A stretch of DNA of 64,000 nucleotides, from the NCBI GenBank assembly GCA_027314645.1, contig DAHVAL010000001.1, positions 1-64,000 on the forward strand. Direction: 5' to 3'. The position numbers and the translations under genes are program-made. Numbering within the stretch: position 1 is the first letter of the stretch; each line of letters begins with the position of its first letter. The notes beneath the pieces were generated by a model, which did not search any database, was not told the DNA's origin, and saw only the letters and a list, made by a program, of their open reading frames with translations. Shown here piece by piece: positions 1-64,000 of the stretch. The stretch is from Nitrospirota bacterium (GTDB lineage: Bacteria; Nitrospirota; Leptospirillia; Leptospirillales; Leptospirillaceae).

Positions 1-338
1 ATCCAATCCAAGGCCATTAGCCTGCCGGCAACCGACGCCCCCAACGCCCCTCCAACATGAGGGAACCTTTCCGTCCAGTCGATACAACGCCTGGCCAACC
101 GACGACGAGCTCTTGAGAAAGATGTCCAGTCAATTCCGAAACGTTCAAATTTCTGTCTTCCTTGGTCGGTCACGCGGAAGTCGATTCCTTCAAGGACCAA
201 CCACCCCATCTTTTGAAACGACCCTGTCAGAGCCACCCCCAATCTTCCGGCCAGATGCTCGTAACACATACGTGCGTCGCGAAGGGGCGTGATTCGAACC
301 AAATCTGGGCGGATCCTTTCGTTTGGCGATTCTGTTAG
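1..338 (-). pseudogene. 5'-truncated ArsR-type HTH regulator, C-terminal part; runs off window
   Basis: Reading the minus strand from 338 to the window edge gives about 112 open codons with no start codon; an in-frame TGA lies at 339-341. The translation contains DARMCYEHLAGRLGVAL, then DFRVTDQG, then RCIDWTERFPHVGGALGA. These are the family hallmarks of the C-terminal half of the roughly 220-residue ArsR-like metal/drug regulators. The N-terminal winged-helix DNA-binding part, about 100 residues, is missing, and the frame ends 30 bp from the IS256-type element. I infer that insertion or a linked deletion removed the 5' end. The distal end lies outside the window. No matching HTH-coding sequence is seen on the far side of the element. 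Confidence 0.65.
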
Positions 339-370
339 TCAACGTTGTGCAAAAAGGGCTCATGGATAAA

Positions 371-1630
371 GAGGCTGTGTGATCCATCATGCAACAGCCC
401 TTTTTGAGGACTGAGCGGGTTTTTCTCCGGTCATGTCGAGATATTTCTTTCCGGAGACCCAGTTATCATGGACTTCGGAACACAGGGCGCGAATGAGACG
501 AAGACAGCTCTCAGCATTCGGAAAGATCCGAACCACCCGGGTTCGCCGTTTGATCTCCTCATTCAACCGCTCCAGCACATTCGTGCTTTTGAGAGAGCGA
601 TGATGGGCTCTCGGAAGCTTCAAAAAGGTGAACGTTTCCCCGATCGTCTCTTCCACCCATTCGACAAATTGGGGAGTGGACTCCTGCCATCGATCAATCC
701 AGCGAGAAAGTCCTTCCTGGGCCTCGGGAAGGGTGTGGCGATCATAGAGTTCACGCAGCTCCTTCAAACAAGATTCTTCTGCCTTTTTGGGAAGATGGTC
801 CAGGGCATTGCGAAGGTAATGAACATAGCAGCGTTGCCACAGGGCTTCCGGGAGAACTTCGGCAATGGCCTGCTTGAGTCCTTCGTGATGATCCGATACG
901 ACATAGGTCACTTGGGACAATCCCCGTTTCTTGAGACCGATCAGAAAGTCTCTCCAGGAAGAGCGGCTTTCCCGATTGGCCAACTCGACCGCCAGCAGAT
1001 GTCGCCGGCCGTCGGTATCAACGCCGACCGCGATCTGAACGGCCCGGGACCGGATGATTCCGTCTTCCCGAACCTTCTCATAGCGGGCATCGAGAATCAG
1101 GTAGGGAAAGGCTTCTTCCAGGGGTCGGGAGGCAAAACGCGTGAGCGCCGCATCCAACGTCTTGTTGATCGTACTCACCGTGGAGGCCGAGAATCCATGG
1201 CCGCACAGCTCCTCCGTCACCGTCTTGATCCGACGGGTGGAGACTCCCTGGACGTACATCTCCGCCAAGACCGAGAACAAGGCTTTTTCGCTCCTCTGGT
1301 AGCGTTCGAAGAGTTCCGTCGAAAACTGTCCCGAGCGATCCCGGGGAACCGTAAGCTCGACCTTGCCCACCCGGGTGATCCAGGACCGTCGATAATAGTC
1401 GGCCCGATAGCCTTTTCGCTCGTCCGTTCGTTCTCCCGAAGAGGCGCCCAGAAACTCGGTCATTTCCGCTTCCAGAAAACTTTGAAGCGCTTCTCGAACC
1501 AGTTCCTTCATCAGATCCCGATCCTCCTCAGGGATTTCAAACCGGGAGAAACTGTTTTAGACTTCTTTCCATGGGTCATGGTTCCCTCCTAAGGGGTGAA
1601 GGTCAGTGTTTTGGTCGACACAAACCTTCT
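371..1630 (-). mobile_element. IS256-family insertion sequence, approximate ends
   Basis: The transposase gene is bracketed by imperfect inverted ends. The left end begins GAGGCTGTGTGATCCA at 371. The right end, read inward on the minus strand from 1630, is AGAAGGTTTGTGTCGACC. The two align with one gap and several mismatches over about 16 bp. The length of about 1.26 kb fits the family. No convincing 8-9 bp target duplication is visible in the flanks, so the exact ends are uncertain. The element sits between a broken ArsR-type gene and AT-rich foreign-looking DNA. Confidence 0.55.
387..1511 (-). CDS. IS256-family transposase
   Basis: A 374-residue DDE transposase of the mutator/IS256 type. 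The start ATG (1509-1511) has an AGGAGG about 11 nt upstream, and the frame is closed by a TAA further up. The N-terminus carries the EAEMTEFLGA segment typical of the family. Catalytic residues are visible: D in YLILDARYEKVR, D in TYVVSDHHEGL, and E in NVLERLNEEIKRRTR. The C-x2-H region reads RCYVHYLRN. No internal stop or frameshift is seen, so it could be active. A long plus-strand open frame on the opposite strand is only its shadow. Confidence 0.95.
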   Translation of the reverse strand: MKELVREALQSFLEAEMTEFLGASSGERTDERKGYRADYYRRSWITRVGKVELTVPRDRSGQFSTELFERYQRSEKALFSVLAEMYVQGVSTRRIKTVTEELCGHGFSASTVSTINKTLDAALTRFASRPLEEAFPYLILDARYEKVREDGIIRSRAVQIAVGVDTDGRRHLLAVELANRESRSSWRDFLIGLKKRGLSQVTYVVSDHHEGLKQAIAEVLPEALWQRCYVHYLRNALDHLPKKAEESCLKELRELYDRHTLPEAQEGLSRWIDRWQESTPQFVEWVEETIGETFTFLKLPRAHHRSLKSTNVLERLNEEIKRRTRVVRIFPNAESCLRLIRALCSEVHDNWVSGKKYLDMTGEKPAQSSKRAVA

Positions 1631-1981
1631 TACCATGGCCCTTTTCTATTTCCAAAACTTTTTGCACATAATTCAGTACGTTACCACGAGATGGCGTACA
1701 ATGCCTTCTTTTGGAAGGCAATCCATTACTGGAAAGCATGTAAGGAATATGTATTATATCGTAGGAGGGGTGGAATTAAGTCTTTTTATGAAAATTTTGA
1801 ATACTTAAACGATGAGATGATTAAAAAATCTTGTAAAAAAGAGAAAAAAAAGATGGGGCAGAATTGCCGTATGAGATGGATGCTTTTCTTGAAAATGAAA
1901 AAGGGCTCTAGCCAAAAGGTTTTTTTACAGGAACTCAACGGGGCGTTTTGCAAGAGCACTCTATTGGAAAAGGAGAGGAAG
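1631..1981. other. AT-rich stretch without a convincing gene
   Basis: Between the right end of the IS element and the ankyrin lipoprotein the DNA is AT-rich with A runs. The plus-strand frame upstream of the lipoprotein start happens to stay open, but its translation is Lys/Phe-rich low complexity and no good ribosome-binding site precedes an internal ATG. I see no RNA gene here. Base composition differs sharply from the core genome to the right, consistent with acquired DNA. Confidence 0.6.
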
Positions 1982-2461
1982 ATGAATAAATTTCGTTCCA
2001 TATTTTCGTTTCTCTTGGCTATTGGGATTGTATCGAGCTTAACGGGGTGTGTTGATCAGTACCTAACCTCTGCTATTTTAGCTGGTCATGATGCTGCTGT
2101 AGAAAGATTGGTAGCCCAGGGGGCGGATGTCAATAAAGGAACAGTCCCTCCGCTTTATTTTGCTGTTGTTAAAAAAAATATGAAAATAGTTCGGCTTCTT
2201 CTTGATCACGGAGCAGAGGTAAATACGGAGACAAGGAATGGAGGTACACCCCTGATAGCCGCTACAGGGACAGATCAAATTGATATGGTTCGTATACTAC
2301 TAAAGCACGGAGCAGATCCAAATCAAAGTGGTGTATATATTAGTGGTAGTTTATTTAATATCAAAAGAGAACCTGGTACGGCCTTAGAAATCGCTCAAAA
2401 ACATGGTTATTCGGATATCCTCTCTTTACTCGAATCCTATCAAAAGAAAAAGGGAAATTAA
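1982..2461 (+). CDS. Ankyrin-repeat lipoprotein
   Basis: A 159-residue predicted lipoprotein. The ATG at 1982 is preceded by AAGGAGAGGAAG, a good ribosome-binding site. Residues 1-22 form a signal peptide ending in the lipobox LTGC. The mature part holds about three ankyrin repeats: AILAGHDAAVERLVAQGADV, then FAVVKKNMKIVRLLLDHGAE, then a third ending MVRILLKHGADPN, plus a degenerate fourth near EIAQKHGYSDILSLLE. Ankyrin repeats mediate protein binding; the partner is unknown. Low GC next to an IS element suggests horizontal acquisition. It would act at the periplasmic face of a membrane. Confidence 0.85.
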   Translation: MNKFRSIFSFLLAIGIVSSLTGCVDQYLTSAILAGHDAAVERLVAQGADVNKGTVPPLYFAVVKKNMKIVRLLLDHGAEVNTETRNGGTPLIAATGTDQIDMVRILLKHGADPNQSGVYISGSLFNIKREPGTALEIAQKHGYSDILSLLESYQKKKGN

Positions 2462-2659
2462 CGGGATACCTTGAATCGAGCAACCAGAATACCGGGCCCA
2501 ACTAACCTACCGAGCCGACGATTTGAAATTTCGGCTGTGACGGATTTGTGCCGTGGGCGAAATCCGGGATCGTGAATTCACCGTCCGGAATCATCCGGTT
2601 GAACTTTGGCAGGCACCGGATAAGTGATTGGTAAAAAACAATTCATGGTATGGCATTTC

Positions 2660-2708
2660 GGACTGTTAATCACCATGTCGCAGGTTCGAGTCCCGCCCTC
2701 GGTTCCGC
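2660..2708 (+). other. Degenerate tRNA-Asn(GUU) 3' half, possible attachment-site remnant
   Basis: GACTGTTAA (anticodon loop with GTT) at 2661-2669 is followed 22 bp later by GGTTCGAGTCCCGCC (T-arm, 2683-2697) and a CTCGGTTCC acceptor-like end. The anticodon stem does not pair, the T-stem has one mismatch, and no matching 5' half lies upstream, so this is not a functional tRNA. A closely similar half occurs at 4800-4846. tRNA 3' halves are classic integrase attachment sites, so I infer an att scar. Confidence 0.55.
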
Positions 2709-2720
2709 AATCTATACACT

Positions 2721-2746
2721 CCAGAGGGTCTTGCAAAACCCTCTGG
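2721..2746 (+). other. Perfect 9-bp stem-loop, possible terminator or att-linked hairpin
   Basis: CCAGAGGGT (2721-2729) pairs exactly with ACCCTCTGG (2738-2746) across an 8-nt loop, followed by TAAAAA. It lies 13 bp after the tRNA-like remnant. On the plus strand it lacks a T tract. On the minus strand the stem is followed after a few bases by mixed sequence, so classical intrinsic termination is doubtful. Confidence 0.45.
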
Positions 2747-2873
2747 TAAAAATCCATGAGATTCCGACGCAGGACGACAGGATCATCAATAACGCATCGA
2801 TCCGGGAGACCCAATGACAGGGAGAACTTCCTCTCGCAAAAGGATCGGATTAATCTCTTAAAAAGGATGACAT

Positions 2874-3161
2874 GTGAATAGAAATGGTATCGTTGATCGT
2901 ACAATAACGCTTGGCGGTGGAAAGGATCTTCCGAGAAAAACCGTGCGGGAAGTTCTGGACTTCATGATCCAGGAGATGACGGATTGTCTGCTCTCGGGAG
3001 AGTCGGTCAAGCTCACAAGTTTCGGAACGTTTGAAACAAGAAAGCGAGCCGACAGGTTGGGCCGTAATCCAAAAACGGGGGAACCTCTTCTTATTCCAGG
3101 TCATCGGGTTATTGTGTTCAAGCCGTGTAAGAAGTTTTGGGAAGTGAATGAAATTTTGTGA
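2874..3161 (+). CDS. IHF/HU-family DNA-binding protein (IHF-alpha-like)
   Basis: A 95-residue histone-like protein, the usual size for HU/IHF. The ATG is preceded by AAAAAGGATGAC. It shows the family order: an N-terminal dimerisation helix pair (RKTVREVLDFMIQEM), the VKLTSFGTF strand, then the DNA-wrapping beta-arm around RLGRNPKTGEPLLIPGHRV, which contains the conserved R-N-P-x-T-G-E-x-x-x-I-P signature with the tip proline. The C-terminus is short. Such proteins bend DNA in recombination and transcription. Its place inside a region flanked by tRNA-like halves suggests a role in the mobility or regulation of that element, but it could equally be a chromosomal IHF subunit. Confidence 0.88.
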   Translation: MNRNGIVDRTITLGGGKDLPRKTVREVLDFMIQEMTDCLLSGESVKLTSFGTFETRKRADRLGRNPKTGEPLLIPGHRVIVFKPCKKFWEVNEIL

Positions 3162-3622
3162 ATGGGAGCATAAATTGGCACTGGCTGAGAAGAATATTTG
3201 GCACAAGTGCCAACGTGTGTGGGACATATTTGGGACATGGCGTGATCTGGTCGCCTTGTACCGTGGTCCGTTTCAATCCGGTCCGAAGTCGGCACACCCG
3301 GACCAAGATGTTGTCGGATTTGGATTCCTGTAGGTCACGACCGTTCTTTTAAGGCGAGTGTGCTGGGATCGAAGTCCATGCGCGGGTTCACTTGCGTTCA
3401 TCTCAAAACAGGCCCCGGAGGAAGGGTCCGCCCTCAAGAAAATGTACTGGGCTGAATACTGAGCTCGGGAAAAGTGCATGGATGCAGGTATAGAGCCTTT
3501 ATTTATCGTTCCGTCTCCATCAGAAAAGAGAACCCGGATCCCCTTGTTTAAGTTTTCCCGTACGAATTTTCATCTTGCCGAAATTGTCCCGACCGGATAG
3601 AATGACCACATAAGGAGACCCC
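3162..3622. other. Gene-free region with TTGGCAC repeats
   Basis: No convincing gene in 461 bp. There is a perfect inverted repeat TTGGCAC-AA-GTGCCAA at 3198-3213, and the same TTGGCAC heptamer occurs upstream as a direct repeat at 3175-3181. Just downstream GGGACATATTTGGGACA forms a short direct repeat. Short clustered repeats like these are typical of protein-binding arms near recombination sites or of operators, but no cognate protein can be named. Several short open frames here overlap one another and have no coding signature. Confidence 0.45.
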
Positions 3623-3883
3623 ATGGCCTCATCGATGGAAGCAATCCAAAAGATCCTCCAGGAAACCGTCGCGCCAGGCATCAGCCGTCTTGAAATCGAA
3701 TTGGCTGGTGTGAAGGCCGATGTCAGGGCTCTTCAGTCGGAAATCAAGCGACTGGACGACAAGATCGATTCGAAACACAATGAAGTGGTGTCCGAGATCC
3801 GACGTATAGACGATAAACTGACCACGGCCCTTGAAATTCGGGAACGCTTGGCGGCCCTCGAAGCAAGGATGGCATCACGCTAA
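3623..3883 (+). CDS. Small coiled-coil protein, function unknown
   Basis: An 86-residue soluble protein, start ATG preceded by AAGGAGACCCC, a strong ribosome-binding site. Residues 20-80 have heptad-like spacing of Leu/Ile/Val with many Lys/Glu/Asp, for example ADVRALQSEIKRLDDKID and EIRRIDDKLTTALEIRERL, predicting a long coiled coil. There is no signal peptide, membrane segment or catalytic motif. Proteins of this type often sit beside toxin or DNA-processing genes in small mobile islands, but nothing here shows a specific role. The neighbours are the IHF-like gene and two other small unknown genes. Confidence 0.7.
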   Translation: MASSMEAIQKILQETVAPGISRLEIELAGVKADVRALQSEIKRLDDKIDSKHNEVVSEIRRIDDKLTTALEIRERLAALEARMASR

Positions 3884-4034
3884 GGCGTCAACAGATCCCT
3901 GTTTTCTCTCTCTTCCAACCCCATTCCTTTGCTTGTCCCACAAATTCATGTCTGCATCAGGACTGTCTGTCAAATCGGATACTGGGATCCACTTCATTTT
4001 GACTCGCCATCACTCAATCGAAAGGGGCATGCCC

Positions 4035-4217
4035 ATGGCCATGAAAGTTGAGATTAAAGATAACAAACTCCACATTGAAATCGATTTGGAAAAACCAACA
4101 CCATCAGCCTCAGGTAAAACTTTGGTGATAGCCAGCACTCATGGAAATACTGTCACCACCGCTACAATAGACGGAAAGCCCGTCACTATCGGGTTGAATG
4201 CTTATATCAAGCCCTGA
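4035..4217 (+). CDS. Conserved-looking small protein, ~60 aa, unknown
   Basis: A 60-residue protein starting at the ATG at 4035, which has AAAGGGG 7 nt upstream; an in-frame ATG follows at 4041 and one precedes at 4029. It is an acidic beta-rich protein with the segment LEKPTPSASGKTLVIASTHG followed by NTVTTATIDGKPVTIGLNAY. I recall similar short proteins from proteobacterial and Nitrospirota mobile regions, but not a function. The stop codon overlaps the next start (TGATG), so the pair is probably translationally coupled. The upstream in-frame extension to 3831 is rejected because it overlaps the previous gene and lacks a start signal. Confidence 0.65.
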   Translation: MAMKVEIKDNKLHIEIDLEKPTPSASGKTLVIASTHGNTVTTATIDGKPVTIGLNAYIKP

Positions 4218-4705
4218 TGTTTCCGGCCATGGGCAAGCGCATTACCTCCTCTTCGAACCCTCAAAATAACTCTCCGCACGAGACTCTGCACGCTTCGGAG
4301 GGAAAGGGATCCTATTGCCTGAATCTTGATCATTGGGCGCAGAGCTGGGCGGGGTTCCCGAAACTTGATGTGCCGGTCGGTGAGAAAATTGTGGAAGAAT
4401 TCAAGCCTTTTCTTCAGGCTTTGGGGGACGCCGGTTACTCCAAAAAAACGCTCAAGCGATATGCCGATTTTCTCTGGGCCCTGGGAGGCGAAGTGATCCG
4501 CCACGTCAATGAGGAACCGGCCGATCGCAAACTTCCGGCACGAGAACTCCTCTTGCGTCACATCGATGAAACCGGAGGACCGTACTGGCCCCATGCCTAC
4601 AACGTCCGTGACCGCAATGCCTTCAACTCCGCGTGCAGGCGTCTCTACCGATTTATGACAACGGGTGTGCTCTCCCGACCAACCACAAAGAGGGAGGAGC
4701 CCTGA
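4217..4705 (+). CDS. Hypothetical protein with SAM-like (integrase N-terminus-like) helical segment
   Basis: A 162-residue soluble protein coupled to the preceding small gene by TGATG. An alternative start is the ATG at 4229. The middle part (about residues 55-100) contains EEFKPFLQALGDAGYSKKTL followed by KRYADFLWALGGE. This helical layout resembles the core-binding domain of tyrosine recombinases, where a Y-S-x-x-T motif is common. There is no catalytic domain (no R..H-x-x-R..Y), so it cannot be an integrase by itself. It may be a decayed or specialised DNA-binding partner of the 2.1-kb island. Function is not known. Confidence 0.6.
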   Translation: MFPAMGKRITSSSNPQNNSPHETLHASEGKGSYCLNLDHWAQSWAGFPKLDVPVGEKIVEEFKPFLQALGDAGYSKKTLKRYADFLWALGGEVIRHVNEEPADRKLPARELLLRHIDETGGPYWPHAYNVRDRNAFNSACRRLYRFMTTGVLSRPTTKREEP

Positions 4706-4799
4706 TTGAAAAGAAACCATGGGAATTGTTGTCACCATCCGGGGATTGTTTTGGGTTGTTATCGGTTGACATATGGCGTCGATAGTGGCTAGAATCCAA

Positions 4800-4846
4800 G
4801 ACTGTTAAAACGCCGTTGCGGGTTCAAGTCCCGCCTTCGGCACCAA
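4800..4846 (+). other. tRNA-Asn-like 3' half with CCA end, possible attachment-site remnant
   Basis: GACTGTTAA at 4800-4808, then a perfect T-arm (GCGGG / TTCAAGT / CCCGC, 4818-4834), an acceptor 3' strand CTTCGGC, discriminator A and encoded CCA. The matching acceptor 5' strand (GCCGAAG) and a D-arm are absent upstream, and the anticodon stem cannot form. It therefore looks like only the 3' half of a tRNA. It is the partner of the remnant at 2660-2708, with the same motif order and nearly the same spacing (21 versus 22 bp). The pair brackets 2.1 kb. Confidence 0.6.
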
Positions 4847-4853
4847 TTCAACG

Positions 4854-5594
4854 ATGGTCTCAGGAATGCTCTTGACGGAGGAGAGTCCGGGATCCAGGAA
4901 CCCATGTAGCCCCAGTCGTTTGGGCAGACAAGGTCTGCAGGCACACTCATTGGTCGAACTTCTCACTCATCTCCAGCCCGTTCCTCCCGATGATTGGGAG
5001 ACCCGCCTCGCCGCCGACCGGGAAGAACTTTTCAGAACCCTTTACGAACGTTCCTTCCTTTATCGCCCCAAGAATCCTTTCCTGCTCTCCTCGGGAAAGT
5101 CCAGCCCCGTTTACATCGACTGCAAGAAGACGACCCTCGGTCATAGCCGGGCCCAATACCTCATCGGCCACCTGCTCTTTCACCGGATTTCCCCCCGGGA
5201 TCCTGACGGGGTGGGAGGGCTGACCTTGGGGGCTGACCCTATCGGCGTCGCGACCTCCCTGGTGAGCGGACTTTACCGTCGTCCGATTCCCGCCTTCGTG
5301 GTGCGAAAAGAAACGAAGGGCCATGGAACGAAGAATCCGATCGAGGGAGATCTCATCCCGGGGGCGCGTGTCATCGTCGTCGAGGATGTGGTGACCACCG
5401 GGGCGTCCGGACTCCGTGCGGCCCGGACCTGCCAGGAAAACGGGTACCAGGTGATCGAGGTCGTGGCATTGGTCGACCGGGAAGAAGGGGGGCGGGACCT
5501 GTTCGTCAAGGAGGGGGTTCCCTTCTTCTCATTCTTCACCCTGTCCGAGTTCATCGCCCATGACCGGATCGTCCGGGCCGAGGGACCCGTCTGA
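4854..5594 (+). CDS. pyrE: Orotate phosphoribosyltransferase
   Basis: Transfers phosphoribosyl from PRPP to orotate to give OMP in pyrimidine synthesis; cytosolic. The 246-residue frame is about 35 residues longer than usual, so the real start may lie downstream of the ATG at 4854. A GGAGGAGA at about 4876 has no good in-frame ATG after it. Core features are clear: LLSSGKSSPVYIDCKK near the N-terminus, the flexible-loop lysines in VRKETKGHGTKNPIEG, and the PRPP-binding motif VIVVEDVVTTGAS. It begins right after the tRNA-like remnant, marking the return to core genome. A hairpin follows the stop. Confidence 0.92.
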   Translation: MVSGMLLTEESPGSRNPCSPSRLGRQGLQAHSLVELLTHLQPVPPDDWETRLAADREELFRTLYERSFLYRPKNPFLLSSGKSSPVYIDCKKTTLGHSRAQYLIGHLLFHRISPRDPDGVGGLTLGADPIGVATSLVSGLYRRPIPAFVVRKETKGHGTKNPIEGDLIPGARVIVVEDVVTTGASGLRAARTCQENGYQVIEVVALVDREEGGRDLFVKEGVPFFSFFTLSEFIAHDRIVRAEGPV

Positions 5595-5608
5595 GCTTTA
5601 TGTTCGTT

Positions 5609-5638
5609 GGAGGGAGGCCCTAAATCCCTCCGGCTTTC
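5609..5638 (+). terminator. Possible intrinsic terminator after pyrE
   Basis: GGAGGGA (5609-5615) pairs with TCCCTCC (5625-5631), followed by GGCTTTC. The T tract is short, so termination strength is uncertain. A second GC hairpin, GGCGG...CCGCC, follows at 5647-5664. Confidence 0.45.
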
Positions 5639-5686
5639 GACCCCGCGGCGGTGAAACCTCCGCCGATTTCGGGGGATCAAAAGGTG

Positions 5687-5715
5687 TTGACCGGATTCCT
5701 TCACTAGAGTATAGT
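5687..5715 (+). promoter_or_regulatory. Sigma-70-type promoter
   Basis: TTGACC (5687-5692), a 17-bp spacer and TATAGT (5710-5715) make a near-consensus housekeeping promoter. The predicted transcript would start near 5722. That excludes the ATG at 5721 as start and points to 5757, 5778 or, best, 5805 for the small membrane protein. Confidence 0.65.
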
Positions 5716-5804
5716 GATGGGTGAATTGTCCCGAGAGGATTTTTGTCTTTGTTATGGGACTCAGGTTGATCGGAATCATGGACTCATCATTCGTGGGGGG
5801 GATT

Positions 5805-5942
5805 ATGCAGATCTACAAGTTTGGTTCTTTCAATCCTACCGACGCCAATTATGCCAACATGACCCTCATCGTCGTGTTTGTCATTCTGACCGGCGCCGCC
5901 CTTTTGACCGCCTTCACAATCATGAAGACCTTCGAAAGGTAA
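5805..5942 (+). CDS. Very small single-pass membrane protein, ~45 aa
   Basis: The likely start is the ATG at 5805 after a GGGGGGG tract; ATGs at 5778 and 5757 in the same frame are alternatives. The protein has a polar N-terminus (QIYKFGSFNPTDANYANM), one hydrophobic helix (TLIVVFVILTGAALLTAF) and a short basic-acidic tail (IMKTFER). It has its own near-consensus promoter upstream and a strong terminator downstream, so it is probably a separately and strongly expressed transcript. Tiny helices like this often serve as accessory subunits of respiratory or transport complexes. No family is recognised. Confidence 0.6.
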   Translation: MQIYKFGSFNPTDANYANMTLIVVFVILTGAALLTAFTIMKTFER

Positions 5943-6055
5943 TCGATTTCCGTCCTTTCCTGTCGGGGACGTTCGCCGCTTTAGGCACGGGCCCTCCACG
6001 GAGCGGTCCGGTGTGTAATTTGTTTCTCCTTTTGAACTCATTCCTAAGTAAAAGG

Positions 6056-6091
6056 GCGGGATTCTCCAGTTAGGGAGATCCCGCTTTTCTC
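6056..6091 (+). terminator. Intrinsic terminator
   Basis: GCGGGAT (6056-6062) pairs with ATCCCGC (6078-6084). An inner CTCC/GGAG extends the stem to about 11 bp with one bulge, and TTTTCTCTT follows. It ends the transcript of the 45-aa membrane protein just before the PBP gene. Confidence 0.75.
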
Positions 6092-6117
6092 TTCTATCGC
6101 GAGTCTCAGACCTCCGG

Positions 6118-8484
6118 GTGGCCTTGAAAAAACTCCTTCTTTATCTACTCATTTTCCTCCTGATCGGCGGAGGAGCGGTCGGACCGGCCGGATATTACTT
6201 CTACAAGCGTGTGGTCGCCGGAGTGCCCTCGGTGGCGTTCCTCCGCCATTACGTTCCTTTCACCACATCGCATATCTATGACCGGAACGGCCAGAGGATC
6301 GGGTCGTTCTATAAAGAGCGGAGGGAATACGTTCCGCTCGACAAAATCCCCCCCATTATTGTCCAGAGCATTCTGGCGGTGGAAGATGCCCACTTCTACC
6401 AACATGGCGCGCTGGCCTATGGATCGATCATCCGCGCCGCCATTTCGGACGCCCTGGCGGGGTACCTCCGCGAAGGGGCCAGCACGATCACCCAGCAACT
6501 CGCCCGCAACATCTTCCTGACCCACCGGAAAACCTTCATCAGGAAACTTCGGGAGGCGATTCTTTCCTACCGGATCGAAAAGGTCCTCACGAAGAACGAG
6601 ATTCTTGAGCTCTACCTGAACCAGATTTATCTCGGAGAGGGCGCATACGGGGTTGCCGCAGCCGCGAAAACCTATTTCGGGAAATCCCTGTCCGAGCTCT
6701 CCGTCCAGGAAATCGCCATGATCGCGGGCATGATCAGGTCCCCGATCGAGTTTTCCCCCTTCGTCCATCCCGAAGCCAGCAAGAGACGCCAGCTGGTCGT
6801 CCTGGATCGGATGGTCAATGTGCACGTCATCACCGAGGAAGACAAAAAGAAAGCGTACGCCGCCCCCATCGAACTTGTTCCTCCGGCCCATTCCTCGAGT
6901 CCCAGCGCCTATTTTTTGGAGTACGTCCGGCAGAAGCTTGAACAAGACATGCCTGCGGAAAAGATTTTCGGAGGGGGTCTCAGGATCTTCACCACCCTCG
7001 ACCTCCGGATCCAGGCTCTGGCCGTTCATGCCCTTCGAAAAGGCCTCCGGACGATCGACCGGAGACAGGGGTTTCGGGGAGCGCTGCATACTCTTCATGG
7101 AAAGCCGCTTCTTTCGATCGAGCGCGCAACCAAGCCGGCGCCGGATGCCGCAGCTCTCGACGATCAGATCGGAAAGCGCCTGGAGGTGACGATTCTCCGG
7201 GTGGGGTCCAAAGAGGCCTGGTTTTCGGTGGAGGGCCATTTGGGACGGATTTCCGAAGACAGGGCGCAATGGGCCAAGATCATCCTCTCTGGCCCGGATG
7301 TCGACCATGACCGGAAGAAGATGAAGCGGTTCACCCTTTCCCGGATCCTAAAGCCCGGTGACGTGGTGATGGCCCATATCCTGTCGAGCGTCAAGGAGAC
7401 GAAGGGCTGGATTCTCGAAGGATCTCTGGATCAGGTCCCCCTGGTTCAGGGGGCGGTGGTGGCCCTCGATCCTAAGACCGGTGGAATTCTGGCCATGGTG
7501 GGGGGATACAGTTTCAAGCGGAGCAAGTTTAACCGGGCGGTCCAGGCCCTTCGCCAACCTGGCTCGGTCTTCAAGGTGATCGATTACGGAGCGGCGCTTG
7601 AGAAAGGGTTCGCCCCGGGGAGCATCCTGAACGATTCCCCGGTTGTGTTCTTCGACAGGACTCACCATCGGGTCTGGCGACCCAAGGATTTCGAGAGGAA
7701 TTTTCTTGGCCCCGTGCCGATGAGGAAAGCCCTGGCCGAATCGATCAACCTGGCCACGATCCGACTCGTCCGGAAGGTAGGCGTCGGGGCGGTGATAGAC
7801 TTCGCGCGCAGACTCGGAATCAACACGCCGCTTCCCCACGACCTGACCCTGGCTCTGGGCTCGGCCACGGTCCGTCCCATCGAGATTACGAGTGCCTATT
7901 CAGTCTTCGCAAACGACGGGATCCGTGAGTCGGTCCATGCAGTGGACCGGGTCTTCGATAGCCGCAAGACCACCATTTTCAAGTTCCTCCCCGACCCCCA
8001 TCCTGTATACGATCCGGCGTACAGTTATCTCATGACCTCCATGATGCAGAGCGTGATAAGGAATGGAACCGGTAAGGACGCCCTTTCCCTCGGGGTGCTC
8101 CTTGCGGGCAAGACGGGAACAACGAATAACTTTCGGGACGCGTGGTTCATCGGTTTTTCTCCCCAACTCGTGATAGGGGTGTATGTTGGGATGGACGACC
8201 ACCGATCCATGGGACGAGGAGAGTTCGGCGCCAAGGCGGCCCTTCCGATTTGGATGGAGGTGATGAAAGGCTCCCTCCCCTATTTTCCGCCGAACGAGTC
8301 CTTCCAGATTCCCGACGATATTGTGGAGGTCAGGATCGATCCCGATACGGGGCTTCGCGTTCCTATCACAGCTCAGAAGTTCATCGTGGAAGAGTACAAG
8401 AAGGGAGAGGAGCCTCCCACGGAAGCGACAACCGGCCCCCCCCTTCCCGATGCGGGGCTGTACAACTTGAACGGAGAACCCTGA
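6118..8484 (+). CDS. mrcA: Class A penicillin-binding protein (PBP1A-type)
   Basis: Bifunctional glycan polymerase and transpeptidase of peptidoglycan. It has 788 residues from a GTG start, with an N-terminal membrane anchor (residues 4-26). The GT51 domain shows EDAHFYQHGALAYGSIIRA (catalytic Glu about 89) and GASTITQQLARNIFL. The transpeptidase domain has the serine motif GSVFK (Ser about 483), SIN (SxN) and LAGKTGTTNNF (Lys about 665). An OB-like insertion lies between the domains around residues 330-440. The C-terminus is Pro/Thr-rich. Sequence and size match Gram-negative PBP1A. It starts 27 bp after a terminator, so its own promoter is not obvious. Confidence 0.95.
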   Translation: MALKKLLLYLLIFLLIGGGAVGPAGYYFYKRVVAGVPSVAFLRHYVPFTTSHIYDRNGQRIGSFYKERREYVPLDKIPPIIVQSILAVEDAHFYQHGALAYGSIIRAAISDALAGYLREGASTITQQLARNIFLTHRKTFIRKLREAILSYRIEKVLTKNEILELYLNQIYLGEGAYGVAAAAKTYFGKSLSELSVQEIAMIAGMIRSPIEFSPFVHPEASKRRQLVVLDRMVNVHVITEEDKKKAYAAPIELVPPAHSSSPSAYFLEYVRQKLEQDMPAEKIFGGGLRIFTTLDLRIQALAVHALRKGLRTIDRRQGFRGALHTLHGKPLLSIERATKPAPDAAALDDQIGKRLEVTILRVGSKEAWFSVEGHLGRISEDRAQWAKIILSGPDVDHDRKKMKRFTLSRILKPGDVVMAHILSSVKETKGWILEGSLDQVPLVQGAVVALDPKTGGILAMVGGYSFKRSKFNRAVQALRQPGSVFKVIDYGAALEKGFAPGSILNDSPVVFFDRTHHRVWRPKDFERNFLGPVPMRKALAESINLATIRLVRKVGVGAVIDFARRLGINTPLPHDLTLALGSATVRPIEITSAYSVFANDGIRESVHAVDRVFDSRKTTIFKFLPDPHPVYDPAYSYLMTSMMQSVIRNGTGKDALSLGVLLAGKTGTTNNFRDAWFIGFSPQLVIGVYVGMDDHRSMGRGEFGAKAALPIWMEVMKGSLPYFPPNESFQIPDDIVEVRIDPDTGLRVPITAQKFIVEEYKKGEEPPTEATTGPPLPDAGLYNLNGEP

Positions 8485-8585
8485 TCCGGTCGATTGAGGA
8501 TCGTCCAAAAGCTGGTAAAATAAAAGAAATTCCGAAAAATTAAAGATCCCGTGGGTTCTTGGGGAAACGTAAGGAGGAGACGACC

Positions 8586-9215
8586 ATGGATCGGGATACT
8601 GTCCCCGGAAGCCTTGGGGCCCCTGGGGGAGAGGGCGTCCCGGTGACGATCCTCCTCCCAAATCCGCTTGATCAGTCCCTCTCCGACAAGGCCAAATCCC
8701 TCGGCATTTCCCGGGAAGAATGCCTGGTGAAGGCCCTGTCGGAGGACCTGGGGGCTGCCGACAGGCTTCTGGGGCCTTTCCGGGCCGAAATTGGAAAATT
8801 GGCGGAGAAAAATGACCGGCTGATTGCAGATATTCGGCAGGAGCTTCGGGAAATCGATGACAGGAACAGGCAGGCCTACGAAGCCCTCGCCCGAACGATG
8901 ACCCCCTCTCGAAAGGAGTGGAGCCTCATCGGAGGGGGTGCGGTTCTTGTCGCCCTCCTTTTTGGGCTCCTCGTGTTCGGTTTCGGAAAGGCCACCCTCA
9001 AAGAGGGGGCGACACAAGGAGACCCTGAAAAGAAAGGGATCTCCCTTCCCTCCCAAATGAGCGAAAAGAACAAGTATATCTACTTTGTCGGCCGATGGTA
9101 CCTGGGGGTTCGGGACAGGATGCCCTCCAAGGACCGGCTTTTTATCGAGAACTACCTCAAGCCCTTCGACAATTTCGACGAGGACCTGAAGGCCCGCAAG
9201 GAGGCCGGCCTCTAA
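8586..9215 (+). CDS. Membrane-anchored protein with ribbon-helix-helix-like N-terminus
   Basis: The start ATG at 8586 follows AAGGAGGAGACGACC, an excellent ribosome-binding site. The 209-residue product has an N-terminal segment (about 19-60) resembling a ribbon-helix-helix fold: VPVTILLPNPLDQSLSDKAK followed by LGISREECLVKAL. A charged coiled coil comes next (about 65-105), then one transmembrane helix (WSLIGGGAVLVALLFGLLVF). A conserved-looking tail contains KYIYFVGRWYLGVRDRMPS. No known family is identified. It converges on, and overlaps by 4 bp, the stop of the cytochrome gene on the other strand. Confidence 0.7.
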   Translation: MDRDTVPGSLGAPGGEGVPVTILLPNPLDQSLSDKAKSLGISREECLVKALSEDLGAADRLLGPFRAEIGKLAEKNDRLIADIRQELREIDDRNRQAYEALARTMTPSRKEWSLIGGGAVLVALLFGLLVFGFGKATLKEGATQGDPEKKGISLPSQMSEKNKYIYFVGRWYLGVRDRMPSKDRLFIENYLKPFDNFDEDLKARKEAGL

Positions 9216-10027
9216 GAGTGCTTGCCTCCGGCCTTTCGGGGGTCCTCCGGACGAGGTTGGCTGTCAATATAGGCCGCCACATCCCACGCCTGCTGGTCCG
9301 ACAAGGTCTGTCCCTTGGAGAGAGGCATGTTCATCTTGATGAAACCCGCAAGCTTTCCGACGTTGTAGAACCCGGCCCCCTTGTTGAAGGAACGAGGTCC
9401 CCAAACAGGCGGAAAGGCCACCTGATTGTTGTCCGCCTGTGTTCCCTGCCCGTCGAGTCCGTGGCAAAGGGAACATCGGGATTCGAAGACCCGTTTTCCC
9501 CGAAGACGGCTTGGGGGTTCGGCAGGCTTTGACATGTGCCGAAGTCCTTGTCCCTTCAGATACAGTCCCACCGGAGCCCCCCTCGAGACCCAAAAGCTGT
9601 AGGCGAGAAGGGCCTTCATCGTCCGTCCACCGAGAGGGGGAGGCGTTCCGTTTAAGGAAAATCGGAAACATCCCTGGATGCGCTCTTCGAGGGTGCTGAC
9701 TGTGTGGTTTTTCTTCCGATACCGGGGGTAGATGCCATAGGCCCCCCAGAGAGGGGCGGAATAGGGCTTGATCCCCCGGTCGAGATGGCAGCTTTCGCAG
9801 GTGAGATCGTTGCCGACGTAACGGTGGGCGAATTGACCGGTGTGGATGAATATCAGCTCCCCCTGCCGGATGAGTCGTCCCAGAGGGCCGTTGGGGAGGG
9901 TTCCTTCAGTCGGGGGGGCGAAAAACTGAAAGTTCCTCGTCCCGGAGGCAACGGCCCCCGGGGGAAAGAAAAGCAGGAGTCCGGTCAGGAGTGACAGGAG
10001 CGGCAATGCAAGCGGTGGAGGAATCAT
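9212..10027 (-). CDS. Diheme c-type cytochrome, thiosulfate dehydrogenase (TsdA)-like
   Basis: A 271-residue exported protein with an N-terminal signal sequence ending near AVASG. Two heme-binding motifs, CESCH (N-terminal half) and CSLCH (C-terminal half), are present. Between them is ERIQGCFRFSLNG, which matches the TsdA-family segment supplying a cysteine heme ligand, and the following GGRTMKALLAYSFWVSRG is also family-like. TsdA oxidises thiosulfate to tetrathionate, or the reverse, in the periplasm. The exact substrate is an inference. Its ATG overlaps the stop of the upstream diheme cytochrome (ATGA at 10024-10027), so the two are co-translated and probably form an electron-transfer pair. 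Confidence 0.8.
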   Translation of the reverse strand: MIPPPLALPLLSLLTGLLLFFPPGAVASGTRNFQFFAPPTEGTLPNGPLGRLIRQGELIFIHTGQFAHRYVGNDLTCESCHLDRGIKPYSAPLWGAYGIYPRYRKKNHTVSTLEERIQGCFRFSLNGTPPPLGGRTMKALLAYSFWVSRGAPVGLYLKGQGLRHMSKPAEPPSRLRGKRVFESRCSLCHGLDGQGTQADNNQVAFPPVWGPRSFNKGAGFYNVGKLAGFIKMNMPLSKGQTLSDQQAWDVAAYIDSQPRPEDPRKAGGKHS

Positions 10028-10800
10028 GGGGATGGGGTCTCCTTGTGAGGAATGAGCCGGAGCCGATCCGGCCGGTTTTTGACCGGAATAGGGCCGTAGA
10101 CCGGGGGCTCGAGGCTTGCGAAATACTGGGCCACGGCCTTGATTTCGCGGTTGGTCAAGCGGGAGGCGATTCCCCTCATCAATCCTTCGGGGTCGTCCTT
10201 TCTTTTGATGACGGCAAATGAAAAGAGCTGGCCCAGGAGGTAGGTTTTACTCTGGCCGGCAATGTAGGGAAAGTTCGGGGGAATCCCCCGTCCATCCTGG
10301 CCGTGGCAGATGATGCAGGCGGGGATGTTCCGCTCCCAGAGGCCCCGGTGGGCGATTCGGCGTCCCAGGGTCGCCAGGGAGGGATCGAACTCAGCCGGGT
10401 CATGGAGCTTGGGGGTTCGAACGGTCGAATAGTAAAGGGCCACAGCATGGATGTCCCGTTTGGACAGGTTTAAAACGATTCTGTCCATATAAGGAGAGAA
10501 ACGGGTCCCCTTCTGGACCCCTCGGATTTCCCGATAGATGTAGGTTTCCGTCTGACCGGCGATCCGAGGAATCCCCACGGAGGGCATGCCCCCGCCATTG
10601 ATGCGGTGGCATTCTGCGCAGGCGGTGTTTCCCGGAAGGCCGTTTCCCTGCATTGCGATGGTGTGACCCCAGGAGATCATGGCCCCTTCATTGTCCGCCG
10701 AGGCGGCCTTTGCCGGGATGAGAGCAAAGGCAAGAAGCATAAGGCCCATCGCGAGAGATCGGCGGACACTGGGGAAGGTTGTCTGAGGCGGACCGGTCAT
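10024..10800 (-). CDS. Diheme cytochrome c (c4-like)
   Basis: Start ATG at 10798-10800 with GAAGGGGAtccc in front; longer frames lack a start signal and overlap the promoter of gap. The 258-residue protein has a signal peptide (LMLLAFALIPAKAAS) and two tandem cytochrome c domains with CAECH and CIICH. Each is followed by G-x-P-x-I-A-G-Q (GIPRIAGQTETYI and NFPYIAGQSKTYL), the diagnostic segment of c4-type cytochromes. Axial methionines are plausible at SPYMDRIV and EGLMRGIA. It is a periplasmic electron carrier, probably partner of the TsdA-like protein encoded immediately downstream. Confidence 0.88.
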   Translation of the reverse strand: MTGPPQTTFPSVRRSLAMGLMLLAFALIPAKAASADNEGAMISWGHTIAMQGNGLPGNTACAECHRINGGGMPSVGIPRIAGQTETYIYREIRGVQKGTRFSPYMDRIVLNLSKRDIHAVALYYSTVRTPKLHDPAEFDPSLATLGRRIAHRGLWERNIPACIICHGQDGRGIPPNFPYIAGQSKTYLLGQLFSFAVIKRKDDPEGLMRGIASRLTNREIKAVAQYFASLEPPVYGPIPVKNRPDRLRLIPHKETPSP

Positions 10801-10877
10801 GGGATCCCCTTCGGAGAATATGTGAGTTCCATGGACAATTATGGAAAGACGCGAACGCTTCTGCAAGCGCCGTCTTC

Positions 10878-10906
10878 TTGAATGCAAGGGAAAAAATCCG
10901 CATAAT
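10878..10906 (+). promoter_or_regulatory. Sigma-70-type promoter for gap-pgk-tpiA
   Basis: TTGAAT (10878-10883), a 17-bp spacer, CATAAT (10901-10906); the gap start lies about 75 bp downstream. It is in the intergenic region shared with the divergent cytochrome genes. Confidence 0.6.
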
Positions 10907-10936
10907 TGGTCAGCAGAAGGCAGAATTTCCTGATAA

Positions 10937-12007
<1,071 letters not shown>

Positions 12008-12057
12008 AAATCTGGGTTTTTGGATTTGAATCGAGCGTATCCGGAAGAGGAGGCATA

Positions 12058-13254
12058 GTGGAGAGGTCCAAGCTGTGCGTTGACCAGATCAACGTCCGGG
12101 GCAAGCGCGTCTTTTTGAGAGCCGACTTCAATGTGCCCTTGGACGGGGACATGCACATCACCGATGACCGGCGCATCCGGTCGGCTCTTCCGACGATCAA
12201 TTACCTGATCGACGAGGGCGCGAAGGTGATCCTGGCGTCCCATATGGGTCGACCCAAAGGGACTCCGGATCCGAGATATACCATGGCTCCTGTGGCCAAG
12301 AGACTCTCACGCCTCCTGTCAAAGGAGGTCCGGTACAATGGAGAGCTCGTGGGCCCCTCCGTGGAGCGCGAAATCGAGAAAATGTCCCCGGGAGAGGTCT
12401 TCCTCCTGGAGAACCTCCGGTTCGACAAGGGGGAAGAGACCAACGACGAGGAGTTTTCGAAAAAGCTTGCCAGGCTGGGGGACGTTTACGTCAACGACGC
12501 CTTCGGGACTGCCCACAGGAGCCATGCCTCGGTCGTCGGGATCACCCATTTTATTAAGGAGTTGTCGATCGGTTTCTTGATGAAGAAGGAGGTGTCCTAC
12601 CTGAAGGGGGCCATCACCAATCCCACGCGGCCCTTTGTCGCCGTTCTTGGTGGCGGAAAGGTCTCGAGCAAGCTGGGGGTGATCGCCAACCTCCACGAAA
12701 AGGTGGACAAGATGGTGATCGGCGGGGGAATGGCCTTCACCTTCTACCGGGCCATGGGTCTTGAAACCGGAAAGTCCCTGGTGGAGGAAAATCTGGTGGA
12801 AGTGGCAAGGGAAATGATGGAAAAATCCCGAATCCGGAATGTGAAGTTCTATCTTCCGATGGACTGCGTGGTGGCGGAGAGCCGGGAAAGCAATGCGCTC
12901 ACCAAGATCGTCCCCTACCAGGAGATCCCCCCGGGATGGACGGCTCTGGACATCGGACCCGCGTCAGTCCGGCTTTTTTCGGAGGTTCTGGAAAATGCCA
13001 AGACCATCCTGTGGAACGGTCCCATGGGGGTCTTCGAAGAGGACGCCTTTTCCCGGGGGACCTACGCCATGGCGCATTCGGTAGGAAACTGCTACGCGCT
13101 GACGATCGTGGGGGGAGGAGATACCGCGCTAGCCGTGCATCGCGCCGGGGAATCCGACAACATGACCTTTATTTCCACGGGAGGGGGTGCGGCGCTGGAA
13201 CTTCTTGAAGGCAAGGAGCTCCCCGGGCTTTCGGTGATTCCGGACGCGACGTAA
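12058..13254 (+). CDS. pgk: Phosphoglycerate kinase
   Basis: Transfers phosphate between 1,3-bisphosphoglycerate and ADP. It has 398 residues from a GTG start preceded by GGAAGAGGAGGCATA. Signature RVFLRADFNVPLDG near the N-terminus, SHMGRPKG substrate loop, GTAHRSHASVVG, and the nucleotide-binding C-terminal lobe with LGGGKVSSKLGV and GGGDTALAV. Complete, with no odd residues. It sits 50 bp after gap and 11 bp before tpiA, so it is part of the same operon. It supports the Calvin-type or gluconeogenic triose flow needed to feed the glucan genes elsewhere in the window. Confidence 0.97.
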   Translation: MERSKLCVDQINVRGKRVFLRADFNVPLDGDMHITDDRRIRSALPTINYLIDEGAKVILASHMGRPKGTPDPRYTMAPVAKRLSRLLSKEVRYNGELVGPSVEREIEKMSPGEVFLLENLRFDKGEETNDEEFSKKLARLGDVYVNDAFGTAHRSHASVVGITHFIKELSIGFLMKKEVSYLKGAITNPTRPFVAVLGGGKVSSKLGVIANLHEKVDKMVIGGGMAFTFYRAMGLETGKSLVEENLVEVAREMMEKSRIRNVKFYLPMDCVVAESRESNALTKIVPYQEIPPGWTALDIGPASVRLFSEVLENAKTILWNGPMGVFEEDAFSRGTYAMAHSVGNCYALTIVGGGDTALAVHRAGESDNMTFISTGGGAALELLEGKELPGLSVIPDAT

Positions 13255-13265
13255 GGGAGACGACC

Positions 13266-14036
13266 ATGCTGATGATCGCCAACTGGAAGATGAACATGTC
13301 CAGGAAGGAAATCGTCGCCTATCTGGACACTCTTGCCGGTGAAGATCGATGGGGCGTCTGGAATGAGAGGGAGATCCGGCTCGTTCTCTGTCCTCCGTTT
13401 CCCTACCTCGACCTGCTCCGGAAGGAATGCGTCCGTCGGGACCTTCCCTTTGGGATCATGGCCCAGAACATGGCGGCCTTCGACACTGGTCCTTTTACCG
13501 GAGAGGTCAGCGCGGGCATGTTGCGCGATGTCGCGGCGGAGGGAGTTCTATTGGGCCATTCCGAGCGTCGGCAATATTTTGGGGAGACCGATGCCGACGT
13601 GACCCGGAAGATTGAAAGAGCCTTGGCCTTTGGTCTCGTTCCCGTCGTGTGCTTCGGAGAGACCCAGGAAGAACGCGACCGTGGCGATGCCTCGGTGGTG
13701 TGGTCGCGGCAGATCGCGCCTGTCTGGGAAGCGGTCGGCCGAGACAGGGCCGAAGGCCGGGCAACGCCTGTCTTCTGGGCCTATGAACCGGTCTGGGCTA
13801 TTGGAACCGGCCGGGCGGCGGGTTTGGCGGATGTCCGGGAGGTCTCCCGGCACCTTCGGAAAACCTTTGGAAAGGAGTGTGCCCGAGGGCTCCTCTACGG
13901 AGGATCGGTCAACGCCGAGAGTGTGACCAGCCTCTTTGAGAAAGAAACGGTTCGGGGGTTCCTTGTGGGAGGCGCCTTTCTTGATGCCCGGACGGTCCTT
14001 TGCATTTTCGACCGGCTTTTTGGGCGGGAGTCCTGA
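13266..14036 (+). CDS. tpiA: Triosephosphate isomerase
   Basis: Interconverts dihydroxyacetone phosphate and glyceraldehyde-3-phosphate. It has 256 residues, start ATG after AAGGGAGACGACC. Catalytic residues are visible: Asn-x-Lys in IANWKMN, His in LLGHSERRQYF, Glu in FWAYEPVWAIGTGRA; the C-terminal phosphate-binding LYGGSVN and FLVGGAFLDA are present. Third gene of the glycolytic run. Confidence 0.97.
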   Translation: MLMIANWKMNMSRKEIVAYLDTLAGEDRWGVWNEREIRLVLCPPFPYLDLLRKECVRRDLPFGIMAQNMAAFDTGPFTGEVSAGMLRDVAAEGVLLGHSERRQYFGETDADVTRKIERALAFGLVPVVCFGETQEERDRGDASVVWSRQIAPVWEAVGRDRAEGRATPVFWAYEPVWAIGTGRAAGLADVREVSRHLRKTFGKECARGLLYGGSVNAESVTSLFEKETVRGFLVGGAFLDARTVLCIFDRLFGRES

Positions 14037-14096
14037 CCCCCCGAACTTTTTGCATTTACCATTGAAGTCGATTGCTTACACGGAAGGAAAAGGTTC

Positions 14097-14426
14097 ATGA
14101 GCATTTTTATCACCATCATTCATGTGTTGACCTGTGTTCTCATCGTTGCCGCGGTCCTTCTCCAGTCTGGGAAGGGCGCCGAAACTGGCGTGATGATCGG
14201 AGGAACGAGCCAATCCATGTTCGGAGCCCGGGGCGCGACTCCCTTTCTGAGCAAGGTGACCGTCGTTCTGGCAACCATTTTCATGGTCACCTCCCTGTCC
14301 CTGGCGCTTTTAAAGCAGAATGCGGTTGGACCGTCGCTCCTTCTCAACGCGCCGATAAAGGCGCTTCCCGCGCCACAGCTGCCGACGAAGGCGCAAGTTC
14401 CGGTGACCCCGGAAAAAAAACCCTGA
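14097..14426 (+). CDS. secG: Protein-export membrane protein SecG
   Basis: Accessory subunit of the SecYEG translocon. At 109 residues it is normal for the family. Two transmembrane helices (ITIIHVLTCVLIVAAVLL and a second near TVVLATIFMVTSLSLALL) flank a cytoplasmic loop with the family motif LLQSGKGAE, then GGTSQSMFGARGATPFLSK. The C-terminal tail is Pro/Ala/Lys-rich. The start has GGAAGGAAAAGG upstream. Placing secG directly after tpiA is a common bacterial arrangement. The next gene begins 18 bp after its stop, so the run continues. Confidence 0.95.
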   Translation: MSIFITIIHVLTCVLIVAAVLLQSGKGAETGVMIGGTSQSMFGARGATPFLSKVTVVLATIFMVTSLSLALLKQNAVGPSLLLNAPIKALPAPQLPTKAQVPVTPEKKP

Positions 14427-14444
14427 GCGGGCTGGACCTGCCTT

Positions 14445-16175
14445 GTGACGGTCCGACTTTTTGTCGTCCTCCTTCTTCTGGTCGTTTCCTCCTGTTCCCG
14501 GTCAGGGACCTCCGGAGAGCGGGTCTTTTCCCTTGTGCCCCGCTCCTCTCCCCTTCATGGGACACTGACCTTCGATCTCCTGTCCGATCCGAAGACCTTC
14601 AATCCCGCCCTTGCCCAGGAGACGACCAGCACCCAGGTCCTCGGATACCTGTTCCGGGGGCTGACCCGGATCTCTCCCTATGATGGAAAGATCAAGCCCG
14701 ATCTGGCAGCCCGATGGAGGGTCGACACATCGGGACGTCGGGTGACCTTTACCCTGGGAAAAGGACTCCGGTGGTCCGACGGAGTTCCGCTCACCGCCCA
14801 CGACGTGGTCTTCACCTTCAACCGGGTGTATTACAATCCAGCGGTGGCCGCCGCAGTCCGGGACATTCTGATGGTGGACGGAAAACCCTTCCGGGTCCGG
14901 GCGCTTGATGACCGGACCGTTGAGTTCGAAACGGCCAAGCCCTTCGCCCCCCTTCTGGAAGAACTGGGAGTCGAGATACTTCCGGAGCACCTCTTGGCCA
15001 AGGCAGTGGATTCCGGGCGCTTCAACACCACTTGGTCGGTTCGGACCCCGCCCCAGGAGATCGTCGGGACGGGACCGTTCCGCCTTGAAAAATACGTTCC
15101 TGGCCAGTACATTCGTTTTTCCAGAAACCCCCTTTATTCCCCCCCTCCGGGCCTCAGGGGACCGATCCCCGGAACGCTTCCCTATCTCGACAGCGTCCTT
15201 TTAAGGATCATCCCGAACCAGAACAGCGAATTGCTTCGGTTCCTGGCGGGCAAAAGCGACCTGATCAGCGTCAGTCCGTCCCAGGTTCCTGTCCTGTCCG
15301 ATGCCGCGAAGGCCCGCGCCTTCCGCCTTCTCATCCGTGGTCCGTCCCAGGCCGAGATCTTCCTGACCTTCAATGAAAATCCCCGCGCTCCGATCCCTCC
15401 CTACAAGGTGGACTGGTTTAGAAATCGCCTTTTTCGGCAGGCGATCGCCTACGCTCTTGACCGCAAGGCCATGATCAACGTCATTTACAATGGTCTGGGA
15501 GCCCCCGTACCCGGTCCCGTCAGCCCCTCCAACAAGGAGTTTTTCAATCCGGCTGTCACCCGCTACCACCACGACCCCGAACGCGCGAAACGCCTTCTTC
15601 GCGAGGCCGGCTTTCGGATGAAGGGCAAGAGGTTGTACGATTCCCACGGCCACAGGGTGACCATCCTGCTCATGACGAACACCGAATCCCCCGAGCGCAT
15701 TTCCATGGCCCAGATGGTTCAGGCCATGGTGAAACCCCTGGGAATCCGGATCCGTGTGGTCCCGCTCCAGTTCAATATGCTGTCGACCATGGTTCTTTCC
15801 TCCCACCAGTGGGAAATGCTTCTGTTCGGATTGACCGGGACCTTGGACCCCCACGGAAATGCCACGGTCTGGCGTTCGAACGGGTTTCTCCACCTGTGGA
15901 ATCCTGGAGGAAAGGGACCGTCGGCCCCTTGGGAGGCGGAGGTGGACAGACTGTTCGACGAGGGCGTTGTGACCCTTGATCCCATAAAGAGGAAAAAAAT
16001 CTATGACCGGTGGCAGGAAATCGCCACATGGGAAGTTCCGATGGTGGATCTCGTCGTTCCCGACGCCATTACCGCCGTGCGATTGACGTTGGGCGGGATT
16101 CATCCGACGCCATTGGGCGGGGTGATCCCCCACATCTCGCTTGTGACTCAAGTCTCCCGGCTGGTCCTCCGATGA
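14445..16175 (+). CDS. Peptide-type ABC transporter substrate-binding lipoprotein (SBP family 5)
   Basis: A 576-residue predicted lipoprotein from a GTG start; signal peptide with lipobox-like VVSSC at residues 13-17. Family-5 solute-binding protein features are DPKTFNPALAQETTS near the N-terminus, LRWSDGVPLTAHDVVFTF and RQAIAYALDRKAMI. These proteins deliver oligopeptides, and sometimes nickel or sugars, to DppBC/OppBC-type permeases; the actual ligand cannot be read from sequence. It is directly followed by two permease genes with ATGA overlaps. No ATPase gene is in the cluster, so ATPases must come from elsewhere or be shared. Confidence 0.9.
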   Translation: MTVRLFVVLLLLVVSSCSRSGTSGERVFSLVPRSSPLHGTLTFDLLSDPKTFNPALAQETTSTQVLGYLFRGLTRISPYDGKIKPDLAARWRVDTSGRRVTFTLGKGLRWSDGVPLTAHDVVFTFNRVYYNPAVAAAVRDILMVDGKPFRVRALDDRTVEFETAKPFAPLLEELGVEILPEHLLAKAVDSGRFNTTWSVRTPPQEIVGTGPFRLEKYVPGQYIRFSRNPLYSPPPGLRGPIPGTLPYLDSVLLRIIPNQNSELLRFLAGKSDLISVSPSQVPVLSDAAKARAFRLLIRGPSQAEIFLTFNENPRAPIPPYKVDWFRNRLFRQAIAYALDRKAMINVIYNGLGAPVPGPVSPSNKEFFNPAVTRYHHDPERAKRLLREAGFRMKGKRLYDSHGHRVTILLMTNTESPERISMAQMVQAMVKPLGIRIRVVPLQFNMLSTMVLSSHQWEMLLFGLTGTLDPHGNATVWRSNGFLHLWNPGGKGPSAPWEAEVDRLFDEGVVTLDPIKRKKIYDRWQEIATWEVPMVDLVVPDAITAVRLTLGGIHPTPLGGVIPHISLVTQVSRLVLR

Positions 16176-17140
16176 TGCGGGCGGTCGTTCTTCGGGTGTC
16201 CCATATGGGTCTGGTCCTTTTGGGTATCGTCTTCCTGTCTTTCGTGATGATGGATTTTGCTCCGGGGGACTTTTTGTCCCAGATGGCCATGAATCCTCAG
16301 ATCTCCCCTCGTGTCATCGCCTCCCTCAAGGAGCAGTATGGGCTGGGGCTTCCCTTCTTCGAGCAGTTCCTGCATTGGGCCCGGGCCCTTCTCCACGGGG
16401 ACATGGGGTACTCCTTCTCCTATCATGTTCCTGTATCGACGTTGATCGGAGAGCGTGTTCCCATGACTCTCCTTTTGACAGCCACGGCTGTGTTGATTTC
16501 CTGGGGAACGGCGCTTCCCCTGGCCGTTTTCGGAGCGCGCCGCGCGGGAGGGCTGTTCGACCGATCCCTGCTCTCCTTTTCCTACCTCTCCATTTCGGTT
16601 CCTTCTTTTTTCCTGGCCCTCCTGGGCCTGCTATTGGCGGAGCGGACCGGCTGGTTCCCCATCGGGGGAGCCCGGTCGGCATTGCCGGCCACGGCCGGAT
16701 CGTGGGATCGGATCGGCGATCTCCTTCATCACCTCATTCTCCCCTCCTTGACTCTGGCCCTTGGAAGCTTCGGAGTTCTCTACCGTCTCATGCGGTCGTC
16801 GGTGATCGAGGTGATCTCCCAGCCTTTCATGACCGCGGCCAGAGGCCGGGGATTAAGAGACAGGCTCATTTTCTGGAGATATCTGTTCCGGAATGCGGTG
16901 AATCCCCTCGTCACCCTTTTCGGGATGGAGCTTGGAGGGCTTCTCTCGGGCGCGGCCTTCACCGAGATGATCTTCGGATGGCCGGGAATGGGACGCCTCA
17001 TGCTCCATGCCGTCATGACCCGGGACCTTTACCTGGTCATGGGCGGGGTGCTGATGGGGGCGATCCTTCTACTCCTGGGCAACCTTCTGGCGGATCTTTT
17101 GCTGTACCTCCTTGACCCGCGAGTGAGAGAAGGAACATGA
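16172..17140 (+). CDS. ABC transporter permease, DppB/OppB type
   Basis: A 322-residue inner-membrane permease. The ATG at 16172 overlaps the previous stop (ATGA), which is preferred over a longer frame that lies inside the preceding gene. The N-terminus has the family first helix (LVLLGIVFLSFVMMDFAPGD). The binding-protein-dependent transport motif around TAARGRGLRDRLIFWRYLFR is the EAA loop that docks the ATPase. About six transmembrane segments follow the DppB order and FGWPGMGRLM is characteristic. Co-translated with its neighbours. Confidence 0.92.
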   Translation: MMRAVVLRVSHMGLVLLGIVFLSFVMMDFAPGDFLSQMAMNPQISPRVIASLKEQYGLGLPFFEQFLHWARALLHGDMGYSFSYHVPVSTLIGERVPMTLLLTATAVLISWGTALPLAVFGARRAGGLFDRSLLSFSYLSISVPSFFLALLGLLLAERTGWFPIGGARSALPATAGSWDRIGDLLHHLILPSLTLALGSFGVLYRLMRSSVIEVISQPFMTAARGRGLRDRLIFWRYLFRNAVNPLVTLFGMELGGLLSGAAFTEMIFGWPGMGRLMLHAVMTRDLYLVMGGVLMGAILLLLGNLLADLLLYLLDPRVREGT

Positions 17141-18177
17141 AGACGCGGGCGGGAGCATTCGTGAAGACCGTGGGCATGGCGGGTGTCCTGCTCCTTGTTC
17201 TGGGGGCCACCAGCCTGTTTGCAGAATTTCTGGCGCCCTACCGTTACGATTCGGTCCGGTTCGACCTCCCCTATGCCCCCGCGGTCATTCCTGTGTGGAG
17301 CCATGGAAGGTTCTGGGTTCCGATTCTTGAGATGACCGACTCCGAACGGAGGCGCTATTCTCCTTCAGGAAAAAGGGTTCCCCTCCACCTTTTCTGTCAG
17401 GGAGAGTCCTATCGGATGTGGGGGGTGATCCATTCTTCGCGGCATCTTTTCTGCGCCGAAGCTCCCGGACGCATCTATCTCATGGGGGCCGACCTGTTCG
17501 GCCGGGACCTGTTTTCCCGGCTGCTCTATGGAATGCGATTCTCTTTCCTGCTCTCTCTCATCGGAGTCGCGATCTCGTTTTCGATCGGAACGATCGTAGG
17601 ACTGGTGGCGGGGTATGCCGGAGGATGGGTGGACCGTCTCTTGATGCGGCTGTCGGAAATCGTGATGGCCGTCCCGGGGCTCTATCTCCTGATGGGACTT
17701 CGGTCCATCGTTCCATTCGGTGTGTCGAGCACAACGATCACCCTCATTATCACCGGGTCGCTCAGCCTGATCGGATGGGCTTCCCTTTCCCGCGTCGTCC
17801 GCGGACTCGTCATGTCCCTGTCCGGCCAGGATTTCGTCCTCGCCGCCGTGGCGTCAGGGGCCTCGCCGGCCCGGGTCATATTCCTCCATCTCCTTCCGAA
17901 CATGCGGTACTACCTCCTGATCAGCGTCACCCTGTCGATTCCGGCCTTCATTGTGGGAGAGGCGGGTCTCTCATTTTTGGGTCTGGGCCTCTCCGAACCC
18001 CATCCGAGCCTTGGGAACATTCTCTCGGAAAGTCAGTCGCTTGAAACCATGAACAGCGCCCCGTGGCTTTTGGGATCGGGAATCCTCATTGTCATTTTAG
18101 TGGTGCTTTTCAATCGTCTGGGGGATGTCCTCCGGGAGGCGGGCGAAGGGGGCCCGGGGGGGGATCGGAAGACGTGA
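17137..18177 (+). CDS. ABC transporter permease, DppC/OppC type
   Basis: A 346-residue partner of the preceding permease, with ATG overlapping its stop. N-terminal helix, then a long periplasmic insertion (about residues 35-120), then the DppC core with MGADLFGRDLFSRLLYGMRFS, the EAA loop near FVLAAVASGASPARVIFLHLLPN and GEAGLSFLGLGLSEPHPSLG. All are diagnostic for DppC/OppC. The periplasmic insertion is larger than usual. The final stop overlaps a GTG in the next gene, suggesting continued coupling. Confidence 0.92.
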   Translation: MKTRAGAFVKTVGMAGVLLLVLGATSLFAEFLAPYRYDSVRFDLPYAPAVIPVWSHGRFWVPILEMTDSERRRYSPSGKRVPLHLFCQGESYRMWGVIHSSRHLFCAEAPGRIYLMGADLFGRDLFSRLLYGMRFSFLLSLIGVAISFSIGTIVGLVAGYAGGWVDRLLMRLSEIVMAVPGLYLLMGLRSIVPFGVSSTTITLIITGSLSLIGWASLSRVVRGLVMSLSGQDFVLAAVASGASPARVIFLHLLPNMRYYLLISVTLSIPAFIVGEAGLSFLGLGLSEPHPSLGNILSESQSLETMNSAPWLLGSGILIVILVVLFNRLGDVLREAGEGGPGGDRKT

Positions 18178-18197
18178 CGCAACCAAGTGGAGCAGCG

Positions 18198-18848
18198 ATG
18201 AATCTCAATGATTTTGATCTGGTTCTCTGGGATCTGGACGGGACCCTGGTGGACTCCTGCCTCGATCTCGTGGAGGCCACCAACGTGGCCATGCGGGGAC
18301 TGGGTTATCCCCTCGTCCCTTTCGACCGCTTCTCTCGGATGGTGGGAAAGGGGGTGCGCCATCTCGTCACCCAGGCCCTTCCCCCCAAAACCGATGAGAT
18401 CGTGACGGAGAAGGCGATCGACCTCTTTCTGGAGTGGTACAAGGTCCATCTGGCGGACAATACCCGGTTTTACGATGGGTTGGCCGAGGGGATCCGGCGC
18501 CTTTCCGTGCCCTCAGCAGTTGTTTCGAACAAGCGGGAAGGGCTCTGCCGATCCCTCCTTGAACGCCTGGGGGCCGATACCATGTTCGTGGCCATCGTGG
18601 GGGGAGACACTTACACGGAACGGAAGCCCCACCCCATGCCCATCCTCGAAGTTGTCGGAGCATGGAAGGTTCGTCCTGAAAGGGTTCTCATGGTCGGGGA
18701 CAGCGCCGTGGATATCGAGGCGGGAATGCGCGCGGGAGTGAAGACCTGCGGGGTGTTGTGGGGGTTCGGGGACCCGTCGGAGAATCCCGAATTTACCCCC
18801 CACTTTCTGGCCGCCGCTCCGGAAGAGCTTTTCCTTCCGGAAGGATGA
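18198..18848 (+). CDS. gph: HAD-family phosphatase, phosphoglycolate phosphatase-like
   Basis: A 216-residue HAD hydrolase. Motif I LVLWDLDGTLVDS (nucleophile Asp and general acid Asp), motif II PSAVVSNK, motif III Lys in ERKPHPMP, motif IV VLMVGDSAVDIEAG. The helical cap is of the Gph type. It dephosphorylates 2-phosphoglycolate or similar small phosphates; specificity is inferred. The ATG at 18198 has GGAGCAGC in front; a GTG at 18174 overlapping the previous stop is an alternative. Its last 56 bp overlap the 3' end of a convergent gene. Confidence 0.85.
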   Translation: MNLNDFDLVLWDLDGTLVDSCLDLVEATNVAMRGLGYPLVPFDRFSRMVGKGVRHLVTQALPPKTDEIVTEKAIDLFLEWYKVHLADNTRFYDGLAEGIRRLSVPSAVVSNKREGLCRSLLERLGADTMFVAIVGGDTYTERKPHPMPILEVVGAWKVRPERVLMVGDSAVDIEAGMRAGVKTCGVLWGFGDPSENPEFTPHFLAAAPEELFLPEG

Positions 18849-19305
18849 CGGTATGGGAGAGAAGCGAAAGGGTCGCCCCGAGAAGCCCCAGAAGAAGGAT
18901 CACGTTGATGATGAAGGTGATGCGGTGGGCGGTTGCGAAGGCCGCTGCCCGGGACGGGTCCCCTGGCATGAGGTCGTGGAGGCGCTTCAATTCGAGCGCA
19001 TGAGGGCCTAGGTAAAGTGCCAGCGCCCCGGCCAGGAAAAGTCCTCCGGCCCATCCCCAGAGAAGGGGTTTTGTTTGGCGTGAGGAGAGTCTCGAAAGGA
19101 TGCCGAGAAGGATCACCTCGACGAGGGCGCCGGTAAAAAGCAGGTGAAAGTACCCTGGAAAAAGCGCGGACACTGTCTCTCCTGCTTTCTGGACCCCCAG
19201 GCGCGCGAAGAGGGTTGGTGCGACGAAAAGCGTCATGAGAAGAGAACCCCCCGTCAAAAAAACCAGAAGATATCCATAAACCAGCCAGAGGATGCGGGGA
19301 ATCAT
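18793..19305 (-). CDS. DUF4149-like four-helix membrane protein
   Basis: A 170-residue membrane protein. Start ATG at 19303-19305; a longer frame to 19386 lacks a start signal. Four predicted transmembrane helices include LVYGYLLVFLTGGSLLMTLF, the segment around LFTGALVEVILLGIL and a final FIINVILLLGLLGATLSLL. The motif VAPTLFARLG and the loop FATAHRITFIINV are typical of the DUF4149/TMEM205-like family. The biochemical role is unknown. Its 3' end overlaps the 3' end of gph on the other strand by 56 bp, an unusual convergent arrangement. Confidence 0.75.
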   Translation of the reverse strand: MIPRILWLVYGYLLVFLTGGSLLMTLFVAPTLFARLGVQKAGETVSALFPGYFHLLFTGALVEVILLGILSRLSSRQTKPLLWGWAGGLFLAGALALYLGPHALELKRLHDLMPGDPSRAAAFATAHRITFIINVILLLGLLGATLSLLSHTVILPEGKALPERRPESGG

Positions 19306-19782
19306 TGTTTGTCCTTGGGTAAGAGGGGGCCCCCTCTGTCGGGAGGGTCTCTCTTCAGGGTACACCGGCTCCCAGGGCAAAGCCAAGGTGGGGGAATGGG
19401 GGGCTCCTCCGGCCTCCCTCCCGACACGCGGGACAGTGAACCCGGAGTCGCGACTCCCCCAATCCTCTCTTCGTGTTTTCTTGTCCGGCTGTTTCTCTTT
19501 GATTTTTCCTCCTCTCTCACCTTTTCAAGACATTCTCCTGTTCTCCCCAAATCGGTTTCGATGTTGGGGGACAAGGGGGGATCCTTGAAAAAGAGGGGGG
19601 GCCCTTCCTGAACGCACGGTGCCTAAGGGTGCGTCTTTGAAGGCGGCGAAGGTCTTCTTCGGCACTTGAAGATTTACTAGAATCGGGCTATTATAAAAAA
19701 GATATGCATTTTTAATGAACTTGATTGTAGAATCGCGATCGTTACTCTCCTGACAAGCTCTCTTAAGCCTGAAGGTTTTCTC
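19306..19782. other. Long intergenic region before the ATP synthase operon
   Basis: 477 bp with no convincing gene; short open frames on both strands are proline/serine-rich shadows. A 6-bp hairpin ACGCAC/GTGCGT occurs near 19612-19634. A good promoter lies at 19666-19694, leaving about 80 bp of leader before the first ATP-synthase gene. The first 300 bp show GC-rich low complexity but no recognisable RNA. Confidence 0.5.
19666..19694 (+). promoter_or_regulatory. Sigma-70-type promoter of the atp operon
   Basis: TTGAAG (19666-19671), a 17-bp spacer, TATTAT (19689-19694). It is the only strong promoter-like sequence in the 477-bp gap before the nine-gene ATP synthase operon. Confidence 0.65.
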
Positions 19783-20010
19783 ATGGGTCAGAAAAACCGG
19801 GGCGGCTGGTTCATTGCGAGAATCGGGTTTGAACTAGTGGCGGTCACCTTCACCTGTGCGGCCATTGGATACTACCTGGATTCCATTCTCAAAATGAGGA
19901 TATTCCCGGCGATCTCCCTTGTCGGGCTTGTGGTCGGAGGCGTCACAGGATTCTGGCTCGTGTACAAGGAAGTGAGCCAGTGGATCGACGATGACAATCG
20001 GCGCGACTGA
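19783..20010 (+). CDS. AtpZ/AtpI-type ATP synthase assembly protein
   Basis: A 75-residue protein with two transmembrane helices (ELVAVTFTCAAIGYYLDS and SLVGLVVGGVTGFWLVYKEV). The layout G-Y-x-L-D then G-x-x-x-G-F-W-x-V-Y-K-E matches the small AtpZ/AtpI family, which precedes atpB in many bacteria and helps c-ring assembly or ion supply. First gene of the operon, 48 bp before atpB. Confidence 0.8.
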   Translation: MGQKNRGGWFIARIGFELVAVTFTCAAIGYYLDSILKMRIFPAISLVGLVVGGVTGFWLVYKEVSQWIDDDNRRD

Positions 20011-20058
20011 TCCAAAGGTCCTCGTATTCCGGTCCAAGACCCGACATTGGAGGCATGA

Positions 20059-20793
20059 TTGCAAGGCAATCCCCTTGAGGAATTCTTCCTTCACCCCATT
20101 CTGAGGCTGACGCTCCTGGGGTACGATATCTCCGTGACCCAGGCGGTCGTGTCCCTGTGGCTGATCGTCGGTCTGACGGCCTTCGCGAGCGTTTATTTTG
20201 TCAGGGCGGCGTCCCTTGTCCCGGGTCGCTTCCAAACTTCGGTTGAAATGCTGTTCGAAACGTTGACCGGTGTCGTGGACGAAAATGTTGGGCCGGAAAA
20301 CCGGAAAATGTTCCTTCTTCCAATCTTCACCTTGTTCCTCTTTGTGTTTCTCAGCAATTTTCTCGGGTTAATTCCCGGCGTCTACACCATCACCTCCCAG
20401 ATCATCGTCACGGGGGTATTGGCGGTGACCGTCTATCTCATCAGCCTCCTGATCGGATTCGCCAAGCACGGGGTCAAGTTCCTTTCCATCCTCGTCCCTG
20501 AGGGAGTCCCCGGATGGATGCTTCCTCTTGTCGTCCCGATCGAAATCATTTCCCAATTGGCCCGGCCTCTTTCTCTGGCCGTTCGTCTTTTTGCCAACAT
20601 GACCGCCGGACACACGATCCTCTTCGTCCTTTTCACGCTGACAACCTCTCTGGCAATCTACCTCAAATGGCTGCCGTTTTCGATCTCGGTTGTCCTGTAT
20701 CTGCTGGAAGTCCTGGTCGCCTTTATCCAGGCTTATATCTTCGCCGTGCTCTCGGCAGTTTATCTGGGGCAGGCGATCAAATTGAATCATTAA
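20059..20793 (+). CDS. atpB: ATP synthase F0 subunit a
   Basis: Proton-channel subunit in the inner membrane. It has 244 residues from a TTG start (20059) with TTGGAGGCATGA in front; the ATG at 20055 is in another frame. Five or more transmembrane helices. The essential arginine lies in RPLSLAVRLFANMTAGHT, and the last helix holds FIQAYIFAVLSAVYLGQAI. Normal length. The overall gene order in this operon is I/Z-a-c-b-delta-alpha-gamma-beta-epsilon. Confidence 0.96.
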   Translation: MQGNPLEEFFLHPILRLTLLGYDISVTQAVVSLWLIVGLTAFASVYFVRAASLVPGRFQTSVEMLFETLTGVVDENVGPENRKMFLLPIFTLFLFVFLSNFLGLIPGVYTITSQIIVTGVLAVTVYLISLLIGFAKHGVKFLSILVPEGVPGWMLPLVVPIEIISQLARPLSLAVRLFANMTAGHTILFVLFTLTTSLAIYLKWLPFSISVVLYLLEVLVAFIQAYIFAVLSAVYLGQAIKLNH

Positions 20794-20830
20794 CGACCGC
20801 GTTTCTTCACTTATCAGGAGGTTCTTTTTC

Positions 20831-21061
20831 ATGGATGTGCATGCAGCAGCTTTGATCGGTATGGGTGCGGCCGCTATCGGCGTTGCCGGATCGGGAGCCG
20901 GAATCGGCTATATCTTTGGGAAGATGATCGAGGCCGTTGCGCGGCAACCCGAGATCGAAGGGCGCGTCTCCAAGTATATGTGGCTCGGTTTCGCCCTTTC
21001 CGAAGCGGTTGCCCTTTATGCGCTGGTGATCGCCTTTATCATCATGGGTCTTAGAAAGTAG
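20831..21061 (+). CDS. atpE: ATP synthase F0 subunit c
   Basis: 76-residue rotor-ring proteolipid. Two helices connected by the polar loop ARQPEIEGR. The ion-carrying acid is Glu58 in LSEAVALYALV. The Gln and Ser/Thr ligands typical of sodium-type rings are not seen, so proton coupling is expected, as suits a strongly acid-stressed cell. The glycine-rich first helix (GVAGSGAGIGYIFG) is typical. The start has AGGAGGTTCTTTTTC upstream, the strongest ribosome-binding site in the operon, in keeping with multiple copies per complex. Confidence 0.97.
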   Translation: MDVHAAALIGMGAAAIGVAGSGAGIGYIFGKMIEAVARQPEIEGRVSKYMWLGFALSEAVALYALVIAFIIMGLRK

Positions 21062-21151
21062 ACCATTTTCGGGTCCGGTCCCAGGCAATTTTCGGGCTAA
21101 ACCAAGCCGCAATGCCGGGTCGGCCCCCCCAAGGAACCGAAGGATGGAACC

Positions 21152-21658
21152 ATGCCCCAGTTTGATACGAAGTTTTTCCCGTCCCTTGTCTTTTGGTCGG
21201 TCGTCTCTTTTGTCCTGATGCTTCTCATCATCGGGAAGTATCTCTATCCCGCGATGGTTCGTATTCTCGAGGAGCGTCGGACCAAGGTCTCCTCCGATTT
21301 CGAGGCGGCCAGGGTCAATCGGGAGGAGTCCGAGCGTCTGCTGGCCGAACAGAAAGCCCTGCTTGATAAGGCCCGAACTCAGGCCGATGCCATGATCCGG
21401 CAAGCTGAAGAGATGGCCCAAACCCTTCGCGCGGAGCGCGAGAGGGACCTGGCCCAATCGATCAAGGCCGAGATGGAGAAGGCGACGGCCCAGATCGTGG
21501 CCGACCGTGAGAAGATGAAGTCCGAACTCCGCAAGGAAACGGTCACGATCATTGTCAGGAGCCTTGAAACTCTTTTGGAAGAAAACCTTTCCGACACCCA
21601 GAAGGTTCTCTACATCAACAAGGCCATGAAGGCTCTCGATGATCGGAAGGCGGGATAA
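21152..21658 (+). CDS. atpF: ATP synthase F0 subunit b
   Basis: 168-residue peripheral-stalk subunit: an N-terminal transmembrane helix (FWSVVSFVLMLLIIGKYLYP) followed by a long charged helix rich in Glu/Lys/Arg/Ala that dimerises. Only one b gene is present, with no b' partner. Start ATG at 21152. The stop is immediately followed by the start of atpH with no gap. Confidence 0.93.
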   Translation: MPQFDTKFFPSLVFWSVVSFVLMLLIIGKYLYPAMVRILEERRTKVSSDFEAARVNREESERLLAEQKALLDKARTQADAMIRQAEEMAQTLRAERERDLAQSIKAEMEKATAQIVADREKMKSELRKETVTIIVRSLETLLEENLSDTQKVLYINKAMKALDDRKAG

Positions 21659-22270
21659 ATGGGTCGCCGCATAGACGAACGATTCCAGAAAAAGTGGGCG
21701 GCAGCGATTTCCTCGACTGTAGGGACCGACGAAGGACGGCTCGACCGGTGGATCGCGGTCTTCGATTTGATGGACGCCGTCCGAAAGGTCCGTCCGGCCA
21801 GAAGCTTTGCTCTCGACGGCCGCTATTCCCTCCAGGATAAGGCCGCCTTTTTTTCGGCGTTTCTTTCTCAATCATTGGGACCGCGTGTACCGGAAGAAGT
21901 GGAGATCTTTCTTCGTCCCTTGCTCGAGAGGGATCTGTGGTCGGCAATCGCCTTCCTTTGGAAGGAGGTTCTCGCCCGATTCGACGAAGAAGCGGGAAGG
22001 GTCGTGGTGGAGATCCACTCCTCCGCTCCTTTGTCCTCCGAGCAACAGACCAAAATCCTTGAACGGCTTCTCCACTTTGTCAATGAGAGTCCGGAAAGGG
22101 ACCTGGGCAGGAAGAGTGCTTCCGGAAGGCGCCTTTCGGTCAAGCCGTTCTGGCTGGTCCAGCCTGAACTCATCGCCGGCCTCGAAATCCGCATTGGATC
22201 CCGTGTATGGGATGCAAGCCTTTCGGCGCGGATCCGCGAGCTTGGACGCCAGCTTTTAAAAACGGCCTGA
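21659..22270 (+). CDS. atpH: ATP synthase F1 subunit delta
   Basis: A 203-residue protein in the atpH position between b and alpha. The C-terminal part matches the delta/OSCP family: [19 protein letters not shown] and then [21 protein letters not shown]. It connects F1 to the b stalk. The N-terminal half is divergent, as is usual in this subunit. Its ATG abuts the atpF stop, indicating coupling. Confidence 0.92.
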
Positions 22271-22344
22271 CATTCCCGAGGGGGAATGACGGGCGAAGGA
22301 TAAAGGCCCGCATGGCGGGCCCATACATTCGATACGAGGGAGCC

Positions 22345-23847
22345 TTGAAAAGTTCAGAGATCACAGAAAACCTGATGAAGAACCTGGGAAGCTTCAAAGG
22401 CGGAGTGGAAACATCCGACCGAGGAACCATCCTCACCTCCGGAGACGGCATTCTTCGTCTTTCCGGCCTGGAAAAGGCGATGTATGGAGAAATGCTCGAG
22501 ATCCTCAAGGGAGGGACGGCACTGGTCCTGAATCTTGAGGAGAATGAAATCGGGGCGGTGATTCTCGAGGGGGGCGAAAATGCCGTCGTCGGGGATGAAG
22601 TCCGGACCACCGGAAAGATCATGGAAGTCCCGGTCGGCCCTGGCTTGGTGGGACGGGTGGTCAACCCGATGGGCGAACCCCTCGATGGGAAAGGCTCCAT
22701 CAAGGCCGAGATGTCCTCTCCCATCGAAAAGATCGCTCCCGGCGTCTCCACCAGGAAGTCTGTCTCCGTTCCTCTCCAGACCGGAGTCAAGGCCATCGAC
22801 GCCATGATTCCCATCGGGCGCGGCCAGCGGGAACTCATCATCGGGGACCGTCAGACAGGGAAAACCACCATTGCCCTCGATACGATCATCAACCAGAAGG
22901 GCAATAACGTGATCTGCATTTACGTCGCGATCGGCCAAAAGGCCTCAAGCATCGTGAATGTGGTCCGGACCCTGGAAAAGCATGGGGCAATGGAATACAC
23001 CATTGTCATTTTGGCTTCCGCCGCCGAATCCGCAGCCCTCCAATATATCGCTCCATACGCCGGATGCGCGATGGGCGAATATTTCCGGGATCGCGGAATG
23101 GACGCCCTCATCGTGTACGATGATCTCACCAAGCATGCGTGGGCCTACCGTCAAATGTCCTTGCTTCTTCGACGCCCTCCCGGCCGCGAAGCCTATCCCG
23201 GAGATGTGTTCTACCTTCATTCCCGTCTACTGGAACGGGCGGCCCGTTTGAATGAAAAGCATGGAGGGGGATCTCTGACAGCCCTTCCCATCATTGAAAC
23301 CCAAGCCGGCGATGTGTCCGCATTCGTGCCGACGAACGTGATTTCCATTACCGACGGGCAAATCTATCTTGAGACCGACCTGTTCTATTCCGGCATCCGG
23401 CCCGCCATCAATCCGGGAATTTCCGTGTCCCGCGTTGGAGGTGCGGCTCAGATCAAGGCCATGAAGCAAGTTGCCGGAAAGATGCGGCTTGAGATGGCCC
23501 AATTCAGAGAGCTGGCGGCTTTCGCCCAATTCGCCTCCGATCTCGACAAGACCACCCGGGATCAGATCGAGCGGGGTCTCCGCCTCACCGAAATTTTAAA
23601 GCAGGGCCATTACAACCCCATCCCGGTGGAAAAGCAAATTGGGATCATCTTCGCCGCCACCAACGGATTTCTGGACGGGATCAAGCCTGACCGGATCGGA
23701 ATCTTCGAAAAAGAGTTCTATCTTTATCTGGACAGTCGTCAGGCGAATCTTCTCCAGACGATCCGGCAGGAAAAGAGCCTTTCCGACGCGACCATCGCAA
23801 CCCTCAAGGCGGCATTGACAGAATTCGTCACCGCCTTCAAGGGTTAG
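22345..23847 (+). CDS. atpA: ATP synthase F1 subunit alpha
   Basis: 500 residues from a TTG start at 22345, preceded by CGAGGGAGCC; this gives the usual length and the typical N-terminus [16 protein letters not shown]. The longer in-frame extension to 22207 overlaps atpH and is rejected. Walker A reads GDRQTGKTT; the alpha signature [17 protein letters not shown] is present. Non-catalytic nucleotide-binding subunit of F1. Confidence 0.96.
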
Positions 23848-23851
23848 ACCC

Positions 23852-24730
23852 ATGCCCTCCCTCCGGTCGATTCGCGGCCGAATCAAATCGGTCAAGAATA
23901 CACGCCAGATCACAAAAGCCATGGAAATGGTGGCCTCGGCAAAAATGCGAAAAGCCCAGATGCGGGTGCGCGATACACGGCCTTATGCGGAAAAAATCCT
24001 TGAGCTGATGAAGCGCCTTTCGGCGATCGAATCGAACATCCCAAATATTTTTTTCAAGACCCGGCCCGTCACTACCATCGGAATCATCCTGGTGTCCACC
24101 GACCGTGGGTTGTGCGGACCGATCAATTTCAATGTTTTTCGGCAGGTTTTCCGGTTCATGGCCGATCGTCCAGGAGTTCGGTTCGAATTTGTCGTCATCG
24201 GGAAGAAAGGGCAGGACTTCCTTCGCAGGAGCGGGCTCAAGGGGATTGGGTCCATCTCCGGGATCAAGGACCGGGGAGAGATCGAGGAGATTCTGCCGGC
24301 AACCCAGGTGGCGATCGAGGAATTCCAGAAGGAGCGCTGGGACGAAGTCTGGATTTTTTACACCCACTTCGAATCTACCTTGTCCCAGAAGCCGAAGATG
24401 CAAAAGCTCCTGCCGATCGGCTCCGACTTGGGGGACGGAAAAACCAATGCCGCCTCCCCCTTTTTAGGGGAGTATCTCTATGAGCCGGATACAAAGGACA
24501 TCCTGGAGGTTCTTGTTCCGAGGTATTTCGAATCGATCGTCTTTCAGCGGGTGATGGAAAATTTTGCGAGCGAATACAGCGCCCGGATGATGGCAATGCG
24601 GAACGCGACATCCAACGCGAAGGAAGTGATCTACCAGATGACACTGGTTTACAACAAGCTTCGGCAGGCGGCAATCACGCGGGAAATCTCGGAGATCGCT
24701 TCCGGGGCCGATGCGGTTCAGCAAGGATAG
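23852..24730 (+). CDS. atpG: ATP synthase F1 subunit gamma
   Basis: 292-residue rotor shaft. N-terminal helix RSIRGRIKSVKNTRQITKAM, the conserved TDRGLCGPIN, and C-terminal SEYSARMMAMRNATSNAKEV and NKLRQAAITREISEI, which fit into the alpha-beta hexamer. Normal length. It begins 4 bp after atpA; about 105 bp separate it from atpD. Confidence 0.96.
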   Translation: MPSLRSIRGRIKSVKNTRQITKAMEMVASAKMRKAQMRVRDTRPYAEKILELMKRLSAIESNIPNIFFKTRPVTTIGIILVSTDRGLCGPINFNVFRQVFRFMADRPGVRFEFVVIGKKGQDFLRRSGLKGIGSISGIKDRGEIEEILPATQVAIEEFQKERWDEVWIFYTHFESTLSQKPKMQKLLPIGSDLGDGKTNAASPFLGEYLYEPDTKDILEVLVPRYFESIVFQRVMENFASEYSARMMAMRNATSNAKEVIYQMTLVYNKLRQAAITREISEIASGADAVQQG

Positions 24731-24784
24731 TCCCAGCACCCGAGAGGTTTGGGGGAGGGATCTCCCCGCTCGGAAAAATAATGA

Positions 24785-26224
<1,440 letters not shown>

Positions 26225-26227
26225 AAC

Positions 26228-26686
26228 ATGGGGTTCATTCTTTCCCTGGTCACACAGGAACGGGAACTCATTTCCGAAGAAGTGGACTTCATCAAGGCCA
26301 ATGGGGTGGATGGCGAGTTCGGGGTCCTGCCTGGCCATACCCCCTTCATCACCTTGCTTGATCCGGGAGAACTCGTGGTTCGCAAGGGGGACTCCCTTTA
26401 TGCGTATTACGTGAGCGGGGGCGTGGCCGAAGTTCTTCCAAAATCGGTGGTCATCCTCGCCAATACCGTCGAGCGGGAAGATGAAATCGACGAGCAGATG
26501 GCCAGAAAGGCTCGCCACAATGCTGAAGAAGCCTTGAAACAGCCGATTACCGAAAGCGAACGACAGACCTACCTTCTCGACCTCAAACGCGAAACCGTGC
26601 GGCTTTCCATCGTCGCCCGTCGCCGCTCCGGGCAACACCCGGGCCAGCTTACAGAAGAAGACGGAGGCGGTCCCTTCCATATCTAG
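26228..26686 (+). CDS. atpC: ATP synthase F1 subunit epsilon
   Basis: 152-residue subunit with N-terminal beta-sandwich (EFGVLPGHTPFITLLDPGEL, the family signature) and a helical C-terminal regulatory part. The tail after residue 130 is Gly/His-rich and longer than the common 135-140 residues. Last gene of the operon, 3 bp after atpD; a GC hairpin spans its stop codon. Confidence 0.95.
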   Translation: MGFILSLVTQERELISEEVDFIKANGVDGEFGVLPGHTPFITLLDPGELVVRKGDSLYAYYVSGGVAEVLPKSVVILANTVEREDEIDEQMARKARHNAEEALKQPITESERQTYLLDLKRETVRLSIVARRRSGQHPGQLTEEDGGGPFHI

Positions 26687-26703
26687 GGGCCTCCCGCCTT
26701 TTA
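26663..26703 (+). terminator. Possible terminator of the atp operon
   Basis: GGAGGC (26663-26668) pairs with GCCTCC (26689-26694); CGCCTTTTA follows. The 20-nt loop includes the atpC stop codon, so the assignment is tentative. Confidence 0.4.
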
Positions 26704-26768
26704 CCTCCTTGTCGTCTCCTTCTTTCCCTCTTTCAAATGCGCTCCCACTCTTGGATTGATGCGGAAAA

Positions 26769-26797
26769 TTGGTCTTTTCCGGGGATTCTGGTAGGAT
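26769..26797 (+). promoter_or_regulatory. Sigma-70-type promoter ahead of the glgC block
   Basis: TTGGTC (26769-26774), a 17-bp spacer, TAGGAT (26792-26797). It lies between atpC and the small membrane gene that leads the glucan cluster, and fixes the start of that gene downstream at 26823. Confidence 0.5.
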
Positions 26798-26822
26798 TGA
26801 CACGAAGGGGAGGCGGGGCCGC

Positions 26823-27029
26823 ATGTTCTATGATTGGATCTTTCTGTTTGTGGGCGGGTTTGGAGCGGTTTACTCCATCAGACTCCTCCTTCGCCAGGAG
26901 CGAAGGGAAAAATGGGTGGCCTACCTTTTCTCTTCCCTCTTGCTATTTTTCTGGGGCCTTTTTTCCCTCTCTCCCGCTCGGAATGAAATTCTGCGCCTTC
27001 TGAACCGGACCTTCCTCGGTAATTCCTGA
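26823..27029 (+). CDS. Small two-helix membrane protein
   Basis: 68 residues from the ATG at 26823, with AGGGGAGG about 9 nt upstream. Two hydrophobic helices (IFLFVGGFGAVYSIRLLL and WVAYLFSSLLLFFWGLFSL) flank a charged loop RQERREK. The frame extends upstream to 26769, but that would start at or before the promoter. It begins the transcription unit that carries glgC 20 bp further on. No known family; it may be a membrane adaptor for the glucan enzymes, which is speculation. Confidence 0.6.
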   Translation: MFYDWIFLFVGGFGAVYSIRLLLRQERREKWVAYLFSSLLLFFWGLFSLSPARNEILRLLNRTFLGNS

Positions 27030-27049
27030 ACCCCTCATGGAGGCTGCCA

Positions 27050-28312
27050 ATGGATCAACGGGACAGGGAGAATATTTTGGCCATCATCCTGGCCGGAGGG
27101 GAAGGAAAACGGCTTTTTCCCCTGACCGCCGATCGGGTCAAATCGGCCGTTCCATTTGGGGGGGCCTACCGGATCATCGATTTCGTCCTGTCCAATTTTG
27201 TCAATTCCGGATTCACCAAGATCAAGGTCCTGACGCAGTATAAGTCCCATTCGCTCAATACGCATCTTACCCGGGGATGGCGTCTTTCTCCCATTCTCGA
27301 CCAATACATCGATCCTGTCCCGGCCCAGATGAGGACCGGACCTCACTGGTTCCAGGGAACGGCGGACGCGGTGTTCCAGAACATGAATCTGATCCTTGAT
27401 GAACGGCCGGACCACGTCCTCATTTTCGGGGGAGATCATATTTTCAAGATGAACATCCGCCAGATGCTGGATTTTCATGTGGACCAGGGAGCGGCTGTCA
27501 CGGTGGCGGCGATTCCGGTCCCGCTTTCGGAGGCCCGGGAATTCGGGGTCATCCGGACCGAAGGTGTACAAATCCGTGACTTTGTCGAAAAGCCGTCCCA
27601 TCCCGAACCGACCGTTTTGGGAGGGACCACCGCCCTTGCTTCCATGGGAAACTATATCTTCCGGACCAAGGATCTCATCGAGGTTCTCCGGGAAGACTCG
27701 GAGATGTCCTCCTCCAAGCACGATTTTGGCCACAATATCCTCCCTCTCCTGGCCTCGGATGGGCGAGCCGCAGTATACGATTTCAGCCAGAACACGATCC
27801 CTGGAATGGAGGAAGCCGAAAAGGGCTACTGGCGGGACATCGGAAACATCGATGCCTACTGGAAGGCCAACATGGACTTGGTGTCGGTGACCCCGTCTTT
27901 CAACCTGTACAATTCTTACTGGACGATCCGGACTTACCGTCCCCAGGTTCCCCCGGCGAAATTTGTTTTCGCCGACGAGAAGAACAAGCGTGTGGGGGTG
28001 GCCACCGATTCGATCGTCTGTGGAGGAAGCATTATTTCTGGCGGCCATATCGACCGGTCGATCCTCTCCCATGGGGTTCGGGTGAACAGTTACTCCCACG
28101 TGTCGGAATCGATCATCTTCAATGGTGTGGATATCGGGCGGTACGCACGCTTGAACCGGTGCATCGTCGAAAAGGACGTCCGCATTCCCCCCGACTTCCG
28201 GATCGGGTTCGATCTGGAAGAGAACAAGAAGCATTTTTTTGTGTCTTCCGGGGGAATCGTGGTGGTGACGCAGGACGGCATCGACCGCTGGAGCCGGGAG
28301 AACCGGAGCTGA
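27050..28312 (+). CDS. glgC: Glucose-1-phosphate adenylyltransferase
   Basis: Makes ADP-glucose from glucose-1-phosphate and ATP, the committed donor for bacterial glycogen. 420 residues. N-terminal pyrophosphorylase signature ILAGGEGKRLFPLT, then SAVPFGGAYRIIDFVLSN, the GTADAVFQN motif, FGGDHIFKM, VEKP and, further on, EKGYWRDIGNIDAYWKAN. The C-terminal left-handed beta-helix has hexapeptide-like repeats (SIVCGGSIISGGHIDRSI). All elements are intact. No glgA is visible in this window; ADP-glucose could feed a GlgA or GlgM encoded elsewhere. Confidence 0.96.
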   Translation: MDQRDRENILAIILAGGEGKRLFPLTADRVKSAVPFGGAYRIIDFVLSNFVNSGFTKIKVLTQYKSHSLNTHLTRGWRLSPILDQYIDPVPAQMRTGPHWFQGTADAVFQNMNLILDERPDHVLIFGGDHIFKMNIRQMLDFHVDQGAAVTVAAIPVPLSEAREFGVIRTEGVQIRDFVEKPSHPEPTVLGGTTALASMGNYIFRTKDLIEVLREDSEMSSSKHDFGHNILPLLASDGRAAVYDFSQNTIPGMEEAEKGYWRDIGNIDAYWKANMDLVSVTPSFNLYNSYWTIRTYRPQVPPAKFVFADEKNKRVGVATDSIVCGGSIISGGHIDRSILSHGVRVNSYSHVSESIIFNGVDIGRYARLNRCIVEKDVRIPPDFRIGFDLEENKKHFFVSSGGIVVVTQDGIDRWSRENRS

Positions 28313-28336
28313 CGTAATTTTAAAGAGGAAATTCTG

Positions 28337-30508
28337 GTGAACGCAAATGTTCTATTTGTTTGGCATATGCATCAACCGTCCTATCTCGATCCCCTGACCA
28401 ACGAGATGGTTCTTCCCTGGGTCCGCCTGCACGGAATCCGGGGGTATTACGATATCCCCCACATGGCGGGGCTGTTTCCCAAAATGCGTCAGACGGTGAA
28501 TATCGTCCCCGTCCTCCTTGATCAGATTCTGGCCCTGTCCGAAGGCAAGGTGGTGGACACCTACCAGGAACTTTCTCTGAAGCCGTCCACGGAACTCGAC
28601 ACTGGCGACAAGATCTTCATGGCAAGGAACTTTTTTTCCTGCGTCTATGAAACCATGATCAAACCCTATCCGCGATATCTTTTCCTGTGGCAGAAAATCC
28701 ATTCCCGGCAACCGTCGACCGACGAAGAGTACGGTCGGATTGTTTCCCAGATGAATGCCCAGGACTTCCTCGACCTCCAGATGTGGTTCAACCTTACGTG
28801 GTTCGGCTACGCGGCCCGGGCCCGCCATCCGGAGGTTGAACAATGGATCGGGCAGGGGAGCAACTTTACCGAGGGGGACAAGAAGGCGCTCTTCGATCTC
28901 CAGCGGCTCATCCTGAAGGAGTTGGTGCCGCTCTACCGTTCCCTTGCGGGAGAAGGCCGGATCGAGATATCGACCTCCCCCTATTTTCATCCGATCCTTC
29001 CCCTTCTGATCTCGTCCCAAACCGCCAGGCGAGCCCACCCAAACCTCTCCCTTCCGGAAGAATTCTCCTGGCCGGAGGATGCGGCGCTGCAGGTTGAAAG
29101 CGCCCTTAGGCGTCATGAGGAGGTGTTCGGGATCCGACCAAAGGGGATGTGGCCCTCGGAAGGATCGGTCTCCCCCGAGGTGGTCAAGATCGCCTCTCAG
29201 CAAGGGCTTACCTGGATGGCGTCGGACGAGGATATTCTTTTTATATCCCGGGAAATGGCCAACATCCAGGGCGGAAGCCTCTATGAACCCTATGAAGTCT
29301 CGATCGAAGAGGCAAAGGTGCGCATGGTGTTCCGCGACCGCAGCCTGTCAGATCGGATCGGGTTCTCCTATGCGCGCTACAACGGGATGGAGGCCTCCGC
29401 CGATCTTCTTGGCCAAATGGAACAAATCGCCCGCCGCGAGGATGCAGCCGGCCGCACCGCGACGATCTCCATCATCCTCGATGGAGAAAATCCTTGGGAG
29501 GCCTATTCCGATGGAGGGTACCATTTTCTGAAAACCTTGTTCGAGCACCTTTCCGTGCATTCTTTCCTCAAGACGGAAACGGTATCGGGGGCGCTGGCAG
29601 CTACGCCTGCCCGGCCCATCGACCGCCTGGCGACCGGGTCCTGGATCAACCATGACTTCCGCATCTGGATCGGGCATCCCGAGGACAACAAGGGGTGGAC
29701 CTTTCTTCGGGAGACGCGTCAGGCCTTTGACCAGGCCCTCAAGGAACACGGACCGGCGATTCCGCCGGAGACGGTCGAACGCGCGCGCCGGGAGCTTTTT
29801 GCCGCCGAAGGCTCAGATTGGTTCTGGTGGTACGGAGACGACTTCAAGAGTCTTCAGTCGGGGGAGTTCGACCGGCTTTTCCGGGTCCATCAGCAGAACG
29901 TCTACCGGATCCTCGGCCTTTCCCCTCCGATTACCCTGAACGAACCCGTTCAGGAAATTTGGACGAGAACAGGGATCTCTCTTCCGGTGGACTTCACCCA
30001 TCCGATAATCGATGGGGAGATCACCCATTACTTCGAATGGGCCGGGTCCGGATATTTCGACAATCACAAACTCCAAGGCTCCATGTACCTCAGGGATTCT
30101 CCCCTCTCCTCGGTCTATTACGGGTTCGACGAGGAATCGCTTTATATCCGGGTGGATTTCGACGAAAACTTTCGGGTGGAGGAACGAACCGATGTCCGGC
30201 TCGATATCCGGTTCCTGGATCACCAGGAGACAATGTTTCGATGTCCCCTCATTCCCGGGATCGTGGACATCCCCATGATCGGAGGAAGCGAGGGAGCGGG
30301 CGGGAGGAAGACGGCAATGTGGGGATTCCGGAAGATAGGGGAGATCGCCATTCCCTACCGGATTCTCACCATCGAGCCCGGTGAATGGATCGGGGCGATC
30401 TTTGAACTGTTCGAAGGTGACACGATGGTCGATCAGTGTCCCCGGGGGCATACCCTCTCCATGAAGATTCCCGATGAACAGTTTGTCAAATCAATCTGGA
30501 GGCTTTAG
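28337..30508 (+). CDS. GH57 glycoside hydrolase (amylase/amylopullulanase type) with C-terminal beta domain
   Basis: 723 residues from a GTG start at 28337. Five GH57 regions are seen: HMHQP (residues 10-14), the STSPYFHPILPLL segment, GMWPSEGS with the nucleophile Glu about 275, LDGENPWEAY with the acid Asp about 382, and a region near WYGDDF. The C-terminal 150 residues form a beta-rich domain (YGFDEESLYIRVDFDENF) like those attached to GH57 amylopullulanases. It probably hydrolyses alpha-1,4 and possibly alpha-1,6 links in glucan. No signal peptide, so intracellular. Followed without gap by another GH57 gene. Confidence 0.9.
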   Translation: MNANVLFVWHMHQPSYLDPLTNEMVLPWVRLHGIRGYYDIPHMAGLFPKMRQTVNIVPVLLDQILALSEGKVVDTYQELSLKPSTELDTGDKIFMARNFFSCVYETMIKPYPRYLFLWQKIHSRQPSTDEEYGRIVSQMNAQDFLDLQMWFNLTWFGYAARARHPEVEQWIGQGSNFTEGDKKALFDLQRLILKELVPLYRSLAGEGRIEISTSPYFHPILPLLISSQTARRAHPNLSLPEEFSWPEDAALQVESALRRHEEVFGIRPKGMWPSEGSVSPEVVKIASQQGLTWMASDEDILFISREMANIQGGSLYEPYEVSIEEAKVRMVFRDRSLSDRIGFSYARYNGMEASADLLGQMEQIARREDAAGRTATISIILDGENPWEAYSDGGYHFLKTLFEHLSVHSFLKTETVSGALAATPARPIDRLATGSWINHDFRIWIGHPEDNKGWTFLRETRQAFDQALKEHGPAIPPETVERARRELFAAEGSDWFWWYGDDFKSLQSGEFDRLFRVHQQNVYRILGLSPPITLNEPVQEIWTRTGISLPVDFTHPIIDGEITHYFEWAGSGYFDNHKLQGSMYLRDSPLSSVYYGFDEESLYIRVDFDENFRVEERTDVRLDIRFLDHQETMFRCPLIPGIVDIPMIGGSEGAGGRKTAMWGFRKIGEIAIPYRILTIEPGEWIGAIFELFEGDTMVDQCPRGHTLSMKIPDEQFVKSIWRL

Positions 30509-32670
30509 ATGGAATATGATCGGCCCCATCGGGAGGAGGACCAACGGGCGACGATGGTTCTTGTCCTGCACAATCATCAGCCGTTCGGGAATTTTTCCCA
30601 TGTGTTCCGGGAGGCGTTCGAACGTTGCTACCGTCCGACTCTGGATCTCCTGTGGCACCATGAAGCGATTCACGCATCCCTTCACTACTCCGGTCCGCTG
30701 CTCGAATGGATCGAATCCCATGAACCAGGCTTCCTCGATCTTCTCCGGAAGATGGTGGATCGGGGCCAGGTGGAAGTCATCGGAGGAGGATTTTACGAGC
30801 CGATTTTTTGCTGGCTTCGTTCCACTGATCAACAGCGGCAGGTGGAGTTGATGCGCCGGCATCTCCGGGACCGTATGGGGCGGGATGGGGAGGATTTTGG
30901 CTGGCAGAACGGGTCTGGGAAACGGATCTGCCGGCAAAGCTTTTTCCACTGGGATTGACCTATGCCCCTCTCGATGATCACCATTTCCACCTTGCCGGCT
31001 TCAACGACGAGAACCTTCATGGCTATTACACCGTGGCATGGGAAGGGGCCCCTCTTCGGATATTTCCCATCTCCCGGGACCTCCGTTACCTGATTCCCTT
31101 CCGCCCGGTGGACCAGGTCCTGTCCTTCCTCGACCGGCGGGCAAAAGGGGGACGGGTCCTTACGTACGCCGATGACGGAGAGAAGTTTGGAATCTGGCCG
31201 GAGACCTTCCACTGGGTGTGGGAGGAGAAGTATCTCGAACACCTTTTCGGGGTGCTCGAGGCCCAGTCGGGGTGGCTGCGTGTCGCGTCGATGGGAGAAG
31301 TGGTGGCGGAACGGAAGCCGACGGGGATCGCCGTCCTCCCCAACGCCTCTTATACCGAAATGATGGAATGGGCTCTGCCGGCCCAGATCAGCCACGTGTT
31401 CCACGAATGGACCCTAAAATGGGAAAAGGAAGGGGCGGATCCGGTCCTCAGGACCATTTTTCGAGGGGGAATCTTCGAAAATTTCCTGATCAAGTACCCG
31501 GAGGTCCATCGTCTATATCACCGGATGCTCCTGACAGGACGCTTTATCGAAGAGGCCTTCGGCTCCGCGGAACCTCCGGACGATGTGATCATTCCCTATC
31601 TCCGGGCCCAGGGCAACGATGTCTATTGGCACGGCTTGTTTGGCGGAGTGTATCTTTCGAATCTTCGCCATGAGGCGTACGCCAACCTCCTCCTCTCCGA
31701 AAAAGCCCTTGAAGCCGGGGGGAAACTCCCGGTTCCCACAATGATCGAAGGAGATTTCGATGCGGATGGAGCGGAGGAATACTTTGTCCGTCAGAGGGGA
31801 TACAATCTCTGGATCACCCCGCACCATGGAGGGAGCGTCCTCGAATGGGACAACCGAATTACGGGATTCCATTTGACCAACACGCTGACCCGGCAGGAGG
31901 AAGCCTACCATCTCCGCTACAGGGAAAGCCGGGGATCTTCGGGCGAAGGTGCTCCGGGAGGGCAGGGAATCGCGTCGATCCATGACCGCCCGGTTTCCGA
32001 CAACGGTCAAGCGCTGAACGGCATCGTGTATGATCGCCGTCCCCGCCGGGCCTTCGCGGAAGGAATCGCCCCCCTGGACGCCCCGCCCAAAGGCTTGCTC
32101 GACGGATCGGCCCTCTCTCCCGACTTGGGACAGTGTCCCTACCAGGTCGCGGGGAAGTCCATCGAGGAGCTTTTGCTGGAGACTGCCGGAACTCTCGAAG
32201 GGAGTTCCTTTCTTCTTTCCAAGAGGTACCGTTTCTCTTCCAATCAGTTTTCCATTGTCTGGAGCCTTTCGGCGCCGGGGCAGAAAGATCTCCCCGATGC
32301 GTGGAAGAACCGGGCTCTCTATGTGGAGATTCCCATGACCCTTCTCGCCGGCCATGATGCGGGACGGACGATTACTGTGGACCGGCGGGATGGACCGTTC
32401 TTTTGGGATGACTCTTGGGAGCATGGAGAAGTGGCCTGGTACCGTGGCGAAGATTCCTGGTCGAAGACGGCGTTTTACGCGGCTTTGTCCGGAATTATCC
32501 GTCTGATTCACGCCCCCATCGACACGGTTTCCCTGTCTGAATCCGGTCTGAGGCAGACGTTCCAGGGAACAATGTTTATCCACGCAATTCCTCTTTCCCG
32601 TATCTTCGGGGGAGAAGCGTCGATCACGATCTTTCAGGGACATGAATCAAGGAGCCCCTCGCATGCCTGA
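30509..32670 (+). pseudogene. GH57 4-alpha-glucanotransferase, frameshifted at the nucleophile motif
   Basis: Two adjoining frames make one 4-alpha-glucanotransferase (about 720 residues when joined). Frame 1 (30509-30958) has HNHQPFGN and GGGFYEPIF. Frame 2 (read from about 30900) has ADDGEKFGIWP with the acid Asp, then the DUF1925/1926-like beta domains. Between them one T is missing in the run at 30895-30898. Restoring it gives DFWLAERVWETDLPAKLF, containing the GH57 nucleophile Glu codon at 30907-30909. As written, the enzyme is broken exactly there. It may be a sequencing error, a real mutation or slippage. It starts directly after the GH57 amylase stop. Confidence 0.9.
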
Positions 32671-33667
32671 CCTTAGAAAGGACCCCATCGTCGGCCGGTG
32701 GGTGATCATCTCCACCTCGCGAAGCCGACGTCCTGTGGACTACAAGACCTTCAAGAACGAATACCGGTACCAGGTCTGTCCGCTGTGTGCCGGACAGGAG
32801 GACAAAACTCCTCCCGAGGTTCTGGCTTACCGGGTGCACGGCAGCCTTCCCAACGCCACAGGATGGACCCTGCGGGTCGTTCCCAACAAGTTCCCGGCTC
32901 TTATGGTGGAAGGGAGCCTTGACCGCGAAGGGGTCGGTCTCTATGACAAGATGAATGGAATCGGGGCCCACGAGGTGGTGATCGAAACTCCGGAACACCG
33001 GAAGACTCTGGCGAATTTTTCGGAAAAGGAGTTCGAGGACGTTCTCTGGGCCTACCGTGACCGGATTCTCGACCTCAAGAAAGATTCCCGGTTTCGGTAT
33101 ATCATGATCTTCAAGAATTATGGGGAACCTGCGGGAGCCTCCCTCGAGCACAGTCATAGCCAGCTCATCGCCCTTCCCGTCATTCCGACCGTCGTCATCG
33201 AGGAAATGGTCGGTTCCAAGACCCATTATGAAGAAAAGGAACGGTGCATCTTTTGCGACATCATCCGCCAGGAGGTGATGGACGGGGCCCGCCTGGTTGC
33301 GGAAAATCAGGAGTTTGTGGCGATCACCCCTTTTGCCTCCCGGTTTCCTTTCGAGGTCTGGATCCTCCCGAAGCGGCATGCTTCCTCATTCCAGCAGGGG
33401 CAGAAATCCCAATACGAAGCGATGTCGAAGATCTTCCTCGATGTGTTGCGGCGTCTCAACAAGGCCCTGATGAATCCGCCCTACAACTTTATTCTCCACA
33501 CCGCCCCGCTTCAGGAAAAGGGAACGGAAGACTATTATCATTGGCATTTTGAGATCATGCCGACGCTCACTCAGGTGGCCGGGTTCGAATGGGGGACCGG
33601 GTTCTATATCAATCCGACTCCCCCGGAGGAAGCGGCCCAATTCCTGCGGGAAATCACCCTTCCCTGA
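32663..33667 (+). CDS. galT: Galactose-1-phosphate uridylyltransferase family protein
   Basis: 334 residues; ATG at 32663 after CAAGGAGCCCCTCGC, preferred to an ATG at 32642 inside the preceding gene. HIT-superfamily GalT: zinc ligands in CPLCAGQE, a second CxxC pair in ERCIFCDII, and the active-site HSHSQLIALP, whose second His is the nucleotidylated residue. The usual motif is HPHGQ, so the Pro and Gly are replaced by Ser. It exchanges UMP or AMP between nucleotide sugars and sugar-1-phosphates; in this glucan cluster an ADP/UDP-glucose role is plausible. Confidence 0.88.
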   Translation: MPDLRKDPIVGRWVIISTSRSRRPVDYKTFKNEYRYQVCPLCAGQEDKTPPEVLAYRVHGSLPNATGWTLRVVPNKFPALMVEGSLDREGVGLYDKMNGIGAHEVVIETPEHRKTLANFSEKEFEDVLWAYRDRILDLKKDSRFRYIMIFKNYGEPAGASLEHSHSQLIALPVIPTVVIEEMVGSKTHYEEKERCIFCDIIRQEVMDGARLVAENQEFVAITPFASRFPFEVWILPKRHASSFQQGQKSQYEAMSKIFLDVLRRLNKALMNPPYNFILHTAPLQEKGTEDYYHWHFEIMPTLTQVAGFEWGTGFYINPTPPEEAAQFLREITLP

Positions 33668-33726
33668 AGGGCAAGCGCACGCCGTCGAGGCCACAAACGT
33701 TCAACAATATTTTGAAGGAGGGGGGA

Positions 33727-35082
33727 ATGTCCCAGGAGACTTTCAACGATTGGCAGAAGAAATACCGGTATGTGGCCGAATTTCCCGGTGGCAACCCTGA
33801 GGTGACGGACCTTGCCCGGCTTCGCAAGGAATACCTGGATAACGTGGTCGAAGACCTCTTGTTCCATCCGGATGCCGGTATCAGAGGTCAGGCTTTTCGC
33901 GTGATCCGGTCGGCATTTTCGAAGTCGGAAGCGGCATCGGCCTCCATTGAACCTCTCTACCGGGTTATCGGCCGAAAGGAGGCGGGGGGATTCACCGTTC
34001 CGGCCATCAATATCCGGGGACTGACATACAGGACCGTCAGACACGTGTTAAGGGCGTTGAAATCCATCGACGGAGGACCGGTGATCTTTGAACTCGCCAA
34101 AAGCGAAATCGGATACACCTTCCAGCGACCGATGGAGTATGCGGGACTTGTCATGGCGGGCGCCCTGGCCGAGGGCCATCAGGGCCCCCTCTTTATTCAG
34201 GGCGATCACTATCAGTTCAACGCGAAAAATTATGCCAAAGACCAGGCCTCAGAAATCGAGGGTCTAAAAAAATTGATCCAGGAATCGATCGATGCCGGAT
34301 ACCGCAACATCGACATCGATGCCTCGACCCTGGTCACCCTTGATCCTCCGGACCTTCGGGATCAGCAGCGCGAAAACGGCAAAATGACCGCCCTTCTGAC
34401 CCACTTCATCCGCCAGATCACCCCCGACGGGTCCCGATTTCCGATCTCCGTGGGAGGGGAGATCGGTGAAGTGGGCAAAGAGAATTCTTCCCCTGCCGAA
34501 CTCGATGCCTTCATGGAGGTGTACACGCAGGAACTTTCCCGGCTCGACCCGAAGGATGTGCCCATCAGCAAAATCAGCGTCCAGACCGGAACCTCCCATG
34601 GCGGCGTCCCGCTTCCGGATGGGACCGTGGCCCCGGTGAAGCTTGATTTTTCCACTCTGGAGGCCCTGGGGGAGCTGGCGCGGACCAAATATCGGATGGG
34701 AGGAGCGGTCCAGCATGGCGCATCGACCCTTCCGGAAGACCTTTTTGACCACTTTCCAAAGGTGAAAACCCTGGAGATCCATTTGGCGACCGGGTTCCAG
34801 AACGCCCTCTTCGATCACCCGAAGTTTCCTGCCTCTCTCAAGAAGGAGATGGAGGCCTTCATGACGAAAGAATTTGCGGGAGAGCGGAAGGCGGGGGAAA
34901 CCGAGGAACAGTTTTTCTACAAGAACCGCAAACGCACCTACGGGCCCTTCAAGAAGCAGCTCTCCTCTTTGCCGGACGCCATATCGGATCCGATCATGGA
35001 GGACCTCGAACGGAAGTTCGTGGTCCTTTTTAAAAAACTTGGACTTTCCGGAACATCGGGGGTCCTCAGGAAGGTTTTCTAG
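33727..35082 (+). CDS. fba: Class II fructose-bisphosphate aldolase, long form
   Basis: 451 residues; ATG at 33727 with AAGGAGGGGGGA. Class II motifs are GFTVPAINIRG, GDHYQFN (zinc His), NIDIDASTL, GGEIGEVG, and TGTSHGG. An additional N-terminal helical region (residues 1-85) and a long C-terminal extension make it larger than the common 310-360 residues. It links triose phosphates from the gap-pgk-tpiA genes to hexose phosphate feeding glgC. Confidence 0.88.
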   Translation: MSQETFNDWQKKYRYVAEFPGGNPEVTDLARLRKEYLDNVVEDLLFHPDAGIRGQAFRVIRSAFSKSEAASASIEPLYRVIGRKEAGGFTVPAINIRGLTYRTVRHVLRALKSIDGGPVIFELAKSEIGYTFQRPMEYAGLVMAGALAEGHQGPLFIQGDHYQFNAKNYAKDQASEIEGLKKLIQESIDAGYRNIDIDASTLVTLDPPDLRDQQRENGKMTALLTHFIRQITPDGSRFPISVGGEIGEVGKENSSPAELDAFMEVYTQELSRLDPKDVPISKISVQTGTSHGGVPLPDGTVAPVKLDFSTLEALGELARTKYRMGGAVQHGASTLPEDLFDHFPKVKTLEIHLATGFQNALFDHPKFPASLKKEMEAFMTKEFAGERKAGETEEQFFYKNRKRTYGPFKKQLSSLPDAISDPIMEDLERKFVVLFKKLGLSGTSGVLRKVF

Positions 35083-35285
35083 GACTAACGTCCCGCCGCC
35101 TTCGGCATGACCAGGATTTTTTTCAATGAGAGCCTTCCCGGGCCCGGAATTTTATCTTCCTCGCAGGCCTTCTGGCGGCCATGGGTCGTGACGGACGACC
35201 CGAACCCTCTGGCAAGAGGGGTTCCGGGGAGGCGGAAGACAATGACCGGCCGAAGGTTGGGCCAAGCCATAAGAGAGGACGCGAC

Positions 35286-36875
35286 ATGGCCGATATTCAT
35301 GGAAATCTCGTCTTTGTTCTCCACGCCCATCTTCCCTACGTCCGGCATCCCGAGCACGAGATCTTCCTTGAGGAGAACTGGTTTTTCGAGGGGCTGATCG
35401 AGACCTACCTTCCCTTGCTGGCCATGTTCGAACGTCTGACTAAGGACAGGGTCACCTTCAGGATCACCATGACCTTTTCCCCGACGCTGGTGTCGATGAT
35501 GGAAGATCCCCTCCTGATGGGACGCTTTGAAAAGAGATTCGCGCTTCTCCGGGAGCTTTCGGAGCGGGAGGTGGCCCGGACAAGGGGAACCGAATTTGAA
35601 GGCGTGGCCCATTTTTACCGGAATCGGCTCGCCGCTCTCGATCAGCTCTACCACCAGGACCTTGGGCGGAACCTTCTGGGGGCCTTCCGCCGGCACATGG
35701 AGGAGGGTTCCCTTGAAGGAATCACCTGCGGGGCAACCCATGGGTATTTGCCGTTTCTCAAGGAGGTCGCTGGATCCCCAGAAGCCCAGGTCCGCGTGGG
35801 CGTATCGACATTCCGGCGCGTTTTCGGGCGGCCTCCCCAAGGGATCTGGCTGCCGGAATGCGCCTATTACGACGGGCTTGACAGGATTCTCAAGAAAGAA
35901 AAACTTCGGTTCTTCTTCCTGGAGGCCCATGGGCTTCTCTATGCCGACCCAAGGCCTCCCGCGGGTGTCTACGCGCCTCTCGTCACCCCCTCCGGAGTCT
36001 ATGCCTTTGGGCGCGATCCCGAGTCGTCCCGTGAGGTCTGGAGTTCGAAGGAAGGATATCCGGGAGATTTCCTCTACCGGGATTTCTATCGGGATATCGG
36101 GTACGATTTGGACTACGACTATGTCCGTCCCTATCTTCATACCGATGGCCCCCGGGGAATGACGGGATTCAAATACTACCGGATCACCGGTTCCACCGAT
36201 CAAAAAGAGGTCTACAATCCGGCATGGGCCTCGGAGCAGGTTCGGACTCACGCCCGGGATTTTGTTGAGAAGCGGAAGGCGCATGTCCGCCATCTTTCCG
36301 GGGTTCTTGGAGTCGCCCCGACGGTCGTTTGCCCATACGATGCCGAACTTTTCGGGCACTGGTGGTTTGAAGGAGTGGATTTTCTGGAAGCGGTGTTCCG
36401 GGAGGTCGCCTGGCAGGAGACGATCGAGGTCCATACCCCCGTCGAACTTGTCCAGGCGGGAATCCCCGCCTCGGCGGGAGCCCCTGAACCCTCTTCCTGG
36501 GGTGAAAACGGTTACTACGATTTCTGGATGAACGGGACCAACGATTGGATCTATCCGCCCTTGTTCGAAGCGGCCAGAGAAATGGCCCGTCTTTTGGAGC
36601 AACGCGGCCTGTCCCAAGGGAGGGAGCGGGAGATTCTAAACCAGATGGGAAGAGAACTTCTCCTTGCCCAAAGTTCGGACTGGCCCTTCATTATGACGAC
36701 CAAGACCCTGGTCGAGTATGCCGTGGAACGTCTCAAAGGACATCTCTACCAATTCTGGACCCTTCGGGCCATGTTGTATCCTGGACGGTACCGGGAAGAC
36801 GTATTCTCGGAGATACGAGGCAGGGACAACCTTTTCCCGGATCTTGATTGTTCAGTATTCCTTCCCCTTCCCTAA
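35286..36875 (+). CDS. GH57 1,4-alpha-glucan branching enzyme
   Basis: 529 residues from the ATG at 35286; an upstream in-frame extension is rejected for lack of a start signal. It shows the TK1436-type GH57 branching-enzyme features: HAHLPYVRHPE, the conserved GATHGYLPFL, GIWLPECAYY (nucleophile Glu191), PYDAELFGHWWFEG (acid Asp352), and the DUF1957-type C-terminal helical region around LLLAQSSDWPFIM. It creates alpha-1,6 branches in glycogen. This would complement GlgE or GlgA; no GH13 glgB is visible in the window. Confidence 0.92.
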   Translation: MADIHGNLVFVLHAHLPYVRHPEHEIFLEENWFFEGLIETYLPLLAMFERLTKDRVTFRITMTFSPTLVSMMEDPLLMGRFEKRFALLRELSEREVARTRGTEFEGVAHFYRNRLAALDQLYHQDLGRNLLGAFRRHMEEGSLEGITCGATHGYLPFLKEVAGSPEAQVRVGVSTFRRVFGRPPQGIWLPECAYYDGLDRILKKEKLRFFFLEAHGLLYADPRPPAGVYAPLVTPSGVYAFGRDPESSREVWSSKEGYPGDFLYRDFYRDIGYDLDYDYVRPYLHTDGPRGMTGFKYYRITGSTDQKEVYNPAWASEQVRTHARDFVEKRKAHVRHLSGVLGVAPTVVCPYDAELFGHWWFEGVDFLEAVFREVAWQETIEVHTPVELVQAGIPASAGAPEPSSWGENGYYDFWMNGTNDWIYPPLFEAAREMARLLEQRGLSQGREREILNQMGRELLLAQSSDWPFIMTTKTLVEYAVERLKGHLYQFWTLRAMLYPGRYREDVFSEIRGRDNLFPDLDCSVFLPLP

Positions 36876-36911
36876 GGGGTGAGGGAACGCGTTCCGAAAG
36901 AAGGGATCCCC

Positions 36912-37283
36912 CTAGCCTTTTTCGGCCGCCATGAAGGCCTTGAAGCGTTCAAGTTCCACCAGGGAATCCCGAAATTCCTCAAGGTCGACCATGAAGGGCC
37001 GGATCTTTTCGATCTCCTCCATGAAGGTCTTGAACCGTTCCATCTCGGCCATGAGACTTTTCATCCGGTCTTGTTCGGAGATGAACAGGGTCCTGAACCG
37101 GTCCATCTCTGCCAGGAGGAGTTTGAATTTCTCCACTTCGCTCATGAAGGAGCGAAACCTTTCCATTTCCACCTGGAGAGCCTTGAAGCGGTCGAGGTGG
37201 GTCATCGAGGGTCGGATCTGTTCGACTTCCAGAATAAAAGCCCGGAATCGTTCGAGGGTCGAGGTGGTCTTGCCGGGTTCCAT
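36912..37283 (-). CDS. Decapeptide-repeat coiled-coil-like protein
   Basis: 123 residues; ATG at 37283 with AAAAAGGAGATCCTG, a strong ribosome-binding site. After nine residues almost the whole protein is a run of about eleven 10-residue units, consensus E-[MVLI]-[ED]-[KR]-[FI]-[KR]-x-[FL]-[ML]-x, for example EMERFRSFMS, EVEKFKLLLA, EMERFKTFME, EIEKIRPFMV; one unit has 11 residues. It ends AEKG. There is no signal peptide or membrane segment. It is convergent with the branching enzyme. No known family is recognised; an elongated helical or phasin-like role is possible but unproved. Confidence 0.75.
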   Translation of the reverse strand: MEPGKTTSTLERFRAFILEVEQIRPSMTHLDRFKALQVEMERFRSFMSEVEKFKLLLAEMDRFRTLFISEQDRMKSLMAEMERFKTFMEEIEKIRPFMVDLEEFRDSLVELERFKAFMAAEKG

Positions 37284-37543
37284 CAGGATCTCCTTTTTGA
37301 CGAATTGTTGATAAAAAAAAATGATCTTTTTGAATGTTTCCTGAAAAATATTTGTTTAAGGTTTTAATGTTAAAGGTTATTTTTTTGATCCAAAAAAATC
37401 CAATTTTATTCTCACATAAATAAGGATACACAAATATTTCGGAAAGTCCAACCGAAAGAAAACGTTTCTGGAGCAACCCTTCCTTCCGCGGTCAAATCGA
37501 ACCTCCGGAGAGAAGGGTTTGCTCTCCTCCGAAGGGCGGGGAA
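37284..37543. promoter_or_regulatory. AT-rich divergent intergenic region
   Basis: 260 bp between the divergent decapeptide-repeat gene (minus) and the DUF4384-like gene (plus). It is strikingly AT-rich against a GC-rich background. It contains inverted copies AAATATTTGT (about 37348) and ACAAATATTT (about 37432) and several A or T runs that could bend DNA or bind a nucleoid protein. Probable promoters face both ways, but no single -35/-10 pair is clearly best. Confidence 0.5.
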
Positions 37544-38644
37544 GTGATCGTGCTTGGCGGGAAGATTCTTGCGCGGGTGATCATGGCCGGATTACTTCTT
37601 TCGGGGTGCGCAACCTCCCCTCCTCCGGTCGTGACCCCTCCGAAAGCAGCGCCTCTTCCGCCCCCTCCGCCCGCGTCCCCTCCCGAGATTCCGAAGGGGG
37701 CCCCAGAGCCCCCTCCAAATCCTGCGAGGTCATCGTCCTCTACGCTCATATCGACCTGTAGGCGTGTTTCGGAGAGCGGGCCCGGGAAGCGGATCGAATT
37801 TATGGTGGAAAATAAGGCGGAAATGAAGGAGATCGCTCCATTGGGGAAGATCTATTCCTTGGCGGAGCGAAGAGCCGTCGCGGGAATCTATCGGTGCAGC
37901 GGGGTAGAACGATTCCAGTCTGGACTCTTTGATCGAACCGACCGACTTGCGGGGCTTAAGGAGAGTGAAGCCAGGATCGCCCGGGAAGTCCGGAGGGTTC
38001 TGGGAATTCGACTCACGTACCAAAGGATCGAGGAGCCGTGCGCCAAAACCGATGGGATCGTTCGATGCCGCGTCCTTCTGATGGGCACGATCGACATCGA
38101 CCCCCTCGAGAACCGATTCGAGGTGCTGTCCTGGGGAACCGGAAAATGGGGGGTTTACCAGGACAGGGAATCCATCCAGTTTCGGTTTACTCTGAAGCAT
38201 CCGGCGAAGGTCTATCTCTTTGATGTGGGGGAGAATGGACAGGCCGTTCTCCTTTTCCCGGGAACCCTCCCCGGAGGAAACGGAACTCCTCATCCGGCGG
38301 GATTTCCATTCGTTTTTCCGCCGGATGAGGCGCCCGGGGTGCACCTAGTTGCCGCTCGCCCGCGCAAGGGGAAGAGGGAGATCCGCTTTCTCTGGATTCT
38401 TGCCCTTGGTGGACAGAAATTTCTTGATGCGAAGGACTTCCGGTCCATGAAATCAGGGCCATTCGATCTTCCTCATGTTGAGAATTTCATGACATCGATT
38501 CTGCCCCGCTTTCGAAGGTCCATCGGAGAGGGGGCCTGGGGCCTGAGGGTCATTCCGTATGAAGTGGCCCCAGCCTCCTCTCTCCCTGGACCCCCTCCCG
38601 AACCTCCCAAAATGAGTGGACACCCTTCCCCGGGTTCCAAATAG
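37544..38644 (+). CDS. DUF4384-like lipoprotein
   Basis: 366 residues from a GTG with GGGCGGGGAA upstream. Signal peptide with lipobox LLSGC; then a Pro-rich linker (residues 28-60) likely to span the periplasm. The globular part ends with a domain resembling DUF4384: SIQFRFTLKHPAKVYLFDVG followed by FPFVFPPDEAPGVHLVA. That domain occurs in envelope-associated proteins with no settled function. Cysteines in STCRRVS, IYRCSG, EEPCAK and VRCRV could form disulfides. Transcribed divergently from the decapeptide-repeat gene. Confidence 0.7.
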   Translation: MIVLGGKILARVIMAGLLLSGCATSPPPVVTPPKAAPLPPPPPASPPEIPKGAPEPPPNPARSSSSTLISTCRRVSESGPGKRIEFMVENKAEMKEIAPLGKIYSLAERRAVAGIYRCSGVERFQSGLFDRTDRLAGLKESEARIAREVRRVLGIRLTYQRIEEPCAKTDGIVRCRVLLMGTIDIDPLENRFEVLSWGTGKWGVYQDRESIQFRFTLKHPAKVYLFDVGENGQAVLLFPGTLPGGNGTPHPAGFPFVFPPDEAPGVHLVAARPRKGKREIRFLWILALGGQKFLDAKDFRSMKSGPFDLPHVENFMTSILPRFRRSIGEGAWGLRVIPYEVAPASSLPGPPPEPPKMSGHPSPGSK

Positions 38645-38945
38645 GTGCGGGTTCCGATTAAAATATTGAAACTTCCCGATTTATTCCCCTTCTGGTCTGG
38701 ACATCGGGGGGAGGGTATGCTATATTCCTCCTCCAAGCTTCCCTAGGTTTTGTGAGTGCCTTATTATCCCCATGAGAAAATATTGAGATGTCTAAAACAT
38801 TAAATGTGCGATGGTTTCCTTATGTCTTTTGGAGTCAAAGAATTCTCTGAGGAGCGGCCATAAGGAGTAACCCAAAGGGGAATCCGGCGGGACCGGTTTC
38901 AAAACAGTCATCATTTTTCATAGATTATGAAAGCTTTCATGGTGC
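38645..38945. other. Intergenic region before the efflux genes
   Basis: 301 bp without a gene. It includes GTATGCTATATTCC near 38715, a possible -10 region (CTGGAC / 18 bp / TATATT), and at its 3' end the first two of the three tandem palindromes described separately. Confidence 0.45.
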
Positions 38946-38970
38946 ATGAAACATTTCATAGACTATGAAA
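38916..38970 (+). promoter_or_regulatory. Three tandem 17-bp palindromes, period 19 bp (operator array)
   Basis: TTTCATAGATTATGAAA (38916-38932), TTTCATGGTGCATGAAA (38935-38951) and TTTCATAGACTATGAAA (38954-38970), each separated by 2 bp. Arms are perfect inverted repeats (7, 6 and 7 bp). A half-site TTTCA occurs one period upstream at 38897. The array overlaps the proposed ATG of the efflux adaptor (38946), as expected for a repressor that blocks transcription or translation. No regulator gene is adjacent. Confidence 0.75.
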
Positions 38971-40067
38971 GCATTCGAAAGTTGGCGGTGAAACTAAATC
39001 TTTCCAGGAACAATATTCTTCTCATTTTTATTTCCGTTGTCTTGTTCGTGGCGGGAATTTTTTTCGGTTTCCAGCTTAAATCCCCCAAGGTCTCCGACAC
39101 ACCTTCAGAAAATGCGTCTCTTCCCTTTAATCCGAAACGATTCCGGATCGGCCATGTCAAATATCGCCATTTCGAACTCTGGACCTCCATTCCGGGAGTG
39201 ATTCACGGCTTTCGAAAAGTGGTGGTCTATGGCCATGTTCCCGGGTATCTCAAATTCTTAAACGTCGACAAGGGAGACTGGGTCAAGAGAGGGCAGGTTC
39301 TGGGGTATATCTACGATCCCGAGCTCTACCAGAGCTGGCAGCGCGCCCTGGCGATGGCGGCCATCGCCCACATCACCTTTCTCCGGAAATATCGCGTCTG
39401 GGAAGGGGACCATCGGGTCATCTCCCTGCAACGGGTCCAGATGGCGGAAGCCATCTGGAAGGAGCGGGAAGCCCAGGCCCGTTATTATCGGTCTCTTGTC
39501 CGGTACAAAACGATCGTCGCCCCCTTTTCGGGAGTCATCACCCATCGCTACGTCGATCCCTGGAATCTCGTCTCCAGCGGGACGGGTGGAACCTCCTTCG
39601 CCCTTCCCATCGTCAAGATCGAGGATGCCGATGAAATGCGGCTCTATGTGGGAGTTCCGGACCGCTACGTCCGGTACGTGAAGCGGGGTCTTTCCGTCGA
39701 GCTTCGCGTCCAGGGCCTTCCTGGGCAAGTCTTCAAGGCCCATGTGACGCGCTTCGCCTTTCGTCTTAATCCCGAGACCCGGACAATGCGAACCGAGATC
39801 GATATTGAGAACCCGAAGCATCTCCTTCAGCCGGGGATGTTCGTCGACACTCGGATCCGCCTTCATGTCTATCCCCACGTCCTGTCGGTCCATCACATGG
39901 CGGTGGTGGAGGAGCGGCACGGGAATTTCATCAAGATTCTCCGGGATGGGAAGGTCATCAAGAGTCCCGTCCTGGTCGGGATTCGAAACGGAGACTATAC
40001 AGAAATACTTCAAGGTCTCAATGGATCCGAAACTGTCCTTGTGAAGCTCCACAAGACCATATTCTGA
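38946..40067 (+). CDS. RND/HlyD-type periplasmic adaptor 1
   Basis: 373 residues; N-terminal anchor helix (ILLIFISVVLFVAGIFFGF). Adaptor signatures: GHVPGYLKFLNVDKGDWVKR (biotinyl-lipoyl strand), coiled hairpin around residues 125-190, YKTIVAPFSGVITHRYVDPW, and the membrane-proximal ETRTMRTEIDIENP. It links an inner-membrane RND pump to a TolC channel. The ATG at 38946 has no clear ribosome-binding site and lies in the operator array; a GTG at 38988 would place the array wholly upstream and is a real alternative. Paralogue of the adaptor at 44523. Confidence 0.9.
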   Translation: MKHFIDYESIRKLAVKLNLSRNNILLIFISVVLFVAGIFFGFQLKSPKVSDTPSENASLPFNPKRFRIGHVKYRHFELWTSIPGVIHGFRKVVVYGHVPGYLKFLNVDKGDWVKRGQVLGYIYDPELYQSWQRALAMAAIAHITFLRKYRVWEGDHRVISLQRVQMAEAIWKEREAQARYYRSLVRYKTIVAPFSGVITHRYVDPWNLVSSGTGGTSFALPIVKIEDADEMRLYVGVPDRYVRYVKRGLSVELRVQGLPGQVFKAHVTRFAFRLNPETRTMRTEIDIENPKHLLQPGMFVDTRIRLHVYPHVLSVHHMAVVEERHGNFIKILRDGKVIKSPVLVGIRNGDYTEILQGLNGSETVLVKLHKTIF

Positions 40068-40120
40068 GAACAGAGTTCCGTTTATCGCCGAACCGTCAAT
40101 GGAATTAAGGGAGCGCGGTC

Positions 40121-43100
40121 ATGTTTTTAGTCAAGATGTCCCTCAAGAGCCCTTATTCGATCATCGCCATGGCGCTGGCCATCGTGCTTTTGGGCTCGGA
40201 GAGCCTCTCTTCCATGAACGTCTCCATCCTTCCGCGGATTCCCCTTCCGATCGTCGAGGTTCTCACCGTCTTCCCGGGGATGAACGTCTACAACACCGAA
40301 ATGGACATCACCGAGCAGATGGAGCGCATCATCCTCCAGGCGCCCTATATCCGGTCGATCAAGTCGGAAAGCCTGGTGGGCATCAGCATGATCCAGATCC
40401 GCTTCCGGTCGACCTATTCGCTCTCCGCCGGGGTGTCGATGGTGACCTCGCTCGTGTATTCGTCCATGAAATACCTTCCTCCGGGGATTTTTCCTCCCAT
40501 CATCATCCCCTTCGGGGTTTCGGCCATTCCGATCGCCGACCTGGTGCTCTCCTCGAAGGAACTGACCCAGATGCAGATGTTCGACATCGGATACTTCAAT
40601 GTCCGGTCGCAGATGGGAACCATTCAGGGGGTGGCGGCCCCGCCCGTGTTCGGAGGACTCTCGCGCCAGATCCAGGTCTTTACGAACAACACTGCCCTTC
40701 TGGCGCGCGGCCTCACCATCTGGGACGTGGTGAACGCCTTGAATCGCCAAAACATCATCTGGCCGGCGGGGTTCGCCAAGATCGGGGATATGAGCTACAA
40801 CGTCTTCGTCAATGCGCTTTTGGGGCCCGTGCCGACGATCGGGGATGTGCCGGTCAAGGTCGAGAACGGCCAGCCGGTCTTCATCAAGGACATTGGAACG
40901 GCCAAGGACTCCTACCGTATCCAGACCAACCCCGTCCGTGTCGACGGAAGAAAATCGGTCTACATCCCGATCTTAAAGCAGGAAGGGGCCAACACCGTGA
41001 AGGTGATCGACGCGACCCAGACGGCGATCAAGACCTTCTACGGGCTTCCCAAGAGTCTTGACATCTCGCTGATCTTCGACCAGTCGGTCTACATCCGGGA
41101 TTCGGTGGCGTCGCTCGAGCGGGAGGGGATCATCGGCATCATCCTGACGGCCTTGATGATCCTGATCTTTTTGGGAAATATCCGGTCGACCCTGATCATC
41201 TCCACCTCCATCCCCCTGTCTCTTTTGGTGGGGTTCGTCATGCTGAACGCCACCGGCCAGACGATCAACATCATGACCCTGGGGGGCCTGGCCTTGGCCA
41301 TTGGACGTCTGGTGGACGACGCGATCGTGGTGCTCGAGAACACCAACCGGCATCTTGAAATGGGGAAGGAGCCGTCCCAGGCCGCTCTTGACGGGGCGGG
41401 GGAAGTGGCCATGCCGGTCATGGCCTCGACGATCGCCACCATGATCGTGTTCTCGCCGGTGCTCTTCCTTCTGGGAAAAGGGAAATACCTCTTTACCCCC
41501 TTGGCCGCCGCCGTCGCCTATTCGATGATGGCCTCCTACTTCGTCTCCATGACCCTGGTGCCGGTCCTGTCCGCCTGGTTCCTAAAGTCCGAGTCGGCAT
41601 ACCGCCAGAGCCGTTCCCTGTTCCGGAGGGGGGTCGAAAAATTCAACGAATCCTTCAACCGGTTCAAGAACCTCTACCGGGACTATCTAAAGATCGCGCT
41701 TCGCCACCGGGGTCCGGTCTCCCTCATGATCCTTCTCGCCTTCATCGGATCGTTTTTCCTGTTTTCCCGCATCGGGTCGGAGTATTTCCCTCCCGACGAC
41801 ACGGGGGCCTTCATCATCCAGATGCGCCTTCCCATCGGAAGCCGGATCGAAAAGACCGACGGAATCAGCGCCCAGGTCGACGCGGCGATCCGGCGGATCA
41901 TCCCCCAGAAGGACATCGTCCATGTCGTGATCAACGAGGGGGTTCGGCCGGGATGGGACGCCATGTACACCACCAACCTGTGGAGCCACATGGCCCTCAT
42001 CCTGGTCCAGCTCGTCCCGTCGAATGAGCGAAAGCGCTCGATGTGGGAGTTTGAGCATGAGCTCAGGCCGTATCTGAACGCCCATTTTCCGAATGTGGAG
42101 TTCTACTTCGAGTCCTCGTCCATCATCACCCAGATTCTGGCGGGCTCGGGCGAAGCCCCGGTCGATATCCAGCTCCTCGGACCCTCGTACCGGAAGCTCG
42201 GCGAAATCGCGCACGACATCGTCAACCATATCCGCAAGATTCCCGGGACCACCGATGTCCGGGTCAAGCAGAACATCCATTACCCCTCGCTGTTCATCAA
42301 TGTCGACCGGAGCAAGGCCCAGTTCCTGGGGGTGACCGAGCTCGACGTGGAGCGAAACGTCATCACGAGCCTCGTGACCAATGTGGCGATCGGGGAAAAC
42401 TTCTGGGTGGACCAGACCACCGGAAACCCCTATTTCATCACGGCCCAGTATCCCGAGGACAAGATCAATTCGATGGACGCCCTGTCGAACATCCTGGTGC
42501 GCCAGCTCAAACAATCCGACTACTCCGAGTCGGGCGCCAAGAATCCCCCCATTTACCTCCGGGATATCGCCGACATTCGGAGGATTACGATTCCGCCGGC
42601 CATTTTCCACTACAACGTGGAGCGGGTGGCGGACGTTTTTGTCAACGTGACGAATGATCCGGGCGTCTCCTTAGGAGGCGTCGGGAGCCAGATCGACAAG
42701 TTCATGGCCCATTACCAATTTCCCGAGGGGTACAGCTGGCGGGAATCCGGAATGCTGGCGTCGATGCATCGCTCCTTCGGATCGATGGGGCTCGCGGTAC
42801 TCCTGGCCTTGGCCCTGGTCTATCTTGCCCTTGTGGCGCAGTTCCAGTCCTTTCTCGATCCCTTCATCATCATGCTGTCGGTGCCGTTTGGATTGATCGG
42901 GGTCTTTGCCATGCTCTACGCCACCAACACGGGGATCAACGTGGAGTCCCTGATCGGGGTGATCATGGACATCGGGATCGGGGTATCGAACTCGGTCCTT
43001 CTGGTGGAGTTCGCGATCCGCCTTCGGGGCCAGGGGGCCCCCCTCTATCGGTCGGTCGTGGAGGCCGGGGGCACCCGTCTTCGCCCGATCCTGATGACGG

Positions 43101-43306
43101 CGATCGGGACGGTCCTGGCGATGATCCCGACCGCCATCGGGATGGGGGTGGGATCCGGAGCGGAAGAGCCCCTGGCGCGCGCGGTGATCGGGGGATTGAT
43201 GGTCATGACCATCCTGACCCTTGTCCAGGTTCCGATCTTCTTCGTGATGTTCCATACTTGGGAAGACCAATGGAGGGCCTGGAGGGCCTCTCGGGCCTCC
43301 AGATAA
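40121..43306 (+). CDS. RND-family efflux permease
   Basis: 1061 residues, normal for RND pumps. Twelve-helix layout with two large periplasmic loops. TM4 shows GRLVDDAIVVLENTNRH with the proton-relay Asp399-Asp400. The closest type is HAE1/CzcA-like with unknown substrate; CzcA-type metal-binding motifs are not evident. Start ATG at 40121, 53 bp after adaptor 1. A bidirectional terminator follows. The C-terminus has a short repeat (WRAWRASRASR). It uses proton-motive force, so in an acidophile it would have a steep gradient. Confidence 0.93.
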   Translation: MFLVKMSLKSPYSIIAMALAIVLLGSESLSSMNVSILPRIPLPIVEVLTVFPGMNVYNTEMDITEQMERIILQAPYIRSIKSESLVGISMIQIRFRSTYSLSAGVSMVTSLVYSSMKYLPPGIFPPIIIPFGVSAIPIADLVLSSKELTQMQMFDIGYFNVRSQMGTIQGVAAPPVFGGLSRQIQVFTNNTALLARGLTIWDVVNALNRQNIIWPAGFAKIGDMSYNVFVNALLGPVPTIGDVPVKVENGQPVFIKDIGTAKDSYRIQTNPVRVDGRKSVYIPILKQEGANTVKVIDATQTAIKTFYGLPKSLDISLIFDQSVYIRDSVASLEREGIIGIILTALMILIFLGNIRSTLIISTSIPLSLLVGFVMLNATGQTINIMTLGGLALAIGRLVDDAIVVLENTNRHLEMGKEPSQAALDGAGEVAMPVMASTIATMIVFSPVLFLLGKGKYLFTPLAAAVAYSMMASYFVSMTLVPVLSAWFLKSESAYRQSRSLFRRGVEKFNESFNRFKNLYRDYLKIALRHRGPVSLMILLAFIGSFFLFSRIGSEYFPPDDTGAFIIQMRLPIGSRIEKTDGISAQVDAAIRRIIPQKDIVHVVINEGVRPGWDAMYTTNLWSHMALILVQLVPSNERKRSMWEFEHELRPYLNAHFPNVEFYFESSSIITQILAGSGEAPVDIQLLGPSYRKLGEIAHDIVNHIRKIPGTTDVRVKQNIHYPSLFINVDRSKAQFLGVTELDVERNVITSLVTNVAIGENFWVDQTTGNPYFITAQYPEDKINSMDALSNILVRQLKQSDYSESGAKNPPIYLRDIADIRRITIPPAIFHYNVERVADVFVNVTNDPGVSLGGVGSQIDKFMAHYQFPEGYSWRESGMLASMHRSFGSMGLAVLLALALVYLALVAQFQSFLDPFIIMLSVPFGLIGVFAMLYATNTGINVESLIGVIMDIGIGVSNSVLLVEFAIRLRGQGAPLYRSVVEAGGTRLRPILMTAIGTVLAMIPTAIGMGVGSGAEEPLARAVIGGLMVMTILTLVQVPIFFVMFHTWEDQWRAWRASRASR

Positions 43307-43316
43307 CAGGAAGCCC

Positions 43317-43335
43317 CCCGCCAAAAGGGCGGGTT
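43317..43335. terminator. Bidirectional stem-loop terminator
   Basis: CCCGCC (43317-43322) pairs with GGCGGG (43328-43333) around AAAAG. It separates the convergent RND permease and ygfZ genes. T tracts are short on both sides. Confidence 0.5.
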
Positions 43336-43360
43336 AACAAGGGAGGGAACGCCGGCAGAC

Positions 43361-44374
43361 CTAGTCCGCCGAATAGAAGGGGAAGTCCGACACGTCGAAC
43401 TTCTGCCCCGCCCCGTCGATGAGGACGGTTCCGGAATCCCAGTGGTTCCGTTTGATGTAGCCCAAGCCCAGAGAGCACCCGGCGGCCTGGGAAAAGGCGA
43501 GACTGGTGAGGATTCCGGCGTCGGCGCCATCGACGGTGGAAAAGAGGTTGCGGGGACAGGAAAGGTCGGAAAGTGCGTCCTTCTGAGACCTCAATCCCAC
43601 GAGCTTCCGCGAGAGCTGCCCTTGGAACTTGAGCCGGGTCACAGGCTCCTGGCCCACATAGCAGCCCTTGTTGTAGGAAACCGCAAGGGAGTCGAGGCCG
43701 GCCTCGGCCGGAAAATGCCCTTCGTTCAATTCAGTCGGGGGAAGCGGAATTCCCTGTTCGAGGCGGTATGTCTCCAATCCGAGGGGGTCGAGGCGCATCC
43801 CTCCGGCGGAAAGGACGCGACGCTCAAGGGTTGCGGCGGCTTCTTCAAATTGATCCTTTGGAATCCACACGTCGATCCAGGGGCCGGCATCCCGTTCGTA
43901 GGCGAATCTGTGGGGCCGAAGAAACGCCAGCCCTCCGGAGGAAAGGGTCCTGAGCCCATCTCCTCCCGATTCGGCCGAGAAGAGAGGCATCGCCAGGGAA
44001 GGAGCTTCCAGGCCGACCAGGGTCAGGCTTCGGTAAGAGTCGGTGAGGGAGGTGATCGTCGCCCGGGTCCGGAAGAACAAGTATTTTTTGAGATGGGACA
44101 CGAAGTCCGCCTCAGAAGCCCCGGACGGCGAGAGGAGAAAATCCCCCGGGCGGGCGGCGATCCAGGAGTCGAAGAGGATGCGGGCTTTGGGATTGAGAAA
44201 AAATCCGTATTTGATGGTCCCTTCTTCCTGGGAGGCCACATCCTGGCTTAGAAGTCCCTGGAGGTAGCTGATCCGGTCCTCTCCGGAAATCGAGAGAAGT
44301 GGCCGGGAGGTGTCGGGGAAAAACAATCCGGCGTGCAGATGGGCCGGACGGGTATTGATCGGACCTGTCATCAT
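43361..44374 (-). CDS. ygfZ: YgfZ/GcvT-like folate-binding protein
   Basis: 337 residues. Start ATG at 44372-44374 with AAGGAG upstream; longer frames to 44410 or 44548 are possible but lack a better signal. The diagnostic K-G-C-Y-x-G-Q-E motif is present in SYNKGCYVGQEPVTRLK, with GEDRISYLQGLLSQDV near the N-terminus. YgfZ proteins use tetrahydrofolate to help maintain iron-sulfur enzymes. It is antisense to, and sits between, the two halves of the efflux system, so it is probably unrelated to efflux. Confidence 0.88.
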   Translation of the reverse strand: MMTGPINTRPAHLHAGLFFPDTSRPLLSISGEDRISYLQGLLSQDVASQEEGTIKYGFFLNPKARILFDSWIAARPGDFLLSPSGASEADFVSHLKKYLFFRTRATITSLTDSYRSLTLVGLEAPSLAMPLFSAESGGDGLRTLSSGGLAFLRPHRFAYERDAGPWIDVWIPKDQFEEAAATLERRVLSAGGMRLDPLGLETYRLEQGIPLPPTELNEGHFPAEAGLDSLAVSYNKGCYVGQEPVTRLKFQGQLSRKLVGLRSQKDALSDLSCPRNLFSTVDGADAGILTSLAFSQAAGCSLGLGYIKRNHWDSGTVLIDGAGQKFDVSDFPFYSAD

Positions 44375-44522
44375 CGGGTTCGGGCTCCTTCGGGCCGGAA
44401 AAAGGGCCATGGGCCCCCGGCGCAAGAATCGGGTTGAATGTTTTGCGTCATCTGCTGATATTAGGGAGAAAAATGGAATGGTGTCAATGAATAGCGAAAA
44501 ATGCGTTTGAAAGGGGATGCCG

Positions 44523-45755
44523 ATGAGTGAATCCGCCTCTTCACACAATCAGGAACCCGATTCCGGTCATTCGCCGGTCGAGGATCACGAATCCTTCCGT
44601 CCGGAATGGGTCAACGAGGTCGACCTTTTCGATATCCATCTCCCGCGCCTCGCCAGAAACATTGTTCTGACGATCTTTGCCGTATTGATCATCGGGCCTG
44701 TGCTCGTCTTCTCCTACTACTGGGTCTTTCCCCCAACGCCCCCGAAGATCCCTAAAGAGACGGTCCAGATCATTAAAATCCGGTTGCGGACCCTTCGCCA
44801 CAAGGTGACCGTTCCCGCCGGCATCGAGTCCTTCCGGAAGACGATTCTCTATGCCCACGTTCCCGGATATCTCAAGTTCCTGAACGTGGACAAGGGGGAT
44901 TATGTCCACAAGGGGCAGGTCCTGGCCTATATCCAGGACCCTGAACTCTACCAGACCTATCAGCGGACAGTGGCCCGGGTCCGGATCGCCGACCTGACCT
45001 ATCACAGGATCAAGCATGTATGGCTCGATCATCCGGCCCTCATCTCCAAGGAACGGGTCCAGCAGAAATTGGCCTCCTATCTCAAGTCCGTCGCCGAAAT
45101 GCGCCATGAGGAGGCGCTGATCGCTTATAAGACGATCGCCGCCCCCTTCGATGGAATGATCACCCAGCGGTTCGTCGATCCGGGAAAGCTTCTCTCGGAG
45201 GGAACCAACGCCACGACGACGGCCCAGCCTATCGTGACGATCGAGCAGATCGACTTCCTCCGTGCCTTCGTCTGGGTTCCGGCCGACGTGGCCCCGATCA
45301 TCAAGAGAGGGCAGAAGGTGGAGGTCCACTTTTCGGGCCTTCCCGGAAAAACATTCTGGGGACGGGTTGCCAGGTACGATTTTGCCGAAGACCAAAAGAC
45401 CCGGACCATGCGGACCGAGGTGGACCTGGACAATCCGGGATTTGAAATCCATCCCGGCATGTACGGAAAATTCACCTTTTATCTTGAAGAATTCAAGGAT
45501 GCCGTGGTGATTCCGGGAATGGCGATCATGGCGCGGCGGGACAAACCCTATTCGGTCATGACGGTCAAGGACGGGAAAGCCCATGAGGTTCCAGTGACCC
45601 TGGGGATCGACAACGCCAAGTGGGTTCAGGTTCTGACCGGCCTGTCGGCCGGGGATCAGCTTGTTTTAGCCGGCAAGTGGCATGTCCACTCGGGTGAGCC
45701 TGTCAATGTCGTTCCCTTTAAGCCCGTGCCGTTCCGACCGGCCACCCAGCTCTAA
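44523..45755 (+). CDS. RND/HlyD-type periplasmic adaptor 2
   Basis: 410 residues from the ATG at 44523 (AAAGGGG 7 nt upstream; an ATG at 44517 is too close). It has a long acidic cytosolic N-terminus, one anchor helix (IVLTIFAVLIIGPVLVFSYY), then the adaptor fold with AHVPGYLKFLNVDKGDYVHK, YKTIAAPFDGMITQRFVDPG and TRTMRTEVDLDNPG. Clearly paralogous to adaptor 1. No permease follows; a TolC gene does. It probably works with the RND permease upstream or one elsewhere. Confidence 0.9.
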   Translation: MSESASSHNQEPDSGHSPVEDHESFRPEWVNEVDLFDIHLPRLARNIVLTIFAVLIIGPVLVFSYYWVFPPTPPKIPKETVQIIKIRLRTLRHKVTVPAGIESFRKTILYAHVPGYLKFLNVDKGDYVHKGQVLAYIQDPELYQTYQRTVARVRIADLTYHRIKHVWLDHPALISKERVQQKLASYLKSVAEMRHEEALIAYKTIAAPFDGMITQRFVDPGKLLSEGTNATTTAQPIVTIEQIDFLRAFVWVPADVAPIIKRGQKVEVHFSGLPGKTFWGRVARYDFAEDQKTRTMRTEVDLDNPGFEIHPGMYGKFTFYLEEFKDAVVIPGMAIMARRDKPYSVMTVKDGKAHEVPVTLGIDNAKWVQVLTGLSAGDQLVLAGKWHVHSGEPVNVVPFKPVPFRPATQL

Positions 45756-45813
45756 TGAACCTTCGGAGACGGGTCCGCTCCGGTTCCGGAACATTTTGGA
45801 AGGATCGCAAACC

Positions 45814-47328
45814 ATGACTTTTTTGAGAGAGGCCGGGAAAGTCCGGCCCTATAAACCCCTGAGACCATTGGCGGGAGGGGTCGCGACCGTCGGGAGCTTT
45901 TGCTTCGCCGTTCTCATGTTAATGGCGACGATGCCGGTCTATGCCGACACGATATCCCAGACGGAGATCTCAAGCGGGGATGTTCCCCCCCCAATCATGT
46001 CCGTCGACCAGGCGGTCTTGTTCGGGCTCACGCATCACCCGAAACTGTTCTGGTTTCGCCACACGGTCAAGAAGAAAGGGGCTCGGGTCAAGGTTTCAAA
46101 ATCCCATTTTTATCCCCATGTCGGCGTGGGGGCGATGTACGGGATCGCCAATCCCGGTCTCGGCAACGAATTCATCAACAACCTGAACTTCGTGACCCCG
46201 GTCTTTCCCATGGACTATACCAAGATGGGCCCGCTCTCCGCTCCGAACGAGCCGGCCGCTCTCGCGACGATCGGCGTCAACCAGCTCCTGCTCGACTTCG
46301 GCAAGTTCGAGCACCGGGTCAAGCAGCGTCTCGCGGGCAAACGGGCCTCCGAGTTCTGGCTCTACAGCCAGGATGCCTGGGTCATTCTCCAGGTGAAGGA
46401 AGCCTACTTCCATGTCCTTCTCGACCGGAAGCTGATCGAGGTGTACGAAAAGAATCTTGAGCAGAGAAAGCTTGTGAAGAATCTGACGGAGGCGCTCTAC
46501 GAGTCCGATTACCGCTCCCAGCTCGACTACGATCTGGCCAAGGTCGACTACGAAAAAGCCCGGGCATTGCTCGATTCCGAGAAGGACGATCTCGTGGCCC
46601 AGATCGCCCATTTAAACGATGCCATGGGTCTTGGCCAGTCCGGACGGGAGGACTACCGTCTGACCGGACATCTGGGACAGGTGTCCGATGTGGTGGTGGG
46701 GCGTGACGAGGCGGTGACGCGGGGGCTCACCTACCGGCCGGAGATCAATGCCTACCGGAACCTCTTCCGGCAGGAAAAAGAGCGGACCCGATTCATGCGG
46801 GCCCAGCACTATCCCCTGATTTCCGCTTTCGGCAACTACGGCTTCATGGCCAACCTGGTGACCAGTCAAAGTTATGTTCCCGGCATGTGGTCGGGGGGCG
46901 GCACGATCACCGTACCCATCTACACCGGCGGAATGATCCGGGGCGAGACCGAACGGGCCCATGAACAGTCCCGGGAGCGTCAATACGGGATCTCCGACTG
47001 GTCCCACAATATCCGATACCAAATCGTCCGGGCCCGGGCCCGGATACTGTCCGACCTTGCGGACATCCGGGCCTACACCGAGGCGGTGAAGGAGGCCAAT
47101 CTCGCCCTGGTGCTTGCCAACAAGCGCTATTCCGCGAACCTCATCTCCATCGTCGACCTCACCTTGGCCGAGGTCTATCTTCTGAACACCGAAGCCGCTC
47201 TCGCCACCTACCAGTACCAGTATCAGGTGGATCGGGCCACGCTTCGATTTGCCGAAGGGGTGGATTATTTGGGCTATCTTCCGGAGGTCCGGAAAAAGGT
47301 CGTGGGGCACATCTCCGAAAAGAATTAG
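45814..47328 (+). CDS. TolC-family outer-membrane channel
   Basis: 504 residues; ATG at 45814 preceded by GGAAGGATCGCAAACC. Signal peptide ends near VYADT. Repeated TolC helical-hairpin layout, with SVDQAVLFGLTHHPKLFW, conserved NQLLLDFGKFEHRVKQR and the second-repeat NKRYSANLISIVDLTLAEVY. Trimeric outer-membrane exit duct for the efflux system. 58 bp after adaptor 2. Confidence 0.92.
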   Translation: MTFLREAGKVRPYKPLRPLAGGVATVGSFCFAVLMLMATMPVYADTISQTEISSGDVPPPIMSVDQAVLFGLTHHPKLFWFRHTVKKKGARVKVSKSHFYPHVGVGAMYGIANPGLGNEFINNLNFVTPVFPMDYTKMGPLSAPNEPAALATIGVNQLLLDFGKFEHRVKQRLAGKRASEFWLYSQDAWVILQVKEAYFHVLLDRKLIEVYEKNLEQRKLVKNLTEALYESDYRSQLDYDLAKVDYEKARALLDSEKDDLVAQIAHLNDAMGLGQSGREDYRLTGHLGQVSDVVVGRDEAVTRGLTYRPEINAYRNLFRQEKERTRFMRAQHYPLISAFGNYGFMANLVTSQSYVPGMWSGGGTITVPIYTGGMIRGETERAHEQSRERQYGISDWSHNIRYQIVRARARILSDLADIRAYTEAVKEANLALVLANKRYSANLISIVDLTLAEVYLLNTEAALATYQYQYQVDRATLRFAEGVDYLGYLPEVRKKVVGHISEKN

Positions 47329-47332
47329 CGGC

Positions 47333-47362
47333 TTGACCGGATTTTGTCGCCCTTGCTATTGT
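47333..47362 (+). promoter_or_regulatory. Sigma-70-type promoter of trxB
   Basis: TTGACC (47333-47338), an 18-bp spacer, TATTGT (47357-47362). It begins only 5 bp after the tolC stop. Transcription from here would start near 47369, which favours the trxB start at 47411. Confidence 0.55.
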
Positions 47363-47410
47363 GAACGAATGAGTTTCGCAAGAGAGGTTTTGGAGAAAGC
47401 TCGGAAGAGC

Positions 47411-48364
47411 ATGGTGGAGGAGAGGGTGGAAAAGGTCATTATCTTGGGAACGGGGCCGGCAGGGTTGACGGCAGCACTTTATACGGCCCGGGCGTTTTTG
47501 TCTCCGCTGGTTCTTGAAGGCCCTCAGGCTGGAGGTCAGCTGACGATCACGACCGAGGTGGAGAACTTTCCGGGATTCCCGGACGGAATCACCGGTCCGG
47601 AGCTGATCGAACGCATGAAGGCGCAGGTTCTCCGGTTTGGGGCCCGATTCGACACGGCCGTCATCGAGCGCGTGGAAAAGCGCGACGGGGGTGGGTTCCG
47701 TGTGATCACGGACGAAGGAAAGGGGCTCGAAACCTGGACGGTGATTGTCGCCACCGGCGCTTCGGCCAAGTTTCTTGGGCTTCCTTCGGAAAAGGCCCTG
47801 ATGGGAGCGGGGGTGTCCGCCTGTGCGACCTGCGATGGATTTTTCTTTAGGGACAAAGAGATCGTTGTGGCCGGAGGAGGAGACACGGCCCTTGAGGAAG
47901 CGATGTTTCTGACGCGCTTTGGGACGACCGTGACGGTGATTCATCGTCGTGACACCCTTCGGGCCTCGAAAATCATGCAGGAAAAGGCCTTCGAAAATCC
48001 GAAGATCCGCTTTCTCTGGAACAAGGAGATCCTCGAGGTTTTAGACGTGTCGAAGCATCAGGTCACGGGAGTCCGCATTCGGGATATCAAGACGGGCGAA
48101 GAGTCGATCCAGTCCTGCAGCGGATTTTTCGTGGCGATCGGCCATAGTCCCAATACGGGCTTCCTCCATGGGCTGGCGGAGACGGATGCGGTCGGATATT
48201 TGAAGACGCTGTCGGGGACGAAAACCAGCGTCCCCGGATTGTTCGCTGCAGGGGACGTGTCCGATCCCGTTTACAGACAGGCCATCTCTGCAGCGGGAAC
48301 AGGCTGCATGGCGGCCATCGATGCGGAGCGCTTTTTGGAAGCCTCCGGCGTTGAGAAGGGGTGA
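47411..48364 (+). CDS. trxB: Thioredoxin reductase
   Basis: 317 residues from the ATG at 47411 (GGAAGAGC upstream; the ATG at 47369 is at the expected transcription start). FAD motif IILGTGPAGLTAALYTAR, redox disulfide CATC (Cys138, Cys141) in SACATCDGFF, NADPH motif GGGDTALEEAMFL with HRRDTLRASK, and the C-terminal FAD motif GLFAAGDV. Reduces thioredoxin with NADPH. Normal length. Confidence 0.94.
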   Translation: MVEERVEKVIILGTGPAGLTAALYTARAFLSPLVLEGPQAGGQLTITTEVENFPGFPDGITGPELIERMKAQVLRFGARFDTAVIERVEKRDGGGFRVITDEGKGLETWTVIVATGASAKFLGLPSEKALMGAGVSACATCDGFFFRDKEIVVAGGGDTALEEAMFLTRFGTTVTVIHRRDTLRASKIMQEKAFENPKIRFLWNKEILEVLDVSKHQVTGVRIRDIKTGEESIQSCSGFFVAIGHSPNTGFLHGLAETDAVGYLKTLSGTKTSVPGLFAAGDVSDPVYRQAISAAGTGCMAAIDAERFLEASGVEKG

Positions 48365-48371
48365 GAGTCCC

Positions 48372-48854
48372 TTGAAGATCGCCAAAATCGTCATTTTGCT
48401 TTTTTTTTCCGTGTTCGTTTACTTGAGCGGTGACCTCATCGCCAATAACGCCGCCTTCATCAACATGCCGGGACCTCTTGCGCGGCTGCAGATCTATTTC
48501 ACGCTGAACAGGGCCTGGACGACCGGAGGGTATCCCCTTCCTGAAGTGGCCCCGCAGGTTTTTTACGGGGATCCGGAGAAGCTTCTCTCCAATATCACCC
48601 ATTCGATCCAGAGTTTTTCGGGTTGGACGATCGACAAGGCCTCCCCTGGACATATCGCGGTCTCGGTGGCTCCATCCTTTTGGCATCATGCCTCACGGAT
48701 GGAAATCACCCTTTTGTCTATTCAGGGCGGGATCAGGATGGATGTCGCCGCTCAGTCGCTTTCCCGTGGTCCGGACCTGGGGGCAGACCGGAATTATATC
48801 CTGAACCTGTACCATGAAATTGGAGATGAAAATGCCATCCATCCTCCGGTCTGA
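48372..48854 (+). CDS. DUF1499-like exported or anchored protein
   Basis: 160 residues from a TTG start with GGGGTGAGAG upstream. One N-terminal hydrophobic helix (IAKIVILLFFSVFVYLSGDL) acts as anchor or signal. The rest follows the DUF1499 pattern: GWTIDKASPGHIAVSVAP, then a beta strand pair and a C-terminal GPDLGADRNYILNLYHEI, matching the family's D-x-G-x-N-x-x-R-I end. Its function is not known. It begins 8 bp after trxB and overlaps the next gene by 23 bp. Confidence 0.65.
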   Translation: MKIAKIVILLFFSVFVYLSGDLIANNAAFINMPGPLARLQIYFTLNRAWTTGGYPLPEVAPQVFYGDPEKLLSNITHSIQSFSGWTIDKASPGHIAVSVAPSFWHHASRMEITLLSIQGGIRMDVAAQSLSRGPDLGADRNYILNLYHEIGDENAIHPPV

Positions 48855-50085
48855 CCGATCGCGCCTCCCGGCCCTTCTCCTGGGGGGAATCTTTGCCGGG
48901 GTCTTCCTGTTGAAACCCGTCGCGGTTCCTGCCGAAGACTTCGTCGCTGAGCCGCCGGCCTCCACCGGACCGGTCACCCAATATTCGACTCTTGAGCTTC
49001 CGGTCAGCAATTTCGGCTTCCGTGGAATCGCCCGGGACCGGACGGGCGCTCTTTTTGTGGCTTCGTCGCTGCGAAACGGGCTTTATGTGCTCCCGCCGGC
49101 CTGTAGGAATGAAAATTGTGCGAATCTGATCCGTCTTGATCCCGTCCTTGCCGATCCGGGGATGGTCGTGGCCGATCCCGAGCGGGGGGGAGCGTATGTG
49201 TTGGTCCGGCTTGGAGACCGTGTCGACTATGTCCCGCCGAATTGTCTCTCGAGAAAGTGTCTGAAAAGCTTCATGCTTCCGGAACGTCCCTCCTATCCCT
49301 TCCGCGCGGTCTATGATTTCGGAAGGCACAGGCTGGCCGTTCTGGACCGGCTGGCGAACCGGGTGGTCTTCCTTTCCGGGGCTTGCAATACCCGTTGCCT
49401 TCACTTTTTCCCTCTTCCGGCGACCGGGCCTCCTTCCGGGATCGCCTACGATTCGAAAAGAGGGGATCTTTGGGTGACCTTCATCAAGTCGGGGTCAATC
49501 GTCAAGATCCCTTCAAAATGCGGGAGCACGTCCTGTGCGGTCGTCTACCCCGCCCAAAAGTCAAGTCTCTCTCCAAACTCCCCCGTTGTCAGCGCCTCCG
49601 AAGACCGCCTCTACATGTCTCTCAAGGAAGGGGGGGCGATCGGATGGATCTCTCTGGGGGAAATGAAGCCAGGGCTTCATTTCCAGGATATTGAGCCCAC
49701 CTCGGGGTCGATCGCTCATCTCGCTCCGCTTCCCGGCGGAGGGGTCTTTCTGGTGACCGGGGGGGTCCATCCCCACGCCGGCTATTTCCGTTTTTCGAAG
49801 AAGTGTCCGGAAGGGTGCTTTGACCTGCGCTTGTTCCCTCTTCCCAACGGGACTCCCGCTTCGCTGTCTCCCGGTGGAAAGAGGGTTCTTTGGATGACGG
49901 TCGATGACCGGGATGCCCTCTTCCGGCTGAGCCTGGCCTGCCGAAGAAAAGGCCCGGTCCTTTCCAAGGGATGTGTGTCGAGGATCCCCTTTGAGAACAT
50001 CGAAACCCTTTTTCATTCACGCTACCATCAAGAGATCCAGGTCCCCCAGGAGCCCTCTCCCGACCTCGCCAATCCTTCGGACTGA
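48832..50085 (+). CDS. Secreted repeat protein with paired cysteines, propeller-like
   Basis: 417 residues; ATG at 48832, with GGAG 6 nt upstream (in-frame ATGs at 48814 and 48826 are alternatives). Signal peptide (PALLLGGIFAGVFLLKPVAV). The body has repeating units with W/F/Y-rich strands (GIARDRTGALFVAS, GIAYDSKRGDLWVTF, SPGGKRVLWMTV) as in NHL/SMP-30 propellers. In most units a cysteine pair follows an aliphatic-x-x-x motif: ACRNENC, NCLSRKC, ACNTRC, KCGSTSC, KCPEGC, and one longer spacing. Six predicted disulfides suit an acidic periplasm. Function unknown. Confidence 0.75.
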   Translation: MPSILRSDRSRLPALLLGGIFAGVFLLKPVAVPAEDFVAEPPASTGPVTQYSTLELPVSNFGFRGIARDRTGALFVASSLRNGLYVLPPACRNENCANLIRLDPVLADPGMVVADPERGGAYVLVRLGDRVDYVPPNCLSRKCLKSFMLPERPSYPFRAVYDFGRHRLAVLDRLANRVVFLSGACNTRCLHFFPLPATGPPSGIAYDSKRGDLWVTFIKSGSIVKIPSKCGSTSCAVVYPAQKSSLSPNSPVVSASEDRLYMSLKEGGAIGWISLGEMKPGLHFQDIEPTSGSIAHLAPLPGGGVFLVTGGVHPHAGYFRFSKKCPEGCFDLRLFPLPNGTPASLSPGGKRVLWMTVDDRDALFRLSLACRRKGPVLSKGCVSRIPFENIETLFHSRYHQEIQVPQEPSPDLANPSD

Positions 50086-50171
50086 CGGCAGGGAGAGGGA
50101 GAGGGTCGCGGGAGACGTCTCCTTCGTTACTGGGGGTCCCCCGGACTCCCAAACCCCCGAAAGGAGATCCC

Positions 50172-51563
50172 ATGCTCTCCAAAAAAAGGTCCCTTGACGG
50201 CCTCCCTTCCCACGAACGCCTTCTTTCCTTCACCTATGGAGGACGGTCCTTCTCCCAGGATATTCCCCGGTTCGAAATCCCGGACCACGGAATTCCTCCC
50301 GAATCGGCCTACCGCCTGATTGCGGACGAACTCAATCTGGACGGAAATCCCTCGCTGAACCTTGCGACGTTCGTCACCACCTGGATGGAACCCGAGGCCG
50401 AGCGCTTGATCGCCCTCACCCTCAACAAGAACCTGGTAGATCAGGAGGAGTACCCCCAGACAGGAGTGATCCAGGAACGGGTGGTCAACATCTTGGCGCG
50501 TCTTTTCAACGCCCCGTCGGGGGAGGGAGGGACCGGCACCTCGACGGTCGGATCTTCGGAGGCGATCATGCTGGCTCTTCTCGCCCACAAGACTCGCTGG
50601 AAACGGGAGCGCAAAGCCCGGGGTCTCCCCTCCGACCGTCCGAACATCGTGGCCAGCAGCGGTGTTCATGTGGTCTGGGAGAAATTCGCCCGGTATTTCG
50701 AAGTGGACCTCAAGCTTCTCCCGATGGAGGGGGACCGGTACACCCTGTCTCCCCAAGCGGTGGCGGAAGCGGTCGATGAACGGACGATCTGTGTGGGGGC
50801 CATCCTCGGATCGACCTATACCGGCCATCTCGACCCGGTGGAGGAAATCGACCTCGTGCTGCGGGAGATCCGGGAAAAAAAAGGATGGGACATCCCCATT
50901 CATGTGGATGGAGCCTCAGGAGGGTTCGTCCTTCCTTTCCTTGAGCCGGATCTCCGGTGGGATTTCAGGCTTTCCCAGGTTCGGTCCATCAACGTGTCCG
51001 GGCACAAATACGGGCTGGTTTACCCCGGAATCGGATGGCTTCTCTTCCGGGACCAGGAAGATCTTCCGGAAGAGCTTGTTTTCAAGGTGAATTATCTGGG
51101 GGGCGAGGAATCGACGTATACCCTCAATTTTTCCCGGGGAAGCTCCATGATGCTGGCCCAGTACTACATGCTTCTCCGGCTGGGATTCGAAGGGTACCGG
51201 CGAGTTCATGCCACGTCGCTTTCGAATGCCCGATGGCTGGCGAAGAAGATCTCGGAAAACGGGAAGTTCGATCTGATCGGGGGGGCCGACCACCTTCCGA
51301 TCGTCTCCTTCGGTGTTTGGCGGGATGCCGGGTTCTCGGCCGTGGATTTTTCGGAAAAATTACGGGAAAGGGGGTGGATCGTTCCGGCCTACACCCTTCC
51401 CGCGGATCTTTCCGACCGGACGATTCTTCGGGTGGTCGTCAAGGAGAACTTCAGCAGGGATATGGGCAATTTGCTCATGTCCGATATCGACCGGGCGATT
51501 TCGGCCCTTGTCGGAAAAACGCCCGGGAGAAAACGTGCCCACCGGGCTCCGCGGGTATGCTGA
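50172..51563 (+). CDS. gadB: Glutamate decarboxylase
   Basis: 463 residues, PLP-dependent. Features: HGIPPESAYRLIADELNLDG, the STVGSSEAIMLALLAHK cofactor-binding region, IHVDGASGGFVLPF, and the Schiff-base lysine about 279 in VSGHKYGLVYPG. Consumes a cytosolic proton while converting glutamate to GABA, so it fits an acid-resistance role. The GadC antiporter is not found here. The start ATG at 50172 is preceded by GAAAGGAGATCCC. Confidence 0.95.
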   Translation: MLSKKRSLDGLPSHERLLSFTYGGRSFSQDIPRFEIPDHGIPPESAYRLIADELNLDGNPSLNLATFVTTWMEPEAERLIALTLNKNLVDQEEYPQTGVIQERVVNILARLFNAPSGEGGTGTSTVGSSEAIMLALLAHKTRWKRERKARGLPSDRPNIVASSGVHVVWEKFARYFEVDLKLLPMEGDRYTLSPQAVAEAVDERTICVGAILGSTYTGHLDPVEEIDLVLREIREKKGWDIPIHVDGASGGFVLPFLEPDLRWDFRLSQVRSINVSGHKYGLVYPGIGWLLFRDQEDLPEELVFKVNYLGGEESTYTLNFSRGSSMMLAQYYMLLRLGFEGYRRVHATSLSNARWLAKKISENGKFDLIGGADHLPIVSFGVWRDAGFSAVDFSEKLRERGWIVPAYTLPADLSDRTILRVVVKENFSRDMGNLLMSDIDRAISALVGKTPGRKRAHRAPRVC

Positions 51564-52012
51564 TGAGGGGATTCTGGCTGTGAGGATCCTTATTTGAAAA
51601 GGGTCAGGGACGATTGGGGATGGGCTCGTCCTTGGGAGATATCCCCGGGAATCCTCGACTTAAAGCGGGGAGAGGGTCAAACCTCCGGTTTCGGAGAAGG
51701 AGCGGAAATCAGGCGTCCGCGTACTCCAAGAAAAATGGCAGAGCCAGGAGGCAGGGAGGGGGTGTTCAAGGCCTCTTCCACCTGAAGGTCCCCATCCCGG
51801 CGAGAAGGGCGTTTTCGCTTTCCTTTCCCCGACTGAGAAAGGGGCGTGGGGACGGGATCATCTTCAACGGTTCCTCACAGGCCCTTGGACGCGCTTGAAA
51901 TCCCGAACCCTTCCCGTTACCCTGAAATTGTCCGGTTCGTCCGAGTCTCATATTCCCACCTCCTTCCGCTCTGCGTTTTTCACACGCCCACCCTGTTGAC
52001 ACGGAGGACGCC
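51564..52012. other. Gene-free region before glgE
   Basis: 449 bp with no convincing gene: the short open frames are Arg/Gly/Pro-rich shadows without start signals. A modest promoter-like pair, TTGTCC / 17 bp / TATTCC at 51928-51956, precedes glgE by about 60 bp. I see no RNA gene or strong terminator after gadB. Confidence 0.45.
51928..51956 (+). promoter_or_regulatory. Possible promoter of glgE
   Basis: TTGTCC (51928-51933), a 17-bp spacer, TATTCC (51951-51956). The -10 element is weak; position before the glgE leader is the main support. Confidence 0.35.
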
Positions 52013-54025
52013 ATGGAGTCAGAGGCACCTCAAGTTCATCCGTTCAAGCACCGATCTTCCCTTCCCCAAGATTTGCGGCGGGAGAGCCGCCATCGGGTCA
52101 GGATTGAGCGGGTGTCTCCGTCCATCGATCGAGGGAGATACCCGGTCAAGCGGATCGTGGAAGAACCCCTCGATATCGAGGCCGACATTATCGCGGACGG
52201 CCACGAACCTCTGAGGGTCCTGCTCGAAGTTCGCGAGCCAGGAGAAAGAGACTGGCAGGGCCATGCCATGTTTCCCGGAGGAAACGACCTTTGGATCGGC
52301 CAGCTCGTCTTTCGCCGGGAAGGGATGGCGGAGTTCCGGATCTCGGCCTGGATTGACGAGGTGGTCCACTGGCAGGACAGCCTCGAAAAAAAATATCGCG
52401 CCGGCCAACGGGAAGATCTCGAGGTCGAACTCTTGGAAGGAGCCGATCTCATTCGTCGTCACCTTTCCCGGGTCCAGGACGCGGAGGCCGCCCAAAAGCT
52501 CGTCCATTGGCTTTCCCTGTGGGCGGGACCCGGAGACCTCGATCTCCGCGTCGGAATGGCGCTTGATTCCGATCGGGGGCAGGAGGCCGCCGCCTTTCCC
52601 GATGCACGGTTCGTGACCGTTTCCGGGCTTTATTTGGTCCATGTCGAGCGGGAACGGGCCCTCCGGGGAGCATGGTACGAGTTTTTCCCCCGAAGCTCCG
52701 GGACGGTGGCGGGCATTCACGGGACGTTGGAGGATGCGGCCCGCCGTCTTCCTGAAATCGCTGCGATGGGGTTCGACGTCGTCTACCTGCCCCCCATCCA
52801 TCCCATCGGGCGCTCCTTCCGGAAAGGGCCGAACAATACGCCCAATGCGGATGGAGAGGTTCCGGGGTCTCCCTGGGCCATCGGCTCGGAGGAAGGAGGG
52901 CATACCGCGATCGATCCCCGGCTGGGGACGATGGGGGATTTCGAGGATTTTATCTTGGCGGCGCGTGCGCTTGATATGGAAGTGGCTATGGACCTGGCCT
53001 TCCAGTGCTCTCCGGATCACCCTTATGTCCAAAAGCATCCCGAATGGTTCCGGCGACGTCCGGACGGCTCGATCCACTATGCGGAAAACCCCCCGAAGAA
53101 ATATCAGGACATTTATCCGTTCGACTTTCTCACCGAGGATTGGGAGGCCCTGTGGGAGGAGCTGGGGCGCGTCGTTCTCTTTTGGATTTCAAAGGGGGTC
53201 CGCATCTTCAGGGTCGACAATCCCCACACCAAACCGTTCCCGTTCTGGGAGTGGCTGATGATGGAAGTCCGGAACGTGGACCCGGGAGTCCTCTTCCTCG
53301 CGGAAGCCTTCACCCGGCCCAAGGTCATGTATCACCTGGCGCACATCGGTTTTTCCCAATCCTACACATATTTCACATGGCGGAATACGAAGACGGAGAT
53401 CGAGGCCTACATGACAGAACTCGCAACCCCTCCAGTCCGGGAGTTTTTCCGTCCGAACCTCTGGCCCAACACCCCGGACATCCTGCATGAATACCTTCAG
53501 AAAGGAGGACCCCCGGCCTTTCTCGCGAGACTGGTCCTCGCGGCCACGCTTTCGGCGAGCTACGGCATTTACGGGCCGGCCTTCGAATGGTGCGACAATC
53601 GACCGCTTCGGGAAGGAAGCGAGGAATACCTCGACTCCGAGAAATACGAGGTCCGTCATTGGAGGCCGGATCCCGTTCATTCCCTGGCTCCGGTGATCGC
53701 CCGGATCAATACCATAAGACGCACGCACGGCGCGCTCGGATGGAACCATACCCTCCGCTTCCATCCCGTCACCAACGAGGCTCTCATTGCCTATTCCAAG
53801 ACCGGCGCCGCCCCCGACGACTGGATCCTTGTGGTGGTCAATCTCGATCCGTTCTCCGCCCAGGAAGGGTGGCTGGATTTCACTCCTCCCGGAGGGGAGG
53901 CGATGGAGGTCCACGACCTCATGGACGACGCACGGTACACCTGGCCTCCGGGGCCCCGATACATCCGGCTCGATCCTGCGGATCCCGCGCGGGTTCCCTT
54001 CCATGTGTTCCGGAGGGTCGGGTGA
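52013..54025 (+). CDS. glgE: Alpha-1,4-glucan:maltose-1-phosphate maltosyltransferase
   Basis: 670 residues, ATG after ACGGAGGACGCC. GH13 subfamily 3: N-terminal beta domain (YPVKRIVEEPLDIEADI), then YLPPIHPIGRSFRKGPNN, the (beta/alpha)8 nucleophile Asp402 in FRVDNPHTKP, and acid/base Glu431 in FLAEAFTRPKVMYHL. The 29-residue spacing of the two catalytic residues agrees with the family. Transfers maltosyl units from maltose-1-phosphate to glucan. Its stop overlaps the GTG of the maltokinase gene, so donor synthesis and use are coupled. Confidence 0.96.
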   Translation: MESEAPQVHPFKHRSSLPQDLRRESRHRVRIERVSPSIDRGRYPVKRIVEEPLDIEADIIADGHEPLRVLLEVREPGERDWQGHAMFPGGNDLWIGQLVFRREGMAEFRISAWIDEVVHWQDSLEKKYRAGQREDLEVELLEGADLIRRHLSRVQDAEAAQKLVHWLSLWAGPGDLDLRVGMALDSDRGQEAAAFPDARFVTVSGLYLVHVERERALRGAWYEFFPRSSGTVAGIHGTLEDAARRLPEIAAMGFDVVYLPPIHPIGRSFRKGPNNTPNADGEVPGSPWAIGSEEGGHTAIDPRLGTMGDFEDFILAARALDMEVAMDLAFQCSPDHPYVQKHPEWFRRRPDGSIHYAENPPKKYQDIYPFDFLTEDWEALWEELGRVVLFWISKGVRIFRVDNPHTKPFPFWEWLMMEVRNVDPGVLFLAEAFTRPKVMYHLAHIGFSQSYTYFTWRNTKTEIEAYMTELATPPVREFFRPNLWPNTPDILHEYLQKGGPPAFLARLVLAATLSASYGIYGPAFEWCDNRPLREGSEEYLDSEKYEVRHWRPDPVHSLAPVIARINTIRRTHGALGWNHTLRFHPVTNEALIAYSKTGAAPDDWILVVVNLDPFSAQEGWLDFTPPGGEAMEVHDLMDDARYTWPPGPRYIRLDPADPARVPFHVFRRVG

Positions 54026-55566
54026 ACGGGCAGGATCTTCGGGCTCTCAGCGTGTCCCCCGAGGGGTGGGACCGCCTCCCGGGCTGGGGATCGGACGGGA
54101 ATCTTATGGAGGTGCTGAGGGGAGTGCTCCCGACCCGGCGCTGGTTCGGAGGAAAGGCCCGGACCATCAAAACGGTCCGGCTTGAATCGGCCGTTCCTCT
54201 CGAGGGTGGGGAGCGGGGCCCCATCTTTTTCTGCATTTTGAGGGTGGATTACGAGAGTGACGGCGGAGAGCGGTATGGCCTTCCTCTGGCCCGGGCCCGG
54301 GAGGGGGAGGTCCCCGGGCCCGGCGAGATCGCCCGGCTCGATCCCCCCTCCGAAGGATATACCCGCTTGGTGGATGGGTTTTTCGTTCCGGAAACGGGCC
54401 AGGTTCTTCTCGGGGATATTTTGTCTCCCGCACCGGTCTTGTCCGGGTTTGGGCGGGTCCAAACCGACGCGATCCTTGCCAATCCCCCGAGGGTTCCGGC
54501 GGGGGTCGTTCCGACGGTGTTCCGGGGGGAGCAGAGCAATACGTCCATTCTTTTTGGTCGGGCTCTCATGCTCAAAGGGTTTCGAAGGCTTGAGCCGGGA
54601 ATGAATCCCGACCTCGAGGTCGGAGCCTTCCTGGCGCGAATGGGGAGCGGAGTTCCCATTCCTACCACTTTCGGAGCCCTTTTGGGGGGAACCCCGGAGG
54701 GAGAGCCGCTGGTCCTTGTCCTTCTTCAGGAATTTGTCGACAACAGGGGGGACGCGTGGACCTGGTTCCTGTCCCGCCTTCTCCCCGTCCTTGCCGGAGA
54801 GGAGGACGGCGAGGTGCTTGATGCCATGGTGTCTCGATTGGGGTTTCAGACCGCCCGCCTTCATCGGGCTCTCGGAAGCGATCCCGCCGATCCCGACTTT
54901 TCTCCCCTTCCCTTCGGTGTGGAGGACCTGTCGCGGCTGGTGGAAGAAATCCGGGAACGGGCCGACCAACTCTTTCGCCACCTGGAACCAGGAATCGCCC
55001 GCCTTCCCGAAGGGGTTCGACGCATGGGGGAAAATCTTCTCCTCCGGAAGGGGGAGTTGGAGAACTTCCTAAAAGAGTGCGACAGACGGGATCCGGGAGG
55101 ATTGAAGATCCGGTGCCATGGAGATTTTCACTTGGGACAGGTGCTGGTCACGCCGGATAATGATGTGGTGTTCCTGGATTTTGAGGGAGAGCCCGCCCTT
55201 CCTCTCGCAAAGCGGCGCCTTCGGACCACCCCCCTCCAGGACGTGGCCGGGATGCTCCGCTCTTTCCATTATCTGGCCATGTCGGCTACTGCGGATAGGC
55301 CGGAATACCAGGACGCGGCGTATGGGTGGTATACCCTCCAGAGCCGACGATACCTTCATTCCTATCGGACGGAGTGTGCGAAATCAGAGGGGCTCCTTCC
55401 GTCACCGGACCTGGAACACGATGTTTTAGCCCTTTGCCTTCTGAGAAAGGCGCTCTACGAGACGGAATACGAGCTCAACAATCGTCCGGGATGGCTCTTT
55501 GCGCCTCTTGCTGGAATAGATTCGCTCCTGAGGGCCTTGGTCCTGGAGCGTGGGGAAAGGGAGTGA
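54022..55566 (+). CDS. Maltokinase
   Basis: 514 residues from a GTG (54022) overlapping the glgE stop. Phosphorylates maltose with ATP to maltose-1-phosphate, the GlgE substrate. Features: RRWFGGKARTIKTV near the N-terminus, kinase loop CHGDFHLGQVLV with catalytic Asp368, and VVFLDFEGEP for magnesium. Here the gene is separate from treS, whereas many organisms fuse treS and maltokinase. Together with treS, encoded convergently, it forms the trehalose-to-glucan route. Confidence 0.93.
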   Translation: MNGQDLRALSVSPEGWDRLPGWGSDGNLMEVLRGVLPTRRWFGGKARTIKTVRLESAVPLEGGERGPIFFCILRVDYESDGGERYGLPLARAREGEVPGPGEIARLDPPSEGYTRLVDGFFVPETGQVLLGDILSPAPVLSGFGRVQTDAILANPPRVPAGVVPTVFRGEQSNTSILFGRALMLKGFRRLEPGMNPDLEVGAFLARMGSGVPIPTTFGALLGGTPEGEPLVLVLLQEFVDNRGDAWTWFLSRLLPVLAGEEDGEVLDAMVSRLGFQTARLHRALGSDPADPDFSPLPFGVEDLSRLVEEIRERADQLFRHLEPGIARLPEGVRRMGENLLLRKGELENFLKECDRRDPGGLKIRCHGDFHLGQVLVTPDNDVVFLDFEGEPALPLAKRRLRTTPLQDVAGMLRSFHYLAMSATADRPEYQDAAYGWYTLQSRRYLHSYRTECAKSEGLLPSPDLEHDVLALCLLRKALYETEYELNNRPGWLFAPLAGIDSLLRALVLERGERE

Positions 55567-55569
55567 CCC

Positions 55570-56841
55570 ATTACCGGCTCCAAGTCTCTTTCCGCCCCGG
55601 AGCCCTCGTTTTCAAGCGTTCTGGGGCTCAACCTGGTAAACCTCTGGCTCGGTGCGATCATCGGGGTCAGCATTCCCTTCCTTAACGACTATCTGAAGGA
55701 CGAGCACTGGAGTTTTCCAGAAATCGGGACCGCCACAGCGCTCTTCGGTTTGGGAACGCTCCTTTTTCAGCCGCTGTCCGGCCTGTTCGCCGAAATGACG
55801 CCCCGGCACCGCACTCTGATGGCCCTGGTCATCTTTTTCTATGGTCTGGGCCTCTCTCTCCTGCCGCTGGTCGGAGGCTCCCACTGGGGAATAGACGCTC
55901 TTCTTTTCGTGTCCGGAGGGGCCAGCGCCTTCTTCTTCACCCTCTCCTCGACCCTGGCCTATTCCCTGTCGGGCCATCGGCTTTTCGCACGGACGATGGG
56001 ACAAAACCAGATGTGGAACCATGCCGGATTCCTGGTGTCGGCCGCCGGGACGGAGTCCTTGATCCATGCGCTGGGCATTGCCGGGGGGTTCCTTCCGATC
56101 ACCCTTGGTTCGGTGCTCGGCATCCTGTCCATCCGGTTGATCCGGCGAAAAGACATGATCTATCACCAAATGACCGATCGACCCGGAGAAAGCCGGATGG
56201 ACGAGATCCGGGACGCGCGTCCGCTCCTCCGGGTCTTCGTCGACTTTTTCCGGACTCCGGCGATCCGGATTCTTCTTTTGTCCACCGCCCTGTTCCAGAT
56301 CTCCAATGCCCCCGTCATGCCGCTTCTCATGATGTACTTGCGGTTCCTCGACGGGGGGAACGGGAAGCTCGCGTGGGTCGTCATACTGGCTCAGGCCACC
56401 ATGATCCCAGTCGCTTGGTGGGCGGCCCGTGCCAGCGGTCGGTGGGGCCACAAGATGGTCTTTTTCGTGGCCTTTTTCATTATGCCGGTCCGGTCATTGA
56501 TCTGCGCCTCCACGATGAACACGGAGATTCTCCTTTCGACGCAAATCCTCGATGGAGTGGCGGCCGGAATATATGGGATTTCCGTGGCCCTCATAGTGAG
56601 CGATCTGACGCGGGGGAAAAAGGGATTCAACCTTCTGATGGGTCTCTCCCAGATCGCCATGGCCTTGGGTTCTGTTCTGGGACCTGTCCTCCAGGGTGTG
56701 TCGGTGGGACACGTGGGGTTCCGGTTCGCCTTTCTCCTCTTTGCCGGAGTGGCATCCTTGGCCGCCGGAATCTTTTCTCACTTCATGCCCAACAATCCGG
56801 GCGGCGCCGAAATCGGAAGGGACGCGGAAAAAGGAGCCTGA
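55570..56841 (+). CDS. MFS transporter, possible AUU start
   Basis: About 423 residues if translation begins at the ATT at 55570, six bases after AAAGGGAG. The first helix (LNLVNLWLGAIIGVSIPFLN) lies upstream of the only later TTG (55750), so a shorter start would lose TM1. In the same frame there is no ATG, GTG or TTG between the maltokinase stop and TM1. Twelve helices, MFS_1-like, with GLFAEMTPRHR after the second. The frame equals that of maltokinase, so the TGA alone separates them. A single extra C at 55567-55569 could also have shifted a GTG (55563). It probably carries a sugar, substrate unknown. Confidence 0.75.
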   Translation: MTGSKSLSAPEPSFSSVLGLNLVNLWLGAIIGVSIPFLNDYLKDEHWSFPEIGTATALFGLGTLLFQPLSGLFAEMTPRHRTLMALVIFFYGLGLSLLPLVGGSHWGIDALLFVSGGASAFFFTLSSTLAYSLSGHRLFARTMGQNQMWNHAGFLVSAAGTESLIHALGIAGGFLPITLGSVLGILSIRLIRRKDMIYHQMTDRPGESRMDEIRDARPLLRVFVDFFRTPAIRILLLSTALFQISNAPVMPLLMMYLRFLDGGNGKLAWVVILAQATMIPVAWWAARASGRWGHKMVFFVAFFIMPVRSLICASTMNTEILLSTQILDGVAAGIYGISVALIVSDLTRGKKGFNLLMGLSQIAMALGSVLGPVLQGVSVGHVGFRFAFLLFAGVASLAAGIFSHFMPNNPGGAEIGRDAEKGA

Positions 56842-56845
56842 TTTT

Positions 56846-57289
56846 CTAGGGGGATTTTGCCGTCGAAGCCTTTTGGCGGGAAGGGCGCGCGGGGAGGGAT
56901 TTTCCATTGACGGGCCTCTCCAGAACGATCTTCAGAATTTCCATCCCCTTCGGAGTGCTTCGGTAGAGGATCGTCACACGCTGCCCCTTTTTCAAGGCCT
57001 TCACTCCTACCGCCTTGCCCTTCGAGAACACCATCGTGTCCGGGATCAAGGTGCCTTCAAACACGAAATAGAGGGGCCGCCCCTGTCCCAGGGAGGCCGA
57101 CAGCCGCATGGGATGATGGGTCAAATCAAGGTGTTCGAGCCGCCCGGAGAATTGAGGACCAGGGGGGCCTATGGGTTCGGCCGCGGCGGTTCGGGGAATC
57201 AGGTGGGCCAGCACGATTGCCAGCGGAAGAACCGGCCGCATGGCCCGGGCAAATCGGCGAACAAAGACTTGGACGGAGGGAGAGATCAT
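56846..57289 (-). CDS. Exported small basic protein
   Basis: 147 residues; ATG at 57287-57289 overlapping the stop of the upstream 62-aa ORF (ATGA). Predicted signal peptide ([20 protein letters not shown]). The mature part is a small beta-rich domain ([20 protein letters not shown], then [17 protein letters not shown]) followed by a basic Pro/Arg/Ser/Lys-rich tail. No family recognised. It converges with the MFS gene, 4 bp away. Last gene of the trehalose run. Confidence 0.6.
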
Positions 57290-57474
57290 CTTCGGGACAC
57301 GGTCTGGGTGGTCCGCTCGGTGAGAGGGATCCGGTGGCGTCCCTTGGTCGCGTCCCGGGACGGGAAGAGACACAGCTCCACCCATTCGGCGTCTTCCGAA
57401 AAGAGGGAACAGTTGACCCCCACGCCGTCCCAGGTCGCCCCCAACGGGTAGGGCGGCCCCGGCCTCTTTTTCAT
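57286..57474 (-). CDS. 62-aa ORF like the N-terminus of GlgX/TreX (half CBM48)
   Basis: ATG at 57472-57474 overlaps the treS stop (ATGA), and its own stop overlaps the next start (ATGA at 57286-57289). The sequence [20 protein letters not shown] and the following [10 protein letters not shown] with RIPLTERT are typical of the first half of the CBM48 domain at the start of isoamylase-type debranching enzymes; the rest of that domain and the whole catalytic barrel are absent. It may be a deletion remnant, but intact coupling at both ends suggests it is still translated. Confidence 0.7.
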
Positions 57475-59267
57475 GTCCGGCGCCTCTTTCCCCCCCGGGA
57501 GGCCGTCTTTCCGGGGGGAGGGGGGTCGCCCGGGGTCGATTGGCCGGACAGGCTCTCCGGTCCGGGGGAATCCCCCAGCCTCCGATGGGGATGAGCTTCC
57601 AGGGAAACAGCCTGTTCCCGGTGATCCGGAGGGGTAAGAGAGAGCCAGAAGTACCCGTACGGGCTCAGGGTAAAGTGAAAATGGGCCGAACGGATCGTCG
57701 GAAAGGGATTCTTGCTGAAAAGTTCTACGGGAACGTAATTTCGGAAGCGGGAAAGGTCGATGGCCACGGACTCCGTCCGGTCGGACAGATTGTTGATGAC
57801 CAGCACCACATCCTTTCCCATCTCGCGAAGATAGGCCAGCACGCTCCGGTTTTTCGTGTTGAGGATCTTCATTGCCCCCCGCCCGAAAAGACGGGCTTCC
57901 TGCCGCACCGACAGCATCTGGCGAAGGGAGTTGAGCGGGCTTGTGGGGTAACGGATCTGATTTTCCACATTCACCACTTGGTAGCCGTAAATCGGGTTTT
58001 GGATGACGGGGACGTAGAGATCGGAGGGATTCGCCCTGGAAAATCCCCCGTTCCGGTCGGAGGACCATTGCATGGGGGTCCGGACGCCGTTCCGGTCGCC
58101 CAGGTGAACGTTGTCCCCCATTCCGATCTCGTCGCCGTAATAAAGAATGGGTGTTCCGGGAAGGGTCAGGAGAAGGCTGTGCATCAGGTCGATCTTTCGG
58201 CGGTCGTTCTGCATGAGGGGAGCCAGCCTTCGGCGGATTCCGATGTTGAGCCGCATCCGGGGGTCCTGGGCATAGGTGCTCCACAAATAGTCCCGCTCCT
58301 GGTCCGTGACCATCTCGAGTGTGAGCTCGTCATGATTGCGAAGGAAGATGGCCCATTGGCAGTTCTCCGGAATGGCCGGGGTCTGGTCGAGGATGTCGAT
58401 GACGGGCTGGTGGTCGCCCCGGGCGATCGCGATGAAGAGCCTCGGCATGAGGGGGAAGTGGTAGGCCATGTGGAATTCGTCCCCTTGTCCAAAGTATGCC
58501 AGGACGTCCTGGGGCCATTGATTGGCTTCCGCCAGGAGCATGCGGCCCGGAAAGTCCCGGTCGATCTCGCTTCGGAGACGCTTGATGAAGGCATGGGTTT
58601 CGGGAAGATTTTCGCAGGAGGTCCCCTCACGCTCGTAGAGATAGGGGACGGCATCGCACCTGAGCCCGTCCACTCCCAGGGAGAACCAGAATTTGACGAC
58701 CTTGAACAGCTCCTCCTGGACTTTCGGGTTGTCGAAATTCAAATCGGGCTGGTGATGGAAGAAGCGGTGCCAGTAATACTGACGGGTGCGGGGTTCCCAG
58801 GTCCAGTTGGACTTTTCCGTGTCGCTGAAAATGACCCGGGTGTCCTTGTACCGATCCGGGGTGTCGTTCCAGACGTAATAGTCCCGGAAAGGGGACGAGC
58901 GGGAGGCGCTTGCCGAGATGAACCAGGGATGGGTGTTCGACGTATGATTCAGCACAAGTTCGGTGATGACGCGAATCCCCCTCCGGTGGGCCTCTGTCAG
59001 AAAGTTCTGGAAGTCTTCCATGGTTCCGTAACGGGAGTACAGGGTATAGTAGTCCCGGATATCATACCCGTCGTCGCGGAGAGGGGAATCGGTGAAGGGC
59101 AGGAGCCAGAGGGCGGAAACTCCCAGGTCCTGAAGGTAGTCGAGCCGGGTGGTGAGCCCGGAGAAGTCCCCGATGCCGTCCGCATTGGAGTCGTAGAAGG
59201 ACTTCACCGGAGTTTCGTAAATGATCACGTCCTTGTACCAGTCAGGAACCCCCGCCAGAGTGCTCAT
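57471..59267 (-). CDS. treS: Trehalose synthase (maltose alpha-D-glucosyltransferase)
   Basis: 598 residues. Interconverts trehalose and maltose. Features: [18 protein letters not shown] at the start, [12 protein letters not shown] (region I), nucleophile Asp205 in [12 protein letters not shown], acid/base Glu247 in LLAEANQWP, transition-state Asp313 in [10 protein letters not shown], then [10 protein letters not shown] and [14 protein letters not shown]. The C-terminal tail (about 45 residues) is Pro/Arg/Gly-rich. Its ATG overlaps the stop of the upstream TreS-like gene. Confidence 0.95.
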
Positions 59268-60928
59268 GCCGTCACCCCCTTTTGGGATTTCCGTGCAGGT
59301 CTTAGATTTGTGATAAGTTCAAACCAAATGAAGGAGTAAGGGGTCATGGTCATGAGATAAGGATGGCGCGGGATTCTCGGAAAAATCGCCCCGCCGAAAA
59401 GCTCCCGGGGAACAAGGGGGGAGAATCGCCCCAGCTTGAGCTCGCCGCATACCGAGTTTTTGGAGAGGTTGTGGATCAGAATGCAGGTTTCGTCCCCCGT
59501 TTTCCGGAAAAAGGCAAAGATGGAAGGATGCGTCGTTTCAATCACCCCGAACTGTCCCTGGCTCCACAGGGCCGGCTGGCGGTTTCGGACTTCGATCATC
59601 CTGCGGATGCTCCAGAGGTGGGAGTCGATGAAGCGGTCCTGGCTCTCCACATTGACGATGGTGTAACTGTAAAGAGGGTCGTCGATCACCGGATTGTAAA
59701 GCTCTTCCGGATCGGCGGAGGAAAATCCGGCGTTCCGGTCGGAGGACCATTGCATCGGCGTTCGAATCGGATTTCTGCCGGGAAGGTGGGGATGGTCCCC
59801 CATCCCGATCTCATCTCCGTAATACAGGACCGGGATTCCCGGGAAGGTTAAGAAGAGCGAGGTGGCAAGCTGAATGCGCCTTCTCCCGTTTTCCATGACG
59901 CGCCCCACCCGCGACAGAACCGGACGCTCAAGGGCGTCCGAACTGACGGGAAAGATGGTGTCCTCTCCGTCCTCCTCGAGGAATTTTTCGAAGGTTTCTT
60001 CGGACCGCTCCCGAAGATCGAGGGTCCACCGGATCGGGGCGTCTTTTTTTGCGTAACGTTCCCGGCCGCCGGATCCAAGGGCTTGATCGAGCGACTCCTT
60101 GTTTTCTTCCCGGATCGAACGGATGATCGACGGAAAGAATCCGTTGTAGTGGTGATAGAGCCTCGGATCCTGGGAGAAGCTGCCGCGCGGTGGAGATCCG
60201 GTTTCAAAAAGAAAAACCCGGTCCGGGAAGGAATTTCTGAGCGGGAGGAGGATGCCCTGAAGCTGCTTGAAGGGATCGGTAATCAGTTCGATCCCTTCCT
60301 TTCCGAGCCGATGGAGACGCCCCGATCCCGCGAGCCGGAATCCGTCGATTCCCAGGTTGAACCAGTGTTCGAACACCCGGCGGATCTCCTCGCAGATTTC
60401 CGGGTCCCCGAAATTGATGGCGGGCTCATCCTTGTGGTCCTGGTACCAGTAGTATTGCCCCGTTTCATCGTCCTTCGCCCAGTTCGAAATCTCAGGAATT
60501 TCCTGCTCGAGGGAGGAAGGAAGCTTGAGTCGGTTCGACCAAAAGAAGCTTTTCCGGAGGTAGCGGGAGCTTTTTTCTTTGGATTCGAGGAACCAGTCGT
60601 GCCGGTCGCTGGTGGCATTGACCGGAAGAGAGGCCAGGATCTTGAGACCCTTCGAGTGGGCGGCCTCGATCACGACAAGAAGTTCGGAAAGCGACCCCAA
60701 GGTCGGGTCCGTTCTCATCCAGTTGGTCAAAGGGTGGCGGCTGTTTCCGGGAAAGGATTGGAAGGGGCAGTTGAGAAGGAGCCCCTTCACGCCCAACCGG
60801 ACGATATAGTCCATGTGCTCGAGAATCCCCCGGAAGTCTCCCACCCCGTCACCCGAGGCGTCATTGAAGCTCCGGATGTAAACCTCGTAAAGAAGGCCTC
60901 TGGAAATCCAAAGCTCGTTTGTCTCCAT
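59264..60928 (-). CDS. TreS-like GH13 protein with lost catalytic residues (pseudoenzyme)
   Basis: 554 residues; ATG at 60926-60928 with AAGGAGACACGG. Alignable with TreS from EVYIRSFNDASGDGVGDF to the C-terminal domain, including [19 protein letters not shown] and [20 protein letters not shown]. However, region I reads SLPVNATSDRHDWF (His to Ala), the nucleophile Asp is Ala200 in GFRLAGSG, and the third catalytic Asp is Ser309 in DLRERSEE; only Glu242 in FLFETG remains. It should be inactive as a glycosidase. Coupled by ATGA to treS, so a regulatory or structural partner is inferred. Confidence 0.9.
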   Translation of the reverse strand: METNELWISRGLLYEVYIRSFNDASGDGVGDFRGILEHMDYIVRLGVKGLLLNCPFQSFPGNSRHPLTNWMRTDPTLGSLSELLVVIEAAHSKGLKILASLPVNATSDRHDWFLESKEKSSRYLRKSFFWSNRLKLPSSLEQEIPEISNWAKDDETGQYYWYQDHKDEPAINFGDPEICEEIRRVFEHWFNLGIDGFRLAGSGRLHRLGKEGIELITDPFKQLQGILLPLRNSFPDRVFLFETGSPPRGSFSQDPRLYHHYNGFFPSIIRSIREENKESLDQALGSGGRERYAKKDAPIRWTLDLRERSEETFEKFLEEDGEDTIFPVSSDALERPVLSRVGRVMENGRRRIQLATSLFLTFPGIPVLYYGDEIGMGDHPHLPGRNPIRTPMQWSSDRNAGFSSADPEELYNPVIDDPLYSYTIVNVESQDRFIDSHLWSIRRMIEVRNRQPALWSQGQFGVIETTHPSIFAFFRKTGDETCILIHNLSKNSVCGELKLGRFSPLVPRELFGGAIFPRIPRHPYLMTMTPYSFIWFELITNLRPARKSQKGVTA

Positions 60929-60938
60929 CCGTGTCTCC

Positions 60939-63824
60939 TTAAGCAATGACCGGGGGCAACCCACGGGTGAGTACGGTAAAAAGAGCCCCTCCCATGGCGT
61001 CCTCCATGGGAAGAAATTCTCCTTCGCCGGAGGAGCTCTGGCGAGGGAGGAGGGTCCGCTTCGTGAACAGATGCGTCCAGGGCGAGAATCGTTCTTCGAA
61101 GATCGGAATGGGCACGCCCGAATAAACCCCCGGCCGTGCCTTGAGACCTTCTCCCTCCTCCAGTTTTCCGGTGACCTTGACCGAGAGGGCCACAAGGATT
61201 TCCCTTTCGGGGAGGGTCCGGATGAAGCCGATAATCCCGTTTCTTTCTTCCCAATCCGCGGGAAGGGGTCGGTATTCCCCCGCGAGCAGGAGCTCCGGAT
61301 CGGTCTTTCGGAGGTTTAAAAGGAGCCAGGTAAGAAGAAGCTTGATCCGACCGTCGCCCCAATGGGTAAGAAGCCCTGAATACATCTCTTCGGGATTCTT
61401 CCGCCAGTCGGTCAGGAGGGAGTTCAAGAGCTGGGTCCTTCGGGAATAGTTTACCGGGCGTCGGTTGTCTGGGTCCACCAGGGAAAATTCCCAGAGTTCG
61501 TCTCCCCCGTAGAGATCGAACACCCCCGGAGCGGTCGCCTTCAGGACCAGTTGGGACAGGGAAAGGGACGCCCCTTCGCGGGCGATCTTTTTTTGGAATG
61601 CGAGAAAGTCTGAAAGGAAGGGGCTTTTGCGCTCCGGCTTCAGGATTTCCCGCACGAATCTGCAGACGTGCCCTTCATAGGCGGTATCCGGGGAGATCCA
61701 GTTCGTGAGCCGTTTGGATTCCCGAAGCGCCTTGACGAAGTACGTCTCAAGGCGCTCCCCGAATCCAACCTGCTCAGGTTTGGAAAGAGGCCAAGCCCCG
61801 GCCAACGTCTGATAGATGAAATGTTCGAGGGACGGATGGGGAATTTCTTGCCCCCCACGCGGGTTTTTCCTCAAGGGACGATTCCAGCGCCGCCATTTTT
61901 CCACACCGGCGATCCATTCTTCTGCGTGGCTTGCGATGGCCGCGATCCGGATCCGAAGATCTCCGCTCCTCTTCATGTCGTGGGTGGAGGTCGTGGAGAG
62001 CGAAAGAGGGTACCGCTCCAGACGCTGCCGGTTGAAGGTATGAAACTCCAAGGGGGAGGCAGGGGACTTGCCGGGGTCGCCACCGACTTCGTTGGCGGAA
62101 AGCAGGGGCCCATACAGGTAAAAGGTGGTATCCTCGACCCCCTTTGCCATGACCGCCCCGGAGAACTGTTGCCACTTGAGCACGAAATCGGTCCATCGCT
62201 CCTTTTTCCGGGTGTCCGCCCCGGGGGGAAAATCGAGGGTCAGGACCCGCTCGAAAAATCGGAACAGGCCTTGCCTGCGGTTGGGATGCCGTCGGCGGGC
62301 CTCATCTAAGGCCTGCCTTAAGCGGTGGGAGGAATCCTCGGGGACGCTCTCCCCATTGATGTAGGTGCGGTAGACATCCATGCAGGCCGTGACCTCGACC
62401 AGACCGGTCTGGAGTTCGCGAAACCCCGTTTCGCGGACATCCCGCTCCTCCATGGCGATCCACTCCAGAAGGAGGGTGAGGCGCCTGAGTTCTCCACCCA
62501 TCAAGATTTCAGCGACAAATTTCTTCTGGAGGTAGGCGGTCTCTGGAAACGATTCTCCTGGGGCCAGGTCTTCTTCGTACCATCTGCAAAGGCTGCGAAA
62601 CCCTTCCGGGTCTGTAAAAAGGTCTGTGATGCGGCTTGCGAATTCGTATCCGGTGGTGCCCATCACCGGCCAGTCAGGCAGAGTCTCCGCGCGCCCCAGG
62701 ATCTTTTCCACCCAAATCAGCACCGGTCGATCCGGGCGCTCGTCGTGAAAGACCCGGGAAAGTCGATGAAGATAATCCGCGGGGTCCCTCAACCCGTCCA
62801 CATGGTCGACCCGGACGCCGTCAATCCACCCTTGGCGGATTCCCAGATGAACGAGGCGGTGGAAGGCTTCGAAGACACGGTCGTCCTCCATTCGTACCCC
62901 GACCAGATCGGCCACGTCGAAAAAGCGGCGATAGTTTAACGTCCGCGTGACCGTTTTCCAGTGGGAGAGCCAATAGACCTGAGTCGAGAGCAGGCTGTCG
63001 AGACGGTCGAAGGAGGAAGGGATTCCCCGGATTCCCCGATATTCTTCGAGGAGCTGGAGCAGGGCCTGCGAAAAGGCGGGACTGTCCCGGGAAAGGCGGT
63101 GGAGAGTAAGCTGGGTGTGCCTTCGATGCCGGGCACGGAGGCGGCGAGCGAGCGGATCCGTGCGCCGCTCGGGAAGATTCCGGGTCCGCTTGATCAACTC
63201 CTCAAGGGTGTGGCGGTCCTCCTGGGCTTCCGGCGGAATCCTCTCTCGAAGGTCTTGAAATATGGGGGAAAGAGTGGCCGGATCAACGGGAAACAGATTC
63301 TCCCAATAACGGATGGCAAAGCTTTTTTTTTCGAACACGAGTTCAAGTTCCTGGTTTTCGAGAACCTTTCGGTAGGAATCCCCCAAGACCGGAATGCTGA
63401 TCCGATGATCAAGGGCGCGCTGGGGGGGAGACCAGTCCACATCGAAAAACATGGAGAATGGGGAGGATTCCCCGTTTTCAAGGAGATCCCGCCACCAGGG
63501 ATTTTCATAGTGCGCGGCCATGTGGTTGGGAACGATGTCAAGGAGAAGGCCCATCTCCCGGGAGGAAAGTCCCCGGGCGAGGCGTTCCATCTCCGCCATG
63601 TTGCCGATCTCGGGATTCAGCCGTGTGGGGTCGGTCAGGTCGTATCCGTGGCTGCTTCCCGATCGGGCGGAAAACAAAGGTGAGGCATAAAGGGTCGTGA
63701 CCCCAAGGCGATCAAGGTAGGTCAGAAGACGCGTCGCGGCCGAAAGCCGAAAAGTTTTCGAGAAACCGAGACGATAGGTGGTGACGGGGAATCGGGAGAT
63801 CCCGTCGAAGGAAAAGCGCCTCAT
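60939..63824 (-). CDS. treY: Maltooligosyl trehalose synthase
   Basis: 961 residues, at the long end of the usual range. Turns the reducing end of maltodextrin into trehalosyl. GH13 features: LLLDIVPNHMAAH, GVRVDHVDGLRDP (nucleophile), VEKILGRAETLP (acid/base), and STTSTHDMKRSGDLR (His-Asp). N-terminal TYRLGFSKTFRLSAATR. ATG at 63822-63824 overlaps the stop of the gene upstream. TreZ would complete the pathway and may lie at or beyond the right edge. Confidence 0.95.
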   Translation of the reverse strand: MRRFSFDGISRFPVTTYRLGFSKTFRLSAATRLLTYLDRLGVTTLYASPLFSARSGSSHGYDLTDPTRLNPEIGNMAEMERLARGLSSREMGLLLDIVPNHMAAHYENPWWRDLLENGESSPFSMFFDVDWSPPQRALDHRISIPVLGDSYRKVLENQELELVFEKKSFAIRYWENLFPVDPATLSPIFQDLRERIPPEAQEDRHTLEELIKRTRNLPERRTDPLARRLRARHRRHTQLTLHRLSRDSPAFSQALLQLLEEYRGIRGIPSSFDRLDSLLSTQVYWLSHWKTVTRTLNYRRFFDVADLVGVRMEDDRVFEAFHRLVHLGIRQGWIDGVRVDHVDGLRDPADYLHRLSRVFHDERPDRPVLIWVEKILGRAETLPDWPVMGTTGYEFASRITDLFTDPEGFRSLCRWYEEDLAPGESFPETAYLQKKFVAEILMGGELRRLTLLLEWIAMEERDVRETGFRELQTGLVEVTACMDVYRTYINGESVPEDSSHRLRQALDEARRRHPNRRQGLFRFFERVLTLDFPPGADTRKKERWTDFVLKWQQFSGAVMAKGVEDTTFYLYGPLLSANEVGGDPGKSPASPLEFHTFNRQRLERYPLSLSTTSTHDMKRSGDLRIRIAAIASHAEEWIAGVEKWRRWNRPLRKNPRGGQEIPHPSLEHFIYQTLAGAWPLSKPEQVGFGERLETYFVKALRESKRLTNWISPDTAYEGHVCRFVREILKPERKSPFLSDFLAFQKKIAREGASLSLSQLVLKATAPGVFDLYGGDELWEFSLVDPDNRRPVNYSRRTQLLNSLLTDWRKNPEEMYSGLLTHWGDGRIKLLLTWLLLNLRKTDPELLLAGEYRPLPADWEERNGIIGFIRTLPEREILVALSVKVTGKLEEGEGLKARPGVYSGVPIPIFEERFSPWTHLFTKRTLLPRQSSSGEGEFLPMEDAMGGALFTVLTRGLPPVIA

Positions 63825-64000
63825 GGAGACGCCTCCGAAAGGAGGAGCGCTCGAAACGGCGAAAGGAGAAGGTCCGGAGGGTCCGGCAGAGGGTCGGGCG
63901 ACAGGTCCCCATCCATGGAGAGTGAATCAAGGAGGGGCCGCGGGGCCGATAGGCCGCAGACCTCCTTGATGAACGCGGCCGATACTCTCCGGCCTTCTCC
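63821..64000 (-). CDS. C-terminal end of an unidentified gene (possibly GH13, e.g. TreZ)
   Basis: The minus-strand frame ending at 63821 gives 59 residues to the window edge and overlaps the treY ATG (ATGA). It contains EGRRVSAAFIKEVCGLSAPR near its visible start and ends DLLLSPFRALLLSEASP, like the last strand of a GH13 C-terminal beta domain. The place before treY suggests TreZ, but the motifs that would prove it lie outside the window. Confidence 0.4.
   Translation of the reverse strand, partial: GEGRRVSAAFIKEVCGLSAPRPLLDSLSMDGDLSPDPLPDPPDLLLSPFRALLLSEASP

What the first reader, a model, noticed from the sequence alone, without database searches (positions are those of the whole stretch)
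36912..37283. Protein made almost wholly of 10-residue repeats
Seen: about eleven consecutive decads with consensus E-[MVLI]-[ED]-[KR]-[FI]-[KR]-x-[FL]-[ML]-x and one 11-residue unit. Known coiled coils use 7- or 11-residue periods; an exact 10-residue register would give an unusual supercoil or a non-coil assembly. The strong ribosome-binding site and clean ends argue for a real gene. The AT-rich divergent upstream region is also peculiar.
Basis: seen in the sequence. Interest (0 to 1): 0.65.

Follow-up and report, generated by a model that had tools for sequence, protein, structure and literature searches.

The report
Protein built of ten-residue helical repeats
A small, conserved bacterial gene codes for a rod-like helical protein made almost only of ten-residue repeats, a spacing that ordinary coiled-coil proteins avoid, so it is a natural test of how far helices can be twisted together.

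Summary
The minus-strand gene 36912-37283 encodes 123 residues, of which 9-119 are eleven tandem units: ten decads and one 11-residue unit (the sixth). Lag-10 self-similarity exceeds every shuffle, and the frame scores highest of 321 open frames in the window. It is a real gene. It is present in 13 of 14 genomes of its genus, always convergent with the same GH57 branching-enzyme gene. There is no indel before residue 119, and dN/dS is 0.06-0.23 in nine pairs. Outside the genus it was not found: 13 of 395 phylum genomes match, all congeners. No family or solved structure matches convincingly. Hydrophobic residues fall at decad positions 2, 5, 8 and 9, with a period of 3.32-3.34 in each half and almost no power at 7/2 or 11/3. 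AlphaFold2 gives one long helix, or two broken at a conserved Arg-Pro. Most likely it is a cytoplasmic, self-associating helical rod of tandem stammers (10/3), the periodicity called the most strained seen in continuous coiled coils (PMC4786415). The oligomer and the cellular role are inferred, not shown. New variant of a known kind.

The parts
36912..37283 (-). decad-repeat protein gene (123 aa plus stop)
   Evidence: dN/dS 0.06-0.23 in nine ortholog pairs
37140..37259 (-). units 1-4 (residues 9-48), four decads; first copy of a duplicated 40-residue block
   Evidence: alignment; 19 of 40 residues identical to units 8-11
37110..37139 (-). unit 5 (residues 49-58), decad
37077..37109 (-). unit 6 (residues 59-69), the single 11-residue unit, before the invariant SEQDRMK
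   Evidence: 11 residues in 13 of 13 orthologs
37047..37076 (-). unit 7 (residues 70-79), decad
36927..37046 (-). units 8-11 (residues 80-119), four decads; second copy of the block
   Evidence: lag 71 z 8.5
37209..37211 (-). codon of invariant Pro25 (Arg-Pro in unit 2); helix break or low confidence in the models
36996..36998 (-). codon of invariant Pro96 (Arg-Pro in unit 9), same place in the second block
37290..37295 (-). AAGGAG ribosome-binding site, 6 nt before ATG
   Evidence: GGAG-type site in 13 of 13 orthologs
37420..37431 (-). conserved upstream element GTGTATCCTTA (promoter-like; function inferred)
   Evidence: GTGTATCCTT in 8 of 8 of one clade, GTGTATAAT at a like distance in 5 of 5 of the other

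Best explanation
The gene encodes a cytoplasmic, almost wholly alpha-helical rod protein of eleven tandem ten-residue units (one with an extra residue). SHOWN: it is a selected gene, the register is fixed, the hydrophobic period is 10/3, and no homolog was found outside the genus in the searches made. PREDICTED: one helix of about 90-115 residues, with a break or kink at Arg-Pro in unit 2. INFERRED: hydrophobic positions 2, 5, 8 and 9 make a stripe that turns about -80 to -88 degrees per decad on a normal alpha-helix. To bury it, the chains associate with copies of themselves (or a partner) as a tandem-stammer bundle. The strain is taken up by overwinding of the helix (towards about 3.4 residues per turn, local 3-10 helix), by the two conserved Pro kinks and by the extra residue in unit 6, rather than by a regular supercoil. 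The likely use is structural: a small scaffold or filament protein. A link to the neighbouring alpha-glucan enzymes is only a guess from position.
For: Orthologs in 13 of 14 congeneric genomes; the 14th, G011, has the neighbouring GH57 gene only as a fragment at a contig end. All orthologs are 122-124 aa and gap-free to residue 119. Differences by codon position over all pairs are 1610/1086/3672; dN/dS 0.057-0.228 in nine pairs. ILMFV fraction at positions 2/5/8/9 is 0.91/1.00/0.81/0.91, and at most 0.20 elsewhere. Hydrophobic period 3.32-3.34 in units 1-6 and in units 7-11 of four sequences. AF2 on the window protein: helix 9-122, mean pLDDT 86.7; on the other clade: helices 9-22 and 30-121, pLDDT 83.8. 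Geometry: an undistorted helix in a decad dimer would need a pitch near 53-61 A and a bend radius of 20-24 A, against 144-188 A and 113-187 A for heptads; a helix of 3.4 residues per turn would relax this. PMC4786415 reports that decads (stammers) are accommodated by local 3-10 helix.
Against: pTM is only 0.40 in both models, and nothing here shows self-association. AF2 tends to draw long single helices for repetitive charged sequences (recalled). The invariant SEQD after the 11-residue unit resembles a helix N-cap (recalled), which would suit a hairpin. No Foldseek match at E up to 10 in PDB or BFVD. No functional partner is known.
Confidence: 0.5

Rival explanations
1. The chain folds back on itself at the 11-residue unit (about residues 67-72) as an antiparallel helical hairpin of two five-decad arms, perhaps dimerising into a four-helix bundle.
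For: The odd unit lies near the middle; SEQDRMK after it is invariant in 12 of 12 aligned rows; units 1-4 and 8-11 are duplicates, so the arms could pack as near-repeats.
Against: Both AF2 models run straight through residues 59-79 as helix, with block pLDDT 95-97; there is no Gly or Pro at the supposed turn.
Confidence: 0.2
2. A helix with hydrophobic residues winding all round it, which works by wrapping or being wrapped by a different protein (heteromeric partner) rather than by self-assembly.
For: The hydrophobic stripe makes a full turn each 41-45 residues on a normal helix, so no single flat face exists; 40% of unit positions are hydrophobic.
Against: No co-conserved partner gene was identified: the next gene upstream is a DUF4384 gene in one clade (7 of 7 genomes examined besides the window) and a GH15 gene in the other.
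Confidence: 0.2
3. An amphipathic helix that coats a surface (membrane, lipid or polymer granule), like 11-mer repeat proteins.
For: Repeated short helical units; position beside alpha-glucan enzymes.
Against: An 11/3 period keeps a face straight, whereas 10/3 turns it by about 80-88 degrees every unit, which suits no flat surface; K+R and D+E are nearly balanced, 22 against 25.
Confidence: 0.07
4. A recently expanded 30-bp DNA repeat with no function as protein, or coding on the other strand.
For: Lag-30 DNA identity is 0.456 against a mean of 0.25; both plus-strand frames are long in the window.
Against: Strong purifying selection in the minus frame; no repeat-number variation in 13 orthologs; the antisense frames gain stops in several orthologs; Tandem Repeats Finder finds no array.
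Confidence: 0.03

Closest known systems
Stammers (decads) in heptad coiled coils, e.g. the OMP100 stalk and earlier trimers (PMC4786415)
   Same: Ten residues over three turns (10/3 = 3.33); hydrophobic spacing of 3 and 4.
   Different: There a single decad interrupts heptads; here all units but one are decads, with no heptad stretch.
Alpha/beta coiled coils with tandem nonads, e.g. Tcar0761 (PMC4786415)
   Same: A prokaryotic protein of many tandem short non-heptad units.
   Different: Nine-residue units with an [aliphatic]-A-T-K-[polar]-[DE] beta-layer motif; no such motif here, and no strand is predicted.
Decad motif [4,3,3] in the coiled coil of PDB 3aqb (PMC9369452)
   Same: A decad decomposition in an observed coiled coil.
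   Different: A single motif between enzyme subunits, not a tandem array.
Hendecad (11/3) repeat proteins
   Same: Short tandem helical units.
   Different: The hydrophobic period here is 3.33; power at 11/3 is 0.4-1.7 in the halves; only unit 6 has 11 residues.

Membership tests
Canonical heptad coiled coil | Hydrophobic period 3.5 (a/d positions) | tested here: not met
   Power at 7/2 0.0-3.4 against 12.0-16.7 at 10/3 in both halves of four sequences
Hendecad coiled coil | Hydrophobic period 3.67 | tested here: not met
   Power at 11/3 0.4-1.7 in the halves
Non-heptad (decad, 10/3) coiled coil | Hydrophobic spacing 3-4-3 with period 3.33 | tested here: met
   Period 3.32-3.34 in each half; positions 2, 5, 9 hydrophobic
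Non-heptad (decad, 10/3) coiled coil | Two or more helices packed knobs-into-holes | not testable with these tools
   Only monomer prediction was available
Non-heptad (decad, 10/3) coiled coil | Alpha-helical | tested here: met
   Predicted only: AF2 helix 9-122 or 9-22 and 30-121
Alpha/beta coiled coil (nonads/hexads) | 9- or 6-residue units with beta-layers | tested here: not met
   Unit is 10 residues; no strand predicted
Any Pfam, PHROG or NCBIfam family | Score above the curated cut-off (or a clear E-value) | tested here: not met
   Best Pfam 18.1 bits against cut-off 25; best NCBIfam 16 against 140; best PHROG E 0.046

The most novel reading that the evidence does not exclude
A natural protein in which tandem decads form one continuous, highly overwound left-handed (or straight, part 3-10) helical assembly over about 90-115 residues, outside the range of periodicity so far seen in continuous coiled coils.
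Probability: 0.3. Interest if true: 0.85.

Novelty: new variant of a known kind. Interest (0 to 1): 0.52.

Why it matters
Coiled coils are the best parametrised fold, and 3.33 residues per turn is described as the largest strain seen in continuous ones, met so far as isolated stammers (PMC4786415). A short, Cys-free, soluble-looking natural protein made of ten decads, held in register by selection across its genus, makes it directly testable whether a sustained 10/3 coil exists, and if so what it looks like. If it turns out to be a hairpin or hetero-partner helix, it still gives a new periodic helical design rule.

Tried and rejected
Homologs elsewhere: viral contigs (20 pattern matches, 0 confirmed) and phages (no match). 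Plasmids gave one match of 23.6% identity on a Pandoraea oxalativorans plasmid. It lies antisense to an annotated gene that has its own 30-bp repeats, and the matched frame holds a stop; I take it as chance likeness between ten-residue repeats, but its E-value was 5e-4. Two weak hits in long open frames (G039 and G054, 25% identity, E 0.0012 and 0.0017) did not return with the profile at E <= 0.001 (395 genomes) and are taken as generic coiled coil. Paralogs in the own genome: none at E <= 10. PDB by sequence: best E 0.11, and 0.097 with the 40-residue repeat profile. Foldseek: 0 matches in PDB and in BFVD. Rfam: none in the window at gathering scores. A bidirectional terminator between the convergent genes: none found in 36800-37600, where a single terminator-like site (37502-37516) against 1.5 expected is not informative. 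Literature: eight searches listed no paper that by its title or abstract start concerns a protein of tandem decads; two papers were read in passages (PMC4786415 also its Conclusions; PMC9369452). This is no proof that none is in print.

A first extraction read five minus-strand loci on the wrong strand; it was redone, and nothing is used. L010 (same protein as L009) was left out of alignments A1 and A3 and of the counts.

Full report
OBSERVATION. The minus-strand ORF 36912-37283 encodes 123 residues. Residues 9-119 fall into eleven consecutive units, ten of 10 residues and one (the sixth) of 11. Self-comparison at lag 10 has z 8.7 for the window protein, and lags 20, 30 and (after the 11-residue unit) 41, 51, 61, 71 and 81 are also high; in 3000 shuffles over lags 2-85 the largest z was 5.36. 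A second layer is visible: units 1-4 align to units 8-11 (lag 71, z 8.5), 19 of 40 residues identical here and 18-22 of 40 in 12 orthologs. At DNA level the 30-bp repeat is still visible (identity 0.456 at lag 30, mean 0.25) but is too worn for Tandem Repeats Finder. Among 321 open frames of at least 90 codons in the window, this frame has the highest lag-10 score, followed by three overlapping frames on the same DNA.

REAL GENE. An AAGGAG site lies 6 nt before the ATG. Of 61 genomes searched by protein, 13 of 14 in the genus have it (own included) and 0 of 7 in other genera of the family; two of the remaining 40 gave weak hits that I do not accept (see Tried and rejected). The missing congener G011 (70% complete) has the neighbouring GH57 gene only as a fragment starting at base 3 of a contig, so its absence is probably an assembly gap. 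The 13 proteins are 122-124 aa and align without a gap to residue 119. Differences by codon position over all pairs are 1610, 1086 and 3672; dN/dS is 0.057-0.228 in nine pairs. A tree of the coding sequences has two clades of 8 and 5, each 100/100. The unit count, the position of the 11-residue unit and Arg-Pro in units 2 and 9 are unchanged in both.

WHERE IT OCCURS. A profile of 12 orthologs finds 13 of 395 genomes of the phylum, all in the genus; a 40-residue repeat profile gives the same 13 of 395; a DNA pattern for two consecutive decads of this type gives 13 of 395, all 19 listed matches lying inside this gene, and none with the reversed control. No paralog in the own genome at E <= 10. 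In a collection of named genomes, 7 loci were found, all records titled as MAGs of a Nitrospirae bacterium. No match in viral contigs or phages. No Pfam, PHROG or NCBIfam family passes a cut-off.

CONTEXT. In 13 of 13 genomes that have it, the gene lies on the same contig as, and convergent with, the GH57/BE_C glucan branching-enzyme gene (coordinates; domains). Upstream genes there include other GH57 genes, a galactose-1-phosphate uridylyltransferase-like gene and a class II aldolase. On the other side, a DUF4384 gene is divergent in the window and in 7 other genomes of that clade. In the second clade a GH15 glucoamylase/glucodextranase-like gene takes this place in G002 and G004, and by coordinates in G008 and G006, there in two pieces in G006. 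In three genomes of other genera (G014, G016, G017) the GH57 gene is followed by the HlyD and RND genes, within roughly 0.15-1.2 kb, with no decad ORF; in G015 and G019 the neighbourhood differs and also has none. So the gene was gained, or lost elsewhere, at a conserved place within an alpha-glucan neighbourhood. Convergent orientation gives no operon link, so a glucan function is only a guess.

UPSTREAM. The 260 bp upstream are 64% AT here and 52-62% in the 12 other orthologs. A short element is conserved at about -90 to -150: GTGTATCCTT in 8 of 8 of one clade, GTGTATAAT in 5 of 5 of the other. I read it as a promoter element (inference). The region is not otherwise remarkable; Rfam has no match in the window.

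STRUCTURE. Over 12 orthologs x 11 units, ILMFV residues make up 0.91, 1.00, 0.81 and 0.91 of positions 2, 5, 8 and 9, and at most 0.20 of any other; positions 1, 3, 4 and 6 are charged in 0.85-0.94. The best hydrophobic period is 3.32 or 3.33 in units 1-6 and 3.33 or 3.34 in units 7-11 of four sequences; the 11-residue unit shifts the whole-length value to 3.37-3.38. AF2 with 12 sequences gives a single helix 9-122 for the window protein (mean pLDDT 86.7, pTM 0.40) and helices 9-22 and 30-121 for the other clade (83.8, 0.40), the break lying at the Arg-Pro of unit 2.

MECHANISM. On a normal helix the hydrophobic stripe turns -80 to -88 degrees per decad and makes a full turn in 41-45 residues. 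A dimer of undistorted helices following it would need a pitch of 53-61 A and a bend radius of 20-24 A, against 144-188 A and 113-187 A for heptads; with a helix of 3.4 residues per turn the decad becomes about as relaxed as a heptad (the radii and rise used there are recalled values). [quoted passage not shown] PMC9369452 (passages) describes single decad motifs. My reading is a self-associating rod of tandem stammers whose strain is shared between overwinding, two conserved Pro kinks and the extra residue of unit 6. The rivals are a hairpin at unit 6 (0.20), a helix that serves a different partner (0.20), and a surface-coating helix (0.07).

VERDICT. Tandem decads as the main building unit appear to be a new variant of non-heptad helical repeats; the eight literature searches named in Tried and rejected found no such protein, in a library that lacks most subscription journals.

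Noticed in passing
window 30509-32670 (+): A GH57 4-alpha-glucanotransferase-like gene is split into two ORFs in different frames (30509-30958 and 30955-32670); in two relatives (L033, L036) both parts lie in one frame, so the window copy carries a frameshift or a sequencing error.
   Followed up: partly
L034 (G006) about 11215-12947: In this relative the C-terminal part of the same GH57 gene is hit in two different frames, and the neighbouring GH15 gene is in two pieces, so frameshifts or assembly errors recur there.
   Followed up: no
window 37544-38644 (+): The divergent neighbour is a lipoprotein-like DUF4384 protein; it is only 33-37% identical to its counterparts beside the decad gene in congeners, while GH57 next door is 83-85% identical: a fast-evolving gene.
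   Followed up: no
L032 7283-9643; G000:C7:4257-6581: A GH15/Glucodextran_N gene lies beside the decad gene in one clade, but its 68-71% counterpart lies elsewhere in genomes of the other clade: a local rearrangement.
   Followed up: partly
L092 (Pandoraea oxalativorans plasmid pPO70-1) 2011-3630 (-): An annotated hypothetical protein holds many ten-residue repeats of its own; unrelated by strand to the decad protein.
   Followed up: no

Follow-up and report, generated by a model that had tools for sequence, protein, structure and literature searches.

The window analysed here, a 64,000-nucleotide stretch of contig DAHVAL010000001.1 from a Nitrospirota bacterium, contains a set of RND efflux genes preceded by an array of three exact TTTCATN5ATGAAA palindromes. 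The initial annotation had proposed three phased palindromes of 17 bp, separated by 2-bp gaps and thus repeating every 19 bp, at the start of an efflux gene, and on reading the sequence we found all of them at 38916-38970. The features of the locus are as follows.

38698..38726, plus strand: candidate promoter P1 (TGGACA, 17 bp, TATATT, with TG before the second hexamer), from a consensus scan and a simple weight matrix
38881..38899, plus strand: CCGG-N5-CCGG inverted repeat, retained in the window genome's clade but not outside it
38897..38913, no strand: degenerate fourth half-site, TTTCAA in the window genome and TTTCATGAC in some relatives
38916..38932, no strand: palindrome 1, TTTCATAGATTATGAAA, centre at -64 from the GTG, its 12 arm bases invariant in 12 species
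38935..38951, no strand: palindrome 2, TTTCATGGTGCATGAAA, centre at -45 from the GTG
38954..38970, no strand: palindrome 3, TTTCATAGACTATGAAA, centre at -26 from the GTG
38977..38981, plus strand: GAAAG, probable weak ribosome-binding site, invariant in the alignment
38988..40067, plus strand: RND periplasmic adaptor MFP1, 359 aa from GTG
40121..43306, plus strand: RND permease, ACR_tran
43361-44548, minus strand: YgfZ/GcvT-like folate-binding gene, between the permease and the second adaptor
44517..45755, plus strand: second RND adaptor, MFP2
45682..47328, plus strand: outer-membrane efflux protein

The gene downstream of the array is indeed an efflux gene, as had been claimed: the adaptor scored 158.9 bits against TIGR01730, above the curated cut-off of 94.9. 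The permease stayed below every NCBIfam subfamily cut-off, and its substrate is therefore not assignable. Throughout the genus, the gene order is GH57 glycosidase, array, adaptor, RND permease, YgfZ-like gene on the minus strand, second adaptor and outer-membrane channel; in the window's clade, a DUF4384 lipoprotein gene lies between the glycosidase and the array. The reversed YgfZ/GcvT-like gene is also found at this place in the other genera whose loci cover it. None of the neighbours examined was recognisable as a regulator gene, in agreement with the initial annotation, and a regulator between the pump genes was rejected as the frame there is YgfZ/GcvT-like. The open papers searched held nothing on RND pump regulation in these uncultured Nitrospirota.

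The array had also been thought to cover an ATG start codon. An ATG does lie inside it, at 38946, but the conserved start is the GTG at 38988, 17 bp past the array, a distance shared by all 12 species. In the 11 other species, an in-frame TGA separates the ATG of site 2 from the adaptor gene; the window genome alone has CGA at this position, which makes its longer frame look real. The protein read from the GTG begins with a short basic stretch followed by a hydrophobic helix, typical of such adaptors (in genome G012 the frame is broken after the GTG and the N-terminus is unreadable). Given the shared GTG and the TGA of the relatives after the site-2 ATG, no part of the array falls within the conserved coding sequence, which begins downstream of it. 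This corrected start codon is relevant to anyone expressing the adaptor.

Conservation and uniqueness of the array

To locate orthologous loci, the downstream protein was used as query in 60 related genomes. The genus, possibly related to Leptospirillum, consists of Nitrospirota metagenome-assembled genomes, 12 of which, including the window's own, hold the 5ʹ end of the adaptor gene. All 12 carried the triplet, with the period of 19 bp and the distance to the GTG constant, so the array was present in every upstream region of the genus that could be read, where its absence from all of them would have spoken against the original proposal. The two congeners lacking the triplet have incomplete assemblies, from which a close adaptor orthologue is missing as well.

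In an ungapped 76-bp alignment of the 12 species, all 36 arm bases were invariant, as was the GC dinucleotide that follows each of sites 1 and 3. Variation was found in parts of the site middles and in the spacer between sites 2 and 3. Every site had a half-site gap of 5 in each of the 12 species, and the middle of palindrome 2 (GG.G) was unlike those of sites 1 and 3 in every species aligned. Elsewhere, 12% of the third-codon positions of the adaptor and 4% of 120 upstream bases were invariant. The array was the best-conserved 55-bp window of the 1.6-kb locus, with 48 invariant columns against 39 in the runner-up, which is coding. The third-codon rate raised to the power 36 gives about 3e-34, a figure that indicates scale and not probability, as the species are related.

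A half-site one period upstream of the array had been noted in addition. It is there, as TTTCAA at 38897, but it is imperfect in the window genome and partially conserved: TTTCAT stands at -19 in three relatives and has moved to -17 or -18 in three others, and the half-site is missing from the second clade. The CCGG-N5-CCGG repeat at 38881-38899 has flanking A/T pairing and a loop that changes within the window's clade; it is a candidate weak terminator or another binding site.

We then searched the whole assembly (2.04 Mb, 69 contigs, 95% complete) for exact TTTCATN5ATGAAA, and the array was its sole place in the genome. The genome scan called for by the initial annotation thus found exact copies confined to the array and no scattering of the triplet. 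Inexact copies numbered 13 with one mismatch and about 100 with two. The one-mismatch copies that were read lay mostly within reading frames, and no recognisable regulator gene stood behind any of them.

Outside the genus, no exact motif array was detected in 382 other genomes of the phylum. With two adjacent units as one pattern and up to 3 mismatches allowed, 2 of these 382 genomes gave a match, both with 3 mismatches, compared to 1 match for a reversed control pattern. Uniqueness in the genome and these counts against the reversed control exclude chance as the origin of the array. It was likewise not found in viral contigs (IMG/VR) or a plasmid collection, and it was missing from the orthologous loci of four other genera, in three of which a glycosidase gene directly precedes the adaptor. 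Other AT-rich inverted words occur about 150-220 bp before the adaptor match at loci L016, L017 and L018 (AGTCAAATTATTGACT; GTCATTTTATTGACAATATGGCAAATATTG; GTCATTTTTTTGACTATATTTGACGAAATTTTGTC). Such words in the array-less genera of the family are perhaps the operator of another regulator.

Regulator families and known operators

Three regulator families, TetR, MarR and IclR, were searched for in the genus. TetR genes were listed in 14 of 14 congeners and MarR genes in 13 of 14. The initial annotation had suggested looking for a MarR, TetR or other regulator with sites at its own gene; neither an exact nor a one-mismatch motif lay beside the sampled TetR and MarR genes of the genus. Near these genes we found weaker copies, one with two mismatches and several with three, whose positions did not recur between species; the two-mismatch copy belongs to the window genome, where it falls within a reading frame close to a MarR gene. 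With no near-exact motif beside the TetR and MarR genes checked, autoregulation was not seen, which counts against reading the array as an operator.

Local TetR-type repressors of RND pumps include AcrR and MtrR. Their systems resemble the array in having a palindromic operator by an RND adaptor gene, with pump repression as the expected outcome; they differ in that the array has no adjacent repressor gene and comprises three identical sites. The TetR gene conserved across the genus is located elsewhere, beside a cytochrome-like gene, and lacks such a site. An RND operon repressed by TetR or MarR was rejected, as the repressor is neither adjacent nor furnished with the same operator among the sampled genes on assembled DNA.

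Tandem palindromes are also bound by the IclR family, with centres 18-22 nt apart and mostly at -20 to -80 from the gene start, and with the consensus GKTYCRY W3-4 RYGRAMC or TGRAACA N1-2 TGTTYCA (PMC8222616). The array is alike in its period of 19, in its centres at -64, -45 and -26, and in the fit of KTYCRY/RYGRAM to TTTCAT/ATGAAA, but it is unlike these operators in its half-site gap, which is 5 instead of 3-4, and in having three sites (PMC8222616). The KdgR box of this family, RWWGAAACGNCGTTTCAKKA, shares the mirrored GAAA and TTTC half-sites, but in the opposite order (GAAA first) and with a different spacing (PMC8222616). The IclR_C domain (PF01614) was found in 0 of 14 genus genomes, while the control genomes gave matches, and the best HTH_IclR match in the window genome fell within an ATPase-like gene; an IclR-family protein was thus not detected in the genus. 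Accordingly, an IclR-family operator was rejected on half-site spacing and on the absence of IclR from the genus. By analogy of layout, the array may work like an IclR tandem operator without being a member of that class. Searching the literature by motif letters and by organism, we found no paper with this operator in its title or abstract.

Promoter, leader and operator readings

P1, the best conserved candidate promoter, is a promoter by consensus only and lies about 190 bp upstream of the array; all 10 species whose sequence extends far enough upstream have a homologous pair, 205-225 bp ahead of the array. In the window's clade, a further conserved patch follows P1 and precedes the array, at 38760-38815 (ATAAGAAAA..CTTGAG ... 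TGnTAGGAT in relatives). No promoter overlapping the array was conserved in all species, and none was found on the minus strand either.

This bears on the possibility that, instead of being a repressor site, the array holds a promoter of the operon that depends on an activator or an alternative sigma factor. ATGACA or GTGACA does stand 17-19 bp before the TATGAA of site 1 in several species of the window's clade, but neither the window genome nor the second clade has this -35-like word, the species share no promoter over the array on either strand, and there is no space for a promoter after it. We consider such an embedded promoter very unlikely. The lack of room before the start codon for a promoter further downstream, on which an activator could act, in turn counts for the operator.

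If P1 is the promoter, the array lies within the transcribed leader, and its hairpins, alone or together with an RNA-binding protein, might regulate adaptor translation, either as three small hairpins or as a 40-nt hairpin joining sites 2 and 3 and the flanking GC pairs. The position of the array, with the best promoter about 190 bp upstream and the start 17 bp downstream, would suit such a role, and the predicted fold of 38912-38992 was strong (z -3.9; 0 of 200 shuffles as good). Pairing is possible between the two invariant GC dinucleotides that precede site 2 and follow site 3, the variable bases fall mostly in loops or at a helix end, and, judging from the sequence, the GAAAG ribosome-binding site could be paired with CUUUC in site 2. 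However, palindromic DNA necessarily folds as RNA, so the fold is not independent evidence, and the full leader was ordinary in stability (z -0.9). Compensatory changes were seen in 0 of 21 and 0 of 23 pairs, a weak test since nearly all pairs never vary, and the pairs that do vary (26-30 in the small hairpins, 28-47 in the long one) were broken in part of the species. A structural RNA would also need no identical six bases in three hairpins. No Rfam match was found at the array up to E = 1, which counts for an operator and against an RNA element. Control by an RNA leader is therefore improbable, and the six identical half-sites at fixed spacing lead us to prefer one homodimer binding three times over an RNA structure.

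Short upstream reading frames begin at the ATGs of the palindromes (window 38927-38990). Coupling of such frames, with their ATGAAA starts, to the GTG might have conserved the array in place of protein binding. One of them, encoding MKCFIGYESD, stops a little way short of the GTG, and the site-3 frame of the window's clade overlaps the start as GTGA. Yet most of the second clade has lost the overlapping frame, the other frame has lost its TGA in the window genome, and the frames leave unexplained the invariance at all codon positions and in the left arms. We regard this reading as extremely unlikely.

The array, with its three operator-like sites, is strictly conserved and specific to the genus, and it is of a known kind: as in tandem operators of dimeric repressors, identical palindromes stand at a fixed spacing beside a gene start, with arms conserved beyond neutral sites. 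Repeated binding of a dimer is the pattern suggested by six identical half-sites that form mirror pairs around less constrained middles. From this arrangement, we consider it probable that the array is a DNA operator through which a trans-acting dimeric regulator represses the RND pump operon. In the proposed mechanism, a homodimeric regulator of helix-turn-helix type, encoded elsewhere in the genome, would bind each TTTCATN5ATGAAA, the half-sites of which are 11 bp apart from centre to centre, that is, one helical turn. Being 19 bp apart, the sites would allow adjacent dimers to touch and bind cooperatively. The initial annotation had placed the sites on nearly the same DNA face; 19 bp corresponds to 1.8 turns of B-DNA, so that neighbouring dimers would be about 70 degrees apart, near each other but not on the same face.

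Most likely, the bound protein would repress the pump operon, either as a roadblock to polymerase during elongation or by masking an unrecognised promoter in the array, and an inducer would release it. Repression is favoured by the position of the array, which comes after the best candidate promoter and is separated from the start codon by just 17 bp, the ribosome-binding site included. The distance of about 190 bp from the best promoter is counted against the operator, as it calls for either a roadblock or a second promoter. A more specific proposal is that an uncharacterised, genus-specific regulator has this operon as its single target and acts by a three-dimer roadblock about 190 bp past the promoter, or else that the array works as part of the mRNA leader, by way of three hairpins that share one sequence; we hold this to be possible, though rather unlikely.

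As a single-copy and strictly conserved putative operator, the array would offer a direct bait for the regulator and hence for the signal that switches the pump.
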